DNA of 41,339 nucleotides. It comes from a virus. The notes under the pieces were generated by a model that was not told the origin of the DNA, made no database searches, and saw nothing but the letters and a program-made list of their open reading frames with translations. This document shows, piece by piece, positions 1 to 41,339 of this stretch. The stretch's first letter is position 1, and each line of letters starts with the position of its first letter. The position numbers and the translations under genes were made by a program. The stretch is from positions 1-41,339 of IMG/VR virus record IMGVR_UViG_3300033144_001492; one strand, written 5' to 3'.

Positions 1-63
1 ATATACAATGCCTTACAAATAAAGGACACGAAATATTTTACCAATGGGAATTTGAATTGGTAA
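1..63 (+). CDS. possible 3' end of a gene entering the window
   Basis: An open frame enters at base 1 and stops at a TAA, giving 20 residues that end in NGNLNW. The start is outside the window. Frame 3 is also open to base 68 and reads plausibly (ending FELVS), so the frame is uncertain. Base use is more AT-rich than in the structural genes. If the sequence is a circular genome opened here, the partial gene at the far right end would run in frame into this one. Confidence 0.3.
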   Translation: MYNALQIKDTKYFTNGNLNW

Positions 64-244
64 GCTGACTATGTTTTTTATTTTATGTTAGGCATCTTTT
101 TTAATTGCACCTAACGACTGAACAAAAGACCGTTTAAATGGCTTTTGTTTGGGGTTATAAACTAAACAAATAAAGAACTAACAATCAGAACATAAATAGG
201 TTACGTACTAAAAAAAATCAAAGGTTTCACCAATAGATTGCACA
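64..244 (+). other. gene-free leader with two hairpins before the terminase genes
   Basis: No convincing gene is seen. GTTAGG at 87-92 can pair with CCTAAC at 110-115. AACAAAAG at 121-128 followed by CC pairs with GG then CTTTTGTT ending at 149, a 10-bp stem with one bulged A. The second hairpin could end transcription from the left. I see no TAnnTTTG promoter. The position just before the small terminase would suit a packaging site, but nothing in the sequence shows one directly. Confidence 0.4.
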
Positions 245-799
245 ATGAACAAAAATCCAACATACAAAAGAACATCTGGAGAGAAGGAAATTGACAAGGA
301 ATTTGTCCTCGACTTATATCTGAAAGGATTGTCATTCACGCACATCACAGACACTCTGAATGGTTCTCGTGTTTACAATGTGTCAAGAACACAAGTGACG
401 AACGACATCAAGCACGAAATCGCAATCTGGAAGAACGAACGTCTGGACAACATCGAGGAATCAGTGCAGATGGAAATTCAGAAAATCAATCTTCTGGAAA
501 TGGAATACTGGAAATCTTGGATTCAATCACAGAAGACACAGAAGGTCACAACCACATCTGGAAAGAGTCGAGTCAACAGTCAGAAGAAGGTTGTCGGTGA
601 CACAGAGATTGTCAAGACAGAACGTCAAGAGGAAACGTGTGGTGATGTCAGATTCCTTCAAGGAGTCGAGAGGTGCATCCAGAAGAGGTGTGAACTTGCT
701 GGACTGGACAAAGCACAAGAGATTGTCATATCTGGCAAACTGGAACACACCACGTTCGAGTTGTTCACAGAAGGATATCCACTGAAAAAAGTTGACTGA
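245..799 (+). CDS. terminase small subunit-like protein
   Basis: This 184-residue protein probably recognises phage DNA for packaging and hands it to the large terminase. Residues 15-60 (DKEFVLDLYLKGLSFTHI, then SRTQVTND) look like a helix-turn-helix of the kind at the N-terminus of small terminases. The middle is charged and helical, which suits oligomerisation, and the tail is short and polar. The call rests mainly on this layout and on being the first gene of the packaging block, with TerL four small genes downstream. Its stop overlaps the next start as TGATG, so the two are translationally coupled. I see no catalytic motif. Sequence conservation in this family is low, so homology searching would be needed to confirm it. 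Confidence 0.6.
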   Translation: MNKNPTYKRTSGEKEIDKEFVLDLYLKGLSFTHITDTLNGSRVYNVSRTQVTNDIKHEIAIWKNERLDNIEESVQMEIQKINLLEMEYWKSWIQSQKTQKVTTTSGKSRVNSQKKVVGDTEIVKTERQEETCGDVRFLQGVERCIQKRCELAGLDKAQEIVISGKLEHTTFELFTEGYPLKKVD

Positions 800-951
800 T
801 GTCACAGAGAATCACAAGTGTTGTCATCAGAATCACAAATGACATCGAATTCATTCCAGAAGAAACAATCGAATGGATTCAAGATGGTAAAATTGTCAAG
901 GGTTTTCGATTCCTTTGTTTCGAGTTACGAATCACAATCGTCAAAAACTGA
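799..951 (+). CDS. small protein, unknown function
   Basis: A 50-residue gene that starts in a TGATG overlap with the TerS-like gene and ends in another TGATG overlap with the HNH gene. The tight coupling on both sides and the phage-typical codon choice (ATC, AAC, GAA, GGT) support it as real. It starts MSQRITSVVIRITND and contains IPEETIEWIQDGK. No motif or membrane segment is recognised. Confidence 0.6.
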   Translation: MSQRITSVVIRITNDIEFIPEETIEWIQDGKIVKGFRFLCFELRITIVKN

Positions 952-1361
952 TGTCGAAGGACTGCACAGAGGACAACTGCACGAATCCACAGTTCGGTGG
1001 AAAGAAGTGCGTCACGCATCAATGGAAGAGAACTGACAAGACATTGAAGACTCTGAAACGTTCACCACTCAAACGAACACAGAGTGTCTTAAAACGCACG
1101 AGAATCAATCCGATGTCAAAGAAGATGAAAACGAATCTGGACATCTACAATCCACGAGCAAAGGAATGGAAGAAGGAACATCCACTGTGTCGAGCAAGAA
1201 TCAAAGATGTCTGCACTCACAAGACAGACGATGTTCACCACAAGGACGGAAGAGGAATCCGACTTCTGGATGAATCATTGTGGATTCCAGTTTGTCGTTC
1301 GTGTCATTCGTGGATTGATGTCAATACAATAGAAGCAAGATTGCTTGATTTGTTGATATAA
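951..1361 (+). CDS. HNH endonuclease
   Basis: A 136-residue HNH nuclease. Cysteines at 80 and 88 and the CRSCH at 115-119 form the expected zinc-binding pairs. Between them lies DVHHKDGRG (94-102) with the HH of the catalytic beta-beta-alpha metal fold, followed by LLDESLWIPVC. The N-terminal half is very basic (many K and R), suitable for DNA contact. Further ATG-equivalent codons lie upstream in frame, but the ATG that overlaps the previous stop (TGATG) is chosen because this junction style recurs all through the window. HNH proteins next to terminases, such as HK97 gp74, are known to assist DNA cleavage during packaging. That role is inferred here from position. Confidence 0.85.
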   Translation: MSKDCTEDNCTNPQFGGKKCVTHQWKRTDKTLKTLKRSPLKRTQSVLKRTRINPMSKKMKTNLDIYNPRAKEWKKEHPLCRARIKDVCTHKTDDVHHKDGRGIRLLDESLWIPVCRSCHSWIDVNTIEARLLDLLI

Positions 1362-1414
1362 GTTTCCGACCTTTGCTATCTCTATTAATAAATTTCTGAT
1401 TTGTTTGATTTGAA

Positions 1415-1448
1415 CCTCTCTCTGGATATTCTGGAGAGGGGTTTTTTT
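1415..1448 (+). terminator. intrinsic terminator after the HNH gene
   Basis: CCTCTC pairs with GAGAGG across a 13-base loop, followed directly by G and seven T. It closes the TerS-HNH unit, and a promoter-like site follows within 20 bases. Confidence 0.8.
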
Positions 1449-1464
1449 GTTTGTTATAATTTAT

Positions 1465-1472
1465 TATTTTTG
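1465..1472 (+). promoter_or_regulatory. Bacteroidota-type promoter (-7 element)
   Basis: TATTTTTG matches TAnnTTTG and is followed by CTA, as in the other promoters of this phage. It lies just after the terminator and 16 bases before the next ATG. A TTTG at 1446-1449 or 1450-1453 could serve as an upstream element, but the spacing is short. Confidence 0.6.
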
Positions 1473-1488
1473 CTATTCATCAAAGCAA

Positions 1489-1674
1489 ATGAAAATGGAA
1501 GGAAAACGCATCGTCATATCACAGAGCAGAACAAGGAAATCAATTCCGTCTGGTTCTGGTGACTTATATTTCACCGAAGAAGTGGTCTATAAAACAAAGA
1601 ACGGAAGTGTCACAAGACACGAGAAGGTCAAACATCAAGACGCAAGGAGAAGAGAACTGAACTCGAACAGATGA
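1489..1674 (+). CDS. small basic protein, unknown function
   Basis: A 61-residue, lysine- and arginine-rich protein (MKMEGKRIVISQSRTRKS at the start, ending RRRELNSNR). The ATG sits in an AAAGCAAATG leader shared by other genes here and lies just behind a promoter, so it is preferred over an upstream TTG. The end overlaps the next gene as ATGA. No domain is recognised. Its charge would suit nucleic-acid contact, which is only a guess. Confidence 0.65.
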   Translation: MKMEGKRIVISQSRTRKSIPSGSGDLYFTEEVVYKTKNGSVTRHEKVKHQDARRRELNSNR

Positions 1675-1859
1675 TTCACTGGAACAAGAACTCGAATGGT
1701 CAATTCACACGGAATCTTCTTCGAAAGAAAGGAATCAAATCACCACCACTTCAAGGTGGAATCAAAATCGCACAAGGTCTGACCGTATATCCAAAGAAAC
1801 AACCACGCAACATTCACAGATTCATCGAGGAACAACGAATCAAATTCAATCTGGTCTGA
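1671..1859 (+). CDS. small basic protein, unknown function
   Basis: A 62-residue protein beginning MIHWNKNSNGQFTRNLLRKK, strongly basic and rich in N and Q, with a helical tail (RFIEEQRIKFNLV). ATGA-type overlaps on both sides show it belongs to one translationally coupled run ending in TerL. I do not recognise the family. Confidence 0.65.
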   Translation: MIHWNKNSNGQFTRNLLRKKGIKSPPLQGGIKIAQGLTVYPKKQPRNIHRFIEEQRIKFNLV

Positions 1860-1957
1860 TGTTGTTCATCGCATCATTCTTGTCAATCGTGTTCGGAACT
1901 GTTGGAACAATCATCTGGATTCTTGTGGAACGCAAATGGAACACACCAAAGGAATGA
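1859..1957 (+). CDS. 32-residue single-span membrane peptide
   Basis: Start and stop both sit in overlaps with neighbours (TGATG at the start, ATGA at the end). The product begins MLFIASFLSIVFGTVG and continues hydrophobic through TIIWILV before a charged tail, ERKWNTPKE, so it should span the membrane once with its C-terminus inside. Its place immediately before TerL gives no clear role. It could be a small holin-like or accessory peptide. Confidence 0.5.
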   Translation: MLFIASFLSIVFGTVGTIIWILVERKWNTPKE

Positions 1958-3489
1958 AAGAACTTGTCAACATATCTGCACCACAACGTGCAATCTGTTC
2001 GAGTGCAGAACCTCGCAACTTGTTTCTTGCTGGTGTCGGTTCTGGAAAGACACACACGGAAGGTCTTCTCTCTGGATATTTTATCAAGAAGTTTCCAGAG
2101 ATTCGAGGGTTCATCGGTGCGAACACCTATGCACAACTGACAAAGTCCTCTCTCTCCAGAATCCTTGATGTCTGGTCGGATGTGTTCGGATGGACTGGTG
2201 GTCAAGATTATGTCGTGGACATCAAACCACCAGAACACTTCACAATCATCGGACAGAGGTTGAAGGAGTACAAGAACACAATCTCATTCAAGAACGGTCA
2301 TCTGATATTCTTGTCTTCTCTGGAGAATTACAAAGCGATTGACGGAACTGAGTTTGCTTATGCACTCCTTGACGAAACAAAGGACACCAAAGAAGAAGCA
2401 GTCAAAGAAGTAATCATCGCACGTCTTCGACAAATCGGAATGTTCGTCTGTCACGGAAAGGTCGAGAGAAAGGAATCATTCGACCAGAAGTTGTTTGATG
2501 GAACATACAAAATGAAAGGTGACAAAGTTATGAACACAGAGAATGGTCACGAGGTCAAAGGATTCAATCCACTTTATATCTTCACCTCTCCAGCAAAAGT
2601 TGAATGGTTGAACCAGTGGTTCGGAATTGATGAACGACTCGATGACATCAACACACGCATCTTCTCGAAAGAAGACTTTTATCACTCGAAACACAATGGA
2701 GTGTCTGTCACAATCTCTTCAACATACCACAACGAGAAGAACCTTTCCATCGGATATATTGACAACTTAATCAAGAGTTATGAACACAATCCATCGTTGA
2801 TTGATATGATGATATTCGGTTCACCGATTGCGAAGACTGGTGGTGAATGGTTCTCCAGATTCGACAGAACTGTCCACGTCACAGATGTCGAATTCAATCC
2901 AGACTATCCACTGCACATCACACTCGATTTCAATGTCGTTCCATACATCACACTCCTTGTCTGTCAATTCATTCCAGACGAAGACACTGGACGGATGAAC
3001 TGGAACACTCTCAAAGAATACTGCCTGGAATCACCAATGAACAACACCGAGTCTGTGTGTGGTGAATTCTTCTATGACTATGCTGGAAAGATTCGTGGTT
3101 TATATTACTATGGTGACGCATCTGGAAAGAACCGTTCAACTCTGATTAAAGACATCCGTCACAATTACGATGTGGTTGAGAACGTTCTTCGTTCGGTTCT
3201 GAACAATGATTCAGACAGAGTGTTGAACCACAATCCATCACTGGTCAAGTGTCGTGACTTCTTCAATCGTGGACTCTCTGGTGGATATCCATTCAACATC
3301 AACGTTCATCCATCTTGCACCGAACTGATTGCAGACTTTGACTTCTTGAAAGAAGATGTCAATGGTGGATATAAGAAACCAAAGGTGAAGAACACAATCA
3401 CTGGTGAAACATACGAGAAACGAGGTCACTGCGCAGATGCGTGGAGGTATGTCGGACTCTCTGTCTTCGAAGATTTATTCAATGCGTGA
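1954..3489 (+). CDS. terL: terminase large subunit
   Basis: The packaging motor ATPase and nuclease, 511 residues. Walker A is GVGSGKT at 27-33. Walker B is LLDE at 138-141, with catalytic E141. The RNase H-like nuclease domain shows candidate metal-binding acids D325 (in HITLDFN), D388 (in YYGDASG) and D495 (in GHCADAWRY). Length and order fit the standard two-domain terminase. An in-frame ATG lies 18 bases upstream, but the one chosen overlaps the preceding stop as ATGA, matching the other junctions in this run. The end overlaps the next gene as TGATG. Confidence 0.95.
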   Translation: MKELVNISAPQRAICSSAEPRNLFLAGVGSGKTHTEGLLSGYFIKKFPEIRGFIGANTYAQLTKSSLSRILDVWSDVFGWTGGQDYVVDIKPPEHFTIIGQRLKEYKNTISFKNGHLIFLSSLENYKAIDGTEFAYALLDETKDTKEEAVKEVIIARLRQIGMFVCHGKVERKESFDQKLFDGTYKMKGDKVMNTENGHEVKGFNPLYIFTSPAKVEWLNQWFGIDERLDDINTRIFSKEDFYHSKHNGVSVTISSTYHNEKNLSIGYIDNLIKSYEHNPSLIDMMIFGSPIAKTGGEWFSRFDRTVHVTDVEFNPDYPLHITLDFNVVPYITLLVCQFIPDEDTGRMNWNTLKEYCLESPMNNTESVCGEFFYDYAGKIRGLYYYGDASGKNRSTLIKDIRHNYDVVENVLRSVLNNDSDRVLNHNPSLVKCRDFFNRGLSGGYPFNINVHPSCTELIADFDFLKEDVNGGYKKPKVKNTITGETYEKRGHCADAWRYVGLSVFEDLFNA

Positions 3490-3695
3490 TGATAGTGAAC
3501 AAAGTAATCATTTCAAAATACGGAATCGCGATGAAAGAATCAGAATGGTTGAACGTTCTGGACACATACACTCTTGACGAAATTCAAATCATCTGGTTCG
3601 AGTTGTTCGACCTTACTGCGAGAAAGTATTTCCGTTCATATCTGCAAGACAGAGTGACGAACAGAAAGTTCGGAAGACAAGGTCTGTTGAAATAA
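3489..3695 (+). CDS. small protein between TerL and portal, unknown function
   Basis: A 68-residue protein beginning MIVNKVIISKYGIAMKES. It is coupled to TerL by a TGATG overlap, so the ATG there is preferred over starts upstream inside TerL. The middle is acidic and aromatic (YTLDEIQIIWFELFDLTARK) and the end is basic. It ends the first packaging operon, since a promoter-like site follows before the portal gene. No family is recognised. Confidence 0.6.
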   Translation: MIVNKVIISKYGIAMKESEWLNVLDTYTLDEIQIIWFELFDLTARKYFRSYLQDRVTNRKFGRQGLLK

Positions 3696-3730
3696 GGACA
3701 AAACAAATTTCGTTTTCAAATCTAAATTAA

Positions 3731-3738
3731 TATATTTG
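3731..3738 (+). promoter_or_regulatory. promoter before the portal gene
   Basis: TATATTTG followed by CTAAA is an exact TAnnTTTG match. It lies 20 bases before the portal ATG, leaving a very short leader. No clear -33 TTTG is seen, though TTTCG lies near the expected place. Confidence 0.65.
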
Positions 3739-3758
3739 CTAAATTCAAAACGATTCAA

Positions 3759-5828
3759 ATGACTGACATCACCAAAGGATTCGAGATTCTCGCAAACACG
3801 ATTGCAAAAGGAGAAAACGGAAGACATCAAGACTATGCGAGAACGGTTCTTCTTGCAGACACATACAAGAAACTAATCACTGGAGAGAACATCGCATCAC
3901 TTCTGATTCAATTCACTCCACGAGAATCGAAAGAACAGTTCGCACAACGATTGAGATTGACACAGTCAGTCACTCCACAAATGTCCGAGAAGATAATCAA
4001 TCCTTTTTACAAGGTCAGTCGAATCGACAACATCAACAAACAACTGGTCTGGAAGATGGAAAATCCAGAAAGAACAGAACTCCTTCACAAGACCATCGAA
4101 ACGTTTTATGGTGATGAAACACTTGACGATTTTATGGAAACCAGATTCACACAGTTGTCGTTCACCGATGCAAATGCGTTTCTGGTTGTCGAGTTTGACC
4201 AGTTCAACGCAAAGACACAGAACGCGAAACCATATCCGATGGAAGTGTCATCGAAACAAGCAGTCAATTTCAAATACCAGAACAACGTTCTCCAGTGGTT
4301 GATTGTTAAAAAGGAAATTCAATACAAGGTCATAAATGATTCAAAGGTTTCACACCGTGAAGGACATCAGTTCAGAATCTATTTGCCGAATCAAATCATC
4401 GTTCTGAATCAAATCGACTCCAGAATCAATGGACGCGAGTTCAGAGATATCGACATCACAGAAGTTGAAGAATCAACAAAGGTGCGAATCAACAACCAGA
4501 CATTTGAGATTCAAGTGTTCAGTCCGAACGCTGGTGAAGTTCAAGCAATTCGCATCGGATATAAACGCGACACGGAAACAGAAGGTCGAACGTATGTGAA
4601 TCCATTCCATCCAGCGTTGTCCAGATTTATGAAGTCAATCAAGTCAGTGAGTGAATTCGATATCACAACAACTGCACACGTCTTTCCACAGAAATTGCAG
4701 TATGTTGAAGCGTGTCGAGGAACAGAAGATTCAACGTGTAATCACGGAAACGATATCAACGGAAAGGTCTGCGAATCGTGTGGTGGTTCTGGAATCATCA
4801 TTCACAAGACTGCGAGTGATTCCATCACGTTGCCACTTCCGAAACGTAAAGAAGAAATGCTCGACCTCGACAAACTTCTTGTCTATAAAGCACCACCAGT
4901 TGATTTGATTAAATTTCAAAAGGAATATGGCGATGACCTCGAACAGAAGTCCTTGACCGATGTGTTCGTTTCAGTTTCAATGTCCAGAGTCACTGGTTCA
5001 ATGACTGCAACCGAGAAGACGATTGATATGGAATCAGTCTATGACACACTCCTTCCCTATGCGAATAAGTACTCAACCGTCTGGAAGAAGATGGTTCGAC
5101 TCTCTGCAACATTCACAGACACGAACAAAGGTGGTCTGATAGTTCGACACAACTTTCCAAAGGACTTCAAGATGAAAACGGTGAACGCACTGTTGAATGA
5201 TTTGACAGAGGCGAAGAACAGTGACGCACCAGAGTTCTTGAAGACAGAAATCGCACAAGACATCGCAGTCAAAATCTATGCGAACAGTCCAGAGTCCTTG
5301 AAGAAATACAAGATTAAACAACAACACATTCCGTTCAAAGGAAAATCACCGATGGAAATTCAACTGGTGATGAACTCCGAACTGACTCCAAAGGATGATA
5401 AAATTTTATACGCGAACTTTGAATCAATCATCACTGAACTGGAGAAAGAATTCATCGCAGAACAGAAGAACTTCTTTGACCTTCCATTCGACAAGAGAGA
5501 AGAGGAACTCAACAAGAAGGTGAAAGCATATCGAGAACGAATCAGAACAGAAGAACTTGACGAAACTGCGTCCGTGATGTTCGGTGTTGAAGATGGTGAA
5601 GATGTTGCACCAGAAGAGATTGCGACTCCAGTTGATATTGAAGCAGAGGCAAAAGCAAAACTGAAAGGAACAGTCGGTGGAATCACTGCAATCATCGGAA
5701 TCAACAGTGCAGTTGCACGAGGTGAAATGACTGAAAGTTCTGCGAAAGAACTTCTCGTTCAAATCTTTGGTTTCACACAAGACATCGCAGACATTCTGAT
5801 TGACAAACCAGAATCGTTGAATGGCTGA
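3759..5828 (+). CDS. portal protein with an internal zinc-ribbon-like insert
   Basis: This 689-residue protein lies between TerL and a MuF-like protein, the usual portal position. Its length, and stretches such as MSEKIINPFYKVSRIDNINK and FVSVSMSRVTGSMTATEKTID, fit a portal, the dodecameric ring through which DNA enters the head. An unusual feature is a four-cysteine segment at about 319-341 (C319, C327, C338, C341). Its second half, CESCGGSG, is exactly the CxxCxGxG pattern of DnaJ zinc domains. The C-terminal 100 residues are acidic and helical. The gene end overlaps the next gene by 8 bases. The portal call rests on context and size; the cysteines are read directly. Confidence 0.8.
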   Translation: MTDITKGFEILANTIAKGENGRHQDYARTVLLADTYKKLITGENIASLLIQFTPRESKEQFAQRLRLTQSVTPQMSEKIINPFYKVSRIDNINKQLVWKMENPERTELLHKTIETFYGDETLDDFMETRFTQLSFTDANAFLVVEFDQFNAKTQNAKPYPMEVSSKQAVNFKYQNNVLQWLIVKKEIQYKVINDSKVSHREGHQFRIYLPNQIIVLNQIDSRINGREFRDIDITEVEESTKVRINNQTFEIQVFSPNAGEVQAIRIGYKRDTETEGRTYVNPFHPALSRFMKSIKSVSEFDITTTAHVFPQKLQYVEACRGTEDSTCNHGNDINGKVCESCGGSGIIIHKTASDSITLPLPKRKEEMLDLDKLLVYKAPPVDLIKFQKEYGDDLEQKSLTDVFVSVSMSRVTGSMTATEKTIDMESVYDTLLPYANKYSTVWKKMVRLSATFTDTNKGGLIVRHNFPKDFKMKTVNALLNDLTEAKNSDAPEFLKTEIAQDIAVKIYANSPESLKKYKIKQQHIPFKGKSPMEIQLVMNSELTPKDDKILYANFESIITELEKEFIAEQKNFFDLPFDKREEELNKKVKAYRERIRTEELDETASVMFGVEDGEDVAPEEIATPVDIEAEAKAKLKGTVGGITAIIGINSAVARGEMTESSAKELLVQIFGFTQDIADILIDKPESLNG

Positions 5829-6765
5829 TTTTGACAAGATACAAAAACGGAAAGACAAGTTTCTTGAAGACCGTGAATCCGTTCTAAAAAAGAAGGTGAC
5901 TGGTGCAGAGAAGAAACTTCTCGACTTAATCTTCAAAGACTTTCTGGACAAACTCGAAACATCAGACGGAAAGATTGTGTCATCTGGAAAGAATATCACA
6001 TTGACACAAGCAATCGACAAAATCTTCAAGACCTTTGAATCCAGAATCAATGCGAATCTGGTCAAAGACTATGTGAACGACATCAAGAAAATCGGTTCGT
6101 TGAATGAATCCTATTTCAAAATATTTGAACCGAACGCAAAGAAGTTCAAAGGAATCAAAGATTCTGCACAGAAAGGAATCTTCACACGACTCGGTCTGAA
6201 CTCTGATGGTAAATTGAAGAGAGGTGGATTCCTCGCAGAGTTCTTGACAGACAACAGACAGAAACGTCAACTGAAAACAATGGTGACGGATGCAATCACC
6301 AGTGGTCAAGGATTCAGTCAACTTCGTGAAGCAGTCCAGACATTGACAGTCGGCAACAAGCAAGTTCAAGGACAGTTGCAATCGAACTATCGTCAATTCG
6401 TTTACGATACTTATTCACAAATCGACAGATTCGAGTCTGGTCTTTACGCAGACGCAATCGGAATGGATGCGTTCAAGTATGCTGGTGGAAAGATTCGAAC
6501 CACACGGAAATTCTGTTGTCAGAGGAACGGACAAATCTTCACAGTGCAAGAAGCAGAGAAGTGGCAATCACTTCGATTCGAAGGAAAGACAAAGAACTAC
6601 AATCCGTTGATTGACTTGGGTGGATATAATTGCAGACACTCCACGCAATATCTTTCGAACATAATCACTGCACGAAGACGGAAAGATTTGACGTTGAACA
6701 AGGACGGAAAACTGGTCAAAGTCAAAGGAGAAAGGAAACCGAAACTGAATTCTGGTTGTCGGTAG
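5821..6765 (+). CDS. MuF-like minor head protein (head morphogenesis)
   Basis: A 314-residue protein following the portal. Its C-terminal third carries the MuF/SPP1 gp7 signature: RTTRKFCCQRNGQIF, then EKWQSLRF, then NPLIDLGGYNCRHS, with paired cysteines and the final G-x-N-C-R-H. The N-terminal two thirds are helical and basic. In related phages this protein binds the portal and is packaged inside the head. It overlaps the portal gene end. After it comes a long gene-free stretch, so it probably ends a transcription unit. Confidence 0.85.
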   Translation: MADFDKIQKRKDKFLEDRESVLKKKVTGAEKKLLDLIFKDFLDKLETSDGKIVSSGKNITLTQAIDKIFKTFESRINANLVKDYVNDIKKIGSLNESYFKIFEPNAKKFKGIKDSAQKGIFTRLGLNSDGKLKRGGFLAEFLTDNRQKRQLKTMVTDAITSGQGFSQLREAVQTLTVGNKQVQGQLQSNYRQFVYDTYSQIDRFESGLYADAIGMDAFKYAGGKIRTTRKFCCQRNGQIFTVQEAEKWQSLRFEGKTKNYNPLIDLGGYNCRHSTQYLSNIITARRRKDLTLNKDGKLVKVKGERKPKLNSGCR

Positions 6766-6850
6766 ATTCAGAACAAAAATCTGCGATTCTCGATTCAACA
6801 GAATAATTGTCTGAATCAAGGTCAAAACTCAAACACACTCCAGTTCTCGT

Positions 6851-6970
6851 TTTAATGCGTTCTAATGAACGAACGGTGTTCCATAGCGTAACCACAACAG
6901 ACCACCAGAGTTCGTCAATGTCTTTGTGGTCTTGACATCCAGAGGTGATTTGTTAGGAATTTAACATTCC
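6851..6970 (+). ncRNA. structured noncoding element, copy 1 of a two-copy motif
   Basis: The 6766-7029 interval has no gene. It contains GAACGAACGGTGTT (6867-6880) and TTGAnnnCCAGAGG (6932-6945), both repeated at similar spacing at 28399 and 28467. Local hairpins are CGTTC/GAACG at 6859-6872 with loop TAAT, GACCAC (6900-6905) with GTGGTC (6926-6931), and GGAAT/ATTCC at 6956-6970. Conservation of blocks with variable spacers suggests a conserved RNA or a protein-binding DNA site. Strand and ends are uncertain. Confidence 0.5.
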
Positions 6971-7029
6971 ATTAAAAAAGAATTTCAACATTGAGAAAAT
7001 AAAATTTTGAATTTCGTTTTTTTTTACCT

Positions 7030-7037
7030 TACATTTG
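7030..7037 (+). promoter_or_regulatory. promoter before the scaffold and capsid genes
   Basis: TACATTTG followed by CTATTC matches TAnnTTTG exactly. A TTTTG about 25 bases upstream could be the -33 element. It drives the genes from 7070 onward, which include the scaffold and major capsid, so it is expected to be strong late in infection. Confidence 0.65.
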
Positions 7038-7069
7038 CTATTCAAATCAACAACAAAAATGAAAAAATT

Positions 7070-7399
7070 ATGTCAAATATAATTGCATCAAGAAACGGAA
7101 TAAAAAAAGAATTTTCGGAAATCGGATGGAAACTTCTCGGAGAAAACAAAAACGGATGGACTGTGATTCCGACAGAAGCACAGAAAAAATCTGGTGGAGA
7201 AAAAACACAGAACGCAGAAAATTCACAAGACTTGAATCCGAATGTTCCTCGTTCAAATGACGATGGAATGAACGTTGATTCTGCGATGAAATCCATCAAG
7301 GAAATGAAAACGATTGAAGAGGTGAAGTCATTTGTTGAAGGAGAAAAACGAGTGACTGTGATTCGTGCTGGTGAAAAAAGAATCAACGAATTAAAATAA
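7070..7399 (+). CDS. small head-region protein, unknown function
   Basis: A 109-residue protein starting MSNIIASRNGIKKEFSEIGW. Upstream in-frame starts lie inside or before the promoter, so the first ATG downstream of the promoter in this frame is chosen. The middle is low-complexity and polar. The C-terminal 40 residues (IKEMKTIEEVKSFVEGEKR, then ending INELK) look like a small helical fold seen in phage proteins next to capsid genes, with the general shape of a HeH/LEM-like motif. That resemblance is weak. It sits between the minor head protein and the scaffold, so a head role is likely. Confidence 0.6.
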   Translation: MSNIIASRNGIKKEFSEIGWKLLGENKNGWTVIPTEAQKKSGGEKTQNAENSQDLNPNVPRSNDDGMNVDSAMKSIKEMKTIEEVKSFVEGEKRVTVIRAGEKRINELK

Positions 7400-7425
7400 T
7401 TGTCTAACTAATAAAATTAAAAACA

Positions 7426-7587
7426 ATGTATATCAACAAGACAAGTGGTGCAACAATTTCAAATTCTGATTTTGACAAACTCCCGAACGGAAGTCGAATA
7501 AAATCAAAGTACACGAAAATTGCAGAAGAAACAAAGTCATCCACTCCGAAAAAATCAACGGAGAAGAAGGATGATTCAAAATTGTAA
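7426..7587 (+). CDS. 53-residue basic protein, unknown function
   Basis: Begins MYINKTSGATISNSDFDKLP and ends in a lysine- and serine-rich tail (STPKKSTEKKDDSKL). It has a clear ATG after an A-rich leader, matches the codon style of its neighbours, and fills the gap between two head genes. No domain is seen. The disordered basic tail could be a small head decoration or DNA-contact protein, but this is speculative. Confidence 0.5.
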   Translation: MYINKTSGATISNSDFDKLPNGSRIKSKYTKIAEETKSSTPKKSTEKKDDSKL

Positions 7588-7604
7588 TATAAAAGCAAAT
7601 AAAT

Positions 7605-8540
7605 ATGGAGAAGATATTTTCTGCGTTTTTGTCGAAAACGTTAAACATTGACGAAAGCAAGTTATCTGAACTTGTAAAAACAGAAGAAGGAGAGTTCAAA
7701 CCAGATGCACTGGACAAACTTCTCGAACTGGACGCAACCAGAGTTCAAGGTTTAAAGACCAATGACGAAGGATTGTTGACAGAACGATTCAACAACGGTT
7801 ACGCGAAAGCAAAACAAGAGGTGTTCGGAAATTTCGAGAATCAAGTTCGTTCAGAATTCAAGGTGAACAATCCAGAATTGAAAGGTCTTGAACTAATCAA
7901 CGCAGTTGTGCAGAGCAAGGTCGAATCTTTGAATGTAGGTGATGGAAGTGTGACCGACAATCAAGTTCTAAAACATCCAGTTTATCTGGATATGACAGAC
8001 CGTTTGATGAAGGAGAAATCCGATGTCGAACAAGAGTGGTCACAAAAGTTCACTGGACTTGAAACATCAATCACACGGAACAAGACAATGGATGTCGTAA
8101 ATTCAGAAGCGATGAAAGTCATTTCGAGTTTGAATCCAGTGTTTTCGGAAGATTCCAACAAAGCACACAATCAACGTCAGTTGATATTGACGCAAATCGG
8201 TCAACACAACTTCGAGGTTCAAGACAACAGAATCGTTGTTCTGGACAAAGAAGGAAAGACGATGGAAGACGCACACCGTGTTCCATTAAAGTTTGACACG
8301 ATGGTTTCAGATATCACACAGAAGTTGTTTGACTTACATCAACAGACTGCACGTTCGTCATCTGGTGGACAAGGTGTTGACTCTGGAACTGGTTCAAATG
8401 ATTTCGCAAACACGGAGTCGTGGAACTGGAACAAGGTCACACCACAAACGGATGGTGAATTTATGTCTTTGATGGATAGTGCAAACTCACTCGAAGAGAA
8501 GACCGCAATCACAAACGCGTGGACAAGTCGGACAAAATAA
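7605..8540 (+). CDS. probable head scaffolding protein
   Basis: 311 residues placed directly before the putative major capsid gene, the usual position of the scaffold. It is acidic and mostly helical, with few aromatics or cysteines, and ends in a glycine/serine-rich linker (about 250-270) followed by a short C-terminal segment (NWNKVTPQTDGEF, then AITNAWTSRTK). In scaffolds this C-terminal part often binds the capsid protein. The call is from position, length and composition, and no diagnostic motif was found. A minor head protein is the main alternative. Confidence 0.65.
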   Translation: MEKIFSAFLSKTLNIDESKLSELVKTEEGEFKPDALDKLLELDATRVQGLKTNDEGLLTERFNNGYAKAKQEVFGNFENQVRSEFKVNNPELKGLELINAVVQSKVESLNVGDGSVTDNQVLKHPVYLDMTDRLMKEKSDVEQEWSQKFTGLETSITRNKTMDVVNSEAMKVISSLNPVFSEDSNKAHNQRQLILTQIGQHNFEVQDNRIVVLDKEGKTMEDAHRVPLKFDTMVSDITQKLFDLHQQTARSSSGGQGVDSGTGSNDFANTESWNWNKVTPQTDGEFMSLMDSANSLEEKTAITNAWTSRTK

Positions 8541-8570
8541 ACTTTTGTTAATAACTTAAAACGTAAAAAA

Positions 8571-9587
8571 ATGCCAGAAGGAAATTTTTCTTGTGCCGAC
8601 TTAGTTGTCGTTAAAAACAAGATGGAACAAATGTGGGCTGACAGTGTAGTTCAAAAACAATACACTCCACAAGCTAATTCCGCACTCGCGGTCTTAACCG
8701 AACAAACTGCTCAATTTGTTGAATTGAAAGATTCAATGAAGGACAACACTGTTCGTGTTGAATGGATTGACCACTGTGCTGGTGGTGTTACTGATTGCAC
8801 GGATGAATGTACAATCACTGGAAGTGAAGCCGAAGCAACGTGCGAAGATTATACAATCAGTATCTGCAAGGAAACTGAATTCGTTGTGAAAGATTTGACG
8901 TTCAGAACATCAAGTTTTTCAAGAGAAGAAGTTCTTGCAAGAGGATGGATGAACTCTCTGAAACGTCTTGACGAAGAGATTGCAAGAACTGTTGTTGCGA
9001 AGATTGATTCCTTTGTTGGAGTGAATCCTTACACGACTGGACTTGGAAACGTTGTCGGAACAGACACATTCGTTTCTGCGTCTTTTTGGACTGCAGAAAT
9101 TATGGCTTATTTAGCTCAAGTTTCTGTGTTGAACAAGTCGCAAGATGTTTATATTCTTGACGGTGACAACTTATTCCAACAAACTTGGATGGCTGGATAT
9201 AATCAAGCAAACGCGAATCAAGGTTCACAAGCACCGATGCTGAATTCAATCAGAAAATATTTTGATTTATTCAATGTCGAGTCTGTTGTTGGTGCGAAGA
9301 AAACTTTCTTGATTGACAAGAGTGCAGTTGCACTTGTGTCAAAAGTGAGATATCCTTCAACACCAGAACAAATCTTGAACGGTGCAAATGTGATTCGATG
9401 GTCAACACCATCACAGTATTTGCCTAATATATCGTATGATGTAATATACAAAACGGAATGTTCTGGTTCGGACATATTCCACAAGTATAAATTCATCGCA
9501 CGATTTGATGTGTTCCAGAATCCGACAAGTGCGTGTGACACAACGAACACTGGAGTTCTTTCTTTCACTTGTGGTGAAGCACCATAA
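8571..9587 (+). CDS. probable major capsid protein
   Basis: A 338-residue protein after the scaffold and before a strong terminator, so its mRNA should be abundant. It contains SVVQKQYTPQANSALAVLTE and a central region, ARGWMNSLKRLDEEIARTVV, like the long spine helix of capsid proteins. Six cysteines between about 66 and 101 (in DHCAGGVTDCTDEC and following) are unusual and might crosslink or bind metal. Codon use differs from the rest of the window: it includes GCT before bases other than G, GCC, TTA and TCC, all rare elsewhere, as expected for a gene tuned to host tRNAs. The fold (HK97) is inferred from gene order. Confidence 0.75.
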   Translation: MPEGNFSCADLVVVKNKMEQMWADSVVQKQYTPQANSALAVLTEQTAQFVELKDSMKDNTVRVEWIDHCAGGVTDCTDECTITGSEAEATCEDYTISICKETEFVVKDLTFRTSSFSREEVLARGWMNSLKRLDEEIARTVVAKIDSFVGVNPYTTGLGNVVGTDTFVSASFWTAEIMAYLAQVSVLNKSQDVYILDGDNLFQQTWMAGYNQANANQGSQAPMLNSIRKYFDLFNVESVVGAKKTFLIDKSAVALVSKVRYPSTPEQILNGANVIRWSTPSQYLPNISYDVIYKTECSGSDIFHKYKFIARFDVFQNPTSACDTTNTGVLSFTCGEAP

Positions 9588-9616
9588 TAGTTGAGAAGAC
9601 ACAATGTCAAAAATCA

Positions 9617-9646
9617 AGACCGTCATTTGTTTGACGGTCTTTTTTT
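9617..9646 (+). terminator. strong terminator after the major capsid gene
   Basis: AGACCGTCA pairs perfectly with TGACGGTCT across a 6-base loop, followed by a run of T. It isolates the head genes from the tail genes. Confidence 0.9.
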
Positions 9647-9649
9647 ATT

Positions 9650-9657
9650 TAAGTTTG
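9650..9657 (+). promoter_or_regulatory. promoter for the connector and tail genes
   Basis: TAAGTTTG followed by CTAATA is an exact -7 match. A TTTG at 9629-9632, 17 bases upstream, suits the -33 element. The ATG follows 19 bases later. Confidence 0.65.
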
Positions 9658-9676
9658 CTAATAAAATTTTGAACAA

Positions 9677-10750
9677 ATGGATGACTTGAATTGCTTGAAC
9701 AATATCATCGGACTGTCACTGAATGAATGTGTGTGTTATGACGATGGAAGACCAGTGGACTTCGATGTGTCGAACTCTGGACTGTATCTTGACGAACTTG
9801 AAGGATTGAATCTGCGAACTCTTGCGTCTGATGTGGAGTGTGGAGAAGGAAACATCTGGTTGAAAATGGAGAAAGCAATCACAAACGCAGTCACCAATTT
9901 CAGAACCGATTTGATTTCATCAATCCTTTTGACTCAAAGAACTGGACGGAAATCGTTCAACGGATTAATCGGTCAACTAAAATATAAAACAGTGAACACC
10001 ATTCCAACAACGTGGACTGGTCTTCGAATCAATCCACGAGAGTTCAAAGGTTCTGTCTTGACTCTGAAAGGAATCACAACATTGATGGACACAGATGTTT
10101 CATTCGATGTTTTCATCTATGACAATATTACACCGACACCGTTGCACTCAATTTTGAACGTGAACGCAGTGACTGGAACTGCGACTGAAAATCCGTTGAC
10201 TCCGATTGAACTCCCATTGTATCGTGAAGGATATCAAGACCTCGAATATCAAATCGTATATCAACCATCTGGATTCAATCCACTGGACAACAAGGTGACT
10301 TGTGGTTGCAGAAGGAGAGAGAACTTCGAAGAGTGGATGACAGTCGAAGGAATTCAAGGTGATGTGATTGCAGAACGTGAAGACTGGAACACCAATGGAT
10401 TCGCAAACGGTCTTGCGATTGATGTTTCAATGGTCTGCAACACTGCCGAAATCATTTGTGGTGGTGATTCAAATGATTCACTGGACTTCGAGAATGATGG
10501 TGTTGCGTTGTCAATGGCTTATGCAATACGATTCAAGGCTGGAGAGATTCTGATTGAAGACATTCTTGCGTCTGGTGAAATCAACCGATTCACAATGCTG
10601 GACAAAGAACGATTATGGGGAAAACGAAACCACTATCGAACAGAATTCAGAACACGGATTGTTTACATATCAGACACCATTGACATTGAATCAAACGATT
10701 GTCTTGTTTGTGGTGACAAGAGAATCAACCGTTCATCAATCTTGACATAA
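9677..10750 (+). CDS. structural protein, probably at the head-tail junction; unknown family
   Basis: 357 residues and the first gene of the tail transcription unit. It is rich in cysteine for a phage protein (LNECVCYDD near the start, TCGCRRRENFEEW at about 215, CLVCGD near the end), which suggests metal sites or a compact beta fold. The C-terminal half (MAYAIRFKAGEILIEDIL, then RIVYISDTIDI) is beta-rich. Its place between the capsid and a gp10-like completion protein suggests a virion component such as an adaptor or a second capsid-associated protein. No motif gives a firm answer. Confidence 0.55.
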   Translation: MDDLNCLNNIIGLSLNECVCYDDGRPVDFDVSNSGLYLDELEGLNLRTLASDVECGEGNIWLKMEKAITNAVTNFRTDLISSILLTQRTGRKSFNGLIGQLKYKTVNTIPTTWTGLRINPREFKGSVLTLKGITTLMDTDVSFDVFIYDNITPTPLHSILNVNAVTGTATENPLTPIELPLYREGYQDLEYQIVYQPSGFNPLDNKVTCGCRRRENFEEWMTVEGIQGDVIAEREDWNTNGFANGLAIDVSMVCNTAEIICGGDSNDSLDFENDGVALSMAYAIRFKAGEILIEDILASGEINRFTMLDKERLWGKRNHYRTEFRTRIVYISDTIDIESNDCLVCGDKRINRSSILT

Positions 10751-10753
10751 AAA

Positions 10754-11326
10754 ATGAGTCTTTCAATCGAACAATATCTGAACAACCTTGACCAGTTCTT
10801 GAACGTGTTCTCGAACGAACTTCCAGTGATTATGTCGGAAGGTGCAGTGCAAATGAAGACTGACATTCAAGACCGAATTCAAGAACGTGGACTGGATGGA
10901 CAAAACGCACCATTGAAGTTCGAAGGTGGAACACCATATTCGGAGAAAGATATTCCAGCGTTTTTCTACAAATCACCAAAGACAGAGAAACTGGTTGCGA
11001 GTGCAGACAAATACATTGATGAACAGATTGACGCTGGTGAAGGTATTTCCTACAAGGACTGGAGAAATGCGAACAACTTGCAGACTGACCACGTTGATTT
11101 GACATTTACTGGAAATATGTGGAAAGGAATCGGACTGACCTCTGTGAAGTCTGGACAGAATATCGCAATCGTCACAGTCAGTTCAAAAGACAATGAATCA
11201 GAAGACAAGTTGTTTTTCAACTCTGCAAGATATGGCGATATCCTTCAACCGAATCAAGATGAAATTGATGATTTGTCAATCATCGTTGACACCAGACTTC
11301 AAACACTTGCAAATCAATATCTATAA
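10754..11326 (+). CDS. HK97 gp10-like head-tail completion protein
   Basis: A 190-residue protein starting three bases after the previous stop. The C-terminal part has NSARYGDILQPNQDEIDDL, resembling the conserved end of gp10-family tail or head completion proteins, and the middle (HVDLTFTGNMWKGIG) is the usual beta stretch. These proteins bridge the connector and tail. The next gene follows after two bases, so the three are one operon. Assignment is by pattern and context. Confidence 0.6.
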   Translation: MSLSIEQYLNNLDQFLNVFSNELPVIMSEGAVQMKTDIQDRIQERGLDGQNAPLKFEGGTPYSEKDIPAFFYKSPKTEKLVASADKYIDEQIDAGEGISYKDWRNANNLQTDHVDLTFTGNMWKGIGLTSVKSGQNIAIVTVSSKDNESEDKLFFNSARYGDILQPNQDEIDDLSIIVDTRLQTLANQYL

Positions 11327-11328
11327 AA

Positions 11329-11952
11329 ATGATTTATGACATTTGTGAAATATTAAAAAACAGACTAATCGGTGAACCGTATGTTGACAAAATCGCTGGA
11401 CTTGTTCAAGTCGTTCAAGATGTCCAGAAGAGTGACAAGGGAACGTTCATCAAGAAGTTTCCAGTTGCGTGTGATGTCACTGGAAAGGACTGTGCAGACA
11501 ACACCAGTCGATTGTCAGACCTTGTTCCAGATTCAAAGAAACGTTCTGTCATCTATTTCGAGGACATCAGTGGTGTGACCTTTCGAGGACAAGAGAGAAA
11601 CGAATTCATCTTTCAAGCACGTCCACGTCTGGTGTGTTGGTTGTCACAAAAAAGACTCGGAACGAATCAGTGTTCAATCACACCGTTGATTGTTGCAAAT
11701 ATTATCAAAGCACTCGGAACGAACAAAAGGTTCAATGATGGACTTTACATCAAAGCAAGGATTCAAGTGGCTGGAGAAGTTGCGAAGACTCCAGCGATTT
11801 TCGGAAGATACACGTTCGATGAAAAACAGACACAGTTCTTGATGTACCCTTTTGATTATTTCGCACTTGACATCGTGGTTGATTTCAGAGTGAACGCAGA
11901 TTGTATTGACGATTTTGTGGTCGGAATTTTAGATGAATGTAATGATACTTAA
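11329..11952 (+). CDS. probable tail terminator or tail completion protein
   Basis: 207 residues following the gp10-like gene. It starts MIYDICEILKNRLIGEPYVD, an N-terminal helix of the type seen in tail terminators, and continues with mixed beta segments (RSVIYFEDISGVTFRGQ, RLVCWLSQKRLG). The family usually caps the tail tube at the head end. No diagnostic motif is visible; gene order supports the call. A short A-rich leader separates it from the membrane protein downstream. Confidence 0.5.
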   Translation: MIYDICEILKNRLIGEPYVDKIAGLVQVVQDVQKSDKGTFIKKFPVACDVTGKDCADNTSRLSDLVPDSKKRSVIYFEDISGVTFRGQERNEFIFQARPRLVCWLSQKRLGTNQCSITPLIVANIIKALGTNKRFNDGLYIKARIQVAGEVAKTPAIFGRYTFDEKQTQFLMYPFDYFALDIVVDFRVNADCIDDFVVGILDECNDT

Positions 11953-11963
11953 AAACAAAAAAA

Positions 11964-12296
11964 ATGATGGAAGTTGTTGAAGTATTTTATTTCTTATTTT
12001 ACTGCGTTCTAATCGCGTCAATTTCGTTCGTGTACATCAATGTACTTCTGGACGCAGAAATGGTCGGTGGTGCAATCTATCGAGTTGTGAGTCCTATCTT
12101 TGACAAGACTCTTGTCACTCGTTGGTTGAAAAAACCTCTTCTGGATTGTGTTCACTGTAATTCTGGACAACTGTCATTGTGGTTGTATCTGGACATCTAT
12201 GGACTGGAGAACTACAATGTGATGATTCATTTCGGATTCGTGAGTTTGACGGTCTTGATGGTTCACATCCTTCACAAGAAGGTCGGTGGAATTTAA
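11964..12296 (+). CDS. small membrane protein with a CxxC motif
   Basis: 110 residues with a hydrophobic N-terminal segment (VFYFLFYCVLIASISFVYI), a central soluble loop containing LLDCVHCNSGQLSLW, and a second hydrophobic segment near the end (FGFVSLTVLMVHILH). The CxxC followed by a short aromatic helix resembles small membrane proteins of the DUF1360 type. It is out of place among tail genes. Similar proteins are occasionally found there in Bacteroidota phages, but I cannot name a role. Two ATG codons lie in tandem at the start, so the start could be one codon later. Confidence 0.6.
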   Translation: MMEVVEVFYFLFYCVLIASISFVYINVLLDAEMVGGAIYRVVSPIFDKTLVTRWLKKPLLDCVHCNSGQLSLWLYLDIYGLENYNVMIHFGFVSLTVLMVHILHKKVGGI

Positions 12297-12323
12297 CAAA
12301 GCAAAAGCAAAGCAAATATAAAA

Positions 12324-12848
12324 ATGGAAGAAGAGAAAACAGAAACAAAAAATGGAACGAAGTTGAAGGAATTGAAGTTCGGTGATAATACTTTTGAAGC
12401 AAATGGAAAGAAGTATTTCGTTGAACCACAAATTTCATCTGAACGTTTCGCAAAGATGCAAGAACTTGAAATTGAATTGTCGTTCGGTTTCAACTATGAA
12501 CACCACTTCAAGAACTTGCAGAAGTTGAAAGAAAATTTGAACAAGTCAAACTTCGTTGACAGTGCAGTTCTTGTCCAGAATATGTTGACAAGTGTTGCAG
12601 ACCTCGAAGACAGAAGACATCCAGTGATGTGGTATTGTGCTTGTTTTATTAATCGTGAAGGAGAAGACAGAAGAGGAATTGACGAAAAAGAATTTGAAGA
12701 CAAAATCAACGACTGGAATCTGGAAGGAATTGACTATCACAGTTTTTTTCGGTTGGCAGTCAATATGGTGCGTGGCTTAAAGGAGAATTACAAGGAATAT
12801 ATCCGAAATATTTCTCAAAATCAGACAACAGTCGCAGAACTAAAATAG
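12324..12848 (+). CDS. tail assembly chaperone, short form (gpG-like)
   Basis: 174 residues immediately before the tape measure, the standard place of the gpG/gpT chaperone pair that coats the tape measure during tail assembly. The protein is acidic, helical and without signal or membrane segments. Near the end, GIDYHSFFRLAVNMVRGLK resembles the C-terminal part of gpG-like proteins. The T7 run coding for FF in this segment is a candidate -1 slip site leading to the longer form. Phe is usually TTC elsewhere in the window, so the TTT-TTT pair stands out. Confidence 0.75.
   Translation: MEEEKTETKNGTKLKELKFGDNTFEANGKKYFVEPQISSERFAKMQELEIELSFGFNYEHHFKNLQKLKENLNKSNFVDSAVLVQNMLTSVADLEDRRHPVMWYCACFINREGEDRRGIDEKEFEDKINDWNLEGIDYHSFFRLAVNMVRGLKENYKEYIRNISQNQTTVAELK
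12743..12749 (+). other. candidate -1 slippery site T TTT TTT
   Basis: Seven T in the zero-frame phasing T|TTT|TTT, ideal for tandem -1 slippage. The -1 frame is open from 12734, through this site, to a TAA at 13037. An alternative single-tRNA slip is A AAA just before the zero-frame UAG (12842-12848); both give a 238-residue product. Confidence 0.6.
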
Positions 12849-13039
12849 TTGATTTAAGTCCAAAGACAAAGAAACAAGAGGTGAACAGTGTTCGACTTTA
12901 TTGGAATGAGTTGTTCTGGATTATTGGTGGAGAGAAAAAAACCGAATTCAATGCGTTGAAGAGAACAGAGGTGTTCGAGTTCTTCAACTTGATGGTGGTA
13001 CACGAAAACACACAGAACAAGAAAATAAAAAAGAAATAA
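12749..13039 (+). CDS. frameshift extension of the tail chaperone (gpGT-like)
   Basis: In the -1 frame the sequence codes for about 97 further residues without a start of its own. After the slip it contains IVDLSPKTKKQEVNSVRLYW, then NELFWIIGGEKK, then a basic end, and stops one base before the tape measure ATG. Aromatic NELFWIIGG segments of this kind are typical of the second chaperone reading frame in Bacteroidota siphophages. Without frameshifting this 190-base stretch would have no gene, so the extension also explains the gap. Confidence 0.7.
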   Translation, partial: SVGSQYGAWLKGELQGIYPKYFSKSDNSRRTKIVDLSPKTKKQEVNSVRLYWNELFWIIGGEKKTEFNALKRTEVFEFFNLMVVHENTQNKKIKKK

Positions 13040-13040
13040 A

Positions 13041-16000
13041 ATGGCAAATGTATCTCTGAAACTTAGTGCAGACGCACAACCACTTGTGAACGATGTTCAA
13101 CAGTTGTCAACTTCAATGACGGAATTGAAAACTGAAACAAATGAATTCAACGAAACTGCACAGAAAGGATTCAAGGATTCTGCGAAAGCATCTGACAAAT
13201 TAGGTGACTCGATTAATGAAACCAACAACGAAGAGAAACAAGCACTCGGACTTGTGGAGAAGATGCAAAAGGAATTGAACCAGTTGAAACGGTCAAGAGA
13301 TAAAGCACACGACACAAAGTCCATTAAACAGTTCAACAAGAAGATTGAAGAAACAGAGAAACAAATCAATCAAACGGTGAACGCTGGAAAGACTGGATTC
13401 GATGAACTCGGAAACGCGATGGAAGACGCTGGAGAATCTGGTTCTGGTGCGTTCGGTTCAATGCTGGACATCGCTGGTGGATTCGGAATTGCGTTCGGTG
13501 TTGAAGCAATCATCAGTGGAATCATCGCCATCGGTGGTGCAGTGATTGAAACTGTCGGAGAGTTCAGAACACTTCGTGGAGAAGTTCAAACATTGACTGG
13601 TCTGACTGGTGAAGGTCTTGACGGTGTTGTGACCAGTGCGAAAGCAATCGCAGAAACGTTCGACATTGATGTCAACGAAGTCATCAAGTCGGCAAATGTA
13701 TTATCAAAAGAATTCGGATTGACACAAGAAGAGGCACTCGCAAAACTGTCCTCTGGTGCGTTGGGCGTTGCTGGTGACACGGAAGAACTAATCGAACAGA
13801 CAAAAGAATATGCGTCACAGATTGCGGTCGCTGGTGGTGACGCAGATGACCTCTTCAATATCATCAACAAGAGTGCGACACAAGGTGTGTTCAGTGACAA
13901 AGGAATTGACGTGGTGAAAGAATTCGGATTGCGAATCAGAGAACAAACCGATGGAACAAAAGAAGCACTCGAAAACGCGTTCGGAAAATCTTTCACGGAT
14001 GAAATATTCGGTGGAATCAATGACGGTTCTCTGTCCTCTGTCGAAGCACTGGAGAGAATATCTGAAAAAATGAATGACTCAACAATTCCAGCGAAGGACT
14101 TGCAGACGGTCATCGCAGATGTTTTCGGTGGCGCTGGTGAAGACGCTGGAATCAAATATCTTCAATCACTGACTGACATTTCTGGAAGTGTCGAGGACTT
14201 AATTGATGACACCAATGTTCTGACCAGAGAACAACAAGCATCGTTGAAAGCAAATAAAGACCTTGCAAATGCACAGAACGAATTGTCGAAACTATTTGAT
14301 GACGATTCTGGAACACAGTTTTTCACAGTTCTGGAAACTGTCGGAACAAACTTGTTGACTGGATTTCTTGAACCTTTCATCGACTTATGGCACACCTTGA
14401 CAGATGCGTTCACACCGTTGTTCGATGCACTCGGAGAATTGAAAGTCGCAGTGTTCGGTGCTGGTGAAGGTTTCAGTCTGATGGACGCAAGTCTTCTTCC
14501 ATTGAAGATTTCTTTTAAAATTCTTGGATTCGTTCTCGGTTTAATAATTGACGCATACACTTCAATTATTGAATCAACGGTTAAGTTCGTTAAAGAATCG
14601 ACAGTGATGCAAGTTGTCATCAAGTCAATTTCAGATTCTTTCAATCAACTTGTTGAAAGTGCAAAAGAATTGTGGTTGCAGTTGTCGAATGGATTCGATT
14701 CAGTTGCAATCGCTGGAGAACGAACTGCGAAACTTCTGGATGAAAAATACACACAACCATTGTTGAAACAACTTGCAACGTTGAGTGACGCACAAAGAAA
14801 GAATCTGGAAGACAATCTGATAAATGACCAGAGAACGATTGCGTCAAAGATTGCAGTCCTCAAAGCAGAAGGAATGTTGAACACAGTTGTTGCGAAGAAT
14901 TTAATCGAGAAGTTCAAAGCGAACAAAACGGTTCTGGAAGAGATTGCAGTTCTGGACAAGAACGCATCTGACAAAGCACAAGAACTTGAAGAGAAGAACG
15001 CACAAGAACTTGCAGAGAAGAAAGATGTTGCTAATAGGAAAGGACAAGAGAAAGCAAAGAAAGACGCAGAGTCCAGAGAAAAAGCACTGGAGAAAGCACA
15101 CGCAGACTTGTTGAAGTTGACAGAAAAACTTCAAGCAGACACAGACAAAATCGAACTGGAAGGTCTGGAAGGTGAAGAGAAGTTCAAAAGGATTCGAGAG
15201 AACGCAGAGAAACAAGTTGACATCTTGAAAGAATCTTTCGAAGAACAAGGACGCATCATCGAGGAAAACGGTGGAGAGGAATTCGAGTTCACAGAAGAAC
15301 AGTTGAAACAACTTGAAGGACTTAAACAGAAAGCACGAGAAGACGAATTGACTGCGATTGCAAAATTCAACGCAGACAAAGAACTTGCAGAGATTAAAAC
15401 ATTAGACAAGACCATTGACATTGAACAAGAGGCAAACGAACGTTCAATCAAAAATATGGAGAACAACGGAATGTCAGAACAAGATTTCGCGTTGTGGCAA
15501 CAAGAAGAGTTGTTGCGAATTGAACAAGAAGGTGCGAACAAGAGAATCGCACTGATTGAAGAAGAAATCGAACTAAAAAAGAAACTCGCACAAGCAGACG
15601 GAAAAATCACACCAGAGGAACAAAATCAACTGGACTCTCTGGACAACCAGAAAAACGCACTGAAAGACTTTGTCGATGACGCACAGAAGGAACGTGACAA
15701 ACTGAAAGAACAGAGAGCAACGTTTTCAATGGCTGAATTTTTAGGTGTCACAGACGATGAATTTGAAGACATCAAAGACAGACTGAATGACATCACAAAT
15801 CAAATCACAGAAGGATTGACACAGATTCTTGACGCTGAACTTGAAGCAAGTGAAGAACGTCTGGAAAGAATTGACGAAGACATCGAGAACAAACAAGAAG
15901 CACTCGAGTCAGAACTGGCACTCAATGAAGAAGGGTTCGCATCTAATGTCGAAGGAAAACGACAAGAACTTGAAGCACTGGAGAAACAACGTCAACAAGA

Positions 16001-16712
16001 GTTGAAGAAACAAGAGTCACTCGCGAAAAAACAATTCGCACTGGACACCGCTATTCAAGCAAGTTCATTAATCACCGCGAGTGCGAACGTTCTGAAAGGG
16101 TTCTCGACTATTCCATTAATCGGTCAAATTTTAGGAATCACACAAGTTGCGTTGATGGTTGCGTCTTTTTTCGCGATGCGTTCAAGTGCGTTTTCAAAAA
16201 TCAAGTCTGGTGGTGCGAGTGCTGAAAAAGGTGGAGTCGGTGACAAAACTGGAATGATTCAAGGACGCAGACACATTCACGGTGGAGAAGAGTTTCTCGA
16301 CCATCTGGAAGTTGAGGACGGAGAGAAGTTCGGAATCCTTTCCAGAGGTGCAACATCTAAACACGGAGAACTGTTCGCAGATTTCACACACGGTCTGAAT
16401 GACGGAAGACATCCATCAGATTTGTTGCTCGACCTTCTGGAAGGAACTGGAGTGTCAATGAAGAAAGGAATCGGAACACGCATCCAGAAACGTGCGAACA
16501 TCATTCATCAACAAGATTTAATCGTTCTATCTGGACAGAACAAAACGATGGAAGATTCAATGAAGAATGTGGACAAGAATCTGTCTGAACTGAAAGACCA
16601 CGAAATGTCAAAAATTCAAATCGTTGAAACTCCTTCTGGACGCTGGGAAATAAACAAGAAGAACAACACTCGAACTTTTATAAAATACACGGATGACGAT
16701 GTTTCAAAATAA
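13041..16712 (+). CDS. tail tape measure protein
   Basis: 1223 residues, the largest single intact frame here. It sets tail length; at about 1.5 angstrom per residue the tail would be roughly 180 nm. The N-terminus is coiled coil (Q, K, E repeats), followed by glycine- and alanine-rich hydrophobic stretches around 135-180 (GGFGIAFGVEAIISGIIAIG). Membrane-like segments are at about 490-510, and a long charged coiled coil runs from about 640 to 1000. A hydrophobic patch (STIPLIGQILGITQVALMVA) lies near 1020-1045. The last 19 bases overlap the next gene. Confidence 0.95.
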   Translation: MANVSLKLSADAQPLVNDVQQLSTSMTELKTETNEFNETAQKGFKDSAKASDKLGDSINETNNEEKQALGLVEKMQKELNQLKRSRDKAHDTKSIKQFNKKIEETEKQINQTVNAGKTGFDELGNAMEDAGESGSGAFGSMLDIAGGFGIAFGVEAIISGIIAIGGAVIETVGEFRTLRGEVQTLTGLTGEGLDGVVTSAKAIAETFDIDVNEVIKSANVLSKEFGLTQEEALAKLSSGALGVAGDTEELIEQTKEYASQIAVAGGDADDLFNIINKSATQGVFSDKGIDVVKEFGLRIREQTDGTKEALENAFGKSFTDEIFGGINDGSLSSVEALERISEKMNDSTIPAKDLQTVIADVFGGAGEDAGIKYLQSLTDISGSVEDLIDDTNVLTREQQASLKANKDLANAQNELSKLFDDDSGTQFFTVLETVGTNLLTGFLEPFIDLWHTLTDAFTPLFDALGELKVAVFGAGEGFSLMDASLLPLKISFKILGFVLGLIIDAYTSIIESTVKFVKESTVMQVVIKSISDSFNQLVESAKELWLQLSNGFDSVAIAGERTAKLLDEKYTQPLLKQLATLSDAQRKNLEDNLINDQRTIASKIAVLKAEGMLNTVVAKNLIEKFKANKTVLEEIAVLDKNASDKAQELEEKNAQELAEKKDVANRKGQEKAKKDAESREKALEKAHADLLKLTEKLQADTDKIELEGLEGEEKFKRIRENAEKQVDILKESFEEQGRIIEENGGEEFEFTEEQLKQLEGLKQKAREDELTAIAKFNADKELAEIKTLDKTIDIEQEANERSIKNMENNGMSEQDFALWQQEELLRIEQEGANKRIALIEEEIELKKKLAQADGKITPEEQNQLDSLDNQKNALKDFVDDAQKERDKLKEQRATFSMAEFLGVTDDEFEDIKDRLNDITNQITEGLTQILDAELEASEERLERIDEDIENKQEALESELALNEEGFASNVEGKRQELEALEKQRQQELKKQESLAKKQFALDTAIQASSLITASANVLKGFSTIPLIGQILGITQVALMVASFFAMRSSAFSKIKSGGASAEKGGVGDKTGMIQGRRHIHGGEEFLDHLEVEDGEKFGILSRGATSKHGELFADFTHGLNDGRHPSDLLLDLLEGTGVSMKKGIGTRIQKRANIIHQQDLIVLSGQNKTMEDSMKNVDKNLSELKDHEMSKIQIVETPSGRWEINKKNNTRTFIKYTDDDVSK

Positions 16713-17508
16713 ACTGCGATTTTATCACACCACGAATCTGGACGCAGACCGTTCAACTTGGAGAGAAGTCTTTCCACTCGGTTCGAAGGCGTATGAATGG
16801 AAGAAGGACAAGAAAGAAGTTTTTTATCGTCAAGACAAGAAAGGTGGATTCTTGTTCACGAACTATGTTGAAAATGGAACAGAGGTCAACGACTTCGATT
16901 TCTTCAATGAAATCAACAATGACATTCTGATTCGTTGTGCAACACGATACATTGTCACAGAGAAGAACTGTGATGGAACGTGGACAGTGGAACACATCGG
17001 AAAATTCTCGATGAATGATTGTGACTTCGACCTTGACCAATGCACCATAAAAGCAAAACAAAATCTGGTGGATGAATACAGTTGCCTAAAGGAGAACAAA
17101 GGAGAGAAGTTCAACATCTTAAATTCTGCGCCAGAAGTGACGGTGTTCTCTCCAGTTCAAAACAATTTTGATTTTATACAATGTAGAAACTCGGACTGGT
17201 TAAGTGCGTTAAATTTACCTTGTGACGGAACTGGTGGATGGAAGAAGTTCTTCCAGAAGACACCAATCAACGCACCAGAACCACAAGTGACAATCTTCAA
17301 TCAAAACACTGGTGATGATTATGACGATTGTTTGGAGTTCCAGACGTTTACTCTCTGGAGTTTTATCGGTTCGCAGACAGTTCACAGTTCGGTTTCAATT
17401 TACTGGACGCACAATCGACTCTGGTTATTGATTCTGGAATGGTCGGATTCACAACGAACGCACTGCGTGATTTCAAAGTATATCGACCAGACACGAACAC
17501 ACTTCTGA
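16693..17508 (+). pseudogene. tail hub or distal tail protein, N-terminal part (frame broken)
   Basis: The first about 210 residues (MTMFQNKLRFYHTTNLDADR, then TWTVEHIGKFSMNDCDFD) read as a genuine tail protein following the tape measure, like distal-tail or hub N-terminal domains. After GDDYDDC the reading frame becomes implausible, with poor codon use, and stops 60 codons later. The -1 frame takes over as good coding sequence at the same point. Adding one T to the TTT at 17331 would join the two frames as DCFGVPDVYS. So this is probably one gene of about 1279 residues with an indel or a programmed slip. An ATG two codons in is an alternative start. Confidence 0.7.
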
Positions 17509-20500
17509 CAATCGTGGCAAATCATCCGAACGACATTCTCTGGTTCGACATTGAAGACGATGACGAAGGTGATGACAAATTTGCGTTCTATTATGATGAC
17601 AACAACATTCTGTTCGCGTATGATTTCACAACTGGAATCACAAGAACGGTGGACACTCCAGTCATTTCAACATACACTGAACAAATCACTGGAAACACAG
17701 TGTTCAACATCAGTTATGGTGAAGGGGTTCTCGTATATCACAACACGACTTCAAATGAATTGAACAGATATTCACCATCGAACTTCATTGTCACTGTGAT
17801 TCAAACTGTTGTGGATTTAAAATTCTTATATTCAGAAGATGGTTTCATCACTTGGTTCAATATTGACGATGAATCAATGTTTCTCCAGAATCGTGATGAC
17901 ACAACTTTCGAGAACATTCTTTTGCGTGACAATGATGGTGACTGTCGATATTTCGCACGAGAAAACGAATGGATTGTTTTTGATGACGAAAATCCAGTCG
18001 GAGTTCAAATCGCAATCAATCTGATAAATCGTGAAGTTTGGTCAGTGATAAATTCAACACCTATCGGAACACCAATTCTTGAACACTACAAAATCGAAAA
18101 TGGATGGTTCTTGTTTTCAATGGTTTCTGTCATTGATTCTGTTTCGTGGCTCGACACAAAAGTTGTCGGAAATCCTTCTGGATTTTATTCATTCACGATT
18201 CCAGTCACCTTTCTTTCACAAGGTGGTGGAGTATTTATGAGTGCGGGAATTGAACGAATCTTTGTTTCTGGTTCTGCGAATCCTATCGGAACAGACCATC
18301 GTGTCTGGTCGATTGATATGGACACACAAGTCGCAACGGAAATTGAAAACATCGGAACGAATCCATTGAATTGTCTTCTAATGAACAACAATGAACAAGC
18401 ACTGTCAACACATCAAGACCGTGTGAACATTGTCAAAGAAGACATTCAACGAGAAGACGAACTTCAAATCTGGTTCAGAGAGAAGACAACGACAATCTCT
18501 GTCGGTGGAAATCCGACTGCACCGTCTGGTGGTTGGTTGTTATATCACGACCAGTCAAATCAATTCGGCACTGCGATATGGGTTCGAAATCCAGCACTCG
18601 CACCACCACCGTTGATTGATATTGCAGAAGGTGGATGTCTGTGTTCAGACGAACTTCCAGACCTTGTCATCGACAATGATGAATGTGAGTCAATCAATCC
18701 GAATGTGGTCACAACTGATTTTGTGATGAATCCGACAACCACGTTGACAGTTCCAACAATCAGAGGAATCATCGAATTTCATCAACCATTCGGACAGACT
18801 CCATTTCAGTCCACATACTACATTGAAAATCCTCGTGACGGTTCAACCTATACGTGGACAGTTGCGGTTGATATGTCAATCATTTCTGGACAAGGAACAC
18901 CGATTCTGATTGTTGAGTTTCAAAATGCTTTTTCAAATCGTGACATCGAATGTCAAGAAACGAATCCGTGCGCAGTCGCACCGATACCACTTGCAACACT
19001 TGAAATTGATGTGGTGTCGTGGAATCTTCTTCCGTCTGGATTGTGCATCCACAACATTCCAGATGTCATCACTCCGAACACATACTCTGGTGGTTCTGGA
19101 ACGGTCATCGGATTCAATATTCCGATGAACGTGTCGAACGGAAGTTCTTCAACGTCAATCGTTCTTCCAGATGGAAGAAGAAAAACAACTGCGATTCACG
19201 ATGGAGTTTCGTCATCCTTTGGAATAGGTGGTTTCCTTTCTGGATGTCCGTCCATTGGTGGTGCAATCACCATTGTTCCGTTTCCTTCTTCTTTGCCTAT
19301 TATATCACCACTCGAAGTGTGTCCGACTGGTGTCCAAACTTATTATGCCGAAACACCTCGTGACGGTTGTCAATATTCGTGGACGGTTGATTCTCCTTGT
19401 TTCATCGTTGGTTCAAACATCGGAACATCTGTTGTTGTTGATATGAATGGCGCGACTGGAATTGAACAACTTCACTTGACAGAACGATGTCCGATTGAAC
19501 CTATTAATTATCAACTGATTGCACCGTGTAATGAATTGCACTCTGATTCGTGGTGGTGGGTTATTGGTAAGGATGTGGAATATGACAACGGAAGACTCTT
19601 GAAGAATGTCATCGAAGACCTTGTGTCATCCATCTGTCCAGAAATCACAACAATTCGTTCTGACTTCTTCCAGTGGAATCCATTGAATCCATCATTGTTT
19701 CATTATGTTTATAACAGACCGACAGAGTACAATTATTTGACCATTCACCAGAAGTCGGACATCAAGAATCCGAACGCAACGGAGAACGCAACAATCGGAA
19801 ATTTGACGTGGAAAGAATTCACAGAATGGATGCGAAAAATTGAGGTTTATTACATTGTGATTGATGGTGAACTTCACATCGAACACATCAGTCGATTCAT
19901 CGGAACTGTCGGACTTGACACAACGGTTCTTCCGTCAAGTGAGTTCGCAGATTTCAGAAGACAGTTTTCTTATGACAAATTTGAAATGGCTCGAATCGAG
20001 GAATTCAAATGGATGGAAGAACAGAACGCAGAGTTTGTCGGATTTCCTATCGAATACAAGGACTTCTCTGGAGAGTACAGTCTTTGCGTGAACGAAGACA
20101 CCAAAGAAGAAGAGTTCAAGGAATTGACAACAGATTTGAAATATATCCAGACGAATCCAGCCGATATTTCAAACAAAGGATTCGTGATTCTTGCGAACAC
20201 ATTTGACGGTGTTGACTACAATGTCATCGAAAATGCTGGAATCATCACTGGAGTTCCGATTCTGAATTCACCGATGTCGATTTCAGTTCTTCAAGATAGG
20301 TTTCTTCGATACAACAGAATCCTTCCGTTCGGAAATATGAACAGAAATTTCACGAACTTCGAGAGTTCACAGTTCTTCAAGAAACAAAAGAAATTCAAAA
20401 TTCCATTTTGTTGTGACACTGTCTTCAATGCGATTGACCTCGTTCGAACGACTCTCGGAGAAGGTCAAATCGAAAGTGCAGAAATTGACTTTGAATCAGA

Positions 20501-20531
20501 CACAATCGAATTAAAACTTAAATACGAATAA
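17325..20531 (+). CDS. large tail hub or baseplate protein, main part (continues the previous frame)
   Basis: This frame has no credible start: a TGA lies just before it and only a TTG is nearby. It is best read as the continuation of the gene at 16693. The first about 370 residues are repeats of beta strands with WF, YDD and NDILWFDIEDDDEGD-type turns, like a beta-propeller. Two Ig/PKD-like modules follow, each with the motif TYY-x-E-x-PRDG-xx-Y-x-WTV, at about 500 and 670. The last about 310 residues (SDSWWWVIGKDVEYDNGRLL, then ITGVPILNSPMSIS and KFKIPFCCDT) resemble a conserved hub C-terminal region. It ends two bases before the next gene. Confidence 0.7.
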   Translation, partial: RLFGVPDVYSLEFYRFADSSQFGFNLLDAQSTLVIDSGMVGFTTNALRDFKVYRPDTNTLLTIVANHPNDILWFDIEDDDEGDDKFAFYYDDNNILFAYDFTTGITRTVDTPVISTYTEQITGNTVFNISYGEGVLVYHNTTSNELNRYSPSNFIVTVIQTVVDLKFLYSEDGFITWFNIDDESMFLQNRDDTTFENILLRDNDGDCRYFARENEWIVFDDENPVGVQIAINLINREVWSVINSTPIGTPILEHYKIENGWFLFSMVSVIDSVSWLDTKVVGNPSGFYSFTIPVTFLSQGGGVFMSAGIERIFVSGSANPIGTDHRVWSIDMDTQVATEIENIGTNPLNCLLMNNNEQALSTHQDRVNIVKEDIQREDELQIWFREKTTTISVGGNPTAPSGGWLLYHDQSNQFGTAIWVRNPALAPPPLIDIAEGGCLCSDELPDLVIDNDECESINPNVVTTDFVMNPTTTLTVPTIRGIIEFHQPFGQTPFQSTYYIENPRDGSTYTWTVAVDMSIISGQGTPILIVEFQNAFSNRDIECQETNPCAVAPIPLATLEIDVVSWNLLPSGLCIHNIPDVITPNTYSGGSGTVIGFNIPMNVSNGSSSTSIVLPDGRRKTTAIHDGVSSSFGIGGFLSGCPSIGGAITIVPFPSSLPIISPLEVCPTGVQTYYAETPRDGCQYSWTVDSPCFIVGSNIGTSVVVDMNGATGIEQLHLTERCPIEPINYQLIAPCNELHSDSWWWVIGKDVEYDNGRLLKNVIEDLVSSICPEITTIRSDFFQWNPLNPSLFHYVYNRPTEYNYLTIHQKSDIKNPNATENATIGNLTWKEFTEWMRKIEVYYIVIDGELHIEHISRFIGTVGLDTTVLPSSEFADFRRQFSYDKFEMARIEEFKWMEEQNAEFVGFPIEYKDFSGEYSLCVNEDTKEEEFKELTTDLKYIQTNPADISNKGFVILANTFDGVDYNVIENAGIITGVPILNSPMSISVLQDRFLRYNRILPFGNMNRNFTNFESSQFFKKQKKFKIPFCCDTVFNAIDLVRTTLGEGQIESAEIDFESDTIELKLKYE

Positions 20532-20533
20532 AA

Positions 20534-22300
20534 ATGAGCAAAATCACACCAGTCACAACTGGACTTCCATTCCATAAACTTCCATTGACTTATGTTGCTG
20601 GAACAACACCAGAAACACCATTCTATTTTCAGAAGAAACAGTGTGTTCGTGATTGTTTTTTTGGAACAATAACAGACAGAAATCATCTTCCATCTTTCAT
20701 TTTGAGAATCAAGATTCCAGAAAATCCATTGTTGAAAATCGAACTGTCAACACCGATGGATTTCGAGATTCAATGTGCAGACGGAACGAATGTCCAGACC
20801 ATTGTTCCAGACTACCGTTTCACAATCAATGGATTCGTGTTCAGTGCGTCTGACCTCGTGTTGATTGCAACACAACCAACACCACCGACAATCGGTGATG
20901 TGTACTATTATGACGATGGAATTCTTCCAGTTGAACTATACACTTGGAATGGTGTTGGATGGAATCAGAGTGGTCAACTGGTGTTGTTCGATGGTGATTT
21001 GATGAATGTCACGAACGAAGGTTTCATTTATGCGTGGAGAAAGGATGACGAATCAACAGAAACAAATCAAGCAAGAAACGGAGAGTGGAAAAAAACTCTG
21101 AATGGATTCCAGTTGTCCGATATTGGTGACGAAACATATTTGATATACAATGGATTTTTGATTGAAGATGTTCCGTGTGGACTGCAACAAATCAAGGTCA
21201 GTTTTCCAACACTTCCAGTGACAACAGAAACTGGTTTCTGGTTGAGTGAACTCGTTGATGTCCGTGACTTCAATCCAGTAAACAATAAATATCACAAACT
21301 AAAATTCACGAATTCGTGCAATCTTGGAAACATTCCATTCAGTGATTTGTCTTTCGGTCAAACATATTATTTCAGTGAAGACACTCTTGTCGGTGAACCA
21401 GATTATGAAACCAAAAACACGAAAGAAGAAGACGGACTCGGCAACGAGAAATTGATTTTCTCCAGAACATCGAAAGTCTTTCAACTGGACACATTGAGTG
21501 TTCCAGAATATATCGTTGACCTCTTCGTTTTTGCAACACAACACGACACAGTTTCAATCACGTTTCCACTGGAGTTCTCGAACAAGTTGACAGAGTTCAG
21601 TCAATATCAAGGAGAGAGAGAAATCGACAATGATTCATTCGATGTGGAATCAGACTGGATTGCGACTGGTTGCTATGCACAAGTGAATCTGAAATTCTCT
21701 CTGGTCGATGATATCATTGACACTGCGTGTTGTCAACAACTTGACAAGGATGCGTGTTTGATTTCTTCATTTGATATCCAGAGAATCGTTGACGCAAGTG
21801 AACAGAGTCTGGTTGAATCAACACCACCATCAGTCGGTGATTGTTTCTTGATTCTCTCTGGTGTTGGTGTTGGTGGATGGTTCGACCATCTGAACGAGAT
21901 TGCGTGTTTCACTGTTGAAGGAACGTGGACATACACAGAACCGACAGAGAACATTGTTGTCAACATTCTTGAAGTGGCAAACTCTGGACTCTGGTTGTGG
22001 ACATCTGTTTCAATCGGATGGAAGAAATTCTCTTCTGTTGAGTGTGTTGGAAATTCATCGTCAACAATCGACATCGAAGGATTCATTCCAGTCGGTGTCA
22101 CTGGCTATGTTTATTACAGAGTGAGTGGTCAATTCACTTACACACTATTTGGAATTTTCACATCAGAGGACTTGTCATCTGGTCAAACAATCACTGGATT
22201 GATTTGCGAAGAGAACTATCAAATCAGAATTCTTGCTCTGTCAAATAACTGTGACTATGGATTCGGAGAGATTGCGAATTGTGGAACTGGTCTGTGTTAA
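20534..22300 (+). CDS. baseplate or tail-tip protein with fibronectin/Ig-like end, unknown family
   Basis: 588 residues, beta-rich with many aromatics and no hydrophobic leader. The N-terminal part has paired cysteines (KKQCVRDCFFG) and a series of YYDDGILPVELYTWNGVGW-type strands like those of carbohydrate-binding or tail-tip domains. A six-cysteine region is near 395-460. The last 80 residues (GVTGYVYYRVSGQFTY, then TGLICEENYQIRILAL) look like a fibronectin type III-like module. It is coupled to the hub gene (2-base gap) and followed by a promoter, so it closes the tip operon. Host binding or tip assembly is inferred. Confidence 0.6.
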   Translation: MSKITPVTTGLPFHKLPLTYVAGTTPETPFYFQKKQCVRDCFFGTITDRNHLPSFILRIKIPENPLLKIELSTPMDFEIQCADGTNVQTIVPDYRFTINGFVFSASDLVLIATQPTPPTIGDVYYYDDGILPVELYTWNGVGWNQSGQLVLFDGDLMNVTNEGFIYAWRKDDESTETNQARNGEWKKTLNGFQLSDIGDETYLIYNGFLIEDVPCGLQQIKVSFPTLPVTTETGFWLSELVDVRDFNPVNNKYHKLKFTNSCNLGNIPFSDLSFGQTYYFSEDTLVGEPDYETKNTKEEDGLGNEKLIFSRTSKVFQLDTLSVPEYIVDLFVFATQHDTVSITFPLEFSNKLTEFSQYQGEREIDNDSFDVESDWIATGCYAQVNLKFSLVDDIIDTACCQQLDKDACLISSFDIQRIVDASEQSLVESTPPSVGDCFLILSGVGVGGWFDHLNEIACFTVEGTWTYTEPTENIVVNILEVANSGLWLWTSVSIGWKKFSSVECVGNSSSTIDIEGFIPVGVTGYVYYRVSGQFTYTLFGIFTSEDLSSGQTITGLICEENYQIRILALSNNCDYGFGEIANCGTGLC

Positions 22301-22344
22301 ATTTTTAAAGACATTGTGTCCTTGACACGCACGGAAATTCTTCG

Positions 22345-22352
22345 TTCTTTTG
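22345..22352 (+). promoter_or_regulatory. probable promoter before the 216-residue tail gene
   Basis: TTCTTTTG followed by CTAAAT matches the phage's TAnnTTTGCTA pattern with one mismatch in the TA. It lies 34 bases before the next ATG, in an intergenic gap. Confidence 0.45.
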
Positions 22353-22386
22353 CTAAATAAATTCGAAAACTAAAAAAATTAATAAA

Positions 22387-23037
22387 ATGAAAAAGTCAAC
22401 AATATTTTTATTTAGTCTTGCAACAATCGGAACAATGTGTTCATTTTTGTTCGGACTTGATTTCTTTGAAATCGCAACTGGTGTCACAACTGCGTTCGCA
22501 CTTCCAGTGTGTCCGACTGGTTGTTCTGCAACACTTGGAACAACTGAAAATGATGAATGTAATCCAGAAACAAACGGTGCGCAAATCGGAAAACTTTATT
22601 TCACGAACATCGGAAATCCTCTTGCAGACTGGACAAGTGCAGTTGAATGGAATGGAAGACTGTCTGACAGTTCTGCAAATGCAGACGCAATCAGAACACT
22701 TCACGTTGTTGCATCGAAACCAGTTCCAGCAAGTGACGAGAAAGAAATCTCTCTCGGAAGAAAGGTGACTGGAAAGAAGACTCACATTGTGAACTATAAA
22801 GTTGACGAAACAAACATCACGAATCACGAATTTTTAAGACAGAACGAATGTGGTGGAAATTACTTGTTCTGGTATGAAACTGTTGAAGGATTGTTGTTCG
22901 GTGGAACGGAAGGAATTGAAGCATCAATGATGATGGATATGGACATTCCAGAGGCGTTGACGGACTTAATCATTTTCAGTGGAAAACTTGAATGGAAAGA
23001 GAAATTCACAGAAGAAAGAATCGCGTCACCTTTATAA
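22387..23037 (+). CDS. probable virion protein with a hydrophobic leader; possible tail tube
   Basis: 216 residues. The first about 38 are lysine then hydrophobic (MKKSTIFLFSLATIGTMC, then a second patch ending TTAFA), like a signal peptide or membrane anchor. The rest is soluble and beta-rich: KLYFTNIGNPLADWTSAVEW, KKTHIVNYKVDETN, and a strand-rich end, DLIIFSGKLEWKEKF. This body looks like a tail structural protein. No tail tube gene is visible in the usual place before the chaperone, and this one has its own promoter, so it is a candidate for the tube. Four cysteines follow the leader (CPTGC, and two later). The role is an inference. Confidence 0.5.
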   Translation: MKKSTIFLFSLATIGTMCSFLFGLDFFEIATGVTTAFALPVCPTGCSATLGTTENDECNPETNGAQIGKLYFTNIGNPLADWTSAVEWNGRLSDSSANADAIRTLHVVASKPVPASDEKEISLGRKVTGKKTHIVNYKVDETNITNHEFLRQNECGGNYLFWYETVEGLLFGGTEGIEASMMMDMDIPEALTDLIIFSGKLEWKEKFTEERIASPL

Positions 23038-23062
23038 TAATTAACTTTTAAAAAGAAAAAAA

Positions 23063-23293
23063 ATGGAATTTATTAACTGCGATATTAAAGCGATACCACT
23101 TGAAGTTCTTGTCAGAGGTCTTTTGACCATCGACACGAATGGTGATGTGGCACTTCGTGTGGTGAACAACACTGATTCTGGAGTTGACCTTCTTGACTGT
23201 GATTTGAAAAACTTATCTCTTGAACAAATTTTGAGGAAAGCAATCATCGTTGATGGTGGTGGAAAACCAGCAATCAACCTTGCGTCACTGTAA
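23063..23293 (+). CDS. 76-residue protein made of two copies of a short tail module
   Basis: The protein is a tandem duplication. Copy one, FINCDIKAIPLEVLVRGLLT, ends with GDVALRVVN. Copy two, LLDCDLKNLSLEQILRKAII, ends with GGKPAINLA. The pattern is DCD-x3-(I/L)-x-LE-x(2)-R, then two hydrophobics, a glycine turn and P/V-A. The same pattern occurs once at the N-terminus of the spike downstream. It is therefore probably an attachment or adaptor module of the tail fibre system. A terminator follows. Confidence 0.65.
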   Translation: MEFINCDIKAIPLEVLVRGLLTIDTNGDVALRVVNNTDSGVDLLDCDLKNLSLEQILRKAIIVDGGGKPAINLASL

Positions 23294-23320
23294 AAAAATA
23301 ACAATCTACTAATCAAAAGA

Positions 23321-23355
23321 AACCACATCAATTCAATCTGGTGTGGTTTTTTTTT
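23321..23355 (+). terminator. terminator between two fibre genes
   Basis: AACCACA pairs with TGTGGTT over a 14-base loop, followed by nine T. The spike gene starts 13 bases later, so read-through probably supplies part of its transcript. Confidence 0.75.
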
Positions 23356-23368
23356 AACTTGATATAAA

Positions 23369-24778
23369 ATGGCGTGTGAAACTGATTTCATCGACTGCAA
23401 CAATGACGAACTCGGCTGGGAACAGTTGTTCAGATTGTTGATTGCAGAACTTCCGTCTGGACAACCAGCAGTCAGAGTCTGTGATTCTGGTGGTGGTGGT
23501 GGTGCAACTGCACTTCCGATAGGAAACTTTGTGTTCGTCAATCCATTAGGAAATGACGGAACTGGTGCGAGAGAAGACTTCCATCTTCCATTCTTGACAC
23601 TTAATGGTGCGAAGAATTCTGCACTTGCTGGTGACACGATTTTCGTCTATGGTGGAACATACAATGAAGCAAACACACTTCACAAAGGAGGTGTGAAATG
23701 GCACTTTATAGGACAACCAGTTCTGAATCTGTCTGCACCTATTGTCTGGACTGATTCTGGTGCGTTCGGTCAACAATTTATAGAGATTGAAGGAAACGCA
23801 ATCGTTAATCACATTGGACTCGGTTCAGTTTTGGACGTAGTGAATACCAACACAGTTGTCAATGTGACATTCAAGTCTGTGACCTCTCTTGCTTATGCAA
23901 GTTTAAGACTTCAAAACGGAAGTGGAATCATCAACATCAATGGAAGGATTGAATGTACCTTGACAAACCATACAATCTACCTTGACGGAAATGCGTCATT
24001 CACAATCAACGCAGAAGAAATCTTCAACAGTGCAACAAGTGGAATCACTTCGTGTATTTATGTGAAGAACAATGCGAACATCTTCACTGGACTGACAGTC
24101 ATCAATTCACGACTTGTTCAGTGTGACGCATTATTTTCTGCGATTCGTCTTGATTATGGTGCGAACACTGGAACAGTGGTTGTGAATGTATCTGACAAAG
24201 TCCACTGGACAAATCTTCTCGGTGGAACATATCCACAAACGAACAATGCAGTTATTGTGATGGGCGGAAATCTTGAAGTCAATGGAAACATTGATGGTGG
24301 AAATGGTCACGCAATTCAGATGTCAACTGCAACACACGACAAGTCGTTGACACACAATGGAAACGCAACGAACAATGGAAATCTTCCACTGGTCGGTCAC
24401 GGTCAGTTCGACATCGCGTTTTGGTTGAGTAACAAAGCAACAATTAAATTGAACGGAATCTATTCATCAAGCAATCCAGACACTGTGACACACGGTGGAA
24501 CAACATCAAAATTGACGGTGGATGGAAGAGTGGAGAACAGTTCAACAGATGTCGGAACAACGACTGGTGTGATACTGGAAAACAGTGCTGGAACAACCAT
24601 ATTCGAATCGTGTGTGATTGTTATGGACTTAGGTGCTGGAACTCCAGAATGTGTCGGTTCACTTGTTGCATCAAACATCAAAATCTTTCACAGTCTTGGT
24701 TCAAACGCAAACGCAAATGTGAACATCACAAATCAAATCACTGGAACAAGTCTGATTGTTGACACTGATTTTGAATAA
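23369..24778 (+). CDS. right-handed beta-helix tail spike or fibre
   Basis: 469 residues. The N-terminus (FIDCNNDELGWEQLFRLLIA, then GQPAVRVCDS) is the short module that is duplicated in the neighbour, then a glycine run acts as a linker. NPLGNDGTGAREDFHLPFLT followed by AGDTIFVYGGTYNEA is the typical entry of a DUF1565/pectate-lyase-like beta helix: a dense set of short strands with N, G and T turns runs to the end. Such spikes bind or cut surface polysaccharide. No catalytic acid pair can be assigned by eye. It is the best candidate for the host-recognition protein. Confidence 0.75.
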   Translation: MACETDFIDCNNDELGWEQLFRLLIAELPSGQPAVRVCDSGGGGGATALPIGNFVFVNPLGNDGTGAREDFHLPFLTLNGAKNSALAGDTIFVYGGTYNEANTLHKGGVKWHFIGQPVLNLSAPIVWTDSGAFGQQFIEIEGNAIVNHIGLGSVLDVVNTNTVVNVTFKSVTSLAYASLRLQNGSGIININGRIECTLTNHTIYLDGNASFTINAEEIFNSATSGITSCIYVKNNANIFTGLTVINSRLVQCDALFSAIRLDYGANTGTVVVNVSDKVHWTNLLGGTYPQTNNAVIVMGGNLEVNGNIDGGNGHAIQMSTATHDKSLTHNGNATNNGNLPLVGHGQFDIAFWLSNKATIKLNGIYSSSNPDTVTHGGTTSKLTVDGRVENSSTDVGTTTGVILENSAGTTIFESCVIVMDLGAGTPECVGSLVASNIKIFHSLGSNANANVNITNQITGTSLIVDTDFE

Positions 24779-24798
24779 CAATTTTAAAACTTTATAAA

Positions 24799-24987
24799 AT
24801 GCAAAAAGAAACAATAATAATGACGGACAACAATGTGACACCAGTCGCGTCAATCTGTGTGGTGTCGATTGACACAACAGTTCAACCACCAGTTGACACA
24901 ACGACAACGGTTGATTATAACAGTTTGACTGCGTCTGAAAAAACACAATTCGACAATTTTGTTGCGATGATAAAAACAAAAGCATAA
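24799..24987 (+). CDS. small acidic protein, unknown function
   Basis: 62 residues, rich in T, V and D, beginning MQKETIIMTDNNVTPVASIC and ending with a short helix (LTASEKTQFDNFVAMIKTKA). A second ATG eight codons in is an alternative start. It sits between the spike and another fibre-region gene with a 4-base gap to the latter, suggesting a fibre accessory or chaperone. No family is recognised. Confidence 0.55.
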   Translation: MQKETIIMTDNNVTPVASICVVSIDTTVQPPVDTTTTVDYNSLTASEKTQFDNFVAMIKTKA

Positions 24988-24991
24988 AAAA

Positions 24992-25594
24992 ATGAGTTTC
25001 AAAACAACTGGTTCAAACATACGAGAGGAACTTCCATATCCGATTAAGACAGTCGAGGTCACGGATTCGGAAATGGCTCAACTGAAAGTGGACTTTTTAA
25101 GTGCATCTGATTTGACACCTTATGTTGTGTGCAACGTTGAAGATGTTAATAATAAAAGTTATTACGAATGGACTGGTTCTGACTGGATTAATTGGTTCTC
25201 CGATGCTGGTGGTGGAACAATCGGTGGTTCTTTCTGTATTGAAAGCAGTGCAGTTTTAACCGTTCCAGAAACAACCTCTGACCAAAACAATTTCAATCCG
25301 ACTGGATTCACTGATGGTGGTGGTGCAGTTGTGAAATATCTGGTGATTCTTGACGCATCAACAAATGACGTTGATGTGACTGGCTTAATCGCACCGAATC
25401 CAGCGAAATATGTTCAAGTTTTATTTCACAATATTGGTGACAAAGAATTCAAATTTCAAGACAACGATTCTGGAAGTATTGCGAACAATCGTTTTCTGTT
25501 TGCAACTGGTGAAAGGAAAATAAAAGAAAATGAAACATTAACTCTGTTTTATAACGTAGCACAAAACAGATGGAAAGAACTTTCAAGACATTAA
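24992..25594 (+). CDS. tail fibre-region protein, unknown family
   Basis: 200 residues with an N-terminal part containing VVCNVEDVNNKSYYEWTGSD (a short beta motif often found in phage fibres) and a glycine-rich hinge at about 75. A C-terminal beta domain follows (KYVQVLFHNIGDKEFKFQDN, then ATGERKIKENETLTLFYN). That last domain resembles the trimeric fibre-tip folds that end in NRWKEL. Codon use shifts slightly toward TTA, AAT and AGT compared with neighbours. A virion role is inferred from place and strand content. Confidence 0.5.
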   Translation: MSFKTTGSNIREELPYPIKTVEVTDSEMAQLKVDFLSASDLTPYVVCNVEDVNNKSYYEWTGSDWINWFSDAGGGTIGGSFCIESSAVLTVPETTSDQNNFNPTGFTDGGGAVVKYLVILDASTNDVDVTGLIAPNPAKYVQVLFHNIGDKEFKFQDNDSGSIANNRFLFATGERKIKENETLTLFYNVAQNRWKELSRH

Positions 25595-25597
25595 ACT

Positions 25598-26239
25598 ATG
25601 AAACTATACATTGAAGACAATCAACCGATTCCAGCGATTCAAATTCTGGAAGACTCTGCACCGATTCCGTCTGGATATACGGAAGGAACATCAATCGAAG
25701 ACTGGTTCAAATTTGCAAGGAATTCACTTGGTGCGTTTTTCGGTTTTAACTTTTTTACTTGGAGAAACAAAATTCAAGAACTCGTGATTGCGATTGTGAA
25801 CTCCGATTTCTCAAACTGGAATGGACTTTCTCCAGAAGAGAAGGAAATCGCATCTGAATTGATTCTCGCACCTTATTCGTTGCGAACTGGAGTCATTTCA
25901 GACGAAGTGGACAAGAGGAACTGGAAGAATCTTGTCATTGTTTCACAAGGAACACTCGTTGATGACATCACTGGACGTTCAAAGATTGTTGAAATTATGC
26001 GTGAAACTGTTTCTGATGAATTAAGGAAAGAAACAATGACAAAAACAGACACTGATTCATTCTTCACGGACGTTTCTGCGATGTTGGACACATTCATCGG
26101 TGCGAACACTCCAGACTTCAAGCAGTGGTTGACGAACGAGGTCGGTTCACCGTATGAATTGGACGGATTCGAGCAAAAATCTTACTTCTCACAAGCAAGA
26201 GAAGACTATCTTCTGGACATCTACAATGGACAGTTTTAA
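25598..26239 (+). CDS. tail fibre-region protein, unknown family
   Basis: 213 residues, with N-terminal prolines and strands (NQPIPAIQILEDSAPIPSGY) then an entirely helical body (EDWFKFARNSLGAFFGFNFF, SPEEKEIASELILAPYSL). It follows the previous gene after 3 bases. It closes the tail module, since composition and function change immediately afterwards. No enzymatic motif is seen. A baseplate or fibre-assembly role is a guess from position. Confidence 0.45.
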   Translation: MKLYIEDNQPIPAIQILEDSAPIPSGYTEGTSIEDWFKFARNSLGAFFGFNFFTWRNKIQELVIAIVNSDFSNWNGLSPEEKEIASELILAPYSLRTGVISDEVDKRNWKNLVIVSQGTLVDDITGRSKIVEIMRETVSDELRKETMTKTDTDSFFTDVSAMLDTFIGANTPDFKQWLTNEVGSPYELDGFEQKSYFSQAREDYLLDIYNGQF

Positions 26240-26291
26240 TTGTTGGAATTTTCCAGATTTTGTTGATAAAAGTGAACATTAATTAAAAAAT

Positions 26292-26543
26292 ATGTCAATC
26301 GAAGAAATGAAAGTCGCAATAATTTCGGCACAGGCTGGAATCGAAGTATTAAAATATATGGCTGGTGCATACACTGGATTATTTATCATCACTATTACTC
26401 TTTTAATACACATCTGGAAAACAACACAAAAGAGTCAAGAAAAAAAAGACGATAAACAAGACGAAACGTTGTTGACTATTGGTAAAACTTTAAAAGGTAT
26501 TGAATTACTACTTGCGTCAAAGGGTATGAAATTAAAAGGATAA
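26292..26543 (+). CDS. small single-span membrane protein, holin-like
   Basis: 83 residues. An amphipathic N-terminus is followed by one membrane span (YTGLFIITITLLIHIW), then a long, lysine-rich cytoplasmic tail. This layout is common among phage holins and lysis accessory proteins, and the gene is at the start of the lysis region. Base use is more AT-rich than in the neighbours and includes CAGG, a word almost absent elsewhere, which suggests a separate origin. Another span-containing gene follows after 3 bases. Confidence 0.55.
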   Translation: MSIEEMKVAIISAQAGIEVLKYMAGAYTGLFIITITLLIHIWKTTQKSQEKKDDKQDETLLTIGKTLKGIELLLASKGMKLKG

Positions 26544-26546
26544 AAA

Positions 26547-26828
26547 ATGGAGATATTAATTTTAGTTTTTTTTAAATTTATTTATGGATTCGTTGCTGGA
26601 GTATCGATAATGGTTGGACTATATTGTCATCGATATAACAAAACTAAATTAGTAAAATTTTTAAAATATACATCGTTTTCTTTGGCGTGGGCGTGTGGAT
26701 ATTGGGCAATTTTTAAATTATTTGCATTAGAAACTGGCGACCCAAAAGCATACGAATTTTTAATCAGTTTCACGCCATTGTTTATTGTTTCAATTTATAA
26801 TTTGATTAATATTAGGAATAATAATTAA
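26547..26828 (+). CDS. small membrane protein with two or three spans
   Basis: 93 residues with hydrophobic stretches at about 3-24 (ILILVFFKFIYGFVAGVSIM), 42-60 (SFSLAWACGYWAIFKLFA) and 72-87 (FLISFTPLFIVSIYNL). It could be a holin, antiholin or a membrane accessory of lysis. AT content is high (TTTTTTTAAATTTATTTATG near the start) and codons like TTA and ATA are frequent, unlike the tail genes. It forms a pair with the gene before it. Confidence 0.55.
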   Translation: MEILILVFFKFIYGFVAGVSIMVGLYCHRYNKTKLVKFLKYTSFSLAWACGYWAIFKLFALETGDPKAYEFLISFTPLFIVSIYNLINIRNNN

Positions 26829-26844
26829 AAAAAAACAGTTAAAA

Positions 26845-27297
26845 ATGACATTCAAAGATGACATCAAATCAGAATGGAAGAAATATGCAATCGGACTTGT
26901 TGTTGTTGCGTCATTTTCGTTCGGTGGAAACATCCTTGCGTTGTTTCAGACTGGTGCAGACGTGGAACTGGAAAGAAAATTGAAACCAATCATCGAGAAG
27001 GTCTTCGATGACAAGATGTCAAACGAAGAAGAGGTGCAAAAGTTCTTGAAACACACGGTCATCACAGATTTTGTCCACGAGGTTCGAGTCGAAAGTCAGA
27101 AACAGATTCTGAAAATTCATTCGAAAGATAGCATCAAACTGCGTGGACTTTTACGACTGGAAATGGACTTGCGAGAGTCACAAGATGTTGCACAAGAACT
27201 CGGATGGACATATCTGGAAGTCAAAGGAATGAAGAAATACGTTGATTCTGTTGTCATCTACAAGGTGAAACAAGCACACAGACTCGCAAAATTTTAA
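26845..27297 (+). CDS. membrane-anchored helical protein of the lysis region
   Basis: 150 residues. One hydrophobic segment near the N-terminus (YAIGLVVVASFSFGGNIL) is followed by a charged coiled-coil-like body. The layout, one N-terminal anchor plus a long helical domain, is like an inner-membrane spanin, but no partner outer-membrane lipoprotein is visible. Base use returns to the phage norm. It precedes the endolysin by 18 bases, in an AAAGCAAAGC leader. Function is uncertain. Confidence 0.5.
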   Translation: MTFKDDIKSEWKKYAIGLVVVASFSFGGNILALFQTGADVELERKLKPIIEKVFDDKMSNEEEVQKFLKHTVITDFVHEVRVESQKQILKIHSKDSIKLRGLLRLEMDLRESQDVAQELGWTYLEVKGMKKYVDSVVIYKVKQAHRLAKF

Positions 27298-27315
27298 CAA
27301 AAAAAGCAAAGCAAA

Positions 27316-27810
27316 ATGGAGAAATTATCAAAAAATCTGTCACTCTCGGAAGTGACGAAGTCGAACACTGCAACAAGAAACGGAATCGACAACAGTCCAA
27401 CAGACGAACATCTGGAGAATCTGAAAGCAATCGCAGAGAACATCTTTCAACCGATGCGTGACGAACTCGGTGCAATCACCGTGTCTTCTGGATATCGTTC
27501 AAACGAATTGAACAAGCGAATCGGTGGTGCGTACAAGACAATCGGTGGAAAGTATGTTGCAACATCACAACACTGCAAAGGTGAAGCACTTGACCTTGAC
27601 AACGACCACAAGACTGGACGTGCAACCAATCGAGAAATCTTCGATAATATCAAAGACAATCTGGAATTCGACCAGTTGATTTCTGAATTCGGAACGAGAG
27701 AAAATCCATCGTGGGTTCACGTTTCCTTCAAGAAGGATGGTGGAAATCGTGGTGTCGTTCTTCGAGCAGAAAGGAATTCAAGTGGTAAAACATACTATTC
27801 AAATTATTGA
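27316..27810 (+). CDS. M15-family peptidase endolysin
   Basis: 164 residues and a single peptidase domain, which cuts peptide bonds in peptidoglycan at lysis. Diagnostic residues are TVSSGYRS at 55-62, H86 and D93 in SQHCKGEALDLD, and H135 in WVHVSF. H86, D93 and H135 are the zinc ligands of the M15_3 group. There is no signal peptide, so it needs a holin to cross the membrane; one is encoded immediately downstream. It begins after the leader AAAAGCAAAGCAAAATG. Confidence 0.9.
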   Translation: MEKLSKNLSLSEVTKSNTATRNGIDNSPTDEHLENLKAIAENIFQPMRDELGAITVSSGYRSNELNKRIGGAYKTIGGKYVATSQHCKGEALDLDNDHKTGRATNREIFDNIKDNLEFDQLISEFGTRENPSWVHVSFKKDGGNRGVVLRAERNSSGKTYYSNY

Positions 27811-27811
27811 A

Positions 27812-28279
27812 ATGGGCGATTATAAAGAAAAAAAAGGAACAACAAGAGTCGGTGATTTTTTGAGGGGTGCGAAGAGTGTTGCACCAGACTTGCTGAATCT
27901 TGTCGGAAACATCACTGGAGTTGATATGCTGAAGAACATCGGAAACTCAATCAAAGGTGACAAGAACCTCTCTCCAGAGGACAAGGAAACTGCGTTGAAA
28001 CTTCTGGAACTGGATGTGATTGAAGCACAAGAAGTGTCGAAGAGGTGGTCATCTGATATGCAATCCGATTCGTGGTTGTCGAAGAATGTTCGACCATTGA
28101 CGTTGATGTTTTTAATCTTGTTCACATCATTTGTCATCGTCACCGATAGCAAAACGGAGTGGAATTTCGAAGTTCGAGAAAGTTATATTCAACTTTTGGA
28201 GTCACTTTTGTTGACAGTTATTGTTGCGTATTTTGGTTCAAGAGGAATGGAGAAGTATAAAAAAATCAAAAAAGACTGA
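27812..28279 (+). CDS. 3-TM holin-like protein
   Basis: 155 residues. The upstream in-frame start would overlap the endolysin, so the ATG just after its stop is used. The first half is soluble (RVGDFLRGAKSVAPDLLNLV, then KNLSPEDKETALKLLELD). Then the pattern SWLSKNVRPLTLMFLILFTS, a hydrophobic hairpin, and a last span (LLESLLLTVIVAYFG) ending in lysines match the holin-of-3-TMs family used in phage and gene-transfer-agent release. It forms the lysis pair with the peptidase. Confidence 0.8.
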   Translation: MGDYKEKKGTTRVGDFLRGAKSVAPDLLNLVGNITGVDMLKNIGNSIKGDKNLSPEDKETALKLLELDVIEAQEVSKRWSSDMQSDSWLSKNVRPLTLMFLILFTSFVIVTDSKTEWNFEVRESYIQLLESLLLTVIVAYFGSRGMEKYKKIKKD

Positions 28280-28339
28280 TTTATTTTCAGTCAAAATGAA
28301 AGAAATTTCACACAAAAAAGTGGTGTTTTTTCTATACAA

Positions 28340-28573
28340 TTTACAAAAAAGTGCGAAAATCGGAAACGTCCGTGAAGCTACTTTTTAAGCGATTTAACGA
28401 ACGAACGGTGTTGTGTAGTATAAGACCATCGAAAAAAATAGTTAAGCGATTTGCTTTTGTAACTCGTTGAAAACCAGAGGACTGACCTCTCAAAAAACAG
28501 ACAATTTTTCTCCAGCAATTTCGATTGCTTTGCTTTGATTGACCACCTCATTTTGGGGTGGTCTTTCTTTTTT
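28340..28573 (+). ncRNA. candidate structured RNA A (copy 2 of the noncoding motif)
   Basis: This stretch has no gene. TTTTCTATACA at about 28329, repeated before RNA B, may mark a promoter. Within it, GAACGAACGGTGTT (28399-28412) and TTGAAAACCAGAGG (28467-28480) match the element near 6867. TTAAGCGATTT occurs twice, at 28385 and 28442. Hairpins seen are AGAGG/CCTCT (28476-28490) and AGCAAT-TTCG-ATTGCT (28514-28529), a UUCG tetraloop. A terminator ends it. Confidence 0.55.
28541..28573 (+). terminator. terminator of RNA A
   Basis: GACCACC pairs with GGTGGTC over a 9-base loop (TCATTTTGG), followed by TTTC and a T run. Confidence 0.85.
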
Positions 28574-28631
28574 CTACTATAAGGTAAAAAAATAGTTGTT
28601 AAAAAATTAGGAAGTAATATATCTTTTTCTA

Positions 28632-28639
28632 TACATTTG
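28632..28639 (+). promoter_or_regulatory. promoter for RNA B
   Basis: TACATTTG fits TAnnTTTG. It is the only such site here not followed by CTA (TGAGG instead). It lies just upstream of a block of stable helices that ends in a terminator. Confidence 0.6.
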
Positions 28640-28999
28640 TGAGGTCATTAAGAAATGGCAATCGTTCTTTAAATTACTGGTAATGCGTTGAGAATCAAGG
28701 AGTTAAGTGTTTCGACACTGACTCAACAGACTGAACCTCAACAAGTTACAAGGCAAACGTTTGACGGTCATCGTATTAAAACCGTAATGTCAGAACACTT
28801 GACGAATCTGGAACAGACATAGTTCAGAAAGATGAAAAAGTGTTGCAAGTGTTTTGACTCTGGGTGCGATGAACACTCTTCTGCCAATCTAAGCTACAAG
28901 ACGCACTGTCGAATAAAAGCAAACGAGGACATCACAGACAAATCATCAAGACTCTAAATAAGAGGACAAGCCGACATCGTAAATGATGTCGGCTTTTTT
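28640..28999 (+). ncRNA. candidate structured RNA B, about 350 nt, unclassified
   Basis: No reading frame is credible. Several strong helices are visible. A 13-bp pairing, with one G-U, joins GTCAGAACACTTG (28789-28801) with CAAGTGTTTTGAC (28846-28858); inside it, TCTG-g-AAC (28807-28814) pairs with GTTCAGA (28822-28828). GAGT and GTGT form a hairpin with UUCG loop (28700-28724). TTAAGAA pairs with TTCTTTAA (28648-28672). GTTGAG (28687) pairs with CTCAAC (28737). GGTGCG (28863) pairs with CGCACT (28902). CTCT pairs with AGAG (28952-28964). It is bounded by a promoter and a terminator. I do not match it to tmRNA, RNase P or 6S. Confidence 0.7.
28968..28999 (+). terminator. terminator of RNA B
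   Basis: AAGCCGACATC pairs perfectly with GATGTCGGCTT around a 6-base loop, then TTTTTT. It is a textbook intrinsic terminator. Confidence 0.95.
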
Positions 29000-29039
29000 A
29001 GGTGAAAACAAAATGAAATATTAATCAAAATCAAATCAA

Positions 29040-29684
29040 ATGAAAATTTTAAAACAAGCAATCACAGTTGAAGCAATAAGAACAACACAGAGAGATTGTG
29101 ACAGTCAAAACATTGAAGTCAAATTCACATCTGGAGAACAATGGAAAACAGTTTGTGGACATATCAACCACCGAACGAACTTTGTTCATCTGACTGCAAA
29201 TGAAGAGGCACAAGAACGTGAACTGGAAAACTGGAACATTGAACTGGATGACATTGTCACAATGATTGAGAGCAGAGAAATCGAACTCGGAACTGATTTC
29301 GAATTGAGTCATTCCAGAGAACGCACCAGACAATCGACTGTTGACAATGATTTCCAGAAACCAGAGAAGTTTTCAGAAAACTGGTGGAAAGAAAAACGGA
29401 ATGAATTCATCAAATTTTTGACACCACTGCACAATGCAGAAATGGAGTTCGAAGATATGTTGTTCAATCATCTGGTGGACAGTGAAGTTCCAGCAACAAG
29501 ATTCGTGGAGTTCATCGGAGAAGGATTCGAGAAAGAAAGTTTGAGAGTTCAACTCGGTGAGTTCGGAATTCGAGGTGAAGCAGAAACAGAGTTGAAGAAG
29601 TTCCACAAATCGAATCTGGTTCAATTCCTCTTCGATGACGGAAACTTTCACATCACAGTTGACAACCGACTGTTGACAACATAA
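29040..29684 (+). CDS. early-region protein, unknown function
   Basis: 214 residues, acidic, helical, with no signal or membrane segment. N-terminal strands (MKILKQAITVEAIRT, then VKFTSGEQWKTVCGHINHRT) are followed by a long helical region with FSENWWKEKRNEFIKFLTPL. It begins after AAATCAAATCAAATG and opens the region of small early genes. A hairpin follows. I do not recognise the family. Confidence 0.6.
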   Translation: MKILKQAITVEAIRTTQRDCDSQNIEVKFTSGEQWKTVCGHINHRTNFVHLTANEEAQERELENWNIELDDIVTMIESREIELGTDFELSHSRERTRQSTVDNDFQKPEKFSENWWKEKRNEFIKFLTPLHNAEMEFEDMLFNHLVDSEVPATRFVEFIGEGFEKESLRVQLGEFGIRGEAETELKKFHKSNLVQFLFDDGNFHITVDNRLLTT

Positions 29685-29718
29685 ATACTTTACGGACTTA
29701 AAATTTATATTTAACCAG

Positions 29719-29745
29719 AAGGAGTCGCACGATGTGTGACTCCTT
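29719..29745 (+). terminator. intergenic hairpin 1 of a recurring family
   Basis: AAGGAGTC-g-CAC pairs with GTG-t-GACTCCTT, a 12-bp stem with a 3-base loop, followed by CACATTT instead of a long T run. It is preceded by AACCAGA and followed by TCAAATCAAATG, as at 31258 and, in part, 35027. Confidence 0.5.
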
Positions 29746-29760
29746 CACATTTCAAATCAA

Positions 29761-29997
29761 ATGAACAAAGCAATAAGAAAACAAATCGAGAAAATCACTG
29801 AACAAGTTGAAATCGCAAAACAAATGATGGAAGAAATTCTGGAAGAAGAACAAGAGAAGTTCGAGAACCTTCCAGAAGGAATTCAAGAATCAGAGAAAGG
29901 AGAGAAGTTCGAAGAGTCGAACGATGCACTTGACGAAGTGATTCAAGAACTTGAAACTGCGTTCGAGTCAATGCAACGATTTACAGAAGAACACTAA
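29761..29997 (+). CDS. small acidic coiled-coil protein
   Basis: 78 residues with almost continuous heptad-like helix (IRKQIEKITEQVEIAKQMME, then ILEEEQEKFENLPEG), very rich in E and K, with no cysteines or aromatics except F. The leader is AAATCAAATG. Such proteins often act as small oligomeric binders. The function is unknown. Confidence 0.6.
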   Translation: MNKAIRKQIEKITEQVEIAKQMMEEILEEEQEKFENLPEGIQESEKGEKFEESNDALDEVIQELETAFESMQRFTEEH

Positions 29998-30004
29998 AAA
30001 AATA

Positions 30005-30256
30005 AAATAAACACTATGAAAACATTTAGATTAAAAATAGTATTAGCAGACCAAGAAATTAAATATTTGATTTGTGATATTATTGTTAGAACGGGTTTTG
30101 ATGCGACAACAAAAGCAAAAGCAAAAGAATCTGTTTTAGGTCAATATGTAGGTGGTGGTGGTTGTTGTGGTATTGATGCACCATTTGAAACAGAAACAGA
30201 ACAAGAGGCGGAAAAAATATTTAATAAATTTTTTAAATAAATAAACACTATGAAAA
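30005..30256 (+). repeat. 18-base direct repeats bounding an AT-rich gene
   Basis: AAATAAACACTATGAAAA occurs at 30005-30022 and again at 30239-30256. The first copy includes the start of the 30016 gene, and the second begins in the last bases of its stop codon and includes an ATG that opens a nine-codon frame. The gene between them differs in base composition from its neighbours. Confidence 0.7.
30016..30240 (+). CDS. AT-rich inserted gene, unknown function
   Basis: 74 residues, beginning MKTFRLKIVLADQEIKYLIC and containing the striking cluster GGGGCCGIDAPF at about 48-59. N-terminal strands are followed by a glycine/cysteine loop and a helical, acidic end. Codons (TTA, ATA, TTT, GGT) differ from the rest, and it lacks the usual GAATC/TCTGGA flavour, pointing to recent arrival. 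Two direct repeats frame it. No function can be given. Confidence 0.6.
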   Translation: MKTFRLKIVLADQEIKYLICDIIVRTGFDATTKAKAKESVLGQYVGGGGCCGIDAPFETETEQEAEKIFNKFFK

Positions 30257-30260
30257 AAGA

Positions 30261-30635
30261 AAATAAAAAAGGAGAATAAAAATGACTAAGTATAAAAAAA
30301 TCAAAGGTGAAAACGTTGAAAAATACAAAAACAGAATTAAACGAGAACAAAAAGAATTTCTCGCACAGAAACCGAAGACAAGATGCACGAGAGTCACTTT
30401 CGAATTCATCGTCAACGGATATGTTGTCAAAGCAGTATGGACACCAGAGAAATCACCAGACTGGAATGTTCACATCTTCTCGTTCTTTGGAGAATCGTTC
30501 TGGACTGCACAGAAACCGACAAGAACAAGAACACTCGCAATCATCGACAAAAACTGGAGAGAGTTGATGCCGAAAGACTATGAACAAAGAATCAAAAATC
30601 AATCAAATCAAAATAAAAAAGGAGAATAAAAATGA
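30261..30635 (+). repeat. 25-base duplicated ribosome-binding cassette
   Basis: A 25-base stretch ending GGAGAATAAAAATGA is identical at 30261-30285 and 30611-30635. Each copy holds an AGGAG box about eight bases before an ATG, in a genome where most starts lack one. In each case the box is encoded in the final codons KKGE of a preceding frame. Confidence 0.75.
30282..30629 (+). CDS. basic early-region protein, unknown function
   Basis: 115 residues with a lysine-rich start (MTKYKKIKGENVEKYKNRIK) and a beta-rich middle (RVTFEFIVNGYVVKAVWTPE, then WNVHIFSFFGESFWTAQ). It ends in an N/Q/K-rich tail KKGE that also encodes the next gene's ribosome-binding box. It starts after a true AGGAG site. 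It lies in the string of small early genes, so host takeover or recombination support is possible but unproven. Confidence 0.6.
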   Translation: MTKYKKIKGENVEKYKNRIKREQKEFLAQKPKTRCTRVTFEFIVNGYVVKAVWTPEKSPDWNVHIFSFFGESFWTAQKPTRTRTLAIIDKNWRELMPKDYEQRIKNQSNQNKKGE

Positions 30636-30901
30636 AAAATTCAAATCAAGAGGACACAAGATTGTCAGACAATCTCAACAAGTTGATTATATTCAACGCA
30701 CGAATGAAAGCACACGGAATCAATGTCGATGACTTTTATCAAGTCAGTGTCACAGAATATGAAATCAGATTTCAAGGAAAGCACACACCAGAACTTCGAC
30801 AACAGTTGAAGGAACTCGGATGGTGTTGTCAGAAGAGGAAAGGATGTCGGTGGATGGAGAAAGTGAAGGACGGTGTTGACTTCTCTCTAATGTTGAAATG
30901 A
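30632..30901 (+). CDS. small early-region protein, unknown function
   Basis: 89 residues starting MKNSNQEDTRLSDNLNKLII, with a C-terminal RQQLKELGWCCQKRKGCRWM containing three cysteines. The central part (VSVTEYEIRFQGKHTPELRQ) has the look of a short beta-alpha DNA-handling domain. It has a strong ribosome-binding site and overlaps the next gene as ATGATG. No family is recognised. Confidence 0.6.
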   Translation: MKNSNQEDTRLSDNLNKLIIFNARMKAHGINVDDFYQVSVTEYEIRFQGKHTPELRQQLKELGWCCQKRKGCRWMEKVKDGVDFSLMLK

Positions 30902-31248
30902 TGCAAGAAAGATACTTCAAAAGGATTCTGGATGGTTCGACTCTGATGAACCTTCCAGACCTTGAAACGGAAACGATATCAGAGGACTTCGAAATCATAA
31001 ACGAAGATATGCGATTCACTATCAACGGAACAATGAACATCACGTTCGATGTTGAAGATGAAACCATTGACGAAGATTTCGGACTCGGAACTGAAACAAT
31101 GGTCATCGGATATCTGGTGGACAATGTCGATGTTGTGGTCACAGAAGTCACAATGTTCGACAATTTCCTTGATGACGAAATCGGAGAAATCACAAGTCAA
31201 CACGAACGTCAAATTGAACAATTTATAAAAACAGAAATCAATTTTTAA
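30898..31248 (+). CDS. acidic early-region protein, unknown function
   Basis: 116 residues, very acidic (many D and E), with repeated strands (FEIINEDMRFTINGTMNITF, then MVIGYLVDNVDVVVTEVTMF) and a short helical end. Negative charge and beta content recall DNA-mimic or inhibitor proteins of phages, but no homology is seen and this is only a possibility. Two tandem ATGs open it. It is coupled to the previous gene and followed by a hairpin. Confidence 0.55.
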   Translation: MMQERYFKRILDGSTLMNLPDLETETISEDFEIINEDMRFTINGTMNITFDVEDETIDEDFGLGTETMVIGYLVDNVDVVVTEVTMFDNFLDDEIGEITSQHERQIEQFIKTEINF

Positions 31249-31257
31249 TTTTAACCA

Positions 31258-31280
31258 GAGAGTAAAAACAAAACACTCTC
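31258..31280 (+). terminator. intergenic hairpin 2 of a recurring family
   Basis: GAGAGT pairs with ACTCTC across an 11-base A-rich loop. It is preceded by TTAACCA and followed by ACAAATCAAATC and an ATG, the same frame as the hairpin at 29719. The short stem is a weak terminator. Confidence 0.4.
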
Positions 31281-31295
31281 ACAAATCAAATCAAA

Positions 31296-32210
31296 ATGGA
31301 GAAAGAAACTTCAACAATCAACAATTCAACAAACGAACAAACGTTTGAACTACTCGAAAAAACTGGACTGAACTGGACAGTGAACAAAGAACCTCTGTTC
31401 ACAGAGGACGGAAAGGAATCAAAAGGATTCGGACTATACAGAAACGACAATGACAATCACCTTGCAGTGGTCGGTTCTGGATATCGTGTTTACCAGAACC
31501 ACGAAATGTGTGAAATGATGGTGAACGCATCGGAAGGAATCGGAATGAAGACATCGAGAGGTGGTTCACTTCAAGGTGGTCGGAAAGTGTTTCTTCAAAT
31601 TCAACTGGATTCGAAGACAATCAACACGGACACAGTCAAGAGATATATCACTTGTCTGAACTCGCACGATGGAACAACGTCAATCGGATTCGGTTCATCG
31701 AACACAGTTGTCAGTTGTGCGAATCAGTTTCACAAGATGTTCAGAGAAGATGCGATGTCAAGATTCCAGCACTCGACACACTCGAAATCAAGAATCGACA
31801 ATGCGATGGAAGACTTGCGAAAAACAATTCTGAACGATGACAAGTTGATGCGTTCATTTGAATTGATGTCGGACGCACCAATCAGTGACCAGATATTTTC
31901 AAAGGTTATGAACAAGGCGTTCGGAATTGACCTTGACAAATCGGTGAAGGAGTATTCATCCAGAAAAATCAACCAGATGAAAGAAGTGAACGAGGTGATG
32001 TCAAACGAACTTGACAGTCACGGTTCTTCGTTGTGGGGGTTGTTCAATGGTGTGACGTACTACACGAACCACGTTTCAAAAAAGGACGCTGGAAATGAAT
32101 ATCTGATGACTGGTGCTGGATATGACAAGAACCTTGTCACGTTCCGAGAGATTATGTCGTGGATATCAGAACACACGTCAGAGGAACAAGGAACGTTCCT
32201 TGTGAAATAA
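31296..32210 (+). CDS. DUF932-like protein (phage/plasmid-like family)
   Basis: 304 residues. The N-terminal half reads as DUF932: GLNWTVNKEPLF, LAVVGSGYRVYQNHEM, then GRKVFLQIQLDS and RYITCLNSHDGTTSIGFGSS, then NTVVSCANQFHKMF. This family is common in phages and plasmids near recombination genes, but its function is not established. The C-terminal part is helical. It comes just before the recombination and replication genes and ends with a strong hairpin. Confidence 0.8.
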   Translation: MEKETSTINNSTNEQTFELLEKTGLNWTVNKEPLFTEDGKESKGFGLYRNDNDNHLAVVGSGYRVYQNHEMCEMMVNASEGIGMKTSRGGSLQGGRKVFLQIQLDSKTINTDTVKRYITCLNSHDGTTSIGFGSSNTVVSCANQFHKMFREDAMSRFQHSTHSKSRIDNAMEDLRKTILNDDKLMRSFELMSDAPISDQIFSKVMNKAFGIDLDKSVKEYSSRKINQMKEVNEVMSNELDSHGSSLWGLFNGVTYYTNHVSKKDAGNEYLMTGAGYDKNLVTFREIMSWISEHTSEEQGTFLVK

Positions 32211-32223
32211 AACTATTCACAGA

Positions 32224-32255
32224 GGGTTTCACATCGGTCAAGGTGTGAAACCCTT
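32224..32255 (+). terminator. terminator after the DUF932-like gene
   Basis: AGGGTTTCACA pairs perfectly with TGTGAAACCCT across a 10-base loop, followed by TTTT. The following 100 bases before the next sure gene hold only an overlapping 56-codon frame of doubtful reality. Confidence 0.75.
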
Positions 32256-32355
32256 TTAAAACGTCTTAAAATGAGAAACAAGAATCTGAAAGAATTGAAG
32301 TCCTTCTGGAACTTTAACACAAAACACTATTATAAATTTTTAATACATCTTAACA

Positions 32356-32655
32356 ATGTCAATCAACAAAACTTATCGAATCGAAAAACCACTGGTGGAA
32401 CTTCTGGACAAGAACAAGCAATCATCTGGTCGAAATAAAGATTTCACGGTGAACAGTGCAGTCAGAATGTATCTGTTGAACGAGAAGAACAAAGGAAAGT
32501 CATTCTCAAAATCGGAACGTGGTTCTGTGATTCCTCGAAATTACTGGATGGAAAACGATGTTCTGGAAATGATGGAATCTTTCAAGTTGTCGGATGGAAT
32601 AAACTATTCGAAGACAATCAACAATTCTCTAAAATTATATTTCAATGAAGTCTAA
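32356..32655 (+). CDS. putative DNA-binding protein with two ribbon-helix-helix-like repeats
   Basis: 99 residues. The first half (TYRIEKPLVELLDKNKQSSG, then FTVNSAVRMYLLNE) and the second half (VIPRNYWMENDVLEMMESFK, then YSKTINNSLKLYFNE) share the same plan: a short strand, a helix, a polar turn, then a helix with N-SA/NS-x-(R/K)-x-YL/YF. This is like a fused pair of ribbon-helix-helix units, which would bind DNA as a pseudo-dimer. It follows a terminator, so it could regulate the recombination operon. The fold is inferred by eye. Confidence 0.55.
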   Translation: MSINKTYRIEKPLVELLDKNKQSSGRNKDFTVNSAVRMYLLNEKNKGKSFSKSERGSVIPRNYWMENDVLEMMESFKLSDGINYSKTINNSLKLYFNEV

Positions 32656-33052
32656 AAATGAACGAACGAAATTCATCGAATTTTCTTTCAATTATATTTG
32701 CCTACTGATGAACGACATCCATCGGAACGACTGGAATCCAGATGACAAATCAAAACTGGTCACAGAGATTCGTTTCAGATTGTTGGAATTGAAAATCATT
32801 TTTGATTGCACACTCAACAGACATCATTTCGTGTTCGTCACATACAAAGACGGAATTCCATATCTGGTGACAGAGGACATCGAACAGATTGCAAAGAACA
32901 CTGGACATTCAAAGATGAAAATATTGAAAGCAAAGACAGACGAAACAAGACTGGAGAACTTCACTTTCGAAAGATTGAAAGTTGAAGAATTTCATTTCAT
33001 TGTCAGAAAAAAACTGGAAGAATATCAACCTTATAAATCCACTCTAATATGA
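32645..33052 (+). CDS. early-region protein, unknown function
   Basis: 135 residues, beginning MKSKNERTKFIEFSFNYICL and mostly helical with basic patches. A central section contains FVFVTYKDGIPYLVTEDIEQ, a possible beta hairpin. It overlaps the previous gene by 11 bases and the next by 4 (ATGA). No motif identifies it. The tight coupling suggests the three genes act together. Confidence 0.6.
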   Translation: MKSKNERTKFIEFSFNYICLLMNDIHRNDWNPDDKSKLVTEIRFRLLELKIIFDCTLNRHHFVFVTYKDGIPYLVTEDIEQIAKNTGHSKMKILKAKTDETRLENFTFERLKVEEFHFIVRKKLEEYQPYKSTLI

Positions 33053-33387
33053 AGTTGATAAAAACATCACACATCGTCAAAAGGATTCTGGAGAAAGTTC
33101 CAGAATGTCGCGACAACGACTCTCTGTTGATTCTCAAAGTCTGGTGCATAGAAGAACCAGAATTGCGAACGAACAAGAATTTCACATTCACTGATTTCGG
33201 CAAACGATTTCTGTCTGGTGACTTCTCGAACACTGAATCAATCAGACGGACTCGATGCAAGATTCAAGAGGAATGTCCAGAACTGCGAGGTGAAAAATAC
33301 AAAGCACGAATGGAACATCAAGACGATGTCGTGGATGAACTTCACTTGATGAAATATGACCTTTCGAAAGGAACTAAAAATCGTTAA
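33049..33387 (+). CDS. basic early-region protein, possibly DNA-binding
   Basis: 112 residues with MKLIKTSHIVKRILEKVPEC at the start, then ESIRRTRCKIQEECPELRGE, which could be a helix-turn-helix type recognition segment with R-rich helix. The end is helical and acidic. Similar small proteins occur before RecT-type genes in Bacteroidota phages. The assignment is weak. It is coupled to its upstream neighbour. Confidence 0.55.
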   Translation: MKLIKTSHIVKRILEKVPECRDNDSLLILKVWCIEEPELRTNKNFTFTDFGKRFLSGDFSNTESIRRTRCKIQEECPELRGEKYKARMEHQDDVVDELHLMKYDLSKGTKNR

Positions 33388-33414
33388 ATTTGTAAAAAAT
33401 CAAATCAAATAAAA

Positions 33415-34104
33415 ATGGAAAAAAAAACCACACCAGTTCAAAAGAACATCGCAACACCACTGGTTGTTGCAAATGAAAATCAAACAAAAATCTCGAAAGC
33501 CTTTGGATATACTCCAGAAGAAATTTTCGTGATTCAGAACAACGTTGCAAAGGGAACAACGAACACTGAACTTGCCTATTTTATCAACGTATGTCAGACG
33601 ATGGAATTGAATCCGTTCAACAAAGAAGTCTGGTGCTACAAAGACAACAGAGGAAACCTCTTGATATTTGCTGGACGTGATGGATTCCTTTCCAAAGCAC
33701 AAAAGAATCCACTATTCAATGGAATCCGTTCAATGGAAGTCTGCGAGAACGACCATTTTGAAATGGATGTCGCAAACAATATGGTGAACCATAGTCCGAA
33801 ATTCAATGACAGAGGTGAAATCATTGGTGCATATTGCATCGTTTTTCGTAAAGGTGGAGAACCGACAATCGAATGGTCTTGTATAAAAGTCTATGACAAA
33901 GGTCGAAACACTTGGAAAACTCACAAAGCCGAAATGATTAAGAAAGTCGCAGAGTGTCACGCACTGAAAAAAGCGTTCGGAATCTCTGGAATTCAAAGTC
34001 AATACGATTTCGAGGTTGAAGATGGAATCGCAGTTCAGAAGTCACCAGAGAATCGTCACAGTGCAGTTGCTGAAATAGTTGAAGAGGGGGTGCAAAATGA
34101 TTGA
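33415..34104 (+). CDS. bet: Red-beta/RecT-family single-strand annealing protein
   Basis: 229 residues. It has the family core: TMELNPFNKEVWCYKDNRGN followed by LIFAGRDGFLSKA, then ATG-independent strands, and the closing NTWKTHKAEMIKKVAECHAL, then KKAFGISGI, which correspond to the basic and helical end of the Bet/RecT fold. It anneals single strands after the partner exonuclease resects DNA, allowing phage recombination and concatemer formation. The exonuclease gene overlaps its end by 8 bases. The leader is AATCAAATCAAAT. Confidence 0.9.
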   Translation: MEKKTTPVQKNIATPLVVANENQTKISKAFGYTPEEIFVIQNNVAKGTTNTELAYFINVCQTMELNPFNKEVWCYKDNRGNLLIFAGRDGFLSKAQKNPLFNGIRSMEVCENDHFEMDVANNMVNHSPKFNDRGEIIGAYCIVFRKGGEPTIEWSCIKVYDKGRNTWKTHKAEMIKKVAECHALKKAFGISGIQSQYDFEVEDGIAVQKSPENRHSAVAEIVEEGVQND

Positions 34105-35017
34105 TTCAGAAGAAACGACAATCACTGCGAACGGTGTTTTCACCGACCTTTCGATTGAAGCATATCACAACAACAAATCACACTATTCATCCACTGGATT
34201 GAAACACGCAAAACGGTCATTGAAGGAGTTCAAATCATTCATTGATGGTGAATTCAACAATGACGAAAGAAAGTCGCACTTCGACTTCGGAAATGCGTTC
34301 GAAATCGCACTGATTGAACCAGACAACTTCCATCAGAAAGTTGCAGTGTTCGAGGAATCAGAACTGATTGCAGAAATTATGGAAGAAAAACCAGAAACAA
34401 AATCAGTCAGATTGACAAAACGATTCAAGGATGCAAAGAAGGAATTCATTGAAGAGAATTCGGACAAATACATCATCAACGACACTGGTGATGAATCAAT
34501 GGAAACAATCGAGAAGATGGTCGAATCGTGTTATCAAGACGAAGTGATTCAGTCACTTGTCAAAAATCTTGATTATCAAGTTTCTGCGTTCTGGAAGGAT
34601 AAGACATCTGGACTCAAATTGAAGACCAGACCAGACGTTTGTCATCAAGAGAAGAACGTCATTGTCGATGTGAAAACAACACTGGACGGTTCTCCGAAAG
34701 CGTTCTCCAGACAGTTGGCAAATCTTGACTATCCATTCCAAGCGTGTCTGCAAATCAAAGGATGTGTCGAATCTGGAATGATTGATGGTCTGTCAAACTA
34801 TTACTGGTTAGCAGTCGAGAAGAAGATTCCTTTCTCTGCGACCTTGTATGAATTCACTCCAGATGACATTCGAGGTTGTATGCACGAACTCGATTATGTT
34901 CTCGGAAATGTATCGAGAGCAATCAAGCAAGATTTCTTTCCAGCATATTCAAATGAAGCAGACAACGAACTCGGAATTCTGGATGCTGAAATTCCGTTGT
35001 GGTATCGTTCACAATAA
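34097..35017 (+). CDS. RecE-like exonuclease (PD-(D/E)XK fold)
   Basis: 306 residues. The RecE-C/DUF3799 type signature is present: GNAFEIALIEPDNFH early, then LKTRPDVCHQEKNVIVDVKT with the catalytic D and D-x-K (about 185-200), and YPFQACLQIKG, the conserved tyrosine and glutamine helix. The first 20 residues after the chosen ATG are acidic and polar. An in-frame earlier start overlaps the annealing gene further but has no better leader (GAGGGGGTGC precedes this ATG). It makes a 5'-resecting partner for the annealing protein. Confidence 0.85.
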   Translation: MIDSEETTITANGVFTDLSIEAYHNNKSHYSSTGLKHAKRSLKEFKSFIDGEFNNDERKSHFDFGNAFEIALIEPDNFHQKVAVFEESELIAEIMEEKPETKSVRLTKRFKDAKKEFIEENSDKYIINDTGDESMETIEKMVESCYQDEVIQSLVKNLDYQVSAFWKDKTSGLKLKTRPDVCHQEKNVIVDVKTTLDGSPKAFSRQLANLDYPFQACLQIKGCVESGMIDGLSNYYWLAVEKKIPFSATLYEFTPDDIRGCMHELDYVLGNVSRAIKQDFFPAYSNEADNELGILDAEIPLWYRSQ

Positions 35018-35026
35018 CAAATCAAC

Positions 35027-35051
35027 GGAGAAGGATTCACAGTCCTTCTCC
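35027..35051 (+). terminator. terminator after the exonuclease gene
   Basis: GGAGAAGGA pairs with TCCTTCTCC over a 7-base loop, then TTCACTTTT. It ends the recombination pair. Confidence 0.65.
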
Positions 35052-35078
35052 TTCACTTTTATATCAAAATCAAATCAA

Positions 35079-35282
35079 ATGAAAACAAAATCAATTCCTA
35101 TCAGTTGCACCAGAGGAACACATTTCACAAGAAAGGTCGGAGAAGATTCCGTGTGTTTTTACTGTGATGAAATCATCAAGAGAAATTCAACTTGTTGCAA
35201 CATAAAAACACCGAACATCTTTCCAGAATGTTCAAGTGAATGGAGAAATCCATCAATCAATCAATCAATCAAAATCAAATAA
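35079..35282 (+). CDS. small zinc-ribbon-like protein
   Basis: 67 residues with six cysteines: one in ISCTRG, a C-x-x-C in VCFYCDE, a CC pair in STCCNI and one in PECSSE. This spacing suits a small zinc-binding knuckle. The end has repeated INQSIK-type residues created by four tandem ATCA units in the DNA. It starts at AAATCAAATG and its stop lies next to the initiator gene start. The role is unknown, but its position suggests a nucleic-acid function. Confidence 0.55.
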   Translation: MKTKSIPISCTRGTHFTRKVGEDSVCFYCDEIIKRNSTCCNIKTPNIFPECSSEWRNPSINQSIKIK

Positions 35283-35283
35283 A

Positions 35284-35952
35284 ATGGAGAAACAAACACC
35301 ATCGTATTTCACAATCCTTCCAGCGTCTGTGCGATACGACAAAAACTTGACCGATTCAGAAAAAATTCTGTTCTCGGAAATTGTTGCACTGTGCAATCTG
35401 AACGGACAGTGTCACGCAAATAATCAATATTTTGTGAAACTTTACGGAGTGTCAAAGGTCACAATCTCGAAACGAATCAATCGTCTGGTGAAGACTGGAC
35501 ACTTGAAATCGGTTCTGATATATCGTGAAGGTAGTAAAGAAATCTTGAATAGGTATTTAAGTATTCTTTCATACCCTATTAAAGAAAACTTTAATACCCC
35601 TATTAAAGAAATCTTAATGGATAATAACACAGATTCTTTTTCTAATAATACAAGTATAATATCATTAGACGGATATCAATTCGAAAATTTTTGGATTGAC
35701 TATGACAAGAAGGTCGGTGACAAGGAAAGAATCCAGAAAAAATTCGAAGGACTCTCGGAGAAGATTCGAGAAGAAATCCGATTGCATCTTCCAAAATACA
35801 AGGATTCACAACCAGAAAAAAAATTCAGAAAAAATCCAGAAACTTTCATAAATCAGAAAGGATGGACACACGAAATCATCAAAGCAAATGACAAATCAAA
35901 TCAAAAAAGTCAATCAAGAGTTGACAAATTCCTCGCAAACGTTCAACGTTAA
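35284..35952 (+). CDS. replication initiator-like protein with winged helix
   Basis: 222 residues. The N-terminal half is a winged helix-turn-helix of the HTH_36 type: SVRYDKNLTDSEKILFSEIV, then NQYFVKLYGVSKVTISKRIN and RLVKTGHLKS. A low-complexity linker at about 98-125 is coded by AT-rich iteron-like DNA. The C-terminal half (FENFWIDYDKKVGDKERIQK, then RKNPETFINQKGW) is like the end of phage replisome organisers. A start 48 bases earlier is possible, but this ATG follows the upstream stop. By analogy with lambda O it would bind DNA sites within its own gene. Confidence 0.75.
   Translation: MEKQTPSYFTILPASVRYDKNLTDSEKILFSEIVALCNLNGQCHANNQYFVKLYGVSKVTISKRINRLVKTGHLKSVLIYREGSKEILNRYLSILSYPIKENFNTPIKEILMDNNTDSFSNNTSIISLDGYQFENFWIDYDKKVGDKERIQKKFEGLSEKIREEIRLHLPKYKDSQPEKKFRKNPETFINQKGWTHEIIKANDKSNQKSQSRVDKFLANVQR
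35531..35670 (+). other. candidate replication origin with iterons inside the initiator gene
   Basis: TAAAGAAAnCTT occurs at 35535, 35580 and 35604 (n is T, A and T). CCCTATTAAAGAAA is repeated exactly at 35574 and 35598. TAGGTAT at 35550 is an inverted partner of ATACCCTA. An AT-rich stretch follows to 35670, suitable for unwinding. Base composition contrasts sharply with the surrounding coding DNA. Function is inferred from the lambda-type arrangement. Confidence 0.5.
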
Positions 35953-36598
35953 ACTGCGAGAAACGACCACACTGTTCGATGAATTCGAAACGACAATCAA
36001 CGGTGTCTGTTTTTCAATAGGAATTCCAGACGCACTGTCCAGATTCGAACAAGGAATCGTCTTCAATTTCATTCACGGTCAGTTCGGAATGTTGACTCTG
36101 GAACAGATTGTCGATGCGTTCACCTTATATTCTGCGAACAATCTGCAATTCACCACGAGTCATTTCGGCAAATTCGACAACAAATTCATCGGTGATGTGT
36201 TGAGTTCCTATCTGAAACACCTTCAAAATCTTGAATCTAAAAACAAAATATACAAAGCAGAACCGATTGTTCGACAAAAGTACTCTCCAGAAGAAGGAAA
36301 GAAATCATTCGAGTTCATCAAATCAGTGTTCAAGAAGGACGGAAAACCACCGTTCATCGCATCGTGGTCATTCGCGTTCAAGTGGATGGAAGACCAGAAA
36401 ATCATCGTTCTGGAGAACTTCGAAAAAGAAGCAATCAAGAACTCTGTCATCAATCAAATGAAACACGAGGTGAAGGACAGACGAAGTCGAGGAAAGGAAG
36501 TGTCAAAACTTCTCCAGTCGATTGAAACTGGACGTGGTGTGAAGTATGAATGTCACAAGAAATGTGTCATTGATTATTTTGAAGAAGAAAATTTCTAA
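35888..36598 (+). CDS. replication-region protein, possible helicase loader or partner
   Basis: 236 residues overlapping the initiator by 65 bases. It includes GIPDALSRFEQGIVFNFIHG, then a long helical centre, and a C-terminal part with basic patches (KHEVKDRRSRGKEVSKLLQS) and paired C-H/C residues in ECHKKCVIDYF. Genes in this place after a winged-helix initiator often load the host helicase. No Walker motif is visible, so it is not a DnaC-type ATPase. A structural or adaptor role is as likely. Confidence 0.5.
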   Translation: MTNQIKKVNQELTNSSQTFNVKLRETTTLFDEFETTINGVCFSIGIPDALSRFEQGIVFNFIHGQFGMLTLEQIVDAFTLYSANNLQFTTSHFGKFDNKFIGDVLSSYLKHLQNLESKNKIYKAEPIVRQKYSPEEGKKSFEFIKSVFKKDGKPPFIASWSFAFKWMEDQKIIVLENFEKEAIKNSVINQMKHEVKDRRSRGKEVSKLLQSIETGRGVKYECHKKCVIDYFEEENF

Positions 36599-36608
36599 TT
36601 ATTTTTTT

Positions 36609-36616
36609 TATATTTG
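36609..36616 (+). promoter_or_regulatory. promoter of the modification operon
   Basis: TATATTTG followed by CTAAAA is an exact TAnnTTTG match, just after the replication genes and 18 bases before the first small gene. It probably drives the whole run through the ParB-domain gene, because no terminator is seen before 41187. Confidence 0.7.
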
Positions 36617-36634
36617 CTAAAAAAAGCAAAGCAA

Positions 36635-36778
36635 ATGGAAGATTCAAAAAAAACATTCTGGAAATCATTCCAGAAAATCGGAAAGTCACTCTCACTTTTG
36701 TTCATCGCATCGGTGATTGTGGTCTTTCTTATAAAAGTTGTTCACACATACGCAATTTTTATCTGGAATTTATGGTGA
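36635..36778 (+). CDS. small membrane peptide
   Basis: 47 residues. A basic N-terminus (MEDSKKTFWKSFQKIGKS) precedes one span, LSLLFIASVIVVFLIKVV, and an aromatic end (IFIWNLW). It has a strong promoter and the leader AAAAAGCAAAGCAAATG. Its stop overlaps the next start. It could anchor or mark the membrane, but no function is known. Confidence 0.55.
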   Translation: MEDSKKTFWKSFQKIGKSLSLLFIASVIVVFLIKVVHTYAIFIWNLW

Positions 36779-36921
36779 TTATTTATCTTGTCATTCAGAA
36801 GACATCAGACAAAATCATCAATTATATTTATGTGGTGAACAAGAAAACTGCAATCAAATATCACAAGCAAGGTTGCAAAGTAATCACGGAAGAAGTTCCA
36901 GAATCGTTGTGTCGTGCCTAA
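36772..36921 (+). CDS. small protein, unknown function
   Basis: 49 residues starting inside the end of the previous gene, with the same codon style. It begins MVIIYLVIQKTSDKIINYIY, a short hydrophobic strand then helix, and ends basic with two cysteines (KQGCKV and SLCRA). Overlaps on both sides indicate a coupled operon. Confidence 0.5.
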   Translation: MVIIYLVIQKTSDKIINYIYVVNKKTAIKYHKQGCKVITEEVPESLCRA

Positions 36922-37165
36922 AGAATCAGAATTCAAACAAGCAATTCCGAATCTTTACAAGAGAGGACACCTCGAAGTGTCTTTGTTCTCGTGGGTGAAC
37001 GCATACAAATATGTCTTTCCAGCCATATCAATCGAGAACGCAATCAATGGATTTTATCGGTATTATCGAATTGATTCCGACACATATCCGTTGACAACTG
37101 CAATCAAGACATATCAAAGAATGAACAAAGAACTACACACACTCGAAAAAAATCAAAGCAAATGA
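36914..37165 (+). CDS. small protein with GTG start, unknown function
   Basis: 83 residues, beginning at a GTG that overlaps the preceding gene by 8 bases: MPKESEFKQAIPNLYKRGHL. The body has SWVNAYKYVFPAISIENAIN, then YRYYRIDSDTYPLTTAIKTY, a helical pattern with aromatics. No motif is recognised. The 4-base overlap (ATGA) with the next gene continues the coupled run. Confidence 0.55.
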   Translation: MPKESEFKQAIPNLYKRGHLEVSLFSWVNAYKYVFPAISIENAINGFYRYYRIDSDTYPLTTAIKTYQRMNKELHTLEKNQSK

Positions 37166-37563
37166 ACTATAAAGTCTATAAAGCAGAAACAAAAGGAAAA
37201 CCATTCAAATTCAAATTAGAATTTGCATATCAAATCATCAAATTCAGAATAAAATTCGGACTGAAAAAACTCTGGTTCTCTTGTCTTTGGCTGGTGTTGA
37301 AATTTTCCTACTGGTTTATTCAATACGCACAGAAATTCAATCAACCATTTTATGACAAACAAATCGTGGTTCTGTATCAAGAAACAAAAGAACGTCAATC
37401 ATTTCAATTCAAGGAGAAAGTTGTTTCTCTCGGAAAGGGCAAAGAACACGTCAAAATGTTGCTGATTGAAACGGAGAAAGGTGAATTGCGTGTCAAACTT
37501 GACCGTGAAGAATATCCAGAACTGTACAAAAACAAAACGAAGAAAACAACTGCAAAAAAATGA
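37162..37563 (+). CDS. membrane-associated basic protein, unknown function
   Basis: 133 residues, very basic. An amphipathic start leads to one aromatic-rich hydrophobic section (KKLWFSCLWLVLKFSYWFIQ) and then a soluble C-terminal half (VVSLGKGKEHVKMLLIETEK, ending KTKKTTAKK). It looks like a peripheral or re-entrant membrane protein. The start overlaps the previous stop as ATGA, and the last codons overlap the next mini-ORF. Confidence 0.5.
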   Translation: MNYKVYKAETKGKPFKFKLEFAYQIIKFRIKFGLKKLWFSCLWLVLKFSYWFIQYAQKFNQPFYDKQIVVLYQETKERQSFQFKEKVVSLGKGKEHVKMLLIETEKGELRVKLDREEYPELYKNKTKKTTAKK

Positions 37564-37628
37564 GAGCAATTAAAATAATATATTATACCATCTTTCCAGA
37601 AAAGTTGAAGCATAAGCACAAGAAATGA
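37560..37628 (+). CDS. 22-residue mini-ORF linking to queD
   Basis: It begins within the stop region of the preceding gene and ends in ATGA with queD. The peptide starts MRAIKIIYYTIFPEK and ends in a lysine/histidine tail. It could be a coupling leader rather than a working protein, but the two-sided overlap is the same as for the larger genes. Confidence 0.35.
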   Translation: MRAIKIIYYTIFPEKLKHKHKK

Positions 37629-38170
37629 GTCAAACCATCACCAGACCATTTGAGTTCGATTCTGCGCATCGTGTGATGAATCAAAAATTCAAGTGTTACA
37701 ACTTGCACGGTCACAGATATCGTGCAGAATTGACGTTCTTCTTCGTTGAGGTTGAGGAAATCGGATATCAAATCGACTTCTCTGAAATAAAACGCATCGG
37801 TGGACAGTGGATTGATGACCACCTCGACCACGCAATCATCTTGAATCCAGAAGATAAATCGATTTTAAAGGTCTGTGACGAACTTTCTTCTCGGTTCTGG
37901 ACAATGAGTCTGAACGGTGAAAGATATTGCAATCCGACTGTCGAGAATGTGTCAAAAGAAGTGTTTCTTGCAATCTCAACATTGTTCGACCACGAATCAA
38001 AACTGATTTTGACGGAAGTGAAGTTGTTCGAAACTCCGAACTGTTGGACAATATGCACCAGAAAGTCCATCACAACAGAAGAAGAAGAAAATTTCTTTGT
38101 GAAGAACTATGTTTCTTTAAAAGATTATCAAAAGAAGAAAGGACAAATTCAATACGATGACAGATTTTGA
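37625..38170 (+). CDS. queD: QueD, 6-carboxy-tetrahydropterin synthase
   Basis: This enzyme converts 7,8-dihydroneopterin triphosphate to 6-carboxy-tetrahydropterin, the first committed step to preQ0. Zinc ligands are H15 (FDSAHR), H28 and H30 (NLHGH). The catalytic cysteine is C24, directly before YNLHGH. DFSEIK, LDHAIIL, PTVEN and ETPN follow as in the family. At 181 residues it is longer than the usual about 120, with an insert after the first third and a charged C-terminal tail. It is joined by ATGA overlaps to its neighbours. Its substrate needs FolE, not seen here. Confidence 0.93.
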   Translation: MSQTITRPFEFDSAHRVMNQKFKCYNLHGHRYRAELTFFFVEVEEIGYQIDFSEIKRIGGQWIDDHLDHAIILNPEDKSILKVCDELSSRFWTMSLNGERYCNPTVENVSKEVFLAISTLFDHESKLILTEVKLFETPNCWTICTRKSITTEEEENFFVKNYVSLKDYQKKKGQIQYDDRF

Positions 38171-38339
38171 ACGCATATTTGCACAAGGTTATGAACAAGG
38201 ACAGAAAGACTTGATTCAGACAATCAAAGACCGAATCAATGGAGTCGTTGACAAATCAGACACGAATCAGATGTCAGATTGTCTGTTGTTGTTGCTACAA
38301 ATAACACCATCAGAACAAAAAAATGAAACAGAGGAATGA
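38157..38339 (+). CDS. 60-residue protein between queD and queE
   Basis: A helical, acidic protein: MTDFERIFAQGYEQGQKDLI, then KDRINGVVDKSDTNQMSDCL, then a leucine-rich turn and NETEE. It overlaps queD by 14 bases and queE by 17. The full overlap on both sides and its conserved-style sequence argue that it is a component of the pathway, for example a small partner of QueD or QueE. It might equally be an unrelated passenger. No known homologue is recognised. Confidence 0.55.
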   Translation: MTDFERIFAQGYEQGQKDLIQTIKDRINGVVDKSDTNQMSDCLLLLLQITPSEQKNETEE

Positions 38340-39057
38340 CATATCAGTCGCAGAATGGTTCTATTCTGTGCAAGGTGAAGGAATCACCAGTGGAACACCA
38401 TCAATCTTCTTGCGTCTTGCTGGATGCAATCTGTTGTGTGGTCGAAATGACGCAACGTGGACGTGTGACTCAATCGAGGTCTGGAAGAATGGTCAAACAT
38501 TCAACGTCTTTGAACTGATTCGGAAGATGAACAACGACATCGCACTGTTCAATCGTCTGAAACACGCAAATCTGGTCATCACTGGTGGAGAACCACTTCA
38601 ACAACAACAATCTCTGTGTGTCTTTCTGCACGAAATCCGAGAACTGACAAGCGAGAGAGGTCACAATGTGGTCGTTGAGGTCGAAACAAACGGAACAATC
38701 ACACCATCAATGGAACTGAACTCTCTTGTCAACATCTGGAATGTGTCACCGAAACTGTCAAACTCTGGAGAACCTATCAAAAAACGATTCAATCTGGACG
38801 CAGTTCGCATCTTTAACGCATCGAACAAAGCACAATGGAAGTTCGTTGTCACCAGACACGATGACTTGAAGGAAATCATCGCAGAATGGTGTCCAGTGAT
38901 TGAAGATGAAACAATGATTCAACTGATGTCTGGTGCAGATAATCGGAAAGACCTTGACAAAATGAATCAATGGTTGATTAAAAAGTGTTTGATTTATGGA
39001 TTCAGATTCACAAATCGACTCCAGATTCAAGTGTGGAACGAAAAAACTGGAATATGA
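38323..39057 (+). CDS. queE: QueE, radical SAM 7-carboxy-7-deazaguanine synthase
   Basis: It makes 7-carboxy-7-deazaguanine from carboxy-tetrahydropterin with S-adenosylmethionine. EWFYSVQGEGITSGTPSIFL is the family opening. The 4Fe-4S cysteines are C35, C39 and C48 (GCNLLCG, then ATWTCDS); this wider spacing of the third cysteine is seen in phage and some bacterial QueE. NLVITGGEPL and VVVEVETNGT are the SAM and substrate loops. 244 residues is normal. Its stop overlaps queC as ATGA. Confidence 0.93.
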   Translation: MKQRNDISVAEWFYSVQGEGITSGTPSIFLRLAGCNLLCGRNDATWTCDSIEVWKNGQTFNVFELIRKMNNDIALFNRLKHANLVITGGEPLQQQQSLCVFLHEIRELTSERGHNVVVEVETNGTITPSMELNSLVNIWNVSPKLSNSGEPIKKRFNLDAVRIFNASNKAQWKFVVTRHDDLKEIIAEWCPVIEDETMIQLMSGADNRKDLDKMNQWLIKKCLIYGFRFTNRLQIQVWNEKTGI

Positions 39058-39722
39058 ATGGTTCAAAAGCAGTTGTCATCTTCTCTGGTGGACAAGACTC
39101 CACCACTTGTCTTGCGTGGTCACTTGAAAGATATTACATTGTCGAGTGCATCACGTTCGAATATGGACAGAAACACGCAATCGAAATCAATCAATCGAAG
39201 AAAATCTGTGCGAAATGGAACGTCAAACAGACGATTGTTGACCTTAAATTCCTCGACACTCTGGTTGATTCTGCACTCACATCGAACGGTGATGTGGACG
39301 AAATCACTGACAAAGGTCTTCCAGCGTCATTCGTTCCGAATAGGAATCAACTATTCATCACACTTGCACACGCATACGCACAGAAAATCGGTGCAGAAAC
39401 CATCGTCACTGGAGTATGTTCGCAAGACGCAAACGGATATCCAGACACCACAACAGAGTTCATCAACCACATTGAACGCACATCAAATCTCGGTTCTGAT
39501 GGTTGTGTGAAGATTGAAACACCACTTATCAACAAACTAAAGTTCGAAACTTTCCTTCTTGCAGACGAACTGGACTGTCTGGAAGATGTTCTGGAGTTGT
39601 CACACACTTGTTATAATGGAAACAGAACAGACCGTCATCCATACGGATATGGATGTGACGAATGTGGTGCGTGTAAACTTCGCAGAGAGGGGTTCAATTC
39701 GTTCCTAAACATTCAACAATGA
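39054..39722 (+). CDS. queC: QueC, preQ0 synthase
   Basis: An ATP-dependent enzyme that turns carboxy-deazaguanine into preQ0. The PP-loop SGGQDSTT is at 11-18. DLKFLDTLVDSALT and GLPASFVPNRNQLFITLAHA are the middle signatures. The zinc site is C186, C201, C204 and C207 (HTCYNG, then GCDECGACK). Length is 222 residues, normal. Upstream in-frame starts lie inside queE, so the ATG overlapping the queE stop is used. No QueF is seen, so preQ0 should be the end point. Confidence 0.93.
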   Translation: MNGSKAVVIFSGGQDSTTCLAWSLERYYIVECITFEYGQKHAIEINQSKKICAKWNVKQTIVDLKFLDTLVDSALTSNGDVDEITDKGLPASFVPNRNQLFITLAHAYAQKIGAETIVTGVCSQDANGYPDTTTEFINHIERTSNLGSDGCVKIETPLINKLKFETFLLADELDCLEDVLELSHTCYNGNRTDRHPYGYGCDECGACKLRREGFNSFLNIQQ

Positions 39723-40525
39723 AGATTTTCTTTGCTGGTTCTGACCTCACAAAATACGACAGACGAAAGACTCTGAATGACTCTGGTGTGAATCGGTTTC
39801 TATATTCTTTCCACTCCTTGAAACGGTTCTCGAAGGATGTGATGGAACACTGCAAGGTCGGAAAGGAACTCGGAGAAGAAATCTTTCTCGATTCTGGTGC
39901 GTTCTCTGGAATGACACAAGGAGTTCACATCGATATTCGTGACTATTGTGACACCATACATAAGAATCTGGACAATCTGTCTGTCTATGCGTCACTCGAT
40001 GTCATTGGTGACTATCACGGAACACAAAAGAACTTTGAATTTATGCAATCAGAAGGACTCGAACCACTGATGACATTCCACATCGGTTCTCCATTCTCTA
40101 TTCTGGAAGAAATGGTCACACAAACTGACTATCTTGCAATCGGTGGTCTGGTCGGCAAACCGAAACTGATGGTCAAAAGGTTTCTGGAGAAGTGTTTCTC
40201 AATCATCAGAACAGATGCAAAGGTTCACGGATTCGGATTCACCTCTGTTCACGGTCTGAAAGCATATCCATTCTATTCGGTGGACTCGACAACGTGGTTC
40301 GGTGGTTCAATGAGAGCAGAAATCCACAAATATCACGATGGAAAAATCACATACATCAAAACAAAACGGAAAGACCACGCATCTGGAGAGTCAATGTGTT
40401 TCACAGATACTGGAGAAAACAAACTCTGGTTCGAAAGAAACGTTCAGAACGCAGTTGAGTGGATGAAATATGAACAATATCTGGATGAACTCTGGACAAA
40501 ACGAGGAATAAAATGGACAAAATGA
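39719..40525 (+). CDS. dpdA: DpdA-like DNA transglycosylase (TGT superfamily)
   Basis: A 268-residue TIM-barrel protein that probably swaps guanine in DNA for preQ0. LDSGAFSG (57-64) is the counterpart of the TGT catalytic motif DSGGFQ, with D58. ASLDVIGDY (91-99), IGGLVGKPK (141-149), VHGFGFTS (169-176) and SVDSTTW (187-193) follow as in phage DpdA. D189 may be the nucleophile. It is shorter than tRNA TGT and lacks the zinc-binding tail of that enzyme, as expected for DNA-acting forms. ATGA overlaps with queC and the next gene. Confidence 0.85.
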   Translation: MKIFFAGSDLTKYDRRKTLNDSGVNRFLYSFHSLKRFSKDVMEHCKVGKELGEEIFLDSGAFSGMTQGVHIDIRDYCDTIHKNLDNLSVYASLDVIGDYHGTQKNFEFMQSEGLEPLMTFHIGSPFSILEEMVTQTDYLAIGGLVGKPKLMVKRFLEKCFSIIRTDAKVHGFGFTSVHGLKAYPFYSVDSTTWFGGSMRAEIHKYHDGKITYIKTKRKDHASGESMCFTDTGENKLWFERNVQNAVEWMKYEQYLDELWTKRGIKWTK

Positions 40526-41187
40526 AAGTGAACAAAAGCAAATTCAAGATGATTCCACTGAAACAACTGTGGAAAGCACAATGGAACTACAAAGAAGACA
40601 ATCAAGAACAACTGAATCGTCTGGTGGAAAATATGAAACGCAACAATCAAGTGGAGAACATTCAAGTCAGAGAGGTTGAATCAGAAGATGGAAAGACATT
40701 CTTCGAGGTTATCAACGGAAACCACCGACTCGATGCGATGACCACCATCGGATTTCCGAGTGCGATGTGCTACAATCACGGACAGATTTCAGATGCACAA
40801 GCACAAAGAATCGCAATCGAAACAAATGAAACACGATTCCAGAACGATGGAACAAAGATGTCTGAACTGATTGCGTCATTCTCGAAGGATTTCTCGATGG
40901 AAGAACTCGCACAGACTCTTCCATTCACAGAAGAAGAAATCAACGGACACATCAATCTGTTGAACTACTCGTTTGATGATATCAACACAGACGGTGAAGA
41001 AGGTGAATTCAATCCGAACGCACCAGACAATCTGAAAACAATCAGAGTGACCGTTCCAGAAGAAACATTCAACCTCTGGACTCAATGGAAAGAGAGAATG
41101 AACGATGAACTCGGATATGACTCCGAAACAAAAGCAATCGAATTTGCGTTAATTGAAGCGATGAACACACCGACAATGTCAAAATAA
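40522..41187 (+). CDS. ParB/Srx-domain protein
   Basis: 221 residues. The N-terminus reads MIPLKQLWKAQWNYKEDNQE, then LVENMKRNNQ, VENIQVREVE, FFEVINGNHRLDAM, the beta strands plus the GNHR turn of ParB/sulfiredoxin domains. The later part is helical (ISDAQAQRIAIETNETRFQN, then SMEELAQTLPFTEEEINGHI), like the HTH half of ParB. The ATG nine bases downstream of the first one is used since it overlaps the dpdA stop as ATGA. ParB-type proteins bind or cut DNA with CTP or as nucleases. Here, next to dpdA, it may guide or partner DNA modification. Confidence 0.75.
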   Translation: MKVNKSKFKMIPLKQLWKAQWNYKEDNQEQLNRLVENMKRNNQVENIQVREVESEDGKTFFEVINGNHRLDAMTTIGFPSAMCYNHGQISDAQAQRIAIETNETRFQNDGTKMSELIASFSKDFSMEELAQTLPFTEEEINGHINLLNYSFDDINTDGEEGEFNPNAPDNLKTIRVTVPEETFNLWTQWKERMNDELGYDSETKAIEFALIEAMNTPTMSK

Positions 41188-41213
41188 TAATGTAATAAAT
41201 AAAACATAAAGCA

Positions 41214-41339
41214 ATGGAAATAGGTTCAATCTATAAAACAAACAAAGAAATAAAAGAACGTAAAGCCGAGTTAAAAAGGCGTAATAAAAAAAGACTTAGC
41301 CCAAAAGAAGTTAAAAAAAGGTTAATTGATTTTTTAAAA
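41214..41339 (+). CDS. small basic protein, runs off the window end
   Basis: At least 42 residues, starting MEIGSIYKTNKEIKERKAEL and very rich in K and R (RRNKKRL, VKKRLIDFLK). Codons TTA, GTT, AGC and GCC are unlike the modification genes, and the DNA is strongly AT-rich. The leader is A-rich with no ribosome box. It could be a small DNA-binding protein or regulator. The frame stays open to the last base. Confidence 0.5.
   Translation, partial: MEIGSIYKTNKEIKERKAELKRRNKKRLSPKEVKKRLIDFLK

Follow-up and report, generated by a model that had tools for sequence, protein, structure and literature searches.

A repeated, apparently lineage-specific noncoding element at the ends of two gene blocks in a virus that probably infects Bacteroidota

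The window analyzed here, a virus record of 41,339 bases, carries a noncoding element of about 100 nt in two related copies, both intergenic with respect to the main genes, in the same orientation and each trailing a gene block; the gap that harbors the first copy has an orthologue in a relative of this phage. The element is a genuine repeat, and it is the whole stretch of about 100 nt, not the 14-mer embedded in it, that makes the case. We tentatively read it as a lineage-specific, cis-acting control site at the borders of transcription units; a relic of spacer DNA that was copied once by recombination is almost as likely.

Two related copies in gaps between genes

Profile matches identify genes for the terminase, portal, holin, endolysin, a RecT-like protein, an exonuclease, a replication initiator-like protein and a ParB-like protein. 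The + strand carries all of the main genes and both copies of the element. The -7 motif TAnnTTTG, which is typical of Bacteroidota (promoter consensus: PMC7366714), is present in several intergenic gaps, and therefore the host is probably a member of the Bacteroidota.

The initial annotation described two conserved blocks in two gene-free regions. This description is borne out and can now be given exact positions (Table 1): the blocks are 51 nt apart in copy 1 and 54 nt apart in copy 2, and the weaker similarity that had been noticed around block 1 (GCG, TAA, TAG and ACCA) is present as well. Copy 1 lies in the gap between main genes at 6766-7070, 3' of the gene that follows the portal gene (5821-6765), and copy 2 lies in the gap at 28280-29039, 3' of the holin gene (27737-28279). 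The similarity extends beyond the two blocks over the full extents listed in Table 1, with the copies about 65% alike.

Table 1. Coordinates of the two copies of the element, their parts and neighboring features in the window
Feature	Position	Strand	Basis or remark
Copy 1 of the noncoding element (~100 nt)	about 6850-6945	+	alignment to copy 2; orthologue in L113
Copy 2 of the element	about 28382-28480	+	alignment, mutual best match, support from L113
Block 1 GAACGAACGGTGTT, copy 1	6867-6880	+	exact match to copy 2
Block 1 GAACGAACGGTGTT, copy 2	28399-28412	+	exact match to copy 1
Block 2 (TTGAnnnCCAGAGG), copy 1 form TTGACATCCAGAGG	6932-6945	+	
Block 2 (TTGAnnnCCAGAGG), copy 2 form TTGAAAACCAGAGG	28467-28480	+	
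Island TCAAACACACTCCAGTTCTC, just 5' of copy 1	6829-6848	+	identical in L113; absent from copy 2
Island GAGTTCGTCAATGTCTTTGTGG, within copy 1	6908-6929	+	20/22 identical in L113; absent from copy 2
Island TTTGTTAGGAATTTAACATTCCATTAAAAA, 3' of copy 1	6949-6978	+	conserved in L113
Bacteroidota-type promoter match, TTG ... TACATTTG (7030-7037)	7007-7037	+	downstream of copy 1
Intrinsic terminator hairpin, then TTTCTTTTTT	28541-28563	+	60 nt downstream of copy 2
-7 type promoter match TACATTTG	28632-28639	+	downstream of copy 2 and its terminator

A repeated 14-mer alone is unremarkable because direct repeats of 14 nt or longer number 93 in the window, a count that lends some credit to the view that the likeness of two AT-rich spacers, picked by eye, arose by chance. 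Such a coincidence is nevertheless very unlikely. Any 14-mer was shared by 13 of 3000 shuffled gap pairs, and a 14-mer accompanied by a spaced 7-mer by 2 of 3000; the alignment of the two copies over about 100 nt scores 25 compared to 11.0 +/- 1.6 for shuffled sequences, and none of 1000 shuffles reached the real score under each of three scoring schemes. A permissive scheme that aligned the full gaps with cheap gap extension gave a less impressive result, with 33 of 500 shuffles scoring as well; such gap extension rewards long gapped chains. When every tile of the window served as a control, each copy had the other as its best match, with the score of 25 followed by 18.5-19 for the next best.

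Independent support comes from L113, a contig of a relative in which the terminase and neighboring proteins are 80-87% identical to those of the window, and which carries a gap orthologous to that of copy 1. This contig, which covers the copy-1 place and is too short to reach the copy-2 place, played no part in defining the repeat. A profile built only from copy 1 retrieves copy 2 in the window with E = 1.2e-3, and adding L113 to the profile lowers this to E = 5.9e-5. When the 5' half (54 nt) of the element in L113 was slid along about 82,000 ungapped window positions on both strands, with the orthologous site excluded, the best match was copy 2 in exactly the expected register (32 of 54 positions identical; 31 and 30 for the next two). 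In this comparison, AAGCGATTTAA and GTATAAG stand out as common letters with equal spacing. Thus, the designation of a repeated noncoding element is supported by both the alignment statistics and the orthologue.

The comparison with L113 also indicates that the element is noncoding because the mismatches between copy 1 and L113 are spread evenly over the codon phases (14/17/17); in addition, the + strand frame is interrupted by stops in L113. A small + strand peptide (N-E-R-T-V) and minus-strand frames were considered as candidates and ruled out by the L113 stops and the even phase counts.

Location at apparent transcription-unit borders

Each copy follows a gene block and precedes a promoter match, and the two therefore seem to be placed where one transcription unit gives way to the next, on the transcribed strand. 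In the case of copy 2, an intrinsic terminator intervenes between the element and the promoter match (Table 1); a search for an intrinsic terminator near copy 1 found none.

Within the island 3' of copy 1, upstream of the promoter match at 7030, there is a palindrome, TGTTA-N6-TAACA (6951-6966). The stretch that contains it is identical to L113 at 29 of 30 positions, where the palindrome takes the form TGTTAA-N4-TTAACA, which makes it a possible operator candidate.

The region downstream of copy 2 includes a stretch, 28645-29000, that lies between the promoter match and an intrinsic terminator at 28968-28995 and folds far better than its shuffles (z -3.2, 0/100). It might be a leader or a noncoding RNA, and has no match in Rfam at the gathering score, in annotated phages or in the other loci compared. 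A 41-codon frame within it (28832-28957) reads MKKCCKCFDSGCDEHSSANLSYKTHCRIKANEDITDKSSRL and bears cysteines and histidines, so that the stretch may be a small-protein leader rather than purely noncoding.

Conservation in a relative and phyletic distribution

Copy 1 and its L113 orthologue align without a single indel over 205 nt, and the conservation along this alignment is patchy: 20 of 20 positions are identical upstream of the element and 29 of 30 downstream of it, compared to 3 of 15 in block 1. Such uneven conservation in the absence of indels suggests constraint. Block 1 is missing at the orthologous place in L113, with its flanks and TTGA....CAGAGG retained, and block 2 is represented there by TTGACGCACAGAGG; furthermore, L113 has GCGATTTAA and GTATAAG at exactly the register that they occupy in copy 2. 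The islands of copy 1 that are best conserved in L113 are not common to copy 2.

In the place of block 1, L113 carries a 12-nt sequence, ATGTCTTTCTGG, that recurs further on in an island of the same contig. The extended form ATGTCTTTCTGG(T/C)AT is found twice, at positions 7071-7085 and 7114-7128 of L113, 43 nt apart, and its presence in the place of block 1 may reflect a local copying event in L113. Block 1 is thus the part of the element that is best conserved between the copies in one genome and worst conserved between orthologues, a pattern that would fit either a relic, with a local event in L113 added, or paired sites whose sequences change in concert.

The element was found only in this phage, in L092 (the same phage in another contig) and in L113, that is, as far as the compared sequences go, in one lineage. 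Outside the window, the exact two-block pattern is present only in L092, and a degenerate pattern that covers all three sequences retrieved L092, L113 and, by chance, one RNA phage in the scan of viral contigs. A three-sequence model produced no match in 13 other virus records (7 terminase relatives and 6 holin relatives) or in the other loci compared, and annotated phages yielded only weak, short matches (E > 0.3). Relatives with terminase identity of 58% or below lack the element; in one of these, L130 (58%), there is no room for it because the next gene starts about 70 nt past the orthologous stop.

For the copy-2 place, two protein-anchored scans found no relatives that span it, nor did the gene at 29040-29684 when used as the query, and the holin scan recovered only relatives at 49-55% identity, in which the downstream sequence is devoid of the element. 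The expectation that the pattern would recur in related phages holds in part: the flanks and TTGA....CAGAGG are kept in L113, whereas block 1 is gone from its place there and distant relatives have no element at all. The two-block pattern was also sought at coding sites, where the initial annotation would have counted frequent matches against it; there are none in the window, and elsewhere matches occur at the chance level. A host origin was considered and rejected given that 3 two-block matches in 84,980 genomes are close to the number expected by chance (estimated at about 3.6); the single match in a Bacteroidetes genome falls inside a 949-aa ORF.

Possible functions and origins

Under the reading that we tentatively prefer, RNA polymerase finishing the upstream block would copy the element, which a phage or host factor would read in the nascent RNA or in duplex DNA; this putative factor would set how much transcription stops and how much runs on into the next block. 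A control site is favored because the similarity over about 100 nt is significant and L113 matches copy 2 in the predicted register, because both copies are on the main-gene strand and end gene blocks, because copy 2 precedes a terminator and a promoter match and copy 1 a promoter match only, and because the uneven conservation without indels is suggestive of constraint. This reading is weakened because no common RNA fold is supported and block 1 is lost in L113, because copy 2 lacks the islands that are most conserved in copy 1, and because just two phages have the element, with relatives at terminase identity of no more than 58% managing without it. If functional, this would be an unrecorded control element at gene-block borders of little-studied Bacteroidota phages, the transcription programs of which have hardly been mapped.

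The relic explanation, which comes close to the control site in likelihood, holds that a single recombination event between gene blocks duplicated a stretch of spacer, after which the copies drifted and the repeat has no present function. A perfect 14-mer and a 7-mer beside spacers of little similarity would not easily be left by neutral drift, although this is a weak argument from one pair, and the register of GCGATTTAA and GTATAAG in L113 also speaks against a relic. Conversely, the element is limited to one lineage, there are only two copies of modest similarity, and the phage encodes a RecT-like annealing protein and exonuclease VIII-like genes; moreover, L113 has the local repeat instead of block 1, and the islands that the orthologues have in common are not the blocks that unite the two copies. 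If the repeat is a relic, it illustrates how spacers are duplicated from one module border to another. On either reading the finding is a modest one, involving one lineage and three independent sequences.

A structured RNA or an RNA-processing site that acts at the transcript level, in line with the suggestion of the initial annotation, appears unlikely. Copy 2, located between the holin stop codon and an intrinsic terminator, is probably transcribed, but the copies fold no better than their shuffles (z -0.5 and -0.8), the consensus fold of the three sequences is weak (-2.6 kcal/mol in alifold), and Rfam returned nothing at the gathering threshold and only weak matches in a permissive search. 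Hence no common RNA fold is supported, and the "functional RNA or protein site" of that annotation is a candidate reading. L113 taken alone forms a helix, AACTTTGATG/CATCGGAGTT, at a probability of about 0.85, and the letters of the copies could pair as GGTG/CACC and GGTG/CATC; however, this covarying-looking helix (GGTG/CACC, GGTG/CATC, GATG/CATC) was rejected given its folding probability of about 0 in copy 1 and 0.01 in copy 2. The elements pair with the 28645-29000 transcript no better than shuffles do.

We consider slightly less likely still that the element is a DNA target of a phage protein that handles DNA, such as the replication initiator, the ParB-like protein or a component of packaging. 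Candidate partners are available, the replication initiator-like protein, the ParB-like protein and the terminase all being encoded, but the copies share no palindrome or iterons and adjoin neither the left-end genes that precede the large terminase gene nor the replication genes. In the L113 contig, the ParB-like gene is followed by one short extra frame and then by the left-end genes (window 40513-41339 and 1-245), so that the genome probably has a circular or circularly permuted map, and this counts in favor of a DNA site.

Similarly improbable, in our estimate, is the co-evolution of the two sites as a matched pair, with block 1 serving as a specificity segment that is identical at both places. 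A relative could then have a different block 1 and yet the same one at both places, as would be expected if a single, rapidly changing phage factor read both sites or if the sites were joined together.

Comparison with known repeated elements of phages

The nut sites of phage lambda (boxA/boxB) are two-part elements, present in two copies per genome, that are recognized in the nascent RNA. In contrast, the window copies have no boxB-like hairpin in register and none in common, and the likeness to boxA is a loose one, confined to GCGATTTAAC, with boxA-like matches being frequent throughout the window. Mosaic phages contain short conserved boundary sequences, repeated and noncoding, at the borders of gene modules, whereas here, in the two phages found to have the element, no shuffled modules and no boundary common to multiple phages were seen.

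The put sites of phage HK022 (putL/putR) are two related elements of about 70 nt per genome that are transcribed, noncoding and suppress termination (PMC9378689). The window element resembles them in that there are two related noncoding copies per phage genome. Unlike put RNAs, which consist of two defined stem-loops, the window copies have no supported common fold, and whereas put sites are downstream of early promoters, the window copies are in trailers, upstream of the nearest good promoter matches (7030 and 28632).

The SAS/ESAS sequences and stoperators of mycobacteriophages are short, phage-specific noncoding repeats at gene borders, and ESAS has a two-part structure with a variable spacer (PMC3203893). 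The window element is likewise a phage-specific noncoding repeat at gene borders, two-part and with a spacer that varies, but SAS, ESAS and stoperators are present in many copies per genome, with SAS located at gene starts, whereas the window element has two copies, away from start codons and without an inverted repeat pair. The put and SAS/ESAS sites are best regarded as analogies only because the window element appears to fail the tests that define them.

Other features of the genome

Profile matches also detect, at 37625-40525, QueD-, QueE- and QueC-like genes followed by a queuine transglycosylase-like gene, which probably comprise a 7-deazaguanine DNA or tRNA modification cluster. Finally, the two contigs of this phage, otherwise nearly identical, differ near the left end: compared to the window, L092 contains about 280 extra bases, with a small open frame, at about 113-120, between GCACCTAACG and ACGACTGAAC, a difference that can be attributed to a recent insertion or deletion.

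Follow-up and report, generated by a model that had tools for sequence, protein, structure and literature searches.

The window, that is, the whole stretch of DNA that was analysed, is the 41.3 kb IMG/VR record IMGVR_UViG_3300033144_001492 (41,339 nt, positions 1 to 41,339). It represents a tailed phage, with genes for portal, terminase, tape measure, endolysin and holin, and its early module comprises RecT, an exonuclease, a replication initiator and queuosine-type genes. Since a related fragment (L084, 87% terminase identity) spans the end of the window and continues into its start, the window amounts to nearly a complete genome, circular or circularly permuted. A Bacteroidota host is indicated by promoter boxes of the TAnnTTTG type and by the relatives, which occur in Bacteroidetes MAGs and among Flavobacterium phages; the gene regulation of Bacteroidota phages is poorly known. 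The genes at 37625-40525 are QueD-like, QueE-like and queuine tRNA-ribosyltransferase-like and probably form a 7-deazaguanine DNA modification set; the adjoining protein (40513-41187) has a weak ParB_N match (E 0.014).

Between the holin gene, which ends at 28279, and the gene starting at 29040 lie 760 gene-free bases, at the junction between the lysis (late) genes and the early genes. Two units, designated R1 and R2, are found inside this gap, and the features are as follows.

28327 to 28338, + strand: box TTTTTCTATACA upstream of R1, an exact 12-mer match to the box of R2
28341 to 28563, + strand: R1, a noncoding GC island (GC 38.6%) with its own terminator at 28541-28563
28624 to 28639, + strand: putative R2 promoter, a TTTTTCTATACA box with a Bacteroidota-type -7 element, TACATTTG, at 28632-28639
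28641 to 28967, + strand: R2, a noncoding stretch (GC 40.1%) with spacers of 18.2% GC on either side
28680 to 28749, + strand: nested hairpin domain with a UUCG loop, inner stem 28700-28724
28705 to 28719, + strand: 15-bp palindrome copy 1, AAGTGTTYYGACWYT, imperfect
28786 to 28800, - strand: 15-bp palindrome copy 2, on the opposite strand
28789 to 28858, + strand: 13-bp long-range helix, 28789-28801 with 28846-28858, one G-U pair
28847 to 28861, + strand: 15-bp palindrome copy 3
28968 to 28995, + strand: intrinsic terminator of R2, an 11-12-bp stem with six G-C pairs, then a T run
29040 to 29684, + strand: first gene after the R2 terminator (44-base spacer), 214 aa, family not recognised

The base composition changes sharply along the gap, with a GC content of 23.0% before R1, 38.6% in R1, 18.2% between the two units, 40.1% in R2 and 18.2% after it, and the same 12-mer precedes both units, at 28327 for R1 and at 28624 for R2. 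The sequence-only reading had described R2 as gene-free and devoid of the coding bias, and ORF, codon and period-3 tests of 28641-28967 agree: the small ORFs on the + strand have codon scores near zero or negative, compared with +0.2 to +0.5 per codon in the phage genes, and the period-3 signal falls within the lowest 3-7% of the genome. R1 carries an element of about 100 nt in common with another intergenic region (window 28340-28498 and 6805-6962, 67-76% identity), and the copy at 6805-6962 is kept in L084. The matches to a model of this element (E 4e-36 and 4e-28) are both the sequences from which the model was built, and the fold of the element in these two regions is not significant.

The boundaries of R2 are best defined at its 3' end. 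The perfect terminator that had been claimed there is confirmed at 28968-28995, one of five strong + strand terminators retained by a stricter scan. It is strong and one-directional, is preceded by 417 ORF-free bases and lies about 405 bases past the late-operon terminator; in this position it requires a transcript on which it can act. In the full-length fold it is predicted to form with a probability near 1, no stable antiterminator is predicted thermodynamically in R2, and no antitermination factor was recognised among the window proteins scanned. Elsewhere in the window (23322-23369), about 20 bases separate a strong terminator from the start of gene 23369, and no promoter is visible there; the arrangement at gene 29040 is therefore not unique here.

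The proposed promoter stood in part. Its -7 box, TACATTTG, fits the Bacteroidota -7 consensus TAnnTTTG (PMC7366714) and is one of six TAnnTTTG sites on the intergenic + strand, where 2.0 are expected (300 simulation runs, largest 6). Five intergenic sites of the class TAnnTTTGCTAWW (1465, 3731, 7030, 9650 and 36609), located 20-30 bases before start codons, are the strong promoters of this phage; the R2 site, TACATTTGTGAGG, matches this class in its core alone, lacks the CTA extension, ranks 433rd under the matrix of the five and has no clear -33 element upstream. From the position of the box, transcription of R2 would start near 28645. Between the R2 terminator and gene 29040 the best promoter-matrix score is negative (rank 2573), and the genes from 29040 onward thus lack an obvious promoter that is theirs alone.

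An elaborate RNA fold had been the main claim for this locus. The 13-bp helix (28789-28801/28846-28858), the UUCG hairpin (28700-28724) and the nested helices (28680-28749) are indeed present in the sequence, and the long-range helix has a predicted pairing probability of about 1. The description of R2 as a large structured RNA did not hold, as the fold without the terminator is within chance, no homologue was found that could show covariation, and a repeated 15-bp palindrome explains the two most prominent helices. Folded together with its terminator, R2 has a minimum free energy of -97.6 kcal/mol (z = -3.8); without it, z = -1.22 and 12 of 100 shuffles fold equally well, so that the case for an elaborate RNA depends largely on the terminator. 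Sub-domains of R2 reach z values of -2.2 to -3.2 (two of them -2.7 and -3.2; for 28672-28753, z is -2.7 and four of 200 shuffles are equally good) but were chosen after the fold had been seen. A helix of at least 13 pairs occurs in 5.7% of shuffles, and in a genome scan with 160-base segments those wholly inside R2, without its terminator, rank 129th, 236th and 376th of 412, in the middle or at the bottom. A new structured RNA family at R2 is unproven.

Homology searches are in keeping with the earlier statement that the family was not recognised. No Rfam model, including those for tmRNA, RNase P, 6S, GOLLD and ROOL, matches R2: the whole window has no match at the gathering score, and permissive thresholds give only chance-level matches in the R2 region. 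BLAST of the R2 region against phage and plasmid records, and of R2 against 395 Bacteroidota genomes, found no homologue. A covariance model of 28672-28858 matches only itself in 1.08 Mb of relatives and 198 Bacteroidota genomes, and two-frame read-through pseudo-translations of R2, used as degenerate IMG/VR probes, gave no match. The product of gene 29040 is 45% identical to L167:17559-17999 across 77 aa; searched as a single sequence against IMG/VR and GTDB it has no relatives, and searched as an alignment it found a sole relative, in phage G004. The terminase relatives L082-L084 are nearest to the window phage (87-100%) but are fragments that end far from the R2 region, and scans with endolysin, capsid and terminase found no contig covering the R2 region that is closer than G004. 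The latter (58% terminase identity) is syntenic and is the nearest phage with this junction, which there consists of a terminator, a short AT-rich spacer, a 156-aa gene and then the homologue of 29040; R2 is absent. The absence of R2 from the collections searched does not show that it is nonfunctional. Two further relatives (38% terminase identity; L125:7640-7775 and L137:6026-6161) have in common a candidate RNA of about 100 nt, in which five pairs are altered on both sides yet kept, in two sequences only; it has no Rfam match at the gathering score and adjoins a tRNA-like sequence of atypical form that matches the tmRNA model weakly.

Taken by its boundaries, R2 is best read as a noncoding transcription unit of about 350 nt and is likely to be either such a unit or an early leader. 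Transcription of R2, its start site, read-through and the control of read-through are what we infer from this arrangement. The transcript would begin beyond the terminator of the late (lysis) operon, just past the 28624-28639 box, and would end at the intrinsic terminator 28968-28995, where most transcripts would stop and release a short RNA; read-through at 28995, by constitutive leakage or by antitermination acting on the leader, would yield the early mRNA. A terminated leader of the early operon is the likeliest role, because the spacer from the terminator to gene 29040 is 44 bases long and contains no visible promoter, and we propose it tentatively, at somewhat less than even confidence. 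The GC island of 40.1% between 18.2% spacers, paralleled by R1 at 38.6%, argues for it, as does the same junction in G004, where a terminator and an AT-rich spacer are followed by genes; the weakness of the R2 box, a terminator that is stably formed without a predicted antiterminator, and the lack of such a leader in G004 argue against it. It is also possible, if on the unlikely side, that R2 is, in common with R1, a phage sRNA gene in its own right, with promoter, noncoding RNA and terminator; its product would target host or phage RNA or protein in trans, and the early genes would be transcribed from elsewhere. Such a gene would account for two tandem GC islands with an identical upstream box and separate terminators, and the ~100-nt element that R1 shares with a second intergenic region, kept in L084, is compatible with it. 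A start site together with an intrinsic terminator is typical of canonical intergenic Bacteroides sRNAs (PMC7366714), and R2 ends, as an sRNA gene should, in a 3'-end intrinsic terminator (28968-28995). Against a trans-acting RNA stand the z value of -1.22 without the terminator, the failure to find a homologue and the lack of notable complementarity to the phage genome, in which the longest antisense match is 14 nt (E 0.04). It seems quite doubtful that R1 and R2 are two unnamed, phage-specific noncoding RNAs, placed in tandem where late and early genes meet, that gate early expression in Bacteroidota phages by leader-encoded antitermination.

The repeats within R2 may instead matter as DNA. 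Each of the three copies is an AGTGT-N4-ACACT palindrome, perfect or imperfect; copy 1, folding back on itself, makes up the UUCG hairpin stem, and pairing between copies 2 and 3 gives the 13-bp helix. They provide the repeated dyad-symmetric sites that an operator array requires, and a dimeric phage or host regulator bound to such an array, downstream of the early promoter, could block initiation or elongation, the RNA helices being by-products of inverted copies. We regard this as improbable, and the palindromes as suggestive of DNA sites, not as proof of them. All three exact AAGTGTTYYGACWYT matches in the window fall within 157 bases, AGTGTNNNNACACT at no more than one mismatch occurs four times in the window with three of these in R2, and an equally similar triple arose in one of 500 shuffles; such a cluster of this motif is present in none of the other contigs compared, and the deviations from the palindrome disrupt pairing within a site and are not compensatory. 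However, the motif was picked after the fact, equally similar triples occur in five of 127 real 325-base windows, coding windows among them, and palindrome clusters, mostly of A/T only, are seen elsewhere in the relatives. There is no confident repressor gene, 32356-32655 having only a weak repressor-family match (E 0.002). A decayed or recoded gene in frame 28655-28957 is disfavoured and we consider it very improbable, even though this frame is open except for two stops, begins 15 bases past the -7 box and corresponds in position to the 156-aa gene of G004. Its codon score is negative and its period-3 signal low, its Pfam and PHROG matches are weak (E 0.012 or worse), and two stops per 100 codons in one frame in six are not unusual; the small ORF at 28832-28957 (41 aa, CCKC-rich) has no credible relative and no coding bias. 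Overall, the evidence supports a leader or transcription unit at R2 and does not support a new class of ornate RNA. If R2 is transcribed, its product would be a noncoding transcript located where a Bacteroidota phage switches from late to early genes.

Nothing at R2 demands a new kind of system. GOLLD RNAs, many of which exceed 800 nt, and ROOL RNAs often lie near a tRNA island (PMC12286853). R2 resembles both as a candidate phage-encoded noncoding RNA of unknown function, but it matches neither Rfam model and has no significant fold; at ~350 nt it is shorter than GOLLD and, with no tRNA found in the window, it lies near no tRNA island, where GOLLD and ROOL often occur. Bacteroides intergenic sRNAs such as GibS have a TAnnTTTG-type promoter and an intrinsic terminator (PMC7366714). 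R2 is likewise intergenic, with a TAnnTTTG-type box and an intrinsic terminator; it differs in being phage-borne, with no conservation found. In lambda (6S/PR'-tR') and in the put leader RNAs of HK022, short noncoding transcripts from phage promoters end at a terminator that precedes an operon. At R2 no Q- or put-like element was identified, the host phylum differs, the sequence is unrelated and read-through is a proposal. What the proposed R2 leader shares with these two systems is the arrangement itself, a short noncoding phage transcript, here a predicted one, with a terminator before an operon.

What the first reader, a model, noticed from the sequence alone, without database searches (positions are those of the whole stretch)
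37625..41187. A self-contained preQ0 synthesis and DNA insertion cassette
Established: QueD, QueE and QueC make preQ0, and phage DpdA puts deazaguanines into DNA, blocking restriction. Seen: all four genes, with diagnostic residues, are chained by short overlaps with a 60-residue gene and a ParB-domain gene. No QueF-like or amidotransferase gene is present, so dPreQ0 is predicted. FolE must come from the host.
Basis: partly seen in the sequence, partly recalled or inferred. Interest (0 to 1): 0.75.

Follow-up and report, generated by a model that had tools for sequence, protein, structure and literature searches.

The report
Phage preQ0 DNA-modification cassette without FolE
A bacterial virus carries a compact gene set that makes the modified base preQ0 and swaps it for guanine in its own DNA, probably to dodge bacterial DNA-cutting defences; the gene set is of a known kind, but it lacks the first pathway enzyme that every comparable set examined has, and its DNA-inserting enzyme belongs to a branch that almost always sits beside a ParB-like gene.

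Summary
Window 37625-41187 holds queD, a 60-codon ORF, queE, queC, dpdA and a ParB-domain gene, chained by overlaps of 4 to 17 bases. DpdA is not an unrelated TIM barrel: its predicted structure matches tRNA-guanine transglycosylases best. The kind is known: deazaguanine-modifying phages, with Rosebush (ParB-DpdA type, dPreQ0 measured) as close analogue.

(1) FolE is missing: 49 of 49 related cassettes with queD, queE, queC and dpdA carry folE in or against the cassette. A relative's contig bridges the two window ends, so the genome is nearly complete and the absence is probably real. (2) No QueF or amidotransferase gene was found, which supports dPreQ0, although the two named phages that share the dpdA-ParB overlap do carry QueF. 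(3) ParB is not a bystander: among 89 phage DpdA sequences, the 39-member 9g-type clade has no ParB and 36 of 39 have a sliding-clamp gene just downstream, while 47 of the other 50 have a ParB neighbour. I suggest that DpdA works with a DNA-embracing clamp, replicative or ParB-type; that part is inference. A new variant of a known kind.

The parts
37625..38170 (+). queD: 6-carboxytetrahydropterin synthase (181 aa)
   Evidence: PF01242 3.4e-29; phrog_2389 1e-27; C24/HGH, DHLDH, PTVEN motifs; below the NCBIfam QueD equivalog cut-off, 66 vs 89 bits
38157..38339 (+). 60-aa ORF overlapping queD and queE; no known family, no relative in related cassettes
   Evidence: gene status unproven
38323..39057 (+). 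queE: 7-carboxy-7-deazaguanine synthase, radical SAM, phage-type C-x3-C-x8-C (244 aa)
   Evidence: phrog_2076 2.6e-43; 41% identity over full length to phiSM QueE
39054..39722 (+). queC: 7-cyano-7-deazaguanine synthase, no glutamine-amidotransferase fusion (222 aa; start at ATG 39054)
   Evidence: PF06508 7.6e-68 and TIGR00364 above cut-off
39719..40525 (+). dpdA: DNA-guanine transglycosylase, ParB-associated branch (268 aa)
   Evidence: phrog_887 6e-46; D58, H170, D189 invariant with 9g DpdA; AlphaFold2 pLDDT 87, best PDB matches all TGT
40513..41187 (+). ParB/sulfiredoxin-fold protein with NGNHR motif (224 aa), conserved neighbour of dpdA
   Evidence: phrog_723 1.6e-18; fold matches ParB, Noc, KorB, sulfiredoxin; Pfam ParB_N 0.014, below cut-off
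41214..41339 (+). start of an ORF cut by the contig end (42+ aa), no family
245..799 (+). 184-aa gene (phrog_645) that follows the cassette on the inferred circular map, before HNH and large terminase
   Evidence: relative contig L012 carries the ParB end, a 98-aa ORF, then the homologue of this gene
1936..3489 (+). terminase large subunit, downstream of the cassette on the inferred circular map
   Evidence: phrog_2 9.5e-19; L012 synteny

Best explanation
This is a phage DNA-modification operon. QueD, QueE and QueC turn the product of GTP cyclohydrolase I (FolE), taken from the host's folate pathway because the phage has no folE, into preQ0. DpdA, a tRNA-guanine-transglycosylase-fold enzyme, then exchanges guanine for preQ0 in phage DNA. 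With no QueF, Gat-QueC or ArcS-type enzyme found, the expected nucleoside is dPreQ0, which would shield the DNA from many restriction enzymes. The overlapping ParB-fold gene most likely encodes a DNA-binding partner of DpdA, playing the part that DpdB plays in bacterial Dpd systems. Shown: genes, motifs, fold, synteny, absence of folE and queF from the record. Inferred: host FolE supply, dPreQ0 as end product, the ParB role, and protection from restriction.
For: Family matches. DpdA residues aligned with 9g DpdA and TGT as best fold match. Rosebush, whose genus mate TA17A has ParB-dpdA-queC-queD-queE-folE, was measured to contain dPreQ0 at 96,530 per million nucleotides (PMC6884629). 9g FolE, QueD and QueE complement E. 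coli mutants, and CAjan dpdA is needed for modification (PMC6884629). FolE, QueF and GATase absent from the record. folE in 49 of 49 related full cassettes, 41 inside and 8 abutting, with queE-folE-queC order in the closest ones. Bridging contig L012 without folE at the junction. ParB neighbour label on the DpdA tree: 4 changes versus 29.8 expected on shuffling, 0 of 500 as low. FolE found in all six cellular genomes tried and 11 of 14 controls.
Against: The record is linear and the join of its own ends is not observed, only the relative's. phiSM and Mufasa8, which share the dpdA-ParB overlap, carry a QueF homologue, so another end product made with a host or unrecognised enzyme is possible. 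QueD scores below the QueD equivalog cut-off. A bacterial DpdB-like protein (L185) and the phage ParB proteins could not be linked by profile comparison (probability 4.9%). Nothing shows that the genes are expressed or the DNA modified.
Confidence: 0.75

Rival explanations
1. Same cassette, but folE and/or queF lie in a short unsequenced gap or elsewhere in the phage, giving a fully self-supplied pathway and perhaps dPreQ1 or dG+ instead of dPreQ0.
For: The contig is classed linear; the two named phages that share the dpdA-ParB overlap carry folE and QueF close by.
Against: L012 has only about 315 bp between ParB and the next conserved gene; in the 49 full cassettes folE always lies in or against the cassette.
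Confidence: 0.15
2. The final base is a further modified preQ0 (dADG, dCDG, a methylated form) made by a host enzyme or by an unrecognised phage gene.
For: Phages with dADG are known (PMC6884629), and further derivatives are reported in Cui et al. 2023, cited in PMC12783734; many window genes have no assigned function.
Against: No known modifying enzyme found; the gene set equals that of Rosebush apart from FolE, and Rosebush carries dPreQ0.
Confidence: 0.2
3. The genes boost preQ0/queuosine for host tRNA rather than modify phage DNA.
For: QueD, QueE and QueC also serve tRNA queuosine; some phages encode them without dpdA (PMC6884629).
Against: dpdA is in the operon, and 9g DpdA failed to restore tRNA Q in a tgt mutant while it put preQ0 into plasmid DNA (PMC6884629).
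Confidence: 0.04
4. The ParB gene is an ordinary partition or nuclease gene kept next to dpdA by shared ancestry only.
For: Fold match is to canonical ParB and Noc; ParB genes are common in phages; label changes on the tree are few, so the number of independent associations is small.
Against: The neighbour is kept while operon order, side (upstream or downstream of dpdA), folE position and terminase family all change, and a paired arrangement dpdA-ParB-dpdA-ParB occurs (L107, L108).
Confidence: 0.3

Closest known systems
Mycobacterium phage Rosebush / TA17A cassette (Rosebushvirus)
   Same: ParB-fold gene, dpdA, queC, queD, queE next to terminase, no amidotransferase; Rosebush DNA carries dPreQ0 (PMC6884629; TA17A)
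   Different: has folE; ParB upstream of dpdA; different gene order; proteins only about 30% identical
Cellulophaga phages phiSM, phi38:2, phi47:1
   Same: dpdA and ParB overlap by 13 nt as here; QueE and QueC are among the nearest in named phages
   Different: folE and a QueF gene nearby; order dpdA-ParB-queC-queD-queE; sliding clamp downstream
Enterobacteria phage 9g and kin (Queuovirinae)
   Same: DpdA with the same D, H, D residues; same pathway
   Different: DpdA is longer, no ParB, sliding clamp directly downstream, folE present; 9g has Gat-QueC (PMC6884629)
IMG/VR cassettes L087, L103, L112 and kin
   Same: queD-queE-...-queC-dpdA-ParB order, DpdA 35-41% identical over the alignment, terminase downstream in most
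   Different: folE between queE and queC
Bacterial Dpd system (DpdA/DpdB/DpdC)
   Same: TGT-fold DpdA working with a ParB-superfamily DpdB (PMC12839542)
   Different: no DpdC seen; DpdB-like neighbour in L185 carries DGQQR and is not matched by the phage ParB profile

Membership tests
Phage DpdA (9g-type) DNA-guanine transglycosylase | matches DpdA/TGT family and TGT fold | tested here: met
   phrog_887 6e-46; all fifty listed PDB fold matches are TGT, best E 1.2e-07
Phage DpdA (9g-type) DNA-guanine transglycosylase | conserved Asp pair and the His that DpdA2 lacks | tested here: met
   D58, H170, D189 invariant in alignments; His distinction after PMC6884629; that its position 196 corresponds to H170 is inferred
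Phage DpdA (9g-type) DNA-guanine transglycosylase | exchanges guanine for preQ0 in DNA | not testable with these tools
   needs biochemistry or LC-MS
NCBIfam bacterial DpdA equivalog (NF041059) | score above curated cut-off 200 bits | tested here: not met
   21.8 bits; not a member of the bacterial DpdA family in the narrow sense
Phages of the dPreQ0 group (FolE, QueD, QueE, QueC, DpdA, no amidotransferase) | QueD, QueE, QueC, DpdA present; no QueF, ArcS, Gat-QueC | tested here: met
   ArcS not searched by its own model, none seen among the ORFs scanned with PHROGs
Phages of the dPreQ0 group (FolE, QueD, QueE, QueC, DpdA, no amidotransferase) | FolE present | tested here: not met
   no PF01227 match in the 41339-bp record
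QueD equivalog TIGR03367 | score above cut-off | tested here: not met
   66.1 vs 89.25 bits; motifs C24-x3-HGH and PTVEN are present, so QueD remains the best functional reading
Bacterial DpdB (ParB superfamily) | profile similarity to DpdB | tested here: inconclusive
   hhalign probability 4.9% against one DpdB-like protein, alignment over the DGxxR motif; no PADLOC hit
ParB/Srx fold | fold match to ParB or sulfiredoxin | tested here: met
   6sdk, 7nfu, 3hy2 among matches, E 1e-7 to 5e-5; model pTM 0.57

The most novel reading that the evidence does not exclude
Phage DpdA enzymes act with a DNA-embracing clamp, and two solutions exist: one branch (9g type) is tied to the replicative sliding clamp and modifies DNA at the fork; the other (this window) is tied to a ParB-type clamp and acts on DNA near packaging, its genes lying just before the terminase genes.
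Probability: 0.25. Interest if true: 0.7.

Novelty: new variant of a known kind. Interest (0 to 1): 0.45.

Why it matters
The cassette is a compact version, apparently dependent on host FolE, of a known anti-restriction DNA modification. More useful is the general pattern it exposes: nearly every phage dpdA examined sits next to a gene for a protein expected to enclose DNA, either the replicative sliding clamp or a ParB-fold protein. 9g DpdA alone put preQ0 at only about 0.3% of guanines in plasmids, while Rosebush reaches roughly 28% of its guanines (from numbers in PMC6884629). A missing clamp partner is one simple explanation, though expression level or preQ0 supply could be others. It makes the question of how a tRNA-type enzyme gains access to duplex DNA directly testable by adding one gene.

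Tried and rejected
Unrelated TIM barrel: rejected by fold search. Truncated contig hiding folE just past ParB: made unlikely by L012. Single-protein pattern scans for close relatives of the cassette gave nothing; an alignment query did. 50 relatives of the window's terminase hold no QueC or DpdA, so the cassette looks like an accessory of this phage branch, though many of those contigs are fragments and the DpdA search had no positive control in that set. The exact right-end sequence was found in no other viral contig. Sequence search of the PDB with DpdA and ParB gave nothing useful. Codon usage does not mark the cassette as foreign (correlation 0.96 with late genes). The weak second 'FolE' hits in L090-L097 are phosphoribosyltransferases, not QueF. 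My early guess that L010 extends the window to the left was wrong: it carries an insertion instead. The ParB alignment was too divergent for a viral scan.

Full report
Observation. Family models give QueD (PF01242 3.4e-29), QueE (phrog_2076 2.6e-43), QueC (PF06508 7.6e-68), DpdA (phrog_887 6e-46) and ParB (phrog_723 1.6e-18). The hallmark residues are in place. QueC is the plain enzyme without a glutamine amidotransferase domain. QueE has the spaced cysteine pattern C-x3-C-x8-C, close to that of phiSM (C-x3-C-x6-C). The 60-aa ORF matches nothing.

DpdA. The window protein aligns with DpdA of 9g and other phages, the Rosebush-type TA17A and Cellulophaga phiSM, with D58, H170 and D189 invariant. 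Hutinet et al. (PMC6884629) note that DpdA2 lacks a conserved histidine; H170 here suggests the 9g-type superfamily rather than DpdA2. AlphaFold2 gives pLDDT 87 and pTM 0.87, and all fifty listed PDB matches are tRNA-guanine transglycosylases. The protein scores far below the bacterial DpdA equivalog cut-off.

FolE. No GTP cyclohydrolase I lies in the 41339-bp record, which is a linear IMG/VR contig. Searching IMG/VR with a DpdA alignment gave 80 loci. Forty-nine of them hold queD, queE, queC and dpdA, and all forty-nine also hold folE, 41 inside the cassette and 8 abutting it. The cassettes most like this one read queD-queE-folE-queC-dpdA-ParB; in the window queE runs directly into queC with an ATGA overlap. 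A terminase relative, L012, matches window 40882-41185 (end of ParB) at its left end and window 1937-7011 further on, so the genome is inferred to be circular or circularly permuted, with the cassette just before the packaging genes. Between ParB and the next shared gene L012 has about 315 bp encoding a 98-aa protein, no folE. The window's own join is not sequenced, so a small doubt stays. FolE is present in all six cellular genomes tried and in 11 of 14 controls, so a host supply is plausible.

End product. QueF and GATase_7 are absent. The gene set then equals that of Rosebush minus FolE; Rosebush DNA contains dPreQ0 (PMC6884629). Against this, phiSM and Mufasa8, which share a dpdA-ParB overlap, each carry a small gene annotated GTP cyclohydrolase that Pfam identifies as QueF. 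dPreQ0 is the likely but not certain product.

ParB and clamps. On a tree of 89 phage DpdA domains the presence of a ParB neighbour needs 4 changes against 29.8 in shuffles. The 9g-type clade of 39 has no ParB in the flanks examined. Of these, 36 have a sliding-clamp gene just downstream of dpdA; two of the other three end at the contig edge. Of the other 50, 47 have ParB; L096 ends 125 bp after dpdA, L128 has a truncated ParB hit of 9e-07 upstream, and L111 is a real exception. Large terminase genes of several unrelated families follow ParB-type cassettes. Independently annotated phages agree: clamp in Sphingomonas MMDA13, Microcystis Me-ZS1, Shewanella S0112, Pseudomonas Iggy, Edwardsiella ZHS, Streptococcus Dp-1, Vibrio VpKK5 and a Stenotrophomonas phage; ParB in Typha, Sour and Megan. 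phiSM has both. That DpdB, a ParB-superfamily protein, usually accompanies DpdA and that a mycobacteriophage ORF1 may be its homologue has been said before (PMC6392294). The clamp-or-ParB split was not found in the papers searched, a library that lacks Cui et al. 2023 and most subscription journals. That ParB proteins are CTP-dependent DNA clamps is established knowledge for chromosomal ParB; that this one is, is inference from its fold. Limits: the 80 loci are those nearest to the window, several are near-copies, and the number of independent events is small.

Verdict. A real phage preQ0 DNA-modification operon of known kind, unusual in lacking folE, with a ParB gene that deserves to be treated as part of the machine.

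Noticed in passing
L010 1-400 versus window 1-130: A second contig of what looks like the same phage (99.99% identical over 9.5 kb) carries about 270 extra bases after window position 114-116, in an AT-rich intergenic stretch; both assemblies start at almost the same base.
   Followed up: partly
L012 1-2200; window 40882-41339 and 1-1936: A relative's contig joins the two ends of the window, pointing to a circular or circularly permuted genome with the cassette directly upstream of the packaging genes.
   Followed up: yes
L105, L107, L108, L120, L129, L149, L153, L156, L162: Tandem dpdA genes, in L107/L108 as dpdA-ParB-dpdA-ParB, and tandem ParB genes in L121; may mean hetero-oligomers or two target specificities.
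   Followed up: no
L090 1769-2212, L092 3738-4184, L097 1603-2046: A phosphoribosyltransferase gene (PF00156 in L090 and L092) sits between queC and folE in several of these cassettes; possible role in salvaging the displaced guanine.
   Followed up: partly
L092 2088-2918, L094 7649-8545, L121 4809-5672: A UDP-glucose/GDP-mannose dehydrogenase-like gene (identified in L092) lies after queE in several cassettes; function in this setting unknown.
   Followed up: no
L001 2012-2413, L003 6710-7117: Genes annotated GTP cyclohydrolase in Cellulophaga phiSM and Arthrobacter Mufasa8 are QueF homologues by Pfam.
   Followed up: yes
window 245-799; L203 4283-4711: The PHROG named RNase E (phrog_645) occupies the slot just before HNH/large terminase here, and a gene annotated RNase E directly precedes the terminase in Typha; the position is that of a small terminase, so the name may be a misannotation.
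   Followed up: no
window 5821-26239: Much of the structural module has no PHROG match, so this phage branch is poorly represented in reference collections; among named phages its terminase matches mostly Flavobacterium phages, which hints at a Bacteroidota host.
   Followed up: partly
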